Virus record (IMG/VR): IMGVR_UViG_3300047174_000201
Location: 1-29,828 of that record
Length of the DNA: 29,828 bases
Direction: 5' to 3' (one strand)
Source of the DNA: a virus
The notes under the pieces are model-generated. The model was not told the DNA's origin and ran no database searches. It worked only from the letters and a program-made list of their open reading frames with translations. Positions 1-29,828 of the stretch are shown here, piece by piece. The translations under genes and the position numbers were made by a program. The first letter of the stretch is position 1. Each line of letters starts with the position of its first letter.

Positions 1-381
1 GCCAATCAACTTCTAATTCAGGATGGTGATGGTCACGCCGAAGCTATGGACGTGATTCATAAAGATACTTTAAAGCACGCTCGTGATTTGGTTGATCTGG
101 GTTATAATGTTGATCAGCGTAGCGCGGCTACTATTTTTGAAAAAGCAACTATGATGTATAAGGTTGCGCTAGACTCTAAAGATTCAAAACGCAAGTATCA
201 GCTTGAGGCTATGAAACTCATGCAGAATCAGCGTAAACTTGAATTAGATGAACAACGTTTACGATTCGAAATGGGTGAGCAGTCAATAGAAACTACCACA
301 ACTATTATTGAAGATCGAAATGATCTAATTAAACGTGCCCGAGAACAAGCGAAAGCTAATGCTCAAGAAGTTGAATTGTAA
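1..381 (+). CDS. Terminase small subunit, gp16-like (5' end outside window)
   Basis: The reading frame is open from the first base, so the gene starts upstream; 126 residues are visible. The visible part is almost entirely charged helix. Its centre (AATIFEKATMMYKVALDSKD, followed by a Lys/Gln-rich helix) resembles the central helices of T4 gp16, in which an 'AAKIF.ETA' helix precedes a long coiled helix. In the T4 family gp16 forms the ring that recognises DNA and regulates the gp17 packaging motor. Gene 17 usually follows gene 16 directly; here the large terminase lies about 6 kb downstream, with late and accessory genes between. The 3' end overlaps the convergent gene on the other strand by 19 bases. 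The family call rests on helix pattern and genome type, not on a catalytic motif, so another coiled-coil virion protein is possible. Confidence 0.55.
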   Translation, partial: ANQLLIQDGDGHAEAMDVIHKDTLKHARDLVDLGYNVDQRSAATIFEKATMMYKVALDSKDSKRKYQLEAMKLMQNQRKLELDEQRLRFEMGEQSIETTTTIIEDRNDLIKRAREQAKANAQEVEL

Positions 382-830
382 TTAGGAAATTCTTTTTGCC
401 GTTCTAAAGGCAAGCCTGCCACGTATGCGCGCGCATAATCGAGACTTTGAATACCATCTGGATCGCCATTATTTAAAATCGTTCGCTTAACGGTTTCTTC
501 AAATTTAACCCAATCTTCGTCATCGTAATAATCTGGATAAAATTGCTTAGCATATTCGCGCCGACCTTGCGTCTTATAAACGTGAGCCATTTTTTCTGCC
601 AGCTCTTTTGATTTTATAGGAGTAGGAGAGCAATGCAACATGGAACAGCTTTCTTCCACGCCATCCACAAGAGATTTAATTTCTACACTGCATCCATAGG
701 GATCGCTAGGACAGAATATTTTCTCAATAATCAAGCCGGGATGCCCGCGACAACCTTCGGCATACTTTCCGACTACTAATCGCTTGTGCATATAATTCAT
801 GCGATTTTTTGTTTTACGCCAATGTCGCAT
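363..830 (-). CDS. Hypothetical protein, early reverse-strand gene
   Basis: A 155-aa protein I do not recognise. It has a basic N-terminus (MRHWRKTKNRMNYMHKR), five Cys in the first half (CRGHPG, FCPSDPYGC, then SCSMLHCSP), and an acidic-aromatic middle (FYPDYYDDEDW). The clustered cysteines could bind a metal, but the spacing matches no family I know. The start is supported by AAGGA seven bases upstream and a well-formed sigma70-type promoter further up (TTGACG, 17 bases, TATGGT at 880-852). It runs against the surrounding late genes and overlaps the 3' end of the small terminase gene by 19 bases. It is probably an early-expressed accessory gene inserted in the late region. Confidence 0.7.
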   Translation of the reverse strand: MRHWRKTKNRMNYMHKRLVVGKYAEGCRGHPGLIIEKIFCPSDPYGCSVEIKSLVDGVEESCSMLHCSPTPIKSKELAEKMAHVYKTQGRREYAKQFYPDYYDDEDWVKFEETVKRTILNNGDPDGIQSLDYARAYVAGLPLERQKEFPNYNSTS

Positions 831-851
831 AGTGAATTCCTTTGAACAGCC

Positions 852-880
852 ACCATAGCCAGAATTTTAATCCTCGTCAA
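852..880 (-). promoter_or_regulatory. Early sigma70-type promoter for the reverse gene at 830
   Basis: On the reverse strand, TTGACG (880-875) and TATGGT (857-852) are separated by exactly 17 bases, followed by AAGGA and the ATG at 830. It is divergent from the late promoter at 891, only 11 bases away. Confidence 0.6.
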
Positions 881-890
881 CCAGATTTCG

Positions 891-898
891 GATAAATA
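891..898 (+). promoter_or_regulatory. T4-type late promoter (GATAAATA)
   Basis: GATAAATA matches the T4 late -10 octamer TATAAATA at 7 of 8 positions and has no obvious -35. It lies 28 bases before the ATG at 927 and probably drives the 927-3203 operon. The same core precedes at least twelve genes in this window. Confidence 0.65.
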
Positions 899-926
899 AC
901 TACAAAACCGTTTTCCGGGGACAATC

Positions 927-1727
927 ATGAGTTTAAAACAATACATCGCGGAGGGCGAACGTAGATATACCTATCGTCTAAAAACTATCACTCCGCTCGA
1001 TGATAATGCAATGGATAAAATTGAGCGTGAACTTTTGAAATATGATCCAATTGACATAAGTCGTCCACGTAAGACTATGTTTCAAGTCAATCCTCTTGAT
1101 TTTACAAATGTTCGCGGTATCGACAAATCAGCAATGGAAGTGTTCATAGTTGATATGGAACTTGGGCTCCCCGCAAGCCCTTCAGTTTTGGCGAAGGCTT
1201 TTCAATTAGCTCTTACTGTGCCTGAAGATCATGTTATTGTCCGTGCCCCCAATGATCCAACTGAAGTTGAAAATGAGCGCCTTACTGCTGCGGTCGAGAT
1301 TGGTGCAGAGGCGAAAAAGCTTGGTTTGACACCTTCAGGACTATTAACCGATCCGACTTATTCGGAAGTGACTACGCCAGCCGATCTTTATGGGAAAGTC
1401 CACAACGAAAAATTTCTTGACGCTCTGCGCGCAGTTCAAAAAGAGCGTGAAGCTAAACAGAAAGTGGATGCCACTAATCCATTGTTCAAATGGATGGACA
1501 TGCCTCCGGGTATAGTAACCGACGAAGGCGACTATAATGCTGACATTCCTGACGCGCCTCGCATTGGAAAAGTCTCGAATGCTGGTGTTGTGAATGGCGT
1601 CATTGATGGTGTAAGCAATGCAGGTAATCTAACAGACCGTCGTAGAACATATAAAAGACTATACGGTAAGGATGGTAAGCGCACAATGCTTTCCAGAGAA
1701 GTGGATACAGGTATTGATCCAAAATGA
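927..1727 (+). CDS. Late protein with capsid-targeting-like N-terminus
   Basis: 266 aa, no recognised enzyme motif. The N-terminus, MSLKQYIAEGE, resembles T4 internal protein III (MKTYQEFIAEA). That peptide is the capsid-targeting sequence, and the gp21 prohead protease cuts after I-A-E there; the predicted cut here is after residue 9. The rest is mixed alpha/beta, with a central charged helix (about residues 164-178) and a Gly/Asn/Val-rich stretch near 215-240 before a basic tail. The start is preceded by a short GGGG run (weak Shine-Dalgarno) and a late promoter 28 bases upstream. Its stop overlaps the next start (ATGA), implying translational coupling. It is probably a virion-internal or prohead-associated protein; the function after cleavage is unknown. 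Confidence 0.7.
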   Translation: MSLKQYIAEGERRYTYRLKTITPLDDNAMDKIERELLKYDPIDISRPRKTMFQVNPLDFTNVRGIDKSAMEVFIVDMELGLPASPSVLAKAFQLALTVPEDHVIVRAPNDPTEVENERLTAAVEIGAEAKKLGLTPSGLLTDPTYSEVTTPADLYGKVHNEKFLDALRAVQKEREAKQKVDATNPLFKWMDMPPGIVTDEGDYNADIPDAPRIGKVSNAGVVNGVIDGVSNAGNLTDRRRTYKRLYGKDGKRTMLSREVDTGIDPK

Positions 1728-2512
1728 GAAAGCTCCGAGAATTAATGCAGGGCAATCCTTTTGAGGATGATCCATTTGAAGATGCATCTCAGCCTAATTA
1801 TTTGGACGATTTTTTAAAAAAAGGCGTTCCTATTCAGGCTGATTCCTTTGAGCTTGATTATCTGAATTCTCTTTTAAACAAAGGAGGATGTGATGATCGA
1901 TCTCTTATTGCTGGTGCAGAGTTTACACATCAGGGTTATATCAAACTCGCCAATGCGATGAGTGAAAAATTAGGTAAGCATATTTCTCTCAAAGATATAC
2001 AAATGATGATCAATGAGCTTATGGAAAAGCTTCGTTCCGACCATCATCAAATGGTCGAAGATTACGAAGAAGTTCTTGACGAAAACGATGAACGGTATAG
2101 TTACGAAGCTGATTTTCTTGGAAACGTGACAATTCGGGATGATCAAACAGGCGATGAAAAATATATACAAGGCAGTGATGCATCTTCTTTGATGAATGAC
2201 CTTGACAGCACTGTAGTTGATTCTAACAAGCAACATATTTTAGCTCAATATATGAATGACGATAATATCAACGAAGCATTTGAACCCGAAGATTTGGACA
2301 GTTATGAACCCGAAATAGAATCAAAAATGGGAACCTATAATTTTCCTTGGAAATCTGGTAATAGTCATGGTACTGCTACTGCAGAATATTCGGGTAAAGG
2401 TAAAATTAGTGTCATTTCCGTCCGCGACGAAAATGGAGATGCAGTTAAAATGACCCCCAATTTGGATGCTGATCTTCATCGTCAAGCGGTAGAGTTTATC
2501 GGAGACGCTTAA
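1724..2512 (+). CDS. Hypothetical late acidic protein
   Basis: 262 aa, strongly acidic, unrecognised. The N-terminus (MRKLRELMQGNPFEDD) resembles the targeting peptides of neighbouring genes in its basic-hydrophobic start, but it lacks the L/I-x-E cut motif, so I do not count it among them. Residues 3-30 contain repeated acidic 'PFED' elements, the middle holds a long helix (about 85-120), and the C-terminal third looks like beta strand (GTATAEYSGKGKISVISV). It overlaps the upstream gene by four bases (ATGA) and ends one base before the Nudix gene, so the three are probably translated from one late mRNA. A scaffold or internal virion protein is plausible but unproven. Confidence 0.65.
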   Translation: MRKLRELMQGNPFEDDPFEDASQPNYLDDFLKKGVPIQADSFELDYLNSLLNKGGCDDRSLIAGAEFTHQGYIKLANAMSEKLGKHISLKDIQMMINELMEKLRSDHHQMVEDYEEVLDENDERYSYEADFLGNVTIRDDQTGDEKYIQGSDASSLMNDLDSTVVDSNKQHILAQYMNDDNINEAFEPEDLDSYEPEIESKMGTYNFPWKSGNSHGTATAEYSGKGKISVISVRDENGDAVKMTPNLDADLHRQAVEFIGDA

Positions 2513-2513
2513 A

Positions 2514-3203
2514 ATGAGATTGTATGACTTGTTTGAAGATCGTGATCCATATGAAAAAGAACATTTTAATGATCTTGATCAGACAGGTTTTTATGGAAAA
2601 CGAGGAGCAGGTTGCATCTTTTTAGCTAAAGATACAGGTCGCTTATTGCTCGCGCACAGGTCAAAAGATGTTTTGGAACCTCACACATGGGGCTCTTGGG
2701 GAGGAGCAATTAATCCAACGGGCGAATCACCAGAAGATGCTGTTCGCAGAGAAGTGCAAGAAGAAACTGGGTTTAGTGGTCCTATTGATCTTCAACCACT
2801 TTTAGTATTTTCTAGTGGCACCTTCAAGTATTTTAACTTTTTAGCTATTGTTGATCATGAGTTTTCACCTGTTCTCGACTGGGAAACGCAAGGCTACAAA
2901 TGGTGTGAGTGGGGAAAATGGCCATCACCTTTACATTTTGGTCTTAAATCTCTCTTTTCTGATCCTGCTAGTTGTGCTAAAATCAAAGCTGATATTGATT
3001 CCTTTAAAGAAGTGGATGAAAGTGTGCAACCTTCGGTACCACCTTTTCTAAATATTGTGTTTGATGTTCTTGAACAGGCTAAAGACAATAATGACGAAAT
3101 GGTCATAGCGGCATGTCGTCGCTTGATTGTGGCTTTTCGTTTAGGTTTCAAAAAACACGCCTTGCGTTCCGACGTGGAACTGGTTCGTTCATTCGCAGAG
3201 TAA
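2514..3203 (+). CDS. Nudix hydrolase with capsid-targeting-like N-terminus
   Basis: 229 aa. Residues 63-87 form a Nudix box: GGAINPTGE, then REVQEETGF with the metal-binding Glu residues. The loop before the first Glu is one residue longer than the canonical GX5E. Nudix enzymes hydrolyse X-linked nucleoside diphosphates; the substrate here (ADP-ribose, NADH, dNTP, capped RNA) cannot be read from sequence. The domain covers about residues 27-145, and a helical C-terminal extension of about 60 residues follows. The N-terminus MRLYDLFED resembles T4 Alt (MELITELFDED), with a possible prohead-protease cut after L-F-E. GGAGA precedes the start. This is the third gene of the late operon starting at 927. 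If packaged, the enzyme would act at the moment of infection. Confidence 0.85.
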   Translation: MRLYDLFEDRDPYEKEHFNDLDQTGFYGKRGAGCIFLAKDTGRLLLAHRSKDVLEPHTWGSWGGAINPTGESPEDAVRREVQEETGFSGPIDLQPLLVFSSGTFKYFNFLAIVDHEFSPVLDWETQGYKWCEWGKWPSPLHFGLKSLFSDPASCAKIKADIDSFKEVDESVQPSVPPFLNIVFDVLEQAKDNNDEMVIAACRRLIVAFRLGFKKHALRSDVELVRSFAE

Positions 3204-3263
3204 TTTTCGTTTGCCATTTGAACCGAGCTGTGTAAAGCTCGTGGCTCTATGGAGACGAATCTT

Positions 3264-3689
3264 ATGCCTTTTGATAGCGAGGCGAACGCGAACGTTCGCG
3301 GTATGACCATCCTTTGCGAAATGGGTGATCTTGAGATATCGTGGGAACCGCATAACGATGAAAAAGTTCGGCTCATAATCGAAAAGAAAATGCGTGAAGG
3401 CGTTCGCTTTTTCATTCTGAAGCCGGTGATCGGTGACGTGCTCCATATGCGTAAAAAATTGAACAAAATTAGCGACCTTAAAGCGCACAACATCAAAATC
3501 AAAGACGAAGATATACAATCTTTGTTTTCTAGTGGTGATGCTGCGTTTTTTCGTAATCCTCAAGGTCAAGAGGATCAAATTGCCATAGCTTCTGTAAAAG
3601 GACCGGATGGTAAGCTGGATCACGTAGCTAGCAGTCAGCTTGCCGTCAAAAATCGTACGGTTGGTGTTCGACCGCTCGGTGGAGGCTAG
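3264..3689 (+). CDS. Hypothetical late protein
   Basis: 141 aa, unrecognised. I prefer the ATG at 3264 over the in-frame ATG at 3249 because GGAG sits nine bases before it and overlaps the upstream candidate. The protein has an N-terminal beta-rich part, a basic helix (about residues 38-50), and a pattern KNRTVGVRPLGGG at the end. The stop codon is separated by one base from the TTG start of the next gene, and the terminal GGTGGAGG codons serve as its ribosome-binding site. The pair is therefore probably coupled and functions together, perhaps in the virion. Confidence 0.65.
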   Translation: MPFDSEANANVRGMTILCEMGDLEISWEPHNDEKVRLIIEKKMREGVRFFILKPVIGDVLHMRKKLNKISDLKAHNIKIKDEDIQSLFSSGDAAFFRNPQGQEDQIAIASVKGPDGKLDHVASSQLAVKNRTVGVRPLGGG

Positions 3690-3690
3690 T

Positions 3691-4983
3691 TTGCCAGCAC
3701 CAGATGTTCGGTATGTTTTAGATTCATCTTTTCAATTGGGACATATAGGTGGAGATACTTATTTCTACCTTATGGAAATTGCACAAGATGCAAATGAAAT
3801 AGTCGATAATCATCAGGAGTATGCCGCCAATTACGATTCTCATTGGCAAAGGCTCATTCATATGGGCTATTACTTTGAAGATCATTATGTTCGTTGGCGG
3901 GCAACCAACTCTGCCGATGCGAAATTAGCTTCATTTCAAGGTTTAACCAACCTTCCTGATATTATACTTGAAGTCGCGAATAGCTGTGCAGGTAAACTCA
4001 TTGAGGATGGACATCATTCTCTGAATTCAAAAGCTTTGGATATTCTCAATAAAACTTTTGAGTTCGAAGGCACCAAGCAAATTATGCGTCGCACCTTACG
4101 TCGGGCTCAACATGATTTCAACGGTTGGACAGCTAAAGAAATTTCTGATCTCAGACTTGTAGTTGATGGCCGCCGAGCAGAAAATCGCCGCGCTTATGAT
4201 GCAGCCATTGCTCGCATGTATGAAAATATGGACGCTCAAATTAATGATACCATCACCGCGACCGTTGTGAGCACTCTGGGCGCGTCTGGTTCAACGAATG
4301 AAAGAAGCATAAAAAATACGCAAAAGCTATTAAATGAGCGCGTAAAACAACAACGGCGAGCCATAAAGCGAAGTGTAAAGTTCCTGACAAAACTTGTTGG
4401 ACACGATACCACTCGGATGTTTATATCTGGTGATCGTGTTCGATTTGAGGGACAACACGCGGTCTATGAACTTCAAAAAGTCAGTAATCTTAGTAACCCT
4501 CATGGTGGGTATAGGGCACTCTCTGTGTTTGATAAAGAGCATCCTGAGCTGATGCTTTGTAACATTTGCATATACACACCTGATGTTCCTCTGTTAGATC
4601 ATGTTGCCAGTCTGGTGATGCATATTCGTGCTGGTGAAGAAGATGAAATTTTAAAGATTGGGAATGCAAGTAATATTCATGACAAGGCTTACGAACTTCC
4701 ATGGCTGGCGCCCCACTTACCTGTAAAAGATTTAGAGCTGCGTCAAATTTCCTTGAACAATATTATTTCTTCGTTTACTAATATGTCTCCAAGCCAACTT
4801 GAACATTATGATAATAAAAAAGCGAGATTAGCTAATATAATCAAACGAAACATCTATGAAGAAGTTTTAGAACCTTATGCTGATATATTTCGGGCAGCTA
4901 ACTCAAATCGTCTTTCCGAAATAATTTGGCAACATACGATCTTGGCAAGCACAATTACAGCAAGCGCGATTTCTACAAATTAG
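3691..4983 (+). CDS. Large helical probable virion protein
   Basis: 430 aa from a TTG start; GGAGG five bases upstream decides this start over an earlier in-frame TTG at 3640, which would overlap the previous gene. The sequence is largely helical, with a very basic segment around residues 200-235 (KNTQKLLNERVKQQRRAIKR) that could bind nucleic acid or form a coiled coil. No catalytic motif is visible. Size, position in the late block and coupling with the 141-aa gene suggest a structural or internal virion protein of this phage group. About 120 bases follow before the next gene; they contain no clear terminator and end with the late promoter at 5071. Confidence 0.6.
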   Translation: MPAPDVRYVLDSSFQLGHIGGDTYFYLMEIAQDANEIVDNHQEYAANYDSHWQRLIHMGYYFEDHYVRWRATNSADAKLASFQGLTNLPDIILEVANSCAGKLIEDGHHSLNSKALDILNKTFEFEGTKQIMRRTLRRAQHDFNGWTAKEISDLRLVVDGRRAENRRAYDAAIARMYENMDAQINDTITATVVSTLGASGSTNERSIKNTQKLLNERVKQQRRAIKRSVKFLTKLVGHDTTRMFISGDRVRFEGQHAVYELQKVSNLSNPHGGYRALSVFDKEHPELMLCNICIYTPDVPLLDHVASLVMHIRAGEEDEILKIGNASNIHDKAYELPWLAPHLPVKDLELRQISLNNIISSFTNMSPSQLEHYDNKKARLANIIKRNIYEEVLEPYADIFRAANSNRLSEIIWQHTILASTITASAISTN

Positions 4984-5070
4984 TATATGGGGTTCGCCTC
5001 CGTGCGTTAAGAATGGCGAAGCAATGAGTGCAGCCACAACGGTTGAAACACGACGCGCGTCTCCCCTTTT

Positions 5071-5078
5071 TATAAATA
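5071..5078 (+). promoter_or_regulatory. T4-type late promoter (perfect TATAAATA)
   Basis: An exact match to the T4 late octamer, 24 bases before the ATG at 5103. It is preceded by CCCCTTTT and has no sigma70 -35 at the right distance. Confidence 0.75.
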
Positions 5079-5102
5079 GTTAATAATATCTGGAACAATC
5101 TA

Positions 5103-5504
5103 ATGAACAGCATAAGAACATATTTAAACATCATTCGTGAATCAGAAAAAGGTGTTGTTGGCCACAATCAAATCACGAAAAGCGGATGTGATCTAACTGA
5201 TTTTGGAAGAACAGGATGGAAACATTTTTGTCAAGAACTTGGTCTTAAATTTTCGGGAAGAGGATCGCACGGACAATTTTTGTGGAAAAATGATAATGGA
5301 TTGACTGTTGCAACTGGCAATAATCCGACAACTGGCGAATATTATGATGCGGCGAGAAGAGAACCTCAAAAAGGATATGCTTCTTACATGGGAGCAAAAG
5401 GGCCTCGTGAAGAAGTTGCCCGTTTTGAAGAAGCCGTTCGAACTTATGCAATTTTTTGTAAAAGTGAAGATGAATTTGAAGATGCATATATTGGAACTGA
5501 ATAA
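5103..5504 (+). CDS. HicA-like small protein with capsid-targeting-like leader
   Basis: 133 aa. The N-terminus MNSIRTYLNIIRESEKG has a hydrophobic-basic start ending in I-R-E, a possible prohead-protease site after residue 13. The mature part contains GWKHFCQELGLKFSGRGSHG followed by QFLWKNDNGLTVATG. This resembles the HicA toxin fold (a dsRNA-binding-like alpha-beta-beta-beta fold), in which a Gly-Ser-His segment carries the catalytic His of an mRNA interferase. I see no HicB-like antitoxin gene next to it. It has its own perfect late promoter 24 bases upstream. If both readings are right, this would be an RNA-binding or RNA-cutting protein packaged in the capsid. The HicA relation is a pattern judgement and could be coincidental. 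Confidence 0.6.
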   Translation: MNSIRTYLNIIRESEKGVVGHNQITKSGCDLTDFGRTGWKHFCQELGLKFSGRGSHGQFLWKNDNGLTVATGNNPTTGEYYDAARREPQKGYASYMGAKGPREEVARFEEAVRTYAIFCKSEDEFEDAYIGTE

Positions 5505-5551
5505 AAGGTCTGATGGCACAATGACCGAACTTAAAATCTTCGGCTAATATA

Positions 5552-5597
5552 TTGACATCAGATATCAGTCCTGCTAAATAAAATCCTGATATCTGAT
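5552..5597 (+). promoter_or_regulatory. Early promoter with flanking inverted-repeat operator
   Basis: TTGACA (5552-5557) and TAAATA (5575-5580) are separated by 17 bases, a near-consensus sigma70 promoter. A perfect 12-base inverted repeat brackets the -10: ATCAGATATCAG at 5557-5568 and CTGATATCTGAT at 5586-5597. Arm centres are 29 bases apart, close to three helical turns, as expected for two repressor dimers on one face of DNA. The -10 also reads GCTAAATA, identical to late promoters elsewhere in the window, so it may serve both programs. It drives the gene at 5690. Confidence 0.7.
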
Positions 5598-5635
5598 CGC
5601 TCGCGAATAGATGCCAGAAACACCACCGACTCACA

Positions 5636-5676
5636 TGTTCCTTTGGGAAATGGACACCGCTGTCCATCCCGGAACA
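5636..5676 (+). promoter_or_regulatory. Stem-loop in the 5' leader of the gene at 5690
   Basis: TGTTCC (5636-5641) pairs with GGAACA (5671-5676), GGG (5645-5647) with CCC (5668-5670), and ATGGACA (5650-5656) with TGTCCAT (5661-5667), leaving a CCGC loop. Unpaired bases occur only on the 5' side. The Shine-Dalgarno follows directly, so the hairpin may stabilise the mRNA or control translation. It is not a terminator, having no T-run. Confidence 0.55.
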
Positions 5677-5689
5677 GAGGAGAAGGAAA

Positions 5690-6061
5690 ATGTTTTTTGG
5701 TTCGTTTGAAAGTAAGAAAGATATCTGTGAGCAGTTTGGTATCCCTGATTTTGAGGGGACCGTGTTGTTTGCCGTATATGACAATGAAGATTATGAAGGC
5801 TCTGCCGAAGTGATCTTCGTCCATAATGGCAAAATTTACATGGCTTCTGGTTCTCATTGTTCCTGCTACGGTTTGGAAAATCAATGGGAACCTATTGAAA
5901 TGCCGATTGATGGGCTTCGGCGCATCATCGAACAGGGAAGTGGACTGATCGCGCGTTATGGAAAGAACCTCTCCGAGGGTCTTGACATGATTAACATTTT
6001 AAACCTTGAAGGCGCGTCTTCGGATAACGTCTACATTGCTTTAAAATTAGCCTTTGGGTAA
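5690..6061 (+). CDS. Hypothetical early phage protein with SHCSCYG motif
   Basis: 123 aa. A central motif, GSHCSCYGLENQWEP, with two Cys and a His, belongs as far as I recall to a widespread uncharacterised family of small tailed-phage proteins; I know no function for it. The start has a strong ribosome site (GAGGAGAAGG). It has its own operator-flanked promoter, a 100-base leader with a strong hairpin, and a terminator two bases after the stop. It is therefore an isolated, separately regulated transcription unit placed just before the late genes for the Usg-like protein and large terminase. Confidence 0.8.
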   Translation: MFFGSFESKKDICEQFGIPDFEGTVLFAVYDNEDYEGSAEVIFVHNGKIYMASGSHCSCYGLENQWEPIEMPIDGLRRIIEQGSGLIARYGKNLSEGLDMINILNLEGASSDNVYIALKLAFG

Positions 6062-6062
6062 T

Positions 6063-6098
6063 CAAAAGCCGTTGGGGAAACCTGACGGCTTTTGTTTT
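6063..6098 (+). terminator. Rho-independent terminator after the 5690 gene
   Basis: CAAAAGCCGT (6063-6072) pairs with ACGGCTTTTG (6085-6094), followed by TTTT. The next late promoter begins six bases later, so the early unit is insulated from the late one. Confidence 0.8.
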
Positions 6099-6103
6099 AT
6101 GCG

Positions 6104-6111
6104 GCTAAATA
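6104..6111 (+). promoter_or_regulatory. T4-type late promoter (GCTAAATA)
   Basis: GCTAAATA lies 29 bases before the ATG at 6141 and immediately after a terminator. The same octamer recurs at 12642 and 19984. Confidence 0.7.
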
Positions 6112-6140
6112 CCAGCAAACCTTTTGCTGGAGAGCACACA

Positions 6141-6416
6141 ATGACCGATCCCGATTTTGAGAAGATGCTGTTCAAGGGCTATTCGCTCGTGACCATCAAC
6201 GTTATCTATTTCTTGCCCGATCATCGTTCTCTAGTGAATGAATTTATGTGGCAGACTTGTGATCTTTCTCCAAAATATCCCCGCGTAAAAAAGTTTTTGG
6301 ATTTCTGGCAGCGTGAAATTGATGCTGTAATTAAGGAAGTTCAACTGTCCGACAGTATCGGTTTGAAGCCTCGTTATTTCCGCAAAGTTGAAGAAATTAC
6401 AGGACTACTTCACTAG
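6141..6416 (+). CDS. Usg-family protein
   Basis: 91 aa. The ATG at 6141 is chosen because GGAGAG lies just upstream and the late promoter at 6104 would fall inside any longer reading frame. The sequence follows the Usg family of alphaproteobacteria nearly end to end: a GYxLxTxxVIYxLPDH start, then EFMWQTCDLSPKYPRVKKF and LDFWQREIDAVIKEV. In bacterial genomes usg usually lies in the tryptophan biosynthesis cluster; its biochemical role is not established. Its presence in a phage suggests transfer from a host and supports an alphaproteobacterial host. It sits between an early terminator and the large terminase, probably on the same late transcript. Confidence 0.75.
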   Translation: MTDPDFEKMLFKGYSLVTINVIYFLPDHRSLVNEFMWQTCDLSPKYPRVKKFLDFWQREIDAVIKEVQLSDSIGLKPRYFRKVEEITGLLH

Positions 6417-6432
6417 AATTTTGATTATTAAG

Positions 6433-6440
6433 AGTAAATA
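6433..6440 (+). promoter_or_regulatory. Probable late promoter (AGTAAATA) of the large terminase gene
   Basis: AGTAAATA keeps the TAAATA core. It lies 23 bases before the TTG at 6464 and 44 before the ATG at 6485. It is weaker than the other late motifs, having G in place of A, C or T at the second base. Confidence 0.45.
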
Positions 6441-6484
6441 CTATGTAGAGTATCCATCTCGGCTTGCCGAGATACAAAGAAAAC

Positions 6485-9064
6485 ATGGCTAAAGACAATT
6501 CTAATCTCAAAATTAAACCACCATATTCGAAGACAGTATTCAAAAATGAAGACGAAGTTGCCGATCTTCTACAGTGTATAGACGATCCACTTTTCTTCAT
6601 GAAACGCTTCATGAAGATTCAGCACCCGATGAAAGGTGCTCTTCCGTTTGAACCTTACCCATTCCAGCTTCGAATAATTAAGGCGTTTCACGAGAATAGG
6701 TTCTCCATTGCTCTAACCGCGAGACAGCTCGGTAAAGCTCTTGATTTAAAAACACCTATTCCTACACCTAATGGTTGGACAACTATGGGTGAAGTTAAGG
6801 TTGGTGATTATGTTTTGGATGAAAAGGGCAAGCCCGTCCGTGTGAATTTTGTTACTGATCCTATGTTTGGGCATAAAGTATATAATGTAGAATTCGATAC
6901 AGGCGAAATTATAAAAGCTGATGCTGAACATCTTTGGGTCGTTGGTGCATCACATTATCGAGGCAAAAAAAAGCAGCTTTCTACAGAAGAATTGATAAAA
7001 GAAATTACTTCAGCGGCAAATAGAAAAGGCAGTGTTTTTATTAATTCTACTCAGCCATTGCTTCTTGATGAAATAGATTTACCCATAAATCCGTATCTTT
7101 TAGGTGTATGGCTAGGTGATGGATATTCCGCCGGAGGGAGAATATGCGGTCACAGAGATGATATGGAGCAGATTTCTTTTAATCTGATTGCATGTGGTGA
7201 AACGTTATTTGAGACAAAATATGATTCTCGAAATAATGTTGCAATGCGAACCGTAGTGGGCCTCGTAAAAAAAATTAAGGCTTCCGGTCTAATTAATAAT
7301 AAGCACATACCTGTAGAATATTTAAGAGCGTCATATGATCAACGTTTAGCATTATTATCTGGTCTTATGGATACAGATGGATATTGCGATCCTAATGGTG
7401 GCTGTGAGTTCTATAATAAAAATACTAAACTAATTACTCAAGTTTCTGAACTTTTAGCAACTTTGGGTATAAAATCAAGAGACCATATTAAAATTATTAA
7501 TGGCGAACGGTATCATACGCTAAGATTTGCAACAACTATTCCTGTTTTCAGATTAGAACGAAAGTTACAACGACAAAAAGTAAGCACATTTGGACATCCA
7601 AAAATAACGCGACATTACATTAGGTCTATAACAGAAACAGAATCCGTTCCTGTAAAATGTATTCGTGTTGAAAATGACAGTCATTTGTTTTTATGTGGCA
7701 AATCTATGATTCCTACGCACAATACCACTTGTGCGGCTGGATATCTTTTATGGAAGGCGATGTTTACGGCCGACACTACTATTTTGGTAACAGCTAATAA
7801 ACTTTCCCAAGCATTGGAAATTATGGATAGAATTCGTTTTGCATACGAAAATATTCCAGATCATATTCGTGCTGGTATTACAGAATATAATAAAGGTACC
7901 GTTGCTTTTGATAATGGTTCCAAAATAGTTGCTCGTGCAACGTCAACTGACGCTGGTCGTGGTCTTTCAATCACATTACTGTATTGTGACGAATTTGCGT
8001 TCGTGCCTCCGAATAAGGCAAAAGATTTTTGGACTTCAATTCAGCCAGTTCTATCTACGGGTGGATCGTGTATTATTACCTCAACTCCAAAATCTGACGA
8101 AGATCAGTTCGCTCAGATTTGGCGCGCTGCAATAGATAATGTTGATCAATATGGTAATTTTAGAAAAGACCATTTGGGTAAAAATGGTTTTTACGCTGTA
8201 AAAGTTCCTTGGAGCGAACATCCCGAACGCGATGAAGCTTGGGCAGCACCCTTTCGTGAGAGCTTAGGCGAAGCTCGTTTCCGTCAAGAATTTGAATGTG
8301 ATTTCGTCACCGACGATGAAACACTTATCAATCCTCTTACCCTTAGTCAAATGAAGGGAATAAATCCAGATTTCTACACAGGTAATGTGCGTTGGTATAT
8401 GGACCCGATCCCAAATAAAACTTACCTTGTAAGTCTTGATCCATCTCTTGGAACGGGTAGAGATTATGCTGCAATTCAAGTCTTTCAATTGCCCGAAATG
8501 ATTCAGGTAGCTGAATGGCAGCATAATAATACAGCACCTCGCGGGCAAGTAAGTCAGTTGATGAAAATCCTGATGTTTATCGAGCAAACAATGCGCGACG
8601 ATCCTCGTCAGATGGGTGAACCAGAAATATTTTGGACTGTTGAAAACAACACTATCGGTGAAGCTATTTTACAAATTATTGAAGATACCGGTGAAGAACG
8701 TTTCCCCGGAATTTTCGTTTCTGAAAAAAAGAGAAAAGGTCAAACGCGCCGTTTCCGTAAGGGTCTTAACACGGATAATAAAAAGAAGTTATCCGCTTGT
8801 GCTCGCGCAAAGAGTTTGATCGAGTCTGGACGGATGCTCATCAACAGTGATCAGTTGATCAAAGAACTTAAAATGTTTGTCGCGGTCGAAACAACCTTCA
8901 AGGCTAAACCCGGTGCTCACGACGATCTGGTTATGGCAATGCTGCTTGCTGTAAGAATGCTTGATACCGTTCTATTATGGTCCAATTCGGTCGGGGACCT
9001 GAAAGAACATATTGATGATGATGAATTATATGAAGAAATAGAAGGAATGCCGGTAGTAATTTAA
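6485..9064 (+). CDS. Terminase large subunit (gp17-like) containing an intein
   Basis: The 859-aa precursor becomes a 530-aa protein after splicing; T4 gp17 has 610 residues. This ATPase-nuclease packages phage DNA into the prohead. The Walker A motif is reconstituted only after intein removal: TARQLGK joined to TTCAAG, matching T4 SRQLGKTT. Walker B is LLYCDEF (D502, E503). The nuclease domain shows SLDPSLGTGRDY (D652) and HDDLVMAM (D813, D814), like the T4 acidic triad. The long N-terminal region of T4 gp17 is shortened. An in-frame TTG at 6464 would add seven residues and better fits the usual late-promoter spacing; neither start has a strong ribosome site. Inactive until spliced, the motor depends on correct splicing. 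Confidence 0.95.
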   Translation: MAKDNSNLKIKPPYSKTVFKNEDEVADLLQCIDDPLFFMKRFMKIQHPMKGALPFEPYPFQLRIIKAFHENRFSIALTARQLGKALDLKTPIPTPNGWTTMGEVKVGDYVLDEKGKPVRVNFVTDPMFGHKVYNVEFDTGEIIKADAEHLWVVGASHYRGKKKQLSTEELIKEITSAANRKGSVFINSTQPLLLDEIDLPINPYLLGVWLGDGYSAGGRICGHRDDMEQISFNLIACGETLFETKYDSRNNVAMRTVVGLVKKIKASGLINNKHIPVEYLRASYDQRLALLSGLMDTDGYCDPNGGCEFYNKNTKLITQVSELLATLGIKSRDHIKIINGERYHTLRFATTIPVFRLERKLQRQKVSTFGHPKITRHYIRSITETESVPVKCIRVENDSHLFLCGKSMIPTHNTTCAAGYLLWKAMFTADTTILVTANKLSQALEIMDRIRFAYENIPDHIRAGITEYNKGTVAFDNGSKIVARATSTDAGRGLSITLLYCDEFAFVPPNKAKDFWTSIQPVLSTGGSCIITSTPKSDEDQFAQIWRAAIDNVDQYGNFRKDHLGKNGFYAVKVPWSEHPERDEAWAAPFRESLGEARFRQEFECDFVTDDETLINPLTLSQMKGINPDFYTGNVRWYMDPIPNKTYLVSLDPSLGTGRDYAAIQVFQLPEMIQVAEWQHNNTAPRGQVSQLMKILMFIEQTMRDDPRQMGEPEIFWTVENNTIGEAILQIIEDTGEERFPGIFVSEKKRKGQTRRFRKGLNTDNKKKLSACARAKSLIESGRMLINSDQLIKELKMFVAVETTFKAKPGAHDDLVMAMLLAVRMLDTVLLWSNSVGDLKEHIDDDELYEEIEGMPVVI
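6737..7723 (+). mobile_element. Intein with LAGLIDADG homing endonuclease inside the terminase Walker A
   Basis: 329 aa, residues 85-413 of the precursor. The N-terminal block starts with Ala instead of Cys/Ser (ALDLKTPIPTPNGW, then GEVKVGDYVLDEKGKPV). Block B has AEHLW with the conserved His, and the C-terminal end is SMIPTHN followed by Thr as +1 residue. Ala1 inteins are known to splice by direct attack of the +1 nucleophile. Two LAGLIDADG motifs are visible: LLGVWLGDG (205-213) and LLSGLMDTDG (290-299), so the homing endonuclease looks intact. The insertion lies between Lys and Thr of the P-loop, where non-splicing is lethal for the protein. The DNA is visibly more AT-rich than the flanking exteins, consistent with separate origin. 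Confidence 0.93.
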
Positions 9065-9087
9065 AACGAAAATATCATCTTTTTTGG

Positions 9088-9115
9088 TTGACCGATCCTG
9101 TATTCGTGGTAGATT
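9088..9115 (+). promoter_or_regulatory. Early promoter, copy 1 of a duplicated promoter block
   Basis: TTGACC (9088-9093), 16 bases, TAGATT (9110-9115), 36 bases before the ATG at 9152. About 60 bases around it match the block at 10289, including TGTATTCGTG between the boxes and a GGGAGA ribosome site downstream. A partial inverted repeat (ATCC/GGAT) brackets the -10. Confidence 0.65.
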
Positions 9116-9151
9116 ACAAATACGGATTGAGCAGCACGGGAGACACAAATT

Positions 9152-9820
9152 ATGTCTATGTTTGACAAGGCCAAGACTCTGAACGCCGCCCCCAAGGGTG
9201 CGAAGAAGAGCGACAAGCGCGAAGTTACGCTTGCTGGCTTGGAACATGTCGCCGCCCTCGATGCCGTTGTCAAGTCTTTGACTGCGGTGCTGAAAACTGA
9301 AGAAGCCGCGCTTAAGGAGCGTATGGCTGCGGAATTCATTAAGACGGGTGTGGCTCAAAAAAAGAAACCCGAAAACTTTCGCGGCATCGAAGGCGATGCC
9401 TCGGCGTCCTGCGAACTTCGTAAGCGTTCTGAAGCCTCGGGTCTTACTGACGAAGACGCCAAGCTGTTGGCCGACAATGGTATTCCGACACAAGTCATTA
9501 CCAGCACAGTGGACACTTTTGTTATCAACCCCATTTATCTCGCGGACCCGGCGATCATGGGCGCCATCGAAGCTGCCCTGAAGAAGGTGAAGGGCATGCC
9601 TGAAGACCTGTTCCTTCATCAGGCGGGCTCTTCGAAGACGGTGGTGACCGAAGATTCCATGGACGTGCTTTTCGCTAAGGGCGATCCTGATCTGACTGAA
9701 GACCTTCTCCCCATCATCAGCACTTTGGCTATCAAGCCGAAGCTGGCTGAAGACGATATGTCCAAGGCTTTTGCCCTCGTCCAAAAGCTGATGAAGCCTG
9801 CTAAGAAAGCCGCCGCGTAA
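9152..9820 (+). CDS. Hypothetical Ala/Lys-rich protein, early
   Basis: 222 aa, unrecognised. Mostly helical and rich in Ala, Lys, Glu and Leu, with a Lys-rich N-terminal tail (PKGAKKSDKR) and C-terminal tail (KPAKKAAA). A central part (ENFRGIEGDASASCELRKRS) contains the only Cys. Codon use is clearly more GC-rich than that of the intein and many neighbours, suggesting high expression or different origin. GGGAG precedes the start, and it has a strong early promoter at 9088. It leads a tight early operon through 11644. A DNA-associated or host-directed role would be a guess. Confidence 0.75.
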   Translation: MSMFDKAKTLNAAPKGAKKSDKREVTLAGLEHVAALDAVVKSLTAVLKTEEAALKERMAAEFIKTGVAQKKKPENFRGIEGDASASCELRKRSEASGLTDEDAKLLADNGIPTQVITSTVDTFVINPIYLADPAIMGAIEAALKKVKGMPEDLFLHQAGSSKTVVTEDSMDVLFAKGDPDLTEDLLPIISTLAIKPKLAEDDMSKAFALVQKLMKPAKKAAA

Positions 9821-9834
9821 TTTTGGAGTTTTTT

Positions 9835-10065
9835 ATGCAGTATCTTTTTCTCGTGGTTGGTGGTGAGTTAGAAAGTCTCGAAGATGTTCGTTTTAGAGAC
9901 CCCGAACATCTTCATTTTGTTGGAGCGTTTGCCACACGCGAGGAAGCCACGCAAGCATGGAGAGCAGCCGAGATGGCTGCTCATTATAGGAAGCGAAACG
10001 GCGAACGACCACTTGCTGTTAGACGATCTGATTTAGGTTTCATAGGAGAAATCTATGTTTACTGA
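9835..10065 (+). CDS. DUF4170-like small protein
   Basis: 76 aa from the ATG at 9835; TGGAG seven bases upstream supports this over a TTG at 9823. The pattern YLFLVVGGELESLEDVRFRD, followed by an FVGAFATREEATQAWRA-type helix, resembles DUF4170, a short alphaproteobacterial family (F-x-V-x-GGEL...EFRD...DIVGIF...A...AW). The family has no known function. The last third (AHYRKRNGERPLAVRR) is basic and fits less well. Its end overlaps the next start by 11 bases. With the Usg-like gene it is a second hint of gene exchange with an alphaproteobacterial host. Confidence 0.65.
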   Translation: MQYLFLVVGGELESLEDVRFRDPEHLHFVGAFATREEATQAWRAAEMAAHYRKRNGERPLAVRRSDLGFIGEIYVY

Positions 10066-10273
10066 AAGCCAGCAGCGCATAATTGAGGTATTGTTTACCT
10101 GCCCCAACAAATATGCTGATCCTATCAAAGCTCGGGCTCTAATGACGACGGGTGAGGATCGCCAAGCTTTGGGGACATTGGAAGTCATGGGTATTGTTAA
10201 AAAATATGAAACCAGAATAGGAACTGGTTTGATCCTTACTTCTGAAGGCGTCAAAGCAAAGAATGCTATGTAA
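10055..10273 (+). CDS. Winged-helix-like mini-protein, paralogue 1
   Basis: 72 aa, preceded by AGGAGA and overlapping the upstream gene by 11 bases. It aligns along its length with the gene at 10354: both start MFTExQQ, share LExMGxVxK in the middle and end in T-EGVxAxNAM. The C-terminal pattern (short helix, 'MGIVKKYET', a beta wing, 'LTSEGVKA') is typical of small winged-helix DNA-binding domains, as in the MarR and PadR groups. It may be a transcription regulator acting on the inverted-repeat operators of early promoters here. The fold is inferred from pattern only. Confidence 0.65.
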   Translation: MFTESQQRIIEVLFTCPNKYADPIKARALMTTGEDRQALGTLEVMGIVKKYETRIGTGLILTSEGVKAKNAM

Positions 10274-10288
10274 AGCGCCTGCTTTTAG

Positions 10289-10334
10289 TTGACCAATCTT
10301 GTATTCGTGATAGATTATAAATATAAGATTGGTC
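10289..10334 (+). promoter_or_regulatory. Early promoter, copy 2, with perfect inverted-repeat operator
   Basis: TTGACC (10289-10294), 16 bases, TAGATT (10311-10316). A perfect 10-base inverted repeat flanks it: GACCAATCTT at 10291-10300 and AAGATTGGTC at 10325-10334, overlapping the -35 and the region around the transcription start. It lies 19 bases before the ATG at 10354. It is a diverged duplicate of the 9088 block. Confidence 0.7.
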
Positions 10335-10353
10335 AGAGCGGGAGATAATAATC

Positions 10354-10554
10354 ATGTTCACTGAAAAGCAGCAGCATGCTCTAGACGCTTTGTTCGGTTC
10401 TCCCAAAATACAGTCAGATCGCGTCATGAAGAACGTTGATCTCCGCACGCTTCAAGCGCTTGAGAGTATGGGTCTTGTTCGTAAGACTCAAAATCGAAGT
10501 AAGGTAGCTTGGTCTCTCACACCGGAAGGTGTTGCTGCAAGGAACGCAATGTGA
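10354..10554 (+). CDS. Winged-helix-like mini-protein, paralogue 2
   Basis: 66 aa, six residues shorter than its paralogue at 10055. Conserved parts are MFTEKQQ, a DRV/DPI segment, LESMGLVRK and the end SLTPEGVAARNAM. The first half (helix-helix) and the 'GLVRKTQNRSKVAWSLTPEG' wing suggest DNA binding. It has its own promoter and operator within 70 bases, so it could regulate itself. GGGAGA precedes the ATG. Its stop (TGATG) overlaps the next start. Confidence 0.7.
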   Translation: MFTEKQQHALDALFGSPKIQSDRVMKNVDLRTLQALESMGLVRKTQNRSKVAWSLTPEGVAARNAM

Positions 10555-11015
10555 TGATGTATAATAAAGTACTATCCGCGTGGGAAGATTCTCAAGGGAA
10601 TCTGATGGTTTATAACAATCAAAATAAAACTTTTGAATACGTCAATATTCCAAATTCTATAGTGTATAATCAAGAAAAGAGAACCTATGAAGATTCTATC
10701 TCTGATAGTGACGGATTTTGGTTTCAGTGGATAACCGCCGGAAATCGTCCTGAAATCAACTCGCCATTGTTCTATTATTTGTGTCAGCGAGGTTTTATTT
10801 CGGAAAATACCTATGGCCACCGTATTTTTGTATTTTCTGATCAAGAAAACGCAAAAATGAGAAATGCGGTCCTTGAATCAGTTAAAAAAGAGGGTATTTC
10901 GGGTCTGTCTCCTATTATCAATCTTTCTCCGAAAGAATACTATGATTATAGATTAAGCATTCTTGGAGAAGCGGTTGCCGCTGATTATGCATTTTATAAC
11001 AGTGATCCCGAATGA
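10554..11015 (+). CDS. Hypothetical early protein
   Basis: 153 aa, unrecognised, starting at ATG 10554 (ATG 10557 and GTG 10551 are alternatives); the start overlaps the previous stop as TGATG. The N-terminal part has short repeated strands (VLSAWEDSQGNLMVYNNQN, then KTFEYVNIPNSIVYNQEKRT). The middle has an aromatic stretch, DSDGFWFQWITAGNRPE, and the rest is helical. Its end overlaps the ligase-like gene as ATGA, implying coupled translation and perhaps a shared task. Confidence 0.65.
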   Translation: MMYNKVLSAWEDSQGNLMVYNNQNKTFEYVNIPNSIVYNQEKRTYEDSISDSDGFWFQWITAGNRPEINSPLFYYLCQRGFISENTYGHRIFVFSDQENAKMRNAVLESVKKEGISGLSPIINLSPKEYYDYRLSILGEAVAADYAFYNSDPE

Positions 11016-11644
11016 ATCAATACAACGAGTTCTCTTATCTTTGGCCCCCGCGTCCAGAGAATAAAATCTCTAAGACCCTTTTGTCTTATTATGAAGAGCA
11101 GGGCTGGATCGCGCAAATAAAAATGAACGGGACTTGCTCGGTTATAGCCGTAGCACCTGATCGCAAGACGATCAAAGCCATGTCTCGTCATAATGACGAC
11201 CACAAGCTTTGGGCGCCGTCAGCTCACACCTCTGCCCCGTTTAAGAACCTTCCGGGAAATGGTTGGTATGTGTTTGTAGCCGAACTCATGCATTCCAAAG
11301 TTCCGGGAATGCGAGACATCAATTATATACACGATGTTCTCGTGGCAAACGGAGAATATCTTGTCGGCAAAACCTGTGCTGAACGACAAGCTCTTTTGTG
11401 TATCCTATTCGAAGTTTCAGAAAAGAATATGTCCCTAAGTCACTATGTGATTGATGATCACACGTGGCTTGTGCGAAACCACACGGAAGACTTCTCGGCA
11501 TTGTTTGAGAGTTTAGGCAAGCCGGAATATGAAGGGCTTGTGCTGAAGAATCCTGAGGCAAAGCTTGAACGCTGTTCAAGAGAAACTTCGAATCGTGGCT
11601 GGCAAGTGAAGTGTAGGAAGCCTCAGAAGAATTACGGATTTTAA
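11012..11644 (+). CDS. ATP-dependent DNA/RNA ligase-type nucleotidyltransferase, short
   Basis: 210 aa. The motifs of covalent nucleotidyltransferases appear in order: motif I IAQIKMNGT with catalytic Lys37 (KxNG in place of the DNA-ligase KxDG), a motif III-like segment YVFVAELM, motif IV EGLVLKNP (174-181) and motif V WQVKCRK (197-203). Such enzymes adenylylate themselves and then a 5'-phosphate to seal nicks. The protein ends right after motif V, so it lacks the OB-fold domain of most DNA ligases, making it a minimal enzyme or an RNA-ligase-like one. It is translationally coupled to the gene at 10554. The reverse gene at 11641 overlaps its end by four bases. Confidence 0.8.
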   Translation: MNQYNEFSYLWPPRPENKISKTLLSYYEEQGWIAQIKMNGTCSVIAVAPDRKTIKAMSRHNDDHKLWAPSAHTSAPFKNLPGNGWYVFVAELMHSKVPGMRDINYIHDVLVANGEYLVGKTCAERQALLCILFEVSEKNMSLSHYVIDDHTWLVRNHTEDFSALFESLGKPEYEGLVLKNPEAKLERCSRETSNRGWQVKCRKPQKNYGF

Positions 11645-12111
11645 TTCCAACGCATTTTGAACAAAAGCTTATCTTTGTCTTCTAAAAATATGACGATCCA
11701 TTTTCTTCCAACAGTATGTTTGCTTAATTGAAACTCATATCGGTGCCAAAACCATTTACCTTTTATATTTTCTTCACACCAGTTAAGTACTTCAATATCT
11801 GATATTTCAAATGCTTCACAACATTTTAGTGCAAAATCTATAACTTCTTTGAGTTGTTTTATTTGGTTTTCGGCACTTTCTAGCACAACGTCATAGTGTT
11901 CTATTACGCCATTCATTAATATAATAGCACCCGCAGCCATTTGTGCATTTTCCGACAATTCTCGCTCGGTCTGTGCATCAAGATCATCATATGCCGATGA
12001 GTTCAGCATTTGTCTGATTGATCTATGTGCCTCTTTGGCTTCGTATCTCGCATCCTCTATAAGCTTACTATTGGGGCGCATAATTTCCCCAAACCAATTT
12101 TTCCAGTCCAT
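11641..12111 (-). CDS. Hypothetical helical protein, reverse strand
   Basis: 156 aa, unrecognised. The first two-thirds look like continuous amphipathic helix or coiled coil (about residues 15-110), with two adjacent Cys in FALKCCEAF. The C-terminal part is beta-like and basic-aromatic (GKWFWHRYEF, GRKWIVIFLED). AAGGAG lies nine bases before the ATG. Upstream on this strand there is only a weak promoter candidate (TTGAAC with poor -10). It is convergent with the ligase-like gene and divergent from the late ADP-ribosyltransferase gene at 12175, another single reverse gene embedded among forward units. Confidence 0.7.
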   Translation of the reverse strand: MDWKNWFGEIMRPNSKLIEDARYEAKEAHRSIRQMLNSSAYDDLDAQTERELSENAQMAAGAIILMNGVIEHYDVVLESAENQIKQLKEVIDFALKCCEAFEISDIEVLNWCEENIKGKWFWHRYEFQLSKHTVGRKWIVIFLEDKDKLLFKMRWN

Positions 12112-12161
12112 AATTTCGATCTCCTTGCTAAACTATTTCAGAAAAATAATGAAAGTTCAAC

Positions 12162-12169
12162 ACTAAATA
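12162..12169 (+). promoter_or_regulatory. T4-type late promoter (ACTAAATA), close to the start codon
   Basis: ACTAAATA ends five bases before the ATG at 12175. With T4 late geometry transcription would begin at or next to that ATG, giving a leaderless mRNA. Confidence 0.6.
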
Positions 12170-12174
12170 TTGAT

Positions 12175-12636
12175 ATGCATATGCGAGAAATCATGAACCG
12201 CCTTAATGAGGATCAACAGTTTTATTACCATGGGAGTTATGAAGACCTTCCGGTGGGAACAGTTTTGACTCCTCGTGAAAATTATGAAGAAAACTGGCAG
12301 CACACCGATTTCTATCACGCTTTAGAAAAATATCGTCCAAATAATATGCTTGCTCATAAGGACGCAGTATTTTTGTGTGATAATCCCGAAGATATTGATG
12401 TGGCAGGAGGAGCTACCGATTATCTTTTAACTGTTATTCCCCATCAAAGAATAGAACGCCATGATCTGAATTGGGGTTCGGAGATTTCAGGTCTTATTTC
12501 AGACGGATATGATATTGATTCTCCTGAAGTAAAATCTGCCGCCCAAAATTATTGGAACGGAATACCGAGTGAAAATGAAGTTGTTTGGGAATATTTAACA
12601 CCGTCTGCGACCATAGTTAAATCTGAAGAATATTAG
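12175..12636 (+). CDS. Arr-like ADP-ribosyltransferase with capsid-targeting-like leader
   Basis: 153 aa from ATG 12175; ATG 12181 and 12193 are alternatives. The leader MHMREIMNRLNED ends in L-N-E, a possible prohead-protease cut after residue 12, similar in design to T4 Alt (MELITELFDED). The mature part starts FYYHGSYEDLPVGTVLTP, matching the Y-x-HG-x-x-x-DLxxGxxLxP start of rifampin ADP-ribosyltransferase (Arr), whose His is catalytic. It continues with AVFLCDNPEDIDVAGG and LLTVIPHQRIERHDLNWGSE, like the family's central strands and Asp. I infer transfer of ADP-ribose from NAD to a host target. T4 Alt is packaged and injected to modify RNA polymerase; this gene could play the same part with an unrelated subfamily fold. 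Confidence 0.7.
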   Translation: MHMREIMNRLNEDQQFYYHGSYEDLPVGTVLTPRENYEENWQHTDFYHALEKYRPNNMLAHKDAVFLCDNPEDIDVAGGATDYLLTVIPHQRIERHDLNWGSEISGLISDGYDIDSPEVKSAAQNYWNGIPSENEVVWEYLTPSATIVKSEEY

Positions 12637-12641
12637 GTCAC

Positions 12642-12649
12642 GCTAAATA
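12642..12649 (+). promoter_or_regulatory. T4-type late promoter (GCTAAATA), close to the start codon
   Basis: GCTAAATA ends four bases before the ATG at 12654; the four bases are AAGG. A leader is impossible if transcription begins five to seven bases after the motif, unless the mRNA also comes from the promoter at 12162. Confidence 0.65.
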
Positions 12650-12653
12650 AAGG

Positions 12654-14246
12654 ATGGCTGACAATATTCCTACAACATTGGCGACTGGTGGTATTGGTGG
12701 GCAACAAGGCTCATTCGTGTCCGGTCCTCCTTATCAACTCGGTGCAAATTTAGGTAACGGAACAGCCATCTTTGGTGGCTTGCTGCTAAATGGAACAAAG
12801 TATCCACCGTTTCAATTTAGAACATTGCAGGCCGGAAACGGCGTAACACTTTCGCTTTCTTCTGATTCTAATTCTGTAGTTATTTCAGCAAACGTACCTG
12901 TTACTGCATCTCCGATATATTATAGCACTTCTGATATCGTAATTTCGGTTAATAATTCTGCTATTTCTTTTGGTTTGTCAAATTCAGGAGCCAATCCTGG
13001 CGTTTATACTCATCCGACAATCGCAGTTGATATGCATGGACGTATAACGTCAATATCCAACGGTTCAATCAGTAATGCATCAATTGGTATAACAAGCTCA
13101 GACATTTTGATTTCAAATACACCGGTCTATATTTCAAATGGAGGTGTCTTTAATCTCACATTATCAAATACAGGCGTAGTTGCTGGAACCTATAGTCTGG
13201 CTACTATTGCCGTAGATTCCAAAGGTCGCATCAAGTCTATATCATCTGTTGATACAAATTCTCTTGGACTACCGAATGGAACCGTCACAAATGTTGGATT
13301 GAGTGGATCAAGTTCTATTACTGTATCGGGTTCTCCGATTAATACTTCTGGCATTTTTGAAATTGATTTATCTAGCACAGGCGTAGTTCCAGGAACATAT
13401 ACTCTGTCTACATTCACTGTTGATCAAAAGGGTAGAATATTATCGGCCAGTAGTGGAACATCAACCGATATTGGGGTCACACGCGTAACATTGAATGGCA
13501 GCAACGCCATAACGGTTATGGGCTCTCCTATTACTTCACAAGGAACATTTTCGGTTGATTTGTCTGCAACTGGGGTAGCGGCAGGCAACTATCAGATGCC
13601 GTTGCTACAAGTAGACGCACAAGGACGTATCTTATCTGCAACTAATGGTCAGGCTGTAACTACGGTTTCGGTAAACAGCAACGATCTTACATTAAATGGA
13701 CAAAATGTAACAGGTGCGGGTACTTCTCTAACTGCTACTGGTGGTATTTTAATAACACTCACTAATACTGGAATAACCCCTGGCTCTTATTTTTCTCCCA
13801 ATATAGTTGTTGATTCTAAGGGTCGCATTAGATCAATACAAAACGGTGGATCGGGCGGTACTGTTACAAGCGTTGGTGTTATGGTTGGTCCAGGACTTGA
13901 AGTATCTGGTTCTCCAATTACGGCGGAAGGAAATATATCTATAGCATTAGCACAAAGTGGCGTTGTGCCTGGAAATTATTCTAAGGTTCTAGTAGATAAT
14001 CTTGGTCGAGTTCTGGTAGGTAATGCTATAAGTGAATCTGATATTATTGGCGCGCTCGGTTATCTTCCAGCACCAATAGATTCACCAGAATTTGTCGGAT
14101 ATGCAAAAGGAACAACTGCCCCTCAGGGTGATAATACAATAAATTTTGCAACTACTGAGTTTGTTCAGAGAGAAATCGCTAACGCGGTGGTAGCTCTCAC
14201 TACGTTAATTAATAACTTGGTAACACTAAACAATCTTACCCCTTAA
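12654..14246 (+). CDS. Tail-fibre-like protein with repeated beta modules
   Basis: 530 aa, Ser/Thr/Gly/Asn-rich. Six modules of about 60-70 residues end in the motif G-x-Y-x-x-x-x-x-x-V-D-x-x-G-R-I-x-S (for example GTYTLSTFTVDQKGRILSAS). Each is usually preceded by an ITVSGSPI...GTFxxxLSxTGV strand pair. This module is common in phage tail fibres and other receptor-facing proteins. The C-terminus carries ALGYLPAP, then GTTAPQGDNTINFATTEFVQ, another common fibre-tip motif, and a hydrophobic helix. It probably forms an elongated trimeric fibre. It has its own late promoter right at the start codon and follows the ADP-ribosyltransferase gene by 17 bases. No chaperone gene is visible next to it. 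Confidence 0.85.
   Translation: MADNIPTTLATGGIGGQQGSFVSGPPYQLGANLGNGTAIFGGLLLNGTKYPPFQFRTLQAGNGVTLSLSSDSNSVVISANVPVTASPIYYSTSDIVISVNNSAISFGLSNSGANPGVYTHPTIAVDMHGRITSISNGSISNASIGITSSDILISNTPVYISNGGVFNLTLSNTGVVAGTYSLATIAVDSKGRIKSISSVDTNSLGLPNGTVTNVGLSGSSSITVSGSPINTSGIFEIDLSSTGVVPGTYTLSTFTVDQKGRILSASSGTSTDIGVTRVTLNGSNAITVMGSPITSQGTFSVDLSATGVAAGNYQMPLLQVDAQGRILSATNGQAVTTVSVNSNDLTLNGQNVTGAGTSLTATGGILITLTNTGITPGSYFSPNIVVDSKGRIRSIQNGGSGGTVTSVGVMVGPGLEVSGSPITAEGNISIALAQSGVVPGNYSKVLVDNLGRVLVGNAISESDIIGALGYLPAPIDSPEFVGYAKGTTAPQGDNTINFATTEFVQREIANAVVALTTLINNLVTLNNLTP
12985..14025 (+). repeat. Internal repeats of the tail-fibre-like gene
   Basis: Six diverged in-frame copies of a module of about 190-205 bases whose most conserved part encodes VDxxGRI. 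Copies end near 13050, 13235, 13440, 13635, 13825 and 14015. Protein similarity is clearer than DNA similarity, so the array is old; the last copy is shortened (YSKVLVDNLGRV). Confidence 0.75.
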
Positions 14247-14265
14247 TTCAAAAACTTCAAGAGGG

Positions 14266-14273
14266 GATAAATA
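14266..14273 (+). promoter_or_regulatory. T4-type late promoter (GATAAATA)
   Basis: GATAAATA lies 28 bases before the TTG start at 14302, the normal spacing class. It is identical to the octamer at 891. Confidence 0.65.
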
Positions 14274-14301
14274 TATACTATAGGATTCTGGGAGTACCAA
14301 A

Positions 14302-16314
14302 TTGATTTCGCTTGATACTGCCGCAACTGAAGTGTTTCAAATTTTGCGGTCATACGACTATTCAGTCATGATGTATGACGAAGATGGAAATCAAGTCTAC
14401 GAGCCCGACGATGCCCGACGTTTTTTCGCTAAACCAGAAAATATTCTCGTGTCCTTAGTGGATGACGGAGACAATAGTAGTATTCGGCTTTACATTGGTA
14501 AATCCACCGACATTATGAGTATACTTGGTTTAGATCAAACACTTCGGACCACAGCCACTAAATACAATATGATTTTCAACCTCAAGCGTTACGGACGCGA
14601 CCTTGAGCCTGCTGACTTTGCGTCAAAGGCATCGGTTACTGAGGCAAGGAAAGGTACTGCAATGAATATTCTTGAAGGTATGTATGGAACAACTCGCAGT
14701 TCCTATCTTAAACTCGAAAACGCTCGAATGATTGTTCGGCATTCTAAGAAGATTGATGAGATGGTCATGGGAAGCCGTGGCCGCCACATAGACGCGATTT
14801 TTGTTGAGAATGCCCAGGGCGAACGCTTTCTGTTCCCGACCCGTCAGCTATCGCCAGCACGCGCTATGACGCAGCACGTCAATCAGGGTGGGAGCTTCGC
14901 CGATCAAGTTGGACAGCAAATTCAGCGTATGGCTACAGATTATGCCAACCTTGGACAAGCATCAAGTTACATTCAAACAAACATGAATGCACTTCAAGAG
15001 TCGGCAATGGTGATTCGTGAAACTTGCCGTAAGCAAATGTATGAAATGCGTAAATGCTTTGAGCGTCTTTCTCGCGCACATAGTCCAGATAAGTGGACTG
15101 CTTTTGCTGAAGCAATAGAAGAGAAGTTCAAAACTTTGAATGAAGGTAACGCGGAACCAACTCCTATCGATCTTACTGAAGTCAAGAATATTCTTACTAT
15201 TGAGGGTATCGAGCTTGATGAAGGTGTTTTAACAACCGTTGCAGAAACTATGCGCGATTGTGAATGCACAACAGATGTAGAAGAAGGTCGTCAAGAAAAG
15301 GCATTCGGATACGCCAACGGAAATAAAGAACCAATGGTTGGAATCCTTGGGCATGGCGTTGTTGAGAAAGTATGGGATGAGCTACGTGCTGGTAAAATTG
15401 TGGTTAATGAAATGCCACATTTTGACGTTCAGTTTGGACGTGAAACACCAGAAAGCAATAAGCTCGCCTTTAAGCTTGGTAAACTAGCAGATGTTACAGC
15501 AAATCTTAGTTTAACCAACCTCTTTCATTGGGTAGGAGAAGTTATTTCCGATGATCGTCCACATCCAAAGAAAAACGCTCTGCTAACTTTGGCAAAAAAA
15601 GCTGTTGAAGCTAATTTTGTTCCATTGAGTGATATGCCGCCGGAAGGCGAAGACGATGATAGTGAAATTGATGAGACCTTTTTCAATCAAAATCCTGTCT
15701 CCAAAGAAGTTACTGAATGGTTAGATCAATTCAAACCAAGCACTGTTTTGGCTGAACGAGAGGATGATGATGACTATTACGATGATGAACCGTTGGCGGC
15801 AGAGCGCTTCCCCGGCAACAACGATCCGACGAGCTTTGAATCAGGCGCCCACGAAGACGCCCAAGAAGAAGCAATTGATAGAGTCGTCAGCGATTTCCGT
15901 CCCGAAGATTTCTTAAAGAAATGTGGTTCTGATTTTGACTGGAATTATAAGGATACTCTTGATCCTGAAGAGCTTGAGTATGATAAAAAATACATCCTTC
16001 GTAGCTTAGCTTATTATTTGGAAAAAGAAGTCGAAAGAGATTATGGTTTTGTTGATGTTGATATGAAAGATGAAGCAGAGTATCTATTTGATAAGGTAGC
16101 ACCTATTCTTACGGGTGCTGGATATCAATTAAATGAACTTGCTGGCAGCTTCAGCCGCGCCGATATTATTATCCAAACTAATCAGGGTGTAAGCCTTAAG
16201 CGGGAAGTTACTAAGGCAGCGTCTATTGATCCATACACGGGTAATGAAGTTCCAACAGATGCTTCTTATATTGAACGCTTGCGAACTTTGGCTGGAATGC
16301 CTTGGAACCGTTAA
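14302..16314 (+). CDS. 670-aa probable virion protein
   Basis: A long protein that I cannot assign. The TTG start is supported by GGGAG eight bases upstream and a late promoter 28 bases before. The first 170 residues look alpha/beta, residues about 180-300 are long helices (LGQASSYIQTNMNALQESAM, then a Cys/Arg-rich helix), and residues 450-530 form an acidic low-complexity linker (EGEDDDSEID, EREDDDDYYDDE). The C-terminal region is again globular. The architecture and late promoter suggest a structural or internal virion protein. The end overlaps a convergent reverse gene by four bases. Confidence 0.75.
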   Translation: MISLDTAATEVFQILRSYDYSVMMYDEDGNQVYEPDDARRFFAKPENILVSLVDDGDNSSIRLYIGKSTDIMSILGLDQTLRTTATKYNMIFNLKRYGRDLEPADFASKASVTEARKGTAMNILEGMYGTTRSSYLKLENARMIVRHSKKIDEMVMGSRGRHIDAIFVENAQGERFLFPTRQLSPARAMTQHVNQGGSFADQVGQQIQRMATDYANLGQASSYIQTNMNALQESAMVIRETCRKQMYEMRKCFERLSRAHSPDKWTAFAEAIEEKFKTLNEGNAEPTPIDLTEVKNILTIEGIELDEGVLTTVAETMRDCECTTDVEEGRQEKAFGYANGNKEPMVGILGHGVVEKVWDELRAGKIVVNEMPHFDVQFGRETPESNKLAFKLGKLADVTANLSLTNLFHWVGEVISDDRPHPKKNALLTLAKKAVEANFVPLSDMPPEGEDDDSEIDETFFNQNPVSKEVTEWLDQFKPSTVLAEREDDDDYYDDEPLAAERFPGNNDPTSFESGAHEDAQEEAIDRVVSDFRPEDFLKKCGSDFDWNYKDTLDPEELEYDKKYILRSLAYYLEKEVERDYGFVDVDMKDEAEYLFDKVAPILTGAGYQLNELAGSFSRADIIIQTNQGVSLKREVTKAASIDPYTGNEVPTDASYIERLRTLAGMPWNR

Positions 16315-16736
16315 TCGTAGACTGAGCCAACTATTTTGTAATCGTAAAGCGAGCAGGGAAGAAACGGACGAAGGTCTTTGAATTCTTCTTCTGCCGCCTT
16401 TCGTTTTCTGGCTTCTTTATAGTATTCTATCTCTTCCCAATAATTGATAAGAAATACTTCTGAATCTTTTGCCCAGCTTTTAATTCTTTCAGCCACAATA
16501 GAGCAATTATCGAAATAATAGTTGTTGTATTTTGTGATCAGCCCTTCAAGATCAGGGATCGTATCAATCCTGAATGATTCTTCAAAGTTTCCGTTTTTTA
16601 TAAGGATGTTCGTTCGAGGAACAAAAATTCCGTGGTAGCGTCCGAACACTTTTGACCAGCCTTCATAGGGACTACCCTTACCCAAATTAAAGGCCTCTGG
16701 CGCTTTGCGTTTGACCAATGTGTAGACGATACCCAT
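16311..16736 (-). CDS. Hypothetical early reverse-strand protein
   Basis: 141 aa, unrecognised. The N-terminal half is beta-rich (GIVYTLVKRKAPEAFNLGKG, YEGWSKVFGRYHGIFV), and the second half contains a charged helix (EEIEYYKEARKRKAAEEEF). A GGAG ribosome site precedes the start, and a well-formed early promoter lies 23 bases upstream (TTGACT, 17 bases, TAATAT). It is the third single early reverse gene placed between late forward units here, after those at 830 and 12111. Confidence 0.75.
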   Translation of the reverse strand: MGIVYTLVKRKAPEAFNLGKGSPYEGWSKVFGRYHGIFVPRTNILIKNGNFEESFRIDTIPDLEGLITKYNNYYFDNCSIVAERIKSWAKDSEVFLINYWEEIEYYKEARKRKAAEEEFKDLRPFLPCSLYDYKIVGSVYD

Positions 16737-16758
16737 TCAAAAATCTCCATTTTACGAG

Positions 16759-16787
16759 ATATTACAACGAGTTTTTCGTTTAGTCAA
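16759..16787 (-). promoter_or_regulatory. Early sigma70-type promoter for the reverse gene at 16736
   Basis: On the reverse strand, TTGACT (16787-16782) and TAATAT (16764-16759) are 17 bases apart. A small inverted repeat (AACGA/TCGTT) sits in the spacer. It is one of the best promoters in the window. Confidence 0.75.
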
Positions 16788-16888
16788 AACGACATTTTTG
16801 TGGCTATTAATGGTTAACGATTTATATTGCAGCAAGTAAAAAAATTTGAGATATTGAGTTGTGGAAAGCAATTTCCATGATCTACAAA

Positions 16889-16896
16889 GATAAATA
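16889..16896 (+). promoter_or_regulatory. Possible promoter (GATAAATA) upstream of the gp32-like gene
   Basis: GATAAATA lies 86 bases before the ATG at 16983, much further than other late motifs. Nearby at about 16863 is a GGAAA-GCAA-TTTCC inverted repeat. The 246 bases between the reverse gene and the ssDNA-binding gene hold no other gene. A middle-type promoter is also possible, but I cannot identify a MotA-type box. Confidence 0.35.
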
Positions 16897-16982
16897 AGAA
16901 TAGCCGATTGCGATTGCAGCATATCGGTTTTGGCAAAGCTTAAGAACAATACTTTAGGCAAATTTGAAAGGCAAATATTACT

Positions 16983-17990
16983 ATGGCTACTAAGCAAGAA
17001 ATTATGGAAGCATTGAAGGCTCAAAAAGAAAAGAGCCAAAATCGCGGTAAGACCCAATCATCTTCGGGCGGTGATAACGCTTCATACCCCTTCTGGAATG
17101 CAGAAGTGGGCACAACGGCAACAGTCCGTTTCCTTCCCGATCTAGACCCTAACAACACGTTTTTCTGGGTCAAGCGCGAAGTTATTAAGATGCCGTTCGA
17201 CGGAGTTGAAGGCGGCGATTATCCTACAAACAAGCCCGTGACTGTAACTGTCCCGTGTGTTGAGATGTGGGGTGATACTTGCCCGGTGATCACGGCTACA
17301 AAGCCTTGGTGGAAAGACCCAGCTAAGGAAGACACCGCTCGCACTTACTGGAAAAAGAAGAGCTTCATTTTCCAAGGGTTTGTTGTCTCTTCGCCGTTTG
17401 AAGAGCAAAACCTGCCAGAAAATCCTATCCGTCGTTTTGTAATCAATCCTTCGGTTTTTGAAATCATCGAAAAGAGTTTGATGGACCCGGAAATGGAAGA
17501 CATGCCTACCGATTATATCGGTGGTGTTGACTTCCGTATTCGCAAGACGAAAAAGGGTGATTACTCTAACTACTCTACTTCAGAGTGGTCGCGTAAGACT
17601 CGTTCTTTAGGTGAAGATGAGCTAACCGCTATCGAACAATTTGGTCTTTTCAATCTCGCCGATTATCTGGGTCGCCGCCCAGATTCTGACGAAATTGCTG
17701 CGATCAAGGCTATGTTTGAAGATAGCGTTGCAGGCCGTCCTTTTGATGTAGAATCGTTCGGAAAATACTATCGTCCTTACGGTGATCGCGATGACAATGC
17801 TACAGCTTCATCAGCGACTCGCGCTGTCTCAACTCCGACAGCTTCACGAGTATCTACCCCTGTTGCCTCAGTAAATGAGGACACTGATACATCTGAAACA
17901 GTTCAAGTTGCTGCTGTCGCTGAAAAGACGACTTCAAACGCACATGAGATTCTTGAGCGAATCAAGAACCGCACAATGAACAAGGGCTAA
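16983..17990 (+). CDS. Single-stranded DNA-binding protein, gp32-like
   Basis: 335 aa. It coats ssDNA in phage replication and recombination. The gp32 core is recognisable: a basic N-terminal helix for cooperativity, then YPFWNAEVGTTATVRFLPD (T4: GQAVIRFLP). Then come a Cys-containing zinc-region equivalent, SFIFQGFVVSSPF (T4: YWANILVV), FRIRKTKKGDYSNYSTSEW (T4: FVLKVKQVSGFSNYDES) and a Ser/Thr-rich hinge. Only C92 and C100 are present of the T4 zinc ligands (H64, C77, C87, C90); the third Cys is Ile103, so the zinc site is probably lost. The C-terminal tail (AHEILERIKNRT) is a basic helix, not the acidic tail of T4. It is followed by a terminator and by uvsX. Confidence 0.9.
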   Translation: MATKQEIMEALKAQKEKSQNRGKTQSSSGGDNASYPFWNAEVGTTATVRFLPDLDPNNTFFWVKREVIKMPFDGVEGGDYPTNKPVTVTVPCVEMWGDTCPVITATKPWWKDPAKEDTARTYWKKKSFIFQGFVVSSPFEEQNLPENPIRRFVINPSVFEIIEKSLMDPEMEDMPTDYIGGVDFRIRKTKKGDYSNYSTSEWSRKTRSLGEDELTAIEQFGLFNLADYLGRRPDSDEIAAIKAMFEDSVAGRPFDVESFGKYYRPYGDRDDNATASSATRAVSTPTASRVSTPVASVNEDTDTSETVQVAAVAEKTTSNAHEILERIKNRTMNKG

Positions 17991-18010
17991 TAAAAGCTCT
18001 GAACAAATCT

Positions 18011-18042
18011 GGGAGAAGGATTAACTGTCCTTCTCCCTTTTT
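18011..18042 (+). terminator. Rho-independent terminator after the gp32-like gene
   Basis: GGGAGAAGGA (18011-18020) pairs perfectly with TCCTTCTCCC (18028-18037), followed by TTTTT. It separates the ssDNA-binding gene from uvsX. Confidence 0.9.
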
Positions 18043-18091
18043 CATCTCAAAATTAATGGATAGCTGTTTATAGACGGCTTGAAAGGATTAA

Positions 18092-19192
18092 ATGACTCAA
18101 CCCATTGATATGACGAAGTTCCGCAAGCAAATTGATAAGTCTACTCCGGGACTATCTTATGGTTTCAATGATCCAAAAACTTGGCTTGACACTGGATGTT
18201 ACGCTTTAAACTATTTGATATGTGATCGTTTTGACGGTGGTATTCCGTTAGAAGGTAAGTTTACTATGTTTGCTGGAGACAGCGGTAGTGGTAAGTCTTA
18301 CATTGCTTCTGCTAACCTCATTAAAGACGCTCAAAAGAAGGGTGTCTATGTTGTTCTAATTGATACTGAAAATGCACTTGATGAATCATGGCTACATGCT
18401 TTAGATGTAGATACCGATTTGTCGGTTATGGATAAAATTTCTGGTGCAACTATTGATGATGTTTCGCAGATGCTCGGTATGTTTATTGATCAATACAAAG
18501 TTGCCCATGCAGCTAAAAAGTATGAGGATCGTCCAAAAGTTCTTCTAATCATTGATTCTCTTGGGATGCTTATTACACCGAACCAAGAAAAACAATTCAT
18601 GGAAGGCGATCAAAAAGGCGATATGGGTATTAAAGCAAAACAGATCACATCTATGATGCGCGTTTGTATGGCTAAGATCGCCTCTCAACCTATTGGCTTG
18701 GTAGCAACAAACCACGTTTATGATAGTCAAGATAAGTATAAGCCGGATACCATTCCCGGCGGCAGGATGCTAGAATTCGCTTCTTCGGTAATCATTCAGA
18801 TGAATAAACTATTGCTCAGAGAAGATGAGTTCGGCAATAAGTTAGCCGATGGCGAAGTTGCGGGCATCAAAGCATCAACAACTGTTCGCAAATCACGTTA
18901 CGCTAAACCTTTTGAAAATCTCAAAATCAATATTCCTTATGATAAAGGAATGGACCCATATTCTGGTTTATTTGATCTTTTCCAAAAGAAAAAATTGTTG
19001 GTCAAAGATGGTATGCAATATGTTTATACCTCATTGGCGACTGGGGAAATTCTAAAGGATTATAGAAAGCGTTATAAGGATAACGGCTGGCTTGATCAAA
19101 TTATGGCAGAACAGTCATATTGGGATAAAGAACAACCAGCTATCGAGGGTTTTGATCTCACTGATTCGTCAGATTATATTGCAGAAGAGTAA
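18092..19192 (+). CDS. uvsX: UvsX, RecA-like recombinase
   Basis: 366 aa. It forms filaments on ssDNA and drives strand exchange for T4-type recombination-dependent replication. Walker A is GDSGSGKS (62-69), the Walker B strand is VLLIIDSLGML (about 151-161), and the loop region KGDMGIKAKQITSMMR plus TNHVYDSQDKYKPDTIPGG corresponds to the DNA-binding loops and the family's NH/NQ motif. Length is close to T4 UvsX (391 aa). AAAGGA precedes the ATG. It lies between the gp32-like gene and a small gene plus uvsY, so three proteins of one recombination machine are neighbours. A strong hairpin follows the stop. Confidence 0.95.
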   Translation: MTQPIDMTKFRKQIDKSTPGLSYGFNDPKTWLDTGCYALNYLICDRFDGGIPLEGKFTMFAGDSGSGKSYIASANLIKDAQKKGVYVVLIDTENALDESWLHALDVDTDLSVMDKISGATIDDVSQMLGMFIDQYKVAHAAKKYEDRPKVLLIIDSLGMLITPNQEKQFMEGDQKGDMGIKAKQITSMMRVCMAKIASQPIGLVATNHVYDSQDKYKPDTIPGGRMLEFASSVIIQMNKLLLREDEFGNKLADGEVAGIKASTTVRKSRYAKPFENLKINIPYDKGMDPYSGLFDLFQKKKLLVKDGMQYVYTSLATGEILKDYRKRYKDNGWLDQIMAEQSYWDKEQPAIEGFDLTDSSDYIAEE

Positions 19193-19216
19193 TTAATATA
19201 TGATAAGTAGGTTTTG

Positions 19217-19244
19217 CTGTCACTCGTAAAAAAGCGAGTGACAG
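19217..19244 (+). other. Strong stem-loop after uvsX
   Basis: CTGTCACTCG (19217-19226) pairs perfectly with CGAGTGACAG (19235-19244) around an 8-base loop. There is no T-run on either strand, so it is not a standard terminator. It could protect the uvsX mRNA 3' end or be an RNase III site. Confidence 0.6.
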
Positions 19245-19270
19245 ATAACCCTTTAAAAAAGTAGATTAAA

Positions 19271-19495
19271 ATGAATAGTGAAAGCAAAGTTGTAGCAGAA
19301 ATTTGGGATTTAGTTCGTGATAGTCTTCCTTCATCAAGGCGTTTAGAAATTGCCATTGCAATTTTAAGAAGTTTTGAAGAATATGGTTTTGACAGTCGTG
19401 ACATGCAAGATATTCTTGATGAAGATGTTTATCTCAGTCGTGCGTTTGCTGATCTTTATGGTGATGACGATGAAGAGGACGAGGACGACGATTAA
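19271..19495 (+). CDS. Small acidic protein between uvsX and uvsY
   Basis: 74 aa. An N-terminal helical domain (residues 5-60) is followed by an extremely acidic tail (GDDDEEDEDDD). Its stop overlaps the uvsY start as TAATG, so both are translated together. Because the gp32-like protein here lacks the usual acidic C-terminal tail that recruits partners, this acidic protein could supply a similar DNA-mimic or recruitment function; that is speculation. No strong Shine-Dalgarno is visible. Confidence 0.7.
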   Translation: MNSESKVVAEIWDLVRDSLPSSRRLEIAIAILRSFEEYGFDSRDMQDILDEDVYLSRAFADLYGDDDEEDEDDD

Positions 19496-19971
19496 TGTCA
19501 CGTTGGTATAGAAAAGTTACTGCTGATTCAAATAACTTTTATGCTCCTCTTGGAGAAGCTATAGAGTATTTTTATAATGAATACGAAGAAGCTCGCCTTG
19601 AACTCACGCCGCCACAAGGTGGCTTGATTACGGAAATGGCAAGTTCTTTACCGGGAATAGTTGAGCACCGTATGGCGCAATATCATGAACTTGAGGGTAT
19701 TCTAAAGTTTTTAGAAATTCATTACGATAAAGCCAAGGGTATTAAAAAGAAGCATTTCTTGGAACACTATAATCGTGATTTGTCGGAACGCTCTGCAACT
19801 GAGCGCGCAGATATTGAACCAGAAGTAATTTTAATTCGTGAATTTATTCAAGAAGTGGCGCTTATTAGAAATCTTTTTACAGGTATTACAAAGGGTCTTG
19901 AATATCTTCATTTTCAAATTGGAAATATTACGAAATTAAAAAGTGCTGGATTTGAAGATGCAACTTTTTAA
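19495..19971 (+). CDS. uvsY: UvsY-like recombination mediator
   Basis: 158 aa (T4 UvsY 137). UvsY loads UvsX onto ssDNA covered by gp32. The protein is helical. A basic segment (YDKAKGIKKKHFLEHY) precedes a C-terminal helix ending FTGITKGLEYLHFQIGNITK, then a short LKSAGFEDATF tail, like the ends of UvsY in T4 (ALDAIKSRGFAIKHIQ) and cyanophages (NITKLRVAG...). The location right behind uvsX supports the call. The start overlaps the acidic gene's stop. It is followed by a late promoter for tail genes. Confidence 0.8.
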   Translation: MSRWYRKVTADSNNFYAPLGEAIEYFYNEYEEARLELTPPQGGLITEMASSLPGIVEHRMAQYHELEGILKFLEIHYDKAKGIKKKHFLEHYNRDLSERSATERADIEPEVILIREFIQEVALIRNLFTGITKGLEYLHFQIGNITKLKSAGFEDATF

Positions 19972-19983
19972 CCACAGTCTTGA

Positions 19984-19991
19984 GCTAAATA
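19984..19991 (+). promoter_or_regulatory. T4-type late promoter (GCTAAATA)
   Basis: GCTAAATA lies 32 bases before the ATG at 20024 and 12 bases after the uvsY stop. Confidence 0.7.
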
Positions 19992-20023
19992 CTCAATCTT
20001 AATACCAGAGGTGCGGCCACAAC

Positions 20024-20539
20024 ATGAGTGCTTTATCAGTTTATAGCAATCACGCTGGCACCACGGCTGAATCGTTTACGATTGGTAAACGTGGTGTTCA
20101 GTTATTGCAGGGAACAAGCGCCCCAAGCGGTTTATCAGCTCCCACAGGAAGTTTATATCTTTTACGTGGAAGTGACGGTAGTAATAAAGTTTACCAGATT
20201 GATTCTAATGGAAATTGGACAGCACTCTTAGCACCAGATGATATTATTGCTGGAACTGGAATTTTAGTAAACCAAGATTCAGCTAATGGTACAGTAACTG
20301 TTAGCCAAACTGTTACAAAATATAAGCAAACATTTTCAGAATCTGATCTGGTTTCTGGTATATTGACAGTAAATCATAATCTCAATGAAGATTTTCCAAT
20401 CGTTGCCATATATAACGATTCGAGAAATTATGTATCACCCGACAGTATAAATTCTAGCAATACGAATCAAATAGTTATTGGATTACAGTCTTTCGAAAAC
20501 ATAAGTGGAAACTGGACAATTACTGTAGTTTCCGAATAA
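20024..20539 (+). CDS. Small tail protein with shared C-terminal beta domain
   Basis: 171 aa. The N-terminal part (GTSAPSGLSAPTGSLYLLRG, then NKVYQIDSNGNWTALLAPD) follows a pattern common in phage fibre and baseplate-edge proteins. The C-terminal 70 residues (QTFSESDLVSGILTVNHNLN, then a strand with PDSI) are homologous to the end of the 479-aa protein encoded next. The domain may be a receptor-binding or trimerisation head. It has its own late promoter 32 bases upstream. Confidence 0.75.
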   Translation: MSALSVYSNHAGTTAESFTIGKRGVQLLQGTSAPSGLSAPTGSLYLLRGSDGSNKVYQIDSNGNWTALLAPDDIIAGTGILVNQDSANGTVTVSQTVTKYKQTFSESDLVSGILTVNHNLNEDFPIVAIYNDSRNYVSPDSINSSNTNQIVIGLQSFENISGNWTITVVSE

Positions 20540-20568
20540 CACATTGCTATAACCAACACGTATCCTAT

Positions 20569-20576
20569 CCTAAATA
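20569..20576 (+). promoter_or_regulatory. T4-type late promoter (CCTAAATA)
   Basis: CCTAAATA lies 31 bases before the ATG at 20608. Confidence 0.7.
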
Positions 20577-20607
20577 GTGTTTCAATATCTATTAGGAAAA
20601 ATTTTAT

Positions 20608-22047
20608 ATGGACGTTGGTAAACTTCTTATTCACGGTAGCGTACAACAGCTCGCAAATAGTGGCGTTCAAGTCGGTATCGGTAATACTGCTACCCGCGTT
20701 AACGCTGTAGGTGCTATTCGTTATAATTCGGATATTTCATCTTTAGAAACTTATGGCACTACATGGTCTAATATTGGATCAGTTAGTAGTGTGGCGTTAA
20801 CAGGTGTTGCCAACGCAATCACCGTGACGGGCTCTCCTGTTACAACCTCTGGAACTTTTGCGCTATCTCTGGCTGGCGAACTTGCAGGTCTAACCGCTTT
20901 GGTTACAACTGGTATTGTTGAGCGCACGGCTGTTGGAACTTATACTACTGTTAATACATTGCCGGTCGCCAACGGCGGAACTGGCGCCACAACGGCTCCC
21001 GCTGCACTAACTGCTTTAGGTGCGTTGCCTACGGCTGGCGGAACAATGACCGGTGTATTGACCTTAGCCGCTGATCCAGTTTCTGCATTTCAAGCCGCTA
21101 CAAAAGAATATGTCGATAACTCAGTAACTAATGCTGTCACAACAAGTACATATACAGCAAGCGGTGGCATTTTACTTACTGGAAAGAACTTCACAGCAAA
21201 TACTACTGGTGTTACAACTGGTCTTGTTTCAAATAATATTGCTGTTCGTTCTACGGCTACGACTGGACAAACCTTACTCTCAACTGGAACTGCAGGAGCA
21301 GAAGCCTCTTGGGGAGCACTCAATCTTGCAAGCTCCAATGCGGTTACCGGTGTGCTCGCCGTCATAAATGGCGGAACTGGAGCTACTACGGCTGCTAATG
21401 CTCTAACAAATCTCGGTGCATTACCTGTTGCTGGCGGAACTATGACCGGCACCTTGACATTGGCATCAGACCCAGTGTCGGCCCTTCAAGCATCCACTAA
21501 ATCATATGTTGATAACTCGGTTGCCAACGCAATATCTGCGGATACTTATACGGCAGCAGCTAACGGTGGTTTGTCAGTAACAGCTAAAGCTTTTAGCGCA
21601 AATACTACAAGTGTTACTACAGGTTTAGTATCTGGTAACATTGCGGTTCGTTCTACGGCTACGACAGGGCAAACGCTCTTATCAACTGGTACTGCGGGAG
21701 CAGAAGCCTCTTGGGGTGCTCTGAACCTTGCCAGCGCGAACGCAGTCACCGGCACTTTGGGTATTGCAAACGGCGGAACCGGCGGAACAACTGCTGCAAC
21801 TGCTAGAACAGCTTTGGGTGTTCCATCAATATACCGCACAAGCTTCACAAATGCCAACTTAGTTTCAAACCTTTTGACGGTTACTCACAATCTTGGTCAG
21901 CAATTTGTAATGGTTCAAGTTACAGACAACAACAACAATGTTGTTGAGCCTGATAATATTACCATGACGAGCACGACAGCAGCCACCATCGATTTCACAT
22001 CATGGAATGGTGTTACCGGCACTTTTAACGTAATGTGCATCGGCTAA
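20608..22047 (+). CDS. Repetitive tail-fibre-like protein
   Basis: 479 aa, rich in Ala, Thr, Gly, Val and Ser. The N-terminus (MDVGKLLIHGSVQQL, then GAIRYNSDISSLETYGTTWS) is a tail-attachment-like start. Residues about 120-400 consist of a tandem repeat of 132-134 residues with GGTGATTA, LGALPxAGGTMTG, DPxSAxQAxTKxYVDNSV, then RSTATTGQTLLSTGTAGAEA. These motifs are classic for phage tail fibres. The last 70 residues match the C-terminus of the 171-aa protein just upstream. AGGA lies 15 bases before the ATG, a distant ribosome site. A terminator follows about 30 bases after the stop, ending the late unit. Confidence 0.88.
   Translation: MDVGKLLIHGSVQQLANSGVQVGIGNTATRVNAVGAIRYNSDISSLETYGTTWSNIGSVSSVALTGVANAITVTGSPVTTSGTFALSLAGELAGLTALVTTGIVERTAVGTYTTVNTLPVANGGTGATTAPAALTALGALPTAGGTMTGVLTLAADPVSAFQAATKEYVDNSVTNAVTTSTYTASGGILLTGKNFTANTTGVTTGLVSNNIAVRSTATTGQTLLSTGTAGAEASWGALNLASSNAVTGVLAVINGGTGATTAANALTNLGALPVAGGTMTGTLTLASDPVSALQASTKSYVDNSVANAISADTYTAAANGGLSVTAKAFSANTTSVTTGLVSGNIAVRSTATTGQTLLSTGTAGAEASWGALNLASANAVTGTLGIANGGTGGTTAATARTALGVPSIYRTSFTNANLVSNLLTVTHNLGQQFVMVQVTDNNNNVVEPDNITMTSTTAATIDFTSWNGVTGTFNVMCIG
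20974..21805 (+). repeat. Two full copies and one partial copy of a ~400-base coding repeat
   Basis: Repeat units begin with GGCGGAAC at 20974, 21370 and 21772 (spacing 396 and 402 bases). A long segment encoding RSTATTGQTLLSTGTAGAEA is nearly identical in both full copies (around 21247 and 21648), a likely substrate for recombination or for length change of the fibre. The reverse strand shows long open frames here, which are artefacts of composition. Confidence 0.85.
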
Positions 22048-22076
22048 TAGCTAATATCTTTATTAAAATTTAGGGA

Positions 22077-22104
22077 GGCGGCGGTTTAAAAACTGCCGCC
22101 TTTT
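22077..22104 (+). terminator. Rho-independent terminator ending the tail gene unit
   Basis: GGCGGCGGTT (22077-22086) pairs with AACTGCCGCC (22091-22100) with one G-T wobble and a four-base loop, followed by TTTT. The -35 of the next early promoter begins three bases later. Confidence 0.85.
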
Positions 22105-22106
22105 GC

Positions 22107-22137
22107 TTGACTAATAACAAAGATATGAGACTATAAA
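22107..22137 (+). promoter_or_regulatory. Probable early promoter of the gene at 22171
   Basis: TTGACT (22107-22112) is followed by CTATAA or TATAAA with an 18-19 base spacer, longer than ideal. A good GGAGG ribosome site follows before the ATG at 22171. Confidence 0.45.
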
Positions 22138-22170
22138 TTTATGGACTTCAAATTTTGGAGGCGATCATAA

Positions 22171-22485
22171 ATGAGCGACTTTTTTCCGAATGGTCTTCCA
22201 AAAACCGTCTATTATTATGAAACTGACGGAGATACATGGCTGGTAATCAACAAGGACGGTGTTCTTCAACCCGTCTATGAAAATTTCAAGATAAGCGTAG
22301 ACATCAAAAAGACTTGCGCCGTTTATTATGAAGATTTAGTTATTCATCATGAAAAGCTTATTTTCTACTGGAATGGCTATTCGTGTTATAGTGATACTGA
22401 AGAAGAAGCCATTGAGGAAGCAGAAAACGAACAAGAGCGATTAGAAAAAGACGGAATATTTGTTCCTATCTACATCCGCCAATAG
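22171..22485 (+). CDS. Hypothetical acidic early protein
   Basis: 104 aa, unrecognised. It has an aromatic beta-rich start (TVYYYETDGDTWLVINKDG) and an acidic helix near the C-terminus (SDTEEEAIEEAENEQERLEK). GGAGG precedes the ATG. It is a single early gene, convergent with dps with two bases between the stop codons. Confidence 0.7.
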   Translation: MSDFFPNGLPKTVYYYETDGDTWLVINKDGVLQPVYENFKISVDIKKTCAVYYEDLVIHHEKLIFYWNGYSCYSDTEEEAIEEAENEQERLEKDGIFVPIYIRQ

Positions 22486-22487
22486 GT

Positions 22488-22991
22488 TTAAACTCCACCA
22501 GCGGGCATACCATCAACTGGTAGTGTTTCTGGTGTAACCACAGCCATTCTAACTGGCTTTGCAGAAGCACGAAGCATCCAACGATGCTTCTGATGCTTTT
22601 CAATTCGTCCTGCGAGGAAATTAACAATTCCCTGCTGATCGCAATCTTCTGCCATGTGCAGTGTTTCGTTCAACATATCAATCATAATTTCATTTGCTGT
22701 CATAAGTTGAAGCATCATTTCTCTGACACCAATTGGTGCGGGTTCCGCACCCGGAATTCTACTAAGTTCGATGAAACGATTCATACTCATGGGAGTATAC
22801 GCATCTAGCTGACGCAAATGTTCTGCTATGTCATCCAAGGATTCCCAAATGTCATTATATTGGTCTTCCAACATTTTATGAATCTCGTAAAATGTTGGAC
22901 CCTCAACGTTCCAATGGCAGCAGTGCGTTGTAACATACAATGCAAATGCTGTTCCGAGCGTCTGACGCATACCTTCAATCAAATTTTCCAT
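22488..22991 (-). CDS. Dps-like ferritin-family protein
   Basis: 167 aa, close to the Dps norm. Dps forms 12-mers that store iron and protect DNA from oxidation. The family signature is present: HWNVEGPTFYEIHKMLEDQY followed by NDIWESLDDIAEHLR. The ferroxidase His (HWN, IH), Asp and Glu (DDIAE) are therefore all visible. The C-terminus has a basic segment (RIEKHQKHRWMLRASAKP) that could bind DNA. It is reverse-oriented and has a late-type motif five bases before its ATG, so it would be made late, when DNA is packaged. Dps genes occur in some phages, but their role there is unclear. Confidence 0.88.
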   Translation of the reverse strand: MENLIEGMRQTLGTAFALYVTTHCCHWNVEGPTFYEIHKMLEDQYNDIWESLDDIAEHLRQLDAYTPMSMNRFIELSRIPGAEPAPIGVREMMLQLMTANEIMIDMLNETLHMAEDCDQQGIVNFLAGRIEKHQKHRWMLRASAKPVRMAVVTPETLPVDGMPAGGV

Positions 22992-22996
22992 GATGG

Positions 22997-23004
22997 TATT
23001 TATT
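22997..23004 (-). promoter_or_regulatory. Late-type promoter (AATAAATA) next to the dps start
   Basis: On the reverse strand AATAAATA (23004-22997) ends five bases before the ATG of dps, the short-spacing class. No Shine-Dalgarno fits in the gap. Confidence 0.55.
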
Positions 23005-23012
23005 GTTTTTGG

Positions 23013-23060
23013 TTGACGACATTTGGTTAGATGCTATCGTGATTGTAAGTTGTCATCTAA
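23013..23060 (+). promoter_or_regulatory. Early promoter with inverted-repeat operator
   Basis: TTGACG (23013-23018), 16 bases, TATCGT (23035-23040). The inverted repeat TTAGATG (23027-23033) / CATCTAA (23054-23060) brackets the -10 and transcription start. It drives the genes from 23072 onward and is divergent from dps. Confidence 0.6.
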
Positions 23061-23071
23061 ATGAGGATTTC

Positions 23072-23473
23072 ATGACCAAGACTGGCTCAACCGCTCTTCA
23101 CGATTTCGGCAGAACTCTGCGGGACGAACCTGCCTTCGGTGTTTATAAGCATCGAATTTATTTGCTGAAGGATAAGGTTTCTGTCGAAGAAGTTTCGGCA
23201 TGGCTTCGTCAACGTTATGCTACGGCTCGGCGGGGCTATCTTTATCGCTATGTCACGTACGCGCATGCTGACGGGAATCGCTATATCGATTTCATTTGGC
23301 TCCAGACCTGTAGCGACAAGGATTTGATCGAAATCAAAATGCGGTGGGGTTACTCTGAATATCGCCAAGCCCGTGGGGAACGCGTTCCGCGCCGCAAGCT
23401 GACCAAAGAGCAACGCGCTATCCGAGATGCCATTGTCAAGCGGGCTCTTGAAGATTTCTATAACTCGCTATGA
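23072..23473 (+). CDS. Hypothetical basic early protein
   Basis: 133 aa, unrecognised, rich in Arg and Tyr (WLRQRYATARRGYLYRYVTY), with a basic middle GERVPRRKLTKEQRAIRDA. GAGG lies five bases before ATG 23072; a longer frame from TTG 23003 would include the promoter and is rejected. It is the first gene of an early operon running to about 27393. Its stop overlaps the next start (ATGATGA). Confidence 0.7.
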   Translation: MTKTGSTALHDFGRTLRDEPAFGVYKHRIYLLKDKVSVEEVSAWLRQRYATARRGYLYRYVTYAHADGNRYIDFIWLQTCSDKDLIEIKMRWGYSEYRQARGERVPRRKLTKEQRAIRDAIVKRALEDFYNSL

Positions 23474-23706
23474 TGATCGCCCAATTCGATGATGGCGGCG
23501 GCTGGCGCGGGAATCGAACGGTTCCCGATGGTCTTACTATGAAAGCCGCTATCGATTTCGCCAAAGAGCATTGGGGCAGCTTCAACGAGGGCGGGCGCGG
23601 GAGGTGGCTTAAGGATTATATTCGTCTTGTTGAAACCACTGATGAAAAGACTTATAAGGTCATCTGGATTCAAGAAGGTGCGCTAGCAGAACCAAAGGAG
23701 TTTTAG
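23470..23706 (+). CDS. Hypothetical small early protein
   Basis: 78 aa, unrecognised; it overlaps the upstream gene by four bases and ends two bases before the ADP-ribosyltransferase gene. It is rich in Gly and Trp (FDDGGGWRGNRTV, EGGRGRWLKDY). Small operon-coupled proteins of this type are usual in T4-like early regions. Confidence 0.65.
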   Translation: MMIAQFDDGGGWRGNRTVPDGLTMKAAIDFAKEHWGSFNEGGRGRWLKDYIRLVETTDEKTYKVIWIQEGALAEPKEF

Positions 23707-23708
23707 AA

Positions 23709-24437
23709 ATGAGTGACGAAGCTGAAATTGAAGCTCTCCGTGTTCTCATGGACGATTTCGCTCCGGAAAATCTCCATGCCGAACTAATTCCTTACATTGA
23801 AAAATCAAGCTTCGGTCACAGTCTTCGTCACCCTCTTGTTTACAGTGTTCCTTATTTTGAGCAATCAAATAAGCATCTGAACAAATTTTTTGCCCATAAA
23901 AAGGAACGTCTTGAAAGATCAATTACCGACCATGACTGGAACTCTTTTGTGTTCCTTCATGAAAGACCGTATCGCGTAGATGCCTTAGAAGAGGTAATGT
24001 TTCGGTATGAAGTCGAAGACCCAAATATCATCTGGCCGCTTGTTCGAAGTGTCTGGATTGATAGTGAAAATATTCACCAAAATTTCGACCGTTGGCGGGA
24101 TATTTGGGAGAATGGTCCGCCGCGCAGGTCTATTAAGTGTATGGAAGCTACCGAGCGCCATGCCCTTAACGCATTACCAAAAGAATTTAAAGTATATCGT
24201 GGTGTAGCTCACGTCGAAGCTTCGCGCGGCATGTCATGGACTACAAATCGCGAGAAGGCTTTGTGGTTTGCTCGGCGCTTTGAAGCCGACAAAAATCGCA
24301 CCCCGCTATTAATCACAGCAAACGTTCATCGTTCCGATGTGATTGCGTATTATCTTGGGCGCGGAGAAAATGAAATAGTGATTATGCCAGAACATGTTGA
24401 AATACTCACCATCGATGATGCAAAGAAAATATCGTAA
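23709..24437 (+). CDS. ADP-ribosyltransferase, R-S-E class
   Basis: 242 aa. The C-terminal 90 residues show the three signature elements of arginine-type ADP-ribosyltransferases: Arg164 in FKVYRGV, the strand GMSWTTNREKALWFARRF (S-x-T type), and the ExE motif GENEIVI with E220 and E222. These bind NAD and position it for transfer. The N-terminal 150 residues are helical and unassigned. T4 ModA and ModB belong to this class and modify host RNA polymerase, ribosomal and other proteins. AGGAG precedes the start. Unlike the gene at 12175 it has no capsid-targeting-like leader and lies in an early operon, so the phage seems to use one packaged and one newly made transferase. Confidence 0.8.
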   Translation: MSDEAEIEALRVLMDDFAPENLHAELIPYIEKSSFGHSLRHPLVYSVPYFEQSNKHLNKFFAHKKERLERSITDHDWNSFVFLHERPYRVDALEEVMFRYEVEDPNIIWPLVRSVWIDSENIHQNFDRWRDIWENGPPRRSIKCMEATERHALNALPKEFKVYRGVAHVEASRGMSWTTNREKALWFARRFEADKNRTPLLITANVHRSDVIAYYLGRGENEIVIMPEHVEILTIDDAKKIS

Positions 24438-24466
24438 ATCAAATATCGATTTGATATTATGATAGG

Positions 24467-25015
24467 ATGTGGCGAGAAACTGTTGAAATAATCAATAGGG
24501 GCAACTTAGATACTGATAAAGCAGTTTATCCAATGCTTCTAAGGCCTTCCGCTTTTGATAAAAATTCAGAAGCAAAACACGCAATGCTTTTCCATTTTGC
24601 GATGTGGCTGAGTGCGAACCCAGCAGTTCAAGATTATAGAATAATGGCTGATGGGATAACATTGGAAAGTCCTATTATAGAAATTCGCGGTCATCCGATA
24701 TGGATTCTCTTTGGTAAAAAAACAGATCGAACCGCGTTTAAAAAATGGTTGGCTCGATATAAAAATTGGTTTGGTGGCAAACCAATTGAAGAAAACTTGT
24801 TGCCTGAATTTCCAGAAAATGGCAGAGTATGCGTATCCATTGTTTGCACACCGTTTATGCGAAACGATTTCGGTAGTAGTGAATATCCTGAGGGTTTTGT
24901 TGAACGATGGGCTTGGGTGATACAACACTGCAAAAAGCCAGTTTTTCTGATGCCAACCAGAGGCCTCGCTTTTACGAACCTTAATGAGGCTATACACTTC
25001 AAGTTAAAATGGTAG
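24467..25015 (+). CDS. Hypothetical early protein
   Basis: 182 aa, unrecognised. Features are an N-terminal helix (MWRETVEIINRGNLDT), a hydrophobic strand region (HPIWILFGKKTDRTAFKKW), and a conserved-looking RVCVSIVCTPF strand. It starts 29 bases after the ADP-ribosyltransferase gene and ends three bases before the peptidyl-tRNA hydrolase start. Only an AGG directly before ATG serves as a ribosome site. Confidence 0.65.
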   Translation: MWRETVEIINRGNLDTDKAVYPMLLRPSAFDKNSEAKHAMLFHFAMWLSANPAVQDYRIMADGITLESPIIEIRGHPIWILFGKKTDRTAFKKWLARYKNWFGGKPIEENLLPEFPENGRVCVSIVCTPFMRNDFGSSEYPEGFVERWAWVIQHCKKPVFLMPTRGLAFTNLNEAIHFKLKW

Positions 25016-25018
25016 CAG

Positions 25019-25441
25019 ATGACCAAGCCTAACGATCCATGGACAACCGAAACCGGATCACGCATCAAAGCATGGTTTGTGATGCGGCTTGATTTACCCA
25101 TGTCCCAAGGCAAATTTGGTGTTCAAATTGGGCATGGTACCGATATGATTCACATTCTTGGCGGGACGAACCCTTATTATTCGCTCTGGCTAGACGAAAA
25201 TATCGGCAATAGGCGTAAGATCGTTCTACGGGCAAAAAGTCTGGAAGAGCTTGATGTAATCCGGATCGCCTGTGAAGAAGTCGGAATGCTGGTAAGCACA
25301 ATCGCTGATGCTGGTTTAACCGAATTTGATGGGCCAACTATCACGGGTATTGTGATACTACCCCATGATGATGCTCTCATACCAAAAGTTTTAAAGAGAA
25401 CTCAATCGTGGCGCAAAACTGATATGACGTTGCCAACATGA
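25019..25441 (+). CDS. Peptidyl-tRNA hydrolase, PTH2 family
   Basis: 140 aa. The pattern of PTH2 runs over the whole length: KAWFVMRLDLPMSQGKFGVQ followed by IGHGTDM (family: VxRxDLxMSxGKxAAQxxHA), then RKIVLRAKSLEELDVI, EVGMLVSTIADAGLTEF, then GPTITGIVILP. The enzyme releases tRNAs from peptidyl-tRNAs that drop off ribosomes. PTH2 is typical of archaea and eukaryotes; bacteria mostly use the unrelated Pth1, so a phage PTH2 is noteworthy. It may recycle tRNA during heavy late translation. Its stop overlaps the next tiny gene (ATGA). Confidence 0.85.
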   Translation: MTKPNDPWTTETGSRIKAWFVMRLDLPMSQGKFGVQIGHGTDMIHILGGTNPYYSLWLDENIGNRRKIVLRAKSLEELDVIRIACEEVGMLVSTIADAGLTEFDGPTITGIVILPHDDALIPKVLKRTQSWRKTDMTLPT

Positions 25442-25554
25442 TTTTAGAAATTCTTCGTGCAATTGCTCTGGCAGTTATAGCCATAAGCATAGTTCTAATA
25501 TATTTGATATACCATGGTGAAGAAGCTATTCGTCGGCGCCGCCATGAAAATTGA
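25438..25554 (+). CDS. Tiny membrane protein
   Basis: 38 aa with one predicted transmembrane helix (IALAVIAISIVLIYLIY) and a basic end RRRRHEN that should stay in the cytoplasm. The start overlaps the PTH2 stop as ATGA, and its end overlaps the next start by 11 bases. This tight placement supports a real gene despite its size. It could be a lysis, superinfection-exclusion or membrane-remodelling protein, but sequence alone does not decide. Confidence 0.55.
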   Translation: MILEILRAIALAVIAISIVLIYLIYHGEEAIRRRRHEN

Positions 25555-25867
25555 ACTATATAAAGCGTTTCACTTGATTGTTTATAGAAAAGCTCGATTA
25601 AAATCTAGAAATCATAATAATATACGATGGCTTAAATTTTTTCGTTGGCATTTTGTAAATGTGTCACTTGATATTATTTTAAATGCAGGCACTAATCCGA
25701 ATGCTACTGGTTTGCAAGATGTTTTTGACAATATGGATAGCGGTGTGCAAAGAATAAAAGATTGGTGTGAATACAATTGTAAAAAGAAATGGCGATACGA
25801 ACCGAATGGAACATTTATATTCAAGTCGCATAATGACGCAGCACTTTTCAAAATATTTTGGAGTTAA
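25544..25867 (+). CDS. Hypothetical basic early protein
   Basis: 107 aa from ATG 25544; ATG 25514 would add ten residues and overlap the tiny membrane gene more deeply. Neither has a good ribosome site. The N-terminal half is very basic and aromatic (KARLKSRNHNNIRWLKFFRW), and the C-terminal half has Cys/Trp (DWCEYNCKKKWRYEPNGTF) with an FKSHNDAALFKIFW end. Unrecognised; possibly nucleic-acid binding. Confidence 0.6.
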   Translation: MKIELYKAFHLIVYRKARLKSRNHNNIRWLKFFRWHFVNVSLDIILNAGTNPNATGLQDVFDNMDSGVQRIKDWCEYNCKKKWRYEPNGTFIFKSHNDAALFKIFWS

Positions 25868-25869
25868 AA

Positions 25870-26253
25870 ATGAACTGGCTACCTATTGAAACAGCACCGA
25901 AACACACAGTTAAAGAAGACGGGCAGTGGAAATTTGGACCAACGATCTATCTTAAAACGGCGCGCGGCGAATGGACTGTTGGGCATTGGGTAATATTCGA
26001 TTCAAATTTAAGCTACTGGCGTTCTATGGCAGATGATCTTTCTCCTACACACTGGATGCCTATACCTTCTCCTGATGGTTTAGAAGTAGAATACTTTGTT
26101 CAGGAAGAGGATGAACCCGGCGAATGGGTGAACTGGAGCTATCATTCTACGTTCGAAGAAGCGGTAGACTATATGAACGCCATGGCGCCCACAGAAGGCT
26201 CTCTGAGGGTCATTAGGACTTATGTGGAGACGTTGGCTGGTGTTGTCCGATAA
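25870..26253 (+). CDS. DUF551-like phage protein
   Basis: 127 aa from ATG 25870, preceded by TGGAG. The first 65 residues follow the DUF551 pattern common in phages: MNWLPIETAPKHT, then WTVGHWVIFD and PTHWMPIPSPD. Function unknown. The C-terminal half (EDEPGEWVNWSYHSTFEEAV) is an additional domain I do not recognise. The next gene overlaps its end by 32 bases. Confidence 0.65.
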   Translation: MNWLPIETAPKHTVKEDGQWKFGPTIYLKTARGEWTVGHWVIFDSNLSYWRSMADDLSPTHWMPIPSPDGLEVEYFVQEEDEPGEWVNWSYHSTFEEAVDYMNAMAPTEGSLRVIRTYVETLAGVVR

Positions 26254-26572
26254 ACCGCTCAGAGACGCTCTGACAGCCACTGTGGTGGGTCTTAGAGCAC
26301 AAGCATCAAACTTCGAAATAACAGGAACAAGCGATGAAACTTCAGCCGAACATCTGCTTTGGATGTTAGATCATTTGCTGGATAATATGGAAATATTTCC
26401 TGTTGATAAAACAAGTAGATGGATCGGGTTCGTTCAAGGTGTGTTGGCTGCAAATGGTATCTTAAACACAAAAGCCGAGCGTGATAGAACTCGCCCACTC
26501 TTTCACAAAGCTTATGAAGAGATGGGGATAGATGTTCCTCAAACTATAAATCGCTTGGTTACAAAAAGGTAA
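26222..26572 (+). CDS. Hypothetical early phage protein
   Basis: 116 aa. The start is uncertain: ATG 26222 overlaps the upstream gene by 32 bases; GTG 26240 with GGAG ten bases upstream is an alternative. The middle part, RWIGFVQGVLAANGIL followed by ERDRTRPLFHKAY, follows a pattern seen in many small tailed-phage proteins without known function. Confidence 0.6.
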   Translation: MWRRWLVLSDKPLRDALTATVVGLRAQASNFEITGTSDETSAEHLLWMLDHLLDNMEIFPVDKTSRWIGFVQGVLAANGILNTKAERDRTRPLFHKAYEEMGIDVPQTINRLVTKR

Positions 26573-26576
26573 TCAC

Positions 26577-26729
26577 ATGAAAAAATATGGATCATACTTT
26601 TGGATGATTGCAGCAATAATCTGCGGCGCTCTATTTGGTTCAGTTTTAGCCTCTGTGCACCCAGAAACTATATGCAGACCATACACTGATGGTAGTACAC
26701 ATTGTGTAAATTATTGGGTTAGAAACTAA
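26577..26729 (+). CDS. Small exported or membrane-anchored protein
   Basis: 50 aa. An N-terminal hydrophobic segment (WMIAAIICGALFGSVLAS) after MKKYGSYF looks like a signal anchor. The remaining 23 residues contain two Cys (C33, C43) that could form a disulphide in the periplasm. AAGG lies seven bases before the ATG; the stop overlaps the next ATG by one base. It is a candidate envelope protein, for example for superinfection exclusion or lysis timing. Confidence 0.6.
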   Translation: MKKYGSYFWMIAAIICGALFGSVLASVHPETICRPYTDGSTHCVNYWVRN

Positions 26730-27121
26730 TGAAGATTCCTTATTTGATAAAGGCGGCTTTGAGTAAAACTATTCGGTCTGAAATGGAATCAGATCATTAT
26801 ATTGTAGAGGCTCAAGCTTTAAATCGAGACCTTAAACCCATTGTAGTTCATGGTGGATTTGAAAGAGGAATGACCGATAATGGTCAGCCTTGTTGGTCAG
26901 AACATAGCACTAATACTTTCAAGACTGCCGAAGAAGCTCTCGCCTATTCCAAATTCCTTTCAAGCGAAATGTGGGGATTCAAAATTGATCCCAAAACTGT
27001 AAAGGCTAAGCGCGTAATAGTTCGTAACATAGAATATTATGACGAATATGACGTTGATGAAGCTGCTCAGTTGATACAAAATCAAAGCGATAGCTACACG
27101 GAATATATGAGAAATCGATGA
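26729..27121 (+). CDS. Hypothetical early protein
   Basis: 130 aa, unrecognised. It has a central strand-helix region (GFERGMTDNGQPCWSEHSTN, then FKTAEEALAYSKFLS) and a charged end (EYYDEYDVDEAAQLIQNQ). It is coupled to both neighbours (TAATG at the start, ATGA at the end). Confidence 0.65.
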   Translation: MKIPYLIKAALSKTIRSEMESDHYIVEAQALNRDLKPIVVHGGFERGMTDNGQPCWSEHSTNTFKTAEEALAYSKFLSSEMWGFKIDPKTVKAKRVIVRNIEYYDEYDVDEAAQLIQNQSDSYTEYMRNR

Positions 27122-27393
27122 CAACAGTCGTGCATTGCAAGAAAGAGCCATACGATGTTTATATCGGAAGAGGTTCTAAGTGGGGCAATCCATTCAAAAT
27201 AGGAATTGGCGGCACACGCGAAGATGTGATCGCAAAATATTGCGATTATATCGCTGCTCGCCCTGATCTTCTAAATGCCGTAGGTGAAATTAAAGGAAAA
27301 ATATTAGGTTGTTGGTGTAAACCACTGGCTTGCCACGGAGATGTTTTAGCTGAACTAGCCGAAAATCAGAACTTTATATCTACACCAACGTGA
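27118..27393 (+). CDS. DUF4326-like protein
   Basis: 91 aa. The pattern VVHCKKEPYDVYIGRGSKWG followed by NPFKIG, ending in KGKILGCWCKPLACHGDVLA, is the DUF4326 signature, frequent in phage genomes. The CWC-x4-CHGD cluster suggests metal binding, but function is unknown. It starts with ATGA overlap and ends 28 bases inside the convergent late gene. Confidence 0.85.
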   Translation: MTTVVHCKKEPYDVYIGRGSKWGNPFKIGIGGTREDVIAKYCDYIAARPDLLNAVGEIKGKILGCWCKPLACHGDVLAELAENQNFISTPT

Positions 27394-27719
27394 ACGCCCG
27401 GATCATCGCCCGCATTCATTCCAACATCAACCGAGACATCGTCGTTGATCGGTATAGCTACATTGACGTTCAAGGCTTTTCTCAAAGCTGATTGAATAGC
27501 TTCCTCATCAAAGCCGTGAGCATTTAATACACCCGTGATCGTTTTTGAGTTCAAAATGTCGTGCATTGCAGCATTAGCGATTTTGTAAATAATCGTATTA
27601 TCATTAGGATTAATAATTGTGGCTGTGAAAGTCGTATTATCAGCCGTAACATCGTCATCAGCACTGTAATCAGGCGTTATGACAAGTTCTTTTCCATCGG
27701 ATAGAGTTATATCGGTCAT
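27366..27719 (-). CDS. Late reverse-strand protein
   Basis: 117 aa from the ATG at 27719. A longer frame from 27788 is possible, but a late promoter lies between, five bases before 27719. The first half is beta-like (ITLSDGKELVITPDY, TFTATIINPNDNTIIY), the middle helical (GFDEEAIQSALRKALN), and the end is a repetitive strand with alternating Val/Asp (VSVDVGMNAGDDPGVHVGVD). Unrecognised; may be a virion decoration or accessory protein. Confidence 0.6.
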   Translation of the reverse strand: MTDITLSDGKELVITPDYSADDDVTADNTTFTATIINPNDNTIIYKIANAAMHDILNSKTITGVLNAHGFDEEAIQSALRKALNVNVAIPINDDVSVDVGMNAGDDPGVHVGVDIKF

Positions 27720-27724
27720 AACTC

Positions 27725-27732
27725 TATTTAGG
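27725..27732 (-). promoter_or_regulatory. T4-type late promoter (CCTAAATA) next to a start codon
   Basis: On the reverse strand CCTAAATA ends five bases before the ATG at 27719. It belongs to the short-spacing class and is divergent from the late promoter at 27792. Confidence 0.6.
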
Positions 27733-27791
27733 AATCCAAGGCTTGAAAATTGGGGTGAGTAACATACTACAACTTTTAAGATCGTCAATTA

Positions 27792-27799
27792 TATAAATA
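27792..27799 (+). promoter_or_regulatory. T4-type late promoter (perfect TATAAATA), near the start codon
   Basis: An exact T4 late octamer ending seven bases before the ATG at 27807. The gap TCTGCAT holds no Shine-Dalgarno. Confidence 0.7.
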
Positions 27800-27806
27800 T
27801 CTGCAT

Positions 27807-28874
27807 ATGCGCGCTTATGAAATTCTAAACGAGAAAACTACCGAGAACATGGAAGTTCTGCGAGATTGTGTCGATCTTCTAATTAAGAACTTGCCTTACA
27901 AATTCAAGGCCAATATGAGCGATGGACTCCAAGGTGATCGATTGTCGGGACTGAATGAAATTATTAAGAAGTATGCAGGTACGCGTTATGAAGAACCTGT
28001 CAAGGCTCTCTATCAACAAGTCTTCGTGTTCAATAATAATATGCCGATCACGGGCACGTTGGGTGCCTATATTGGCAGACCGCATAATATATTTAAGTTC
28101 AACATATCTGGGCTGATGGGCGAATGTCGAGATTTTACACTTGAAGAACTTTTAGCGTTTAAAGGAAACAAAGCGATTAAAACATTTCGTGGCATTATTC
28201 TTCACGAAATTCGTCACATGTTTCAATCTGTCATGTATAAAAATTATTTCTATGGTGGCAGAGATGATGATTACAAGAAATCTCCAATTGAGATTGACGC
28301 AGCTTGGGTTCATCATCTGGAAGACTATAACATCGATGATTTTACAACAGCCGAATCCTATGCCAATGTCGTTATGTCTTCCTTTGCTGGCTACAAGAAC
28401 CTGACACCAAAGGAACAAGAGCACTTCCGTCGTAAGACAATTCGTTATTACCAAGATCATACGACTGGTAATAAGTCTGCTGCTGGATCGAACGCTAAGG
28501 AGCGGCTTCTACTGGCACGTAGTGCTGCCATCAAGCTTGCAGTCAATGCGCTGGCAAAGGTAAGGAACGATTATGATCTGCGTAATGTGCCCGGTTACAA
28601 TAAAGAATCAAAGTTCTTCTTATTCCCTGATCGCGCCTTTCGTGGAGCCGCATCGATCCTCTCAAGCGATGCCCGAGTTACGGCTGTCAATGCACCGATT
28701 ATTTGTTTGGCTTTGGCTCTCACTATGCCGCCAGAGGATAAACCCTTGATCCAGAAGCTCTTAAAGAGCAAAGGCGTGACAGCTCAAGAAGCACTGTCGA
28801 ATGCCGATGAAGCGTTCGCGGACGGTTGGGATATCCCCGCAATCAAAAGTGAAATCAGCAAAGCCTTTGATTGA
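27807..28874 (+). CDS. Zincin-like metalloprotease candidate with capsid-targeting-like leader
   Basis: 355 aa. The leader MRAYEILNEKTTE fits the capsid-targeting pattern with a cut after L-N-E (residue 9). Residues 133-137 are HEIRH, a match to the zinc-metallopeptidase HExxH motif, within a hydrophobic strand-helix (GIILHEIRHMFQS). A possible third ligand, E162, lies in SPIEIDAAWVHH about 25 residues on, as in gluzincin-type enzymes. The rest is helical and basic, with a linker near residue 220 (TTGNKSAAGSNAKERLL). I infer a peptidase that is packaged and delivered with the DNA, or used in prohead maturation. Its codons are more GC-rich downstream of residue 200. A perfect late promoter abuts the start. 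Confidence 0.75.
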   Translation: MRAYEILNEKTTENMEVLRDCVDLLIKNLPYKFKANMSDGLQGDRLSGLNEIIKKYAGTRYEEPVKALYQQVFVFNNNMPITGTLGAYIGRPHNIFKFNISGLMGECRDFTLEELLAFKGNKAIKTFRGIILHEIRHMFQSVMYKNYFYGGRDDDYKKSPIEIDAAWVHHLEDYNIDDFTTAESYANVVMSSFAGYKNLTPKEQEHFRRKTIRYYQDHTTGNKSAAGSNAKERLLLARSAAIKLAVNALAKVRNDYDLRNVPGYNKESKFFLFPDRAFRGAASILSSDARVTAVNAPIICLALALTMPPEDKPLIQKLLKSKGVTAQEALSNADEAFADGWDIPAIKSEISKAFD

Positions 28875-28888
28875 ATTTTATAACTTGA

Positions 28889-28986
28889 GGTGACTGAGAT
28901 CGGACAGTTCAGTCCCATCGGTCTGAACCCAGAATCCTTGCTATATAAATCAAGCGATCTCAGAACGGCATTCTACGCCTGTCACC
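28889..28986 (-). ncRNA. 98-base multibranched RNA element
   Basis: The ends pair (GGTGAC with GTCACC at 28889-28894/28981-28986). Next inward TGAGATCG pairs with CGATCTCA (28895-28902/28955-28962), and a small GGC/GCC hairpin with a seven-base loop interrupts one side. Inside are GTTCAG/CTGAAC and CTTG/CAAG hairpins. It begins 14 bases after the metalloprotease stop codon, has no T-run, and lies beside a tRNA-like gene. The stems work on both strands; I assign the reverse strand because of the tRNA-like neighbour. It could be an independent small RNA or the 3' domain of the larger RNA to its right. Confidence 0.4.
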
Positions 28987-29023
28987 TGCCACCACCCAAA
29001 ACGGCATAGTAGCAAACTTGATA

Positions 29024-29094
29024 TGATCATGGTCGGATTCGAACCGACATCCAATGGTTTTTAGACCCTTGCTCGTCCGTTGAGCTTCATGACC
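29024..29094 (-). tRNA. tRNA-like cloverleaf, anticodon uncertain
   Basis: On the reverse strand the acceptor arms GGTCATG and CATGATC pair over seven bases with one wobble. The D-arm is GCTC-AACGGAC-GAGC, the T-arm GTCGG-TTCGAAT-CCGAC is perfect, and the discriminator is A; total length is 71 bases with no encoded CCA. The anticodon arm is poor: AGGGT/CCATT pairs badly in the standard frame, which would give a CTAAAAA loop with anticodon AAA. A six-base loop with mismatched longer stem fits as well. It may be a degenerate or modified tRNA, or a tRNA-like domain of a larger RNA. Confidence 0.6.
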
Positions 29095-29100
29095 TATGGG

Positions 29101-29828
29101 TAGTTCGCTACACTACTAAAACCCGAAGGTAGTAATTCTGCTAAACCCAGTTATAGACTGGTTGCGCGCTTAATCCATAATCCTATATATGCTCATTCGA
29201 GCAAATTCGAAACAATGCTGCGACCGCTCTTTGCGATCCACTCCATCGCGGCCTATTCGGGCAGAAGCACGATGAAATCTGACGGGGGTCGAACCCGTGC
29301 ATACATTGCCCTTTCGCTTGGTTCGGTCGCGACAACTCCCCAAGCTACAACAGTGTGCCCATTCGGGCGAATTCGTAATGGAGCAGAGAACTCTCTAGAA
29401 AAGCCTCGTTCGTTGAACGCATTCGCATTCCAAACACAGGAATGCGACCATCCAACTAGCTCCACACTTTCATCTGAACAATCTGCAGATTGTCCAAGAC
29501 TACAACTTGCCAGCTTCTTGCGCTATGCGCCGTAGCGTCCGCTCGCGCGGAGTCAGGCTTGGGGACTTGCACCCCGCTGCATCTGGCCCCGAACTCTGCC
29601 GGGCGTTTCTCAATAATTTGGTCGGGCGGTGACCTCTAAAAAGAGGGCGCCGGATGCAGAACCGATATACTGCGAGGGGCGTTTGCAACCACCTTCCCGC
29701 CTACTTTCGTTCGTCTTCCTCACACGGATATCTCCCGTGCTGACCAAAACTTTAAAAGGTAACACTCTCTCTTACACGCGTCTCGCCACAGCGGCAACGC
29801 TGGTATTTGAGAACGGCACCCCAACTTG
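29101..29828 (-). ncRNA. Gene-free region with dense RNA structure, possible large ncRNA
   Basis: About 730 bases without a credible protein gene but with many stable hairpins. Examples: TCGCATTCC/GGAATGCGA (29423-29447) inside a domain closed by seven pairs at 29378-29384/29459-29465; GGGG-TGCAAGT-type hairpin at 29561-29575; CCGC-GCGA-GCGG (GNRA tetraloop on the reverse strand) at 29539-29550; ACC-TTCG-GGT (UUCG tetraloop on the reverse strand) at 29121-29130; CACGG/CCGTG at 29723-29739; a long-range helix 29577-29583/29653-29659; and three similar hairpins with ATTC/GAAT loops at 29191, 29251 and 29357. GC content is visibly higher than in the genes. One hairpin (29789-29802) favours the forward strand (GCAA loop). 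Phage-borne ornate RNAs such as GOLLD and ROOL lie near tRNAs and have this size; I cannot confirm the family. The region continues beyond the window. Confidence 0.5.

Follow-up and report, generated by a model that had tools for sequence, protein, structure and literature searches.

The terminase gene and its insert

The window, i.e. the whole stretch of viral DNA analysed here (a virus record of 29,828 bases), carries a large terminase in a single open frame (6464-9064, 866 aa when read from TTG 6464). Translation more probably starts at ATG 6485, in the same frame, as related proteins open with MSKD or MAKS. Within this frame, two exteins flank an insert with the features of an intein, the Lys and Thr codons of the Walker A motif (6734-6736 and 7724-7726) lying on either side of it. 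The features, all on the plus strand, are as follows.

6485..9064 (stop included), plus strand: intein-containing large terminase (T4 gp17-type), precursor of about 859 aa from ATG 6485
6485..6736, plus strand: N-extein, 84 aa, ending in TARQLGK (Walker A through Lys)
6737..7723, plus strand: intein, 329 aa (987 nt), Ala1 to Asn329, assigned to class 3 by its WCT residues, with LAGLIDADG endonuclease domain
6929..6937, plus strand: block B with His65 (B:10) and Trp67 (B:12), class 3 signature
7097..7123, plus strand: LAGLIDADG motif 1, LLGVWLGDG, acidic residue Asp128
7355..7381, plus strand: LAGLIDADG motif 2, LSGLMDTDG, acidic residue Asp214
7658..7660, plus strand: Cys308 (F:4) in VKCIRV, presumed first nucleophile, role by homology
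7694..7696, plus strand: Cys320, second cysteine of blocks F-G, twelve residues past Cys308
7715..7723, plus strand: block G with Thr327 (G:5), His328 (G:6) and Asn329 (G:7)
7724..9061, plus strand: C-extein, 446 aa, beginning with Thr+1 (Walker A Thr), with the remaining ATPase and the RNaseH-like nuclease

The exteins matched Pfam models Terminase_6N (8.4e-13) and Terminase_6C (1.4e-8), and the gene also matched PHROG terminase families. It thus combines the ATPase domain, the nuclease domain and the Walker A motif of T4-type large terminases (Terminase_6), and its spliced product would read TARQLGKTT at Walker A. A Usg-like protein is encoded immediately upstream (6054-6413, PF06233, E 1.8e-25), and relatives of it also occurred in L035, L038, L047 and L111. 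A tRNA gene lies on the minus strand at 29024-29094 (Rfam tRNA, 47 bits).

Read in frame, the insert begins with ALDLKT after TARQLGK and ends with PTHN before TT, in agreement with the first-pass annotation, which had described an intein starting with Ala, ending with His-Asn before Thr and carrying two intact-looking LAGLIDADG motifs; both acidic residues (D128 and D214) are present. Pfam model LAGLIDADG_3 matched the insert (8.6e-10); Pfam Intein_splicing and the NCBIfam intein termini models did not, and its identification as a Hint domain rests on phmmer matches and the predicted fold. For the latter, a model was built from 12 sequences for the intein flanked by eight extein residues at either end (mean pLDDT 88.8, pTM 0.88). 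PI-SceI structures ranked first in Foldseek. VIA-align gave Z scores of about 28 over 323-324 residues with PI-SceI precursors; with class 3 mini-inteins 6riy, 6bs8 and 6rix, Z was 20.5-20.9 at 45% identity across 127-130 residues. The predicted architecture is therefore like that of PI-SceI (Hint with inserted LAGLIDADG), the splicing part being of class 3. Two motifs with acidic residues inside a Hint domain are the structural hallmark of a LAGLIDADG homing endonuclease.

An RNA intron was rejected since the insert is in frame and carries Hint blocks; no Rfam group I or group II match was found in the window, L006, L013, L015 or L017. The intein is poorer in GC than the C-extein (35.6% vs 41.3%; GC3 0.216 vs 0.327). 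This is compatible with recent arrival but was discarded as proof of it, other ORFs of the window ranging from GC3 0.20 to 0.63.

Splicing class and state of the intein

Class 3 inteins are defined by a WCT triplet (PMC5222942 and PMC7891396). The nearest solved relatives of the insert were class 3 DnaB inteins (6rix, phmmer E 5.7e-28; 6bs8, 2.5e-26; also 6riy), and it grouped with class 3 inteins by both sequence and fold. Position 1 is neither Ser, Cys nor Thr, and this Ala1 sets the intein apart from class 1. Trp67 (B:12), Cys308 (F:4) and Thr327 (G:5) form the complete triplet, in the same alignment columns as in class 3 relatives and 6rix/6bs8, and the +1 residue is Thr, one of the two (Ser or Thr) expected in this class. 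As judged from sequence and model, the insert is very probably a bifunctional, mobile class 3 intein inside the terminase P-loop.

Splicing would be expected, by analogy, to follow the order Cys308, Thr+1, Asn329. The terminase would be made as an inactive precursor with a split P-loop, in which the intein would fold as a Hint domain with its inserted endonuclease, as the predicted structure indicates. From what is established for proven class 3 inteins, Cys308 would attack the Lys-Ala1 bond, giving a branched thioester that carries the N-extein; this chain would then move from Cys308 to Thr+1, Asn329 would cyclise with the help of His328 to release the intein, and an acyl shift would restore Lys-Thr as a normal Walker A.

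The first-pass annotation had concluded from Ala1 that the intein must splice by direct attack, which overlooked class 3, the class indicated by the WCT signature and by the nearest solved relatives. Direct attack of Thr+1 on the Lys-Ala1 bond is the class 2 route, and a first residue without nucleophile, such as Ala1, is indeed what class 2 inteins display. We nevertheless regard this route as very improbable: class 2 inteins are without the block F Cys signature of class 3, whereas Cys308, Trp67 and Thr327 are all present here, the nearest relatives belong to class 3, and the +1 residue is Thr, not Cys. Moreover, mutation of Cys F:4 blocked splicing in three class 3 inteins, and the +1 residue could not replace it, even when a natural Cys+1, so that the branch order is fixed (PMC5222942). 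The class decides which residue should be mutated, i.e. Cys308 and not Thr+1 alone.

Among the loci retrieved, 113 matched the intein; 111 of these were covered over at least 80%, and 98 were distinct relatives. Cys308, Lys189, Thr327, His328 and Asn329 were kept in 98/98 of these, as were His65 and Trp67, whose counts are inflated since the patterns of one relative scan covered the His and Trp of block B together with the second LAGLIDADG motif. Cys308 and Thr327 lay outside the patterns of that scan; another search used one window pattern that included Cys308. The +1 residue was Thr in 61/98 and Ser in 37/98, and the residue preceding the intein was Lys in 89/98. Several records (hits H22, H27 and H31, from Escherichia phages) have an intein-bearing terminase annotated as replicative DNA helicase (DnaB), for which the DnaB-like intein is probably responsible.

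Conserved inactivating changes of the endonuclease in relatives, which the first-pass annotation had named as evidence against its reading, were not observed: the first acidic Asp was kept in 94 and the second in 95 of the 98 distinct relatives, the latter count being inflated by the scan pattern. Some members of the family have nonetheless a decaying endonuclease, to judge from the changed LAGLIDADG residues of L118, L127, L167 and L185. With such relatives in mind, and given that the record, at 29.8 kb, is a fragment of uncertain fitness, the window intein could itself be a decayed one that no longer splices or homes and was kept only because the contig comes from a phage that is defective or a rare variant. 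This appears most unlikely for a frame of 866 codons without stop or frameshift, in which neither the splicing residues nor the two acidic ones are altered and the fold is predicted confidently across the whole intein; besides, a P-loop insert that failed to splice would abolish packaging.

That packaging waits on splicing, as the first-pass annotation proposed, is a fair deduction because Walker A is discontinuous until the intein is removed, and PMC5050341 argues likewise for TerL inteins in general. The further suggestion that splicing might act as a timing step found no backing, as nothing pointed to regulation. A redox switch is described for M. smegmatis DnaBi1, also of class 3, in which a disulfide linking Cys48 to the catalytic Cys halts splicing reversibly (PMC6195587). 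The window intein has Val48, although position 48 is Cys in 76/98 relatives, and redox timing through Cys48 is thereby ruled out. A thiol route by which the precursor would be held until a signal, e.g. redox, frees packaging would use Cys308 and the neighbouring Cys320. The latter is Cys in 61/98 relatives, with a marked bias towards those having an RQxGK P-loop (T4-type TerL, 55/67, against 6/31 of the others), and it may lie close to Cys308 on a neighbouring strand, since predicted strands 309-311 and 317-320 would bring the two together. Yet, in addition to the missing known partner, the closest relatives have no intein at all, so that a timing role cannot be essential in this clade, and regulated timing is considered very unlikely here.

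Occupancy of the K/T bond among related terminases

Viral contigs were scanned with the C-extein, and the best 80 of 411 relatives were kept. In 77 of these 80, ...GK directly preceded the C-extein with nothing inserted, including the seven closest (L031-L037, 73-89% C-extein identity), where the gap between the predicted ends of N- and C-extein was exactly 0 nt. The intein junctions are thus exact, as empty alleles join K to T directly, and the first-pass annotation was right to place the insertion precisely at the Lys/Thr junction of Walker A. That annotation had also suggested looking for intein-free alleles and for the same insertion site in related terminases; besides the empty loci, Klebsiella phages RaK2 and fENko-Kae01 were found to be filled at K/T. 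Three of the seven closest relatives lie on contigs of 415, 578 and 608 kb, which makes it most likely that the window derives from a larger genome, that of a huge phage. Described phages with an intein-free terminase of this family are Sinorhizobium phage Phosso, the Pseudomonas Paride/PA5oct group and Pectobacterium phage CBB (empty site read in L004, L009 and L010). A scan of bacterial genomes with the C-extein returned one locus, L111, with an empty site, in a Candidatus Zixiibacteriota MAG.

The extein tree comprised 88 rows (67 empty, 18 class 3 and 3 split; identical rows merged, L023 and L024 dropped). The window terminase grouped with three empty alleles (support 95) and then with L034, also empty (support 98). 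Presence of class 3 inteins required at least four changes on this tree, which does not separate gain from exact loss in sister lineages. Long branches among distant class 3 rows make its deep part unreliable, the placement of the window being unaffected. The nearest intein-bearing relative, L046, is 79% identical to the window in the C-extein and 42% in the intein, whereas cyanophage B23 is 32% identical in the C-extein and 52% in the intein; a sister relationship of the window and L046 inteins was rejected (AU p 0.013). Intein and extein histories thus appear to disagree, and separate acquisition is the simplest reading. Recent mobility of the window intein is supported at the sequence level by the position of its terminase within a group of empty alleles and by the rejected sister relationship with the L046 intein. 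In homing, the endonuclease would cut the conserved P-loop codons of terminase genes that lack the intein in co-infecting phages, and repair would copy the intein into the cut gene.

A co-conversion tract around the site was considered and not retained. Amino-acid changes found only in the window numbered 25 vs 9 near the site and 21 vs 28 far from it (Fisher p 0.007, with regions picked post hoc); related difference-count tests of the flank signal gave p 0.12 and 0.051, sliding DNA identity displayed no clear edge, and the near-site tree did not reject the usual position of the window (AU p 0.27). As a footprint of co-conversion, these changes are suggestive.

Other related terminases carried split elements, either at the same bond or elsewhere in the gene.

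L038:595-2775: split intein at TerL K/T, Cys1; C-extein 67% identical to the window
L047:234-3807: split intein at TerL K/T, Cys1; C-extein 59% identical to the window
L202:1790-4613: N-part, nuclease-like frame and C-part at TerL K/T
L200:1393-5270: C-part and nuclease-like frame
L017:2383-6320, L046:424-4598 and L051:2136-4595: fractured-gene split intein at the Walker B Cys, e.g. LLY/C.../CDEF
L013:2725-6117 and L015:1740-5330: fractured-gene split intein after EFE, EFE/C...SHN/CEFLG

In Agrobacterium phage Atu_ph07 (L006:1450-3641), two adjacent genes annotated as terminase together encode a single terminase, whose two parts are linked through a split intein at K/T, with Ser1 in the first gene and ...ILSHN/TT in the second. 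L047 displayed a 417-codon open frame between its halves, whose best PHROG match is of unknown function (3.3e-17), with weaker PHROG homing-endonuclease and HNH matches and an REase-like Pfam match below cut-off. A scan for split elements returned six loci: L199 is L038 again, while L200 and L201 scored equally, as did L202 and L203, and one of each pair (L200 and L202) was read. Similarity to the VidaL split intein was weak (E 0.0027 for L047 and 0.25 for L038). No Hint domain was called confidently by Pfam in the split allele, and its model was of low confidence (pLDDT 66.8, pTM 0.45); the top structural matches were nevertheless inteins (Z about 9 over 53-61 residues), which lends support to a Hint fold. 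An unusual hydrophobic or amphipathic stretch occurred at the split point of the L038, L047, L202 and L200 elements.

The second split inteins, located elsewhere in TerL, occurred in genes whose P-loop was empty or filled by a class 3 intein, so that some terminases have two inteins; GIY-YIG or other frames lay between their halves. A split intein related to those of TerL was also observed at the GK/T P-loop of an ATPase gene (L204:874-4691), which we take to be ClpB-like. This suggests that the split-intein family also targets P-loops generally.

As read from these sequences, one and the same TerL bond may, within one phage clade, be empty, hold a class 3 intein or hold a split intein that is class 1-like and unrelated to it. 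Tentatively, and with slightly less than even confidence, we propose that the K-T bond is contested by class 3 inteins bringing their own LAGLIDADG domain and by VidaL-like split class 1 inteins with a separate nuclease, both systems aiming at the same P-loop codons and occupation by one destroying the target of its rival. If true, terminase alleles would alternate among the empty, the class 3 and the split class 1 state. A search of titles and abstract openings, with subscription papers mostly outside its reach, returned no report that a single TerL bond is held in turn by class 3 inteins and by split class 1 ones.

Comparison with known systems

A terminase P-loop intein is of a known kind, jumbo phages included. 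Hint and LAGLIDADG domains were previously noted in the large terminases of phages RaK2 and K64-1, to which the available portion of PMC5259590 assigned neither a splicing class nor a P-loop position. Our comparison showed that RaK2 and fENko-Kae01 share the K/T site of the window (TARQMGK/A...PTHN/TT), the class 3 residues and the LAGLIDADG motifs, at 41-44% identity in the intein and 44-45% in the C-extein. In mycobacteriophages, TerL1-a inteins sit between the P-loop Lys and Thr, a classic insertion (PMC5050341), in a Terminase_1-type TerL and not in the T4 type of the window; the same paper ties TerL1-c and -e, not -a, to class 3.

Among solved structures, M. smegmatis DnaBi1 (6bs8) and the M. 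chimaera intein (6rix/6riy) have the WCT triplet, His65 and Trp67 under the same numbering, Ala1 and a THN end, and DnaBi1 is also a P-loop insertion. These class 3 DnaB inteins are, however, short splicing domains without endonuclease and reside in a helicase, whereas the window intein has an endonuclease and resides in a terminase; it also has Val48 where DnaBi1 has its redox partner Cys48. PI-SceI (the yeast VMA intein) is the best match in fold over the whole length, with Hint and endonuclease, but it is longer (matched chains of 405-448 residues) and only about 16% identical. It is a class 1 intein with Cys1.

VidaL-like split inteins occupy the same TerL K/T bond in L038, L047, Atu_ph07 and L202 and are unrelated to the window intein: they are encoded by two genes, begin with Cys1 or Ser1, are devoid of LAGLIDADG motifs and are sometimes accompanied by a separate nuclease-like ORF, whereas the window intein is contiguous. 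The allele series at this one bond, with C-exteins 59-89% identical to the window, would allow tests of homing, of competition between inteins and of the cost to the packaging motor.

Follow-up and report, generated by a model that had tools for sequence, protein, structure and literature searches.

What does a viral contig encode at an end where no protein gene can be recognised? The DNA analysed here (the window) is a complete IMG/VR record of 29,828 bases, so that its right edge is the end of a contig, and positions 28,875-29,828 hold structured RNA on the minus strand up to that edge. A sequence-only reading of the last 728 nt had proposed a giant RNA resembling GOLLD or ROOL. We consider it probable, with moderate confidence, that the region is the 3′ end of an array of non-decoding, tRNA-derived RNAs, transcribed from the minus strand of a jumbo phage and probably processed like tRNAs.

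Genomic setting of the region

Proteins encoded in the window include a T4-type terminase with an intein, a UvsX recombinase, a gp32-like protein, a ferritin-like DNA-binding protein and a PTH2 peptidyl-tRNA hydrolase. The intein that splits the terminase large subunit (6464-9064) has a LAGLIDADG domain. The genes for the ferritin-like protein (22488-22991; PHROG: DNA binding) and the hydrolase (25019-25441) both lie less than 7 kb from the array. Contigs of 415, 561 and 578 kb are among the closest UvsX relatives of the window, which is therefore, as judged from its sequence, most likely a piece of a jumbo phage genome. In these three contigs (L002/L025, 415 kb; L026, 561 kb; L028, 578 kb), in which UvsX is 77-80% identical, the minus strand carries an RNA array 8-20 kb downstream of uvsX, matching the window, where the RNA region lies ~10 kb downstream of uvsX. 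Large ordinary tRNA clusters adjoin the array in two of the three. Comparison of the region with annotated phages by blastn gave no match. The neighbouring protein (27807-28874) was rejected as an anchor: searches of viral contigs and of the relatives' genomes found no counterpart, and one remote relative is found in Salicola phage SCTP-2.

What had been described from the letters of the last 728 nt was borne out in part. The absence of a real gene from more than 700 bases is consistent with open reading frames of at most 106 aa in 29,101-29,828, none of which matched a Pfam or PHROG family, and a protein-coding reading was dropped on these grounds. GC content is higher, at 0.48-0.55 as compared with about 0.37-0.46 across most of the preceding 5 kb, and the tRNA-like gene and the 98-base multibranched element described as adjoining are present as an RF00005 tRNA (29094-29024) and a 98-100-base element (28987-28888). 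Folding stability in excess of shuffled sequence is local on the reverse strand (z = -4.3 for the unit at 29470-29373); taken together, the 728 nt are not unusually stable on that strand, with z = -1.29 and 2/20 shuffles as stable or more. The plus strand gave z = -3.6. One of two other 200-nt stretches folded as controls also reached z -3.0, and z-scores on their own are therefore weak proof.

Units of the region

The features of the region are listed below in the order of the minus strand. R1 is a covariance model built from two sequences, a unit each from L026 and L028, that are described in a later section.

29480-29828, minus strand: W1, the 5′ part of the array, running to the contig end; no gene; contains the hairpin at 29699-29668 and a T-arm-like hairpin
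29668-29699, minus strand: internal hairpin GGTTGCAAACGC with a UGCA loop; matches R1 positions 98-129 (12.1 bits, E 3e-4)
29373-29470, minus strand: W2; z -4.29, 0/150 shuffles; R1 match at 29469-29354 (15.5 bits, E 2.9e-5)
29356-29372, minus strand: spacer hairpin ATTCGCCCGAATGGGCA; 17-mer present in 29 viral contigs; free-stem pairing test
29308-29349, minus strand: leader domain, TGTAGCTTGGGGAG to GAACCAAGCGAAAG, D-arm-like with a nested hairpin; homology to L025 12047-12008 (minus)
29207-29310, minus strand: W3; R1 match at 29313-29188 (18.4 bits, E 3.9e-6)
29251-29262, minus strand: imperfect third hairpin copy GCCCGAATAGGC, inside W3; one stem pair broken; read directly
29190-29206, minus strand: spacer hairpin ATTTGCTCGAATGAGCA, a compensated variant; degenerate-pattern search and free-stem pairing test
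29024-29094, minus strand: W4, a tRNA (RF00005, 47 bits) with good acceptor stem, D-arm and T-arm
28888-28987, minus strand: W5, the last unit; z -3.05, 0/150 shuffles; read directly

An acceptor stem, a D-arm and a T-arm are all present in W4. Its anticodon stem is defective, with 3/5 pairs and two mismatches (register AGGGT-CTAAAAA-CCATT), CCA is not encoded, and ARAGORN assigns no anticodon. A 5-pair anticodon stem with a 7-nt loop was found neither in W4 nor in the array members of the relatives. W2 and W3 have 7-bp acceptor-like stems. In W2, the stem (GTGGAGC, 29465-29459, with GCTCCAT, 29384-29378) is accompanied by UA at positions 8-9, two hairpin domains and a TACGA tail, without a 7-nt T-loop; in W3, the stem (GGCAATG, 29310-29304, with CATTGTT, 29217-29211) adjoins UA, and a T-arm (ACGGG-TTCGACC-CCCGT) occupies an unusual place at 29298-29282. 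The lack of a T-loop in W2 and the odd position of the T-arm in W3 mean that the window units could be partly degenerate. W5 consists of a 7-bp closing stem (AGGTGAC, 28987-28981, with GTCACCT, 28894-28888) that encloses a hairpin and a forked arm, with no T-arm, and the T-arm-like hairpin of W1 is GGGG-TGCAAGT-CCCC (29575-29561). A T-arm scan of the whole window returned just two canonical T-arms, both within the region and on its minus strand; a generalised scan of the window for an acceptor stem plus T-arm found nothing.

R1, run unfiltered on the window, matched 29313-29188, 29469-29354 and 29699-29668, all on the minus strand, with low scores (12-18 bits) and rough E-values. The first two matches owe much to the hairpin and also cover the acceptor-like closing stem. 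In a control with the T4 tRNA region, ordinary tRNAs reached 7-17 bits, and nothing else exceeded 4.5. The hairpin type of GGTTGCAAACGC is also found in the giant D-domain of the L028 and L026 units, with a U-A to A-U compensation. In the leader domain (29349-29308), comparison with L025 12047-12008, from the nearest relative, showed that the stem is maintained through one double and three single-sided changes.

A spacer hairpin separates the units

The hairpin core that had drawn attention in the window, GCCC-GAAT-GGGC, separates units of 100-330 nt in the arrays of the relatives. Three similar GAAT-loop hairpins had been described, and all are present on the minus strand: ATTCGCCCGAATGGGCA and ATTTGCTCGAATGAGCA are good and GCCCGAATAGGC is imperfect. 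The stems of ATTCGCCCGAATGGGCA and ATTTGCTCGAATGAGCA are both paired, with one C-G pair of the first exchanged for T-A in the second, and these two copies are far above chance. The internal repeat architecture that these hairpins had suggested is supported, more probably as tandem units than as one giant RNA.

The hairpin, with consensus AUUYGCYC-GNAU-GRGCA, is placed after the 3′ (CCA) end. A degenerate pattern detected 2, 2, 3, 5 and 1 sites in the window, G001, G003, G004 and G005, respectively, all on the minus strand and all within the array except for one 1-mismatch match (G004:18458); the reversed pattern, used as a control, had 0 matches in the same five sequences. Pairing was assessed separately by fixing the outer bases (WTTYGC....GCA) and leaving the four inner stem bases free. 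Under these conditions 14/14 sites in five arrays could pair, 12 of them by Watson-Crick pairs throughout, with the combinations CC/GG, TC/GA, CG/CG and CT/AG. Outside the arrays, 1/13 sites paired.

In most of the 29 viral contigs with the exact 17-mer, it adjoins tRNAs or lies in non-coding DNA. Often it comes immediately behind a tRNA's CCA (L035, a variant in L038, L041), and it is commonly followed by ACGAGAT. Bacterial genomes yielded 30 exact matches, of which at least two clearly belong to prophages and duplicate loci known from the viral contigs (L078, L081); most of the remaining matches lie inside long ORFs, look like chance and were set aside. No hairpin was found within up to 10 kb on each side in more distant UvsX relatives (51-67% or less). 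Among cultured phages, the hairpin is located in unannotated gaps of Rhizobium phage RHph_N1_10 and of Brevundimonas phages, and in two Brevundimonas jumbo phages (L108 5001-5018, L109 5001-5018) the gap lies upstream of the major capsid gene. In L059, a skipping-rope RNA (3530-3639; RF02924, 62 bits) is encoded ~320 nt upstream of a spacer hairpin. A further pattern, GGTATAAATCC..CCATTTGC, was discarded, as beyond two known loci it gave chance matches within coding sequence only.

Array units of the relatives covary

L026 7068-6851 and L028 8946-8729 are homologous units of ~200 nt. They begin with a 7-nt acceptor strand and UAGCUC; at the other end, a T-arm (GGURUAAAUCC) is followed by the acceptor partner, CCA and the hairpin. 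Their D-domain is enormous. RNAalifold predicted 51 pairs for the two units, 16 of which are changed on both sides, including four in the acceptor stem. The paired changes that the sequence-only reading had proposed to look for are seen in the units of the relatives and in the hairpin. The units of the window have no close homologue across their full length.

A third unit, L026 6849-6706 (E 2.5e-15), is detected by R1, as are canonical tRNAs that are followed by a hairpin, such as the tRNA-Met of L038 (E 2.5e-5), with R1 positions 145-190 falling on the anticodon-arm and T-arm segments of ordinary tRNAs. That R1 finds real tRNAs is independent evidence for a tRNA ancestry of the units.

Rfam recognises four tRNAs inside arrays (W4, L025 11942, L028 8033 and L028 9001), and ARAGORN names an anticodon for 0/4; for the Rfam tRNAs in the ordinary clusters adjoining the arrays of L025-L027 it names 29/29. 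In L025 11998-11942, canonical D- and T-arms are joined by an 8-nt connector with no anticodon arm, and 6/7 acceptor pairs are formed. Where an anticodon loop would be expected, a GGAA loop is present in L028 8099-8033 and a 3-nt loop in L028 9060-9001.

Scans for promoters and terminators were positive in L026 and, weakly, in L025 only; the start of the array in the window would lie beyond the contig end. In L026, the array occupies ~1.3 kb of protein-free sequence from a promoter-like site (TTGACA-16-TAGAGT, 7892-7865) to a strong 12-bp UUCG terminator (6592-6565); a promoter-like site is also found at the corresponding position of L025, but it is weaker.

Hairpins with a palindromic UGGCCA loop were observed in tRNA-like units at L025 11860 and 11678 (minus), with a similar GTC-TGGCCA-GAC in the L028 and L006 arrays. 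At L025 11735-11615, such a hairpin replaces the anticodon loop. Dimerisation through kissing loops is possible, and suggestive in L025, in too few cases to carry weight. A repeated motif, CGGTGATGAACCGGTAAGTCC, also occurs in or near jumbo-phage tRNA arrays (L025 11739 and L026 7604, minus; L027 4063 and L030 1595, plus).

Phage tRNAs lacking an anticodon arm

A pattern that allows no more than 16 nt between the stem of a canonical D-arm and that of a canonical T-arm identified tRNAs with a short or missing anticodon arm in 97 viral contigs (including L191-L277; examples are L193 1566-1622, L227 5474-5529 and L288 1495-1551). Among 76 that were examined (connectors up to 15 nt), 44 have 7/7 acceptor pairs, as compared with 1.3 expected on shuffling partners. 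Their acceptor stems comprise 41 distinct sequences in which many positions show every standard pair type, and the connectors are mostly 8-11 nt long and end in GTC or GC, like a variable loop. The pattern was found in 0/398 Pseudomonadota genomes; the form of normal length was found in 21/21.

When 12 of these elements were tested, the Rfam tRNA model accepted 11 simply as tRNA and ARAGORN reported 0, so the class could easily have escaped notice. In the cultured Polaribacter phage Danklef_1 the element (43546-43603) is annotated as 'tRNA-OTHER, Undet_(NNN)', and a literature search, which was not exhaustive, found no paper describing such a class. No unit of the window fits the class as defined by a 7-bp acceptor stem, canonical D- and T-arms and a connector of ~8-12 nt, and one such element, L025 11998-11942 with its acceptor stem of 6/7, is present in the nearest relative's array. 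Some members are located just upstream of a possible ORF start.

Alternative readings

A decaying tRNA cluster could produce several of these features. The units would be relics of tRNA genes, still present as the cluster is young or recombining, and the hairpins would be the original tRNA spacers. The two mismatches in the anticodon stem of W4, the imperfect hairpin copy and displaced T-arm of W3, and tRNA-like ends that are still recognisable all agree with decay, and jumbo phages are known to have occasional tRNA pseudogenes, as in XacN1 (PMC5852040). Decay is expected to break stems at random, and the kept pairing therefore counts against it: unit stems of the relatives change on both sides in step (16/51 pairs), hairpin pairs are retained at 14/14 sites, and dozens of unrelated phages have tRNAs in which the anticodon arm is gone while the acceptor stem is intact and covaries. 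We regard decay as unlikely.

The proposed kinship with GOLLD or ROOL was not upheld. Neither family was matched by cmscan, whether the window was searched at gathering level or 28700-29828 at E up to 5; the tRNA alone passed Rfam thresholds, and permissive matches were at chance level. GOLLD, ROOL, tmRNA, riboswitches and other Rfam families were accordingly dropped as the identity of the region. The broader part of the proposal, a structured non-coding RNA with repeats beside phage tRNAs, stands, given the tRNA at 29094-29024 and the tRNA clusters that adjoin the arrays of the relatives. GOLLD and ROOL resemble the region in being large, structured phage or prophage RNAs by tRNA islands, and their function is unknown (PMC12286853); they differ in that the units here are short, tRNA-like and separated by hairpins.

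A single long, multi-domain RNA of that style, with the hairpins as internal connectors and perhaps assembling through palindromic loops (UGCA, UGGCCA), would suit a phage locus near tRNAs without a protein gene, a length of at least 0.95 kb here and ~1.3 kb from promoter to terminator in L026, and the restriction, within 138 kb, of UGGCCA-loop hairpins to the array of L025. GOLLD linkers can, moreover, contain tRNAs (PMC12286853). Such an RNA is nevertheless improbable. The large ornate families have no Rfam match in the window or in the relatives' arrays searched, the units are bounded at both ends by tRNA-like acceptor stems with CCA, and in other phages this hairpin comes after lone tRNAs of the ordinary kind, all of which suggests that the genes are separate. 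Tandem tRNA-like units are favoured by the repeats, by the CCA-like ends and by comparison with the relatives.

tmRNA, including its permuted alphaproteobacterial form, is similar in that tRNA-like ends flank a large non-tRNA insert and no anticodon is present. It differs from the arrays in that the units here retain a D-stem, no tag frame was identified, and Rfam matched no tmRNA in the window, L025, L026 or L028. A tag-peptide reading of GCAAACGC was abandoned, as its frames do not terminate as tags do. A permuted tmRNA (RF04321, 111 bits) is encoded at 4564-4868 (minus) of L035, an 81-kb phage contig, near a tRNA-Asn and a spacer hairpin.

It is very improbable that the folds and hairpins are cis-acting signals for processing or stability of a polycistronic transcript, functionless once excised: for 26/45 anticodon-arm-less tRNAs of other phages, a candidate ORF begins no more than 60 nt downstream, by a loose criterion (first start codon, at least 40 aa), and the hairpin is located in the 5′ leader of a Brevundimonas phage capsid gene, but jumbo-phage arrays have no protein gene to regulate and the L026 array ends in its own terminator.

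Possible roles and relation to T4

Under the favoured reading, a jumbo-phage array of non-decoding RNAs, the units of the window would be of the same nature as those of the relatives. The array would be a string of structured units, several of them derived from tRNAs, with a 7-nt acceptor-type stem, UA at positions 8-9 and a D-arm, a T-arm or both. These would not serve in decoding, the D-arm being expanded to a large domain or the anticodon arm being broken, replaced or absent. Once transcribed, the precursor might be cut as tRNA precursors are, by RNase P at the acceptor stem and by a 3′ endonuclease near the hairpin. Its products would then be stable tRNA mimics, accumulating during infection and acting in trans by engaging tRNA-binding host factors without decoding. 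Most likely, they would serve to bait host defences that target tRNAs, as decoys, or to draw away tRNA enzymes. Defences that cut tRNAs are common and phage tRNAs counter them, which is why we raise the decoy idea; taken on its own, we hold it to be doubtful.

Clusters of phage tRNAs are usually explained by codon supply or by replacement of tRNAs that host defences have cut. Ordinary clusters share the locus and strand of the arrays, and the hairpin may follow the CCA of an ordinary tRNA (L035, L038). They differ in that the array members here have no usable anticodon or have giant D-domains. Conserved tRNA-shaped RNAs that are unable to decode would demand an explanation other than supply or replacement.

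The closest known RNAs are species 1 and 2 of T4 (rnaC, rnaD), structured RNAs of ~120-140 nt encoded at the 3′ end of a myovirus tRNA operon on the same strand. Species 1 ends in a T-arm (CCGGG-TTCGAAT-CCCGG) and an acceptor-like stem. T4 differs in having two such RNAs, in contrast to the many-unit arrays here, and no spacer hairpin of this type; R1 found the tRNAs of T4, and rnaC and rnaD did not rise above background. To our knowledge, the function of species 1 and 2 is unknown, a question now fifty years old, and non-decoding tRNA-shaped RNAs would offer a direct handle on it.

More tentatively, and with somewhat less than even confidence, we suggest that conserved tRNAs without an anticodon arm are widespread in phages and that some jumbo phages carry dedicated arrays of trans-acting, non-decoding tRNA mimics, a few of these with giant D-domains, punctuated by a processing hairpin, the array of the window included. 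A clear example is present in at least one cultured phage, so that experiments are already feasible.

Apparently circularly permuted tRNA-like elements were also observed, from position 1504 onward in both L289 (Enterococcus phage vB_OCPT_Ben) and L290 (Xanthomonas phage 10KY502B) and from 2275 onward in L229. Their order is T-arm, acceptor strand, short loop, other acceptor strand and D-arm, with the ends on the anticodon side, and they are unannotated in the two GenBank phages, vB_OCPT_Ben and 10KY502B.
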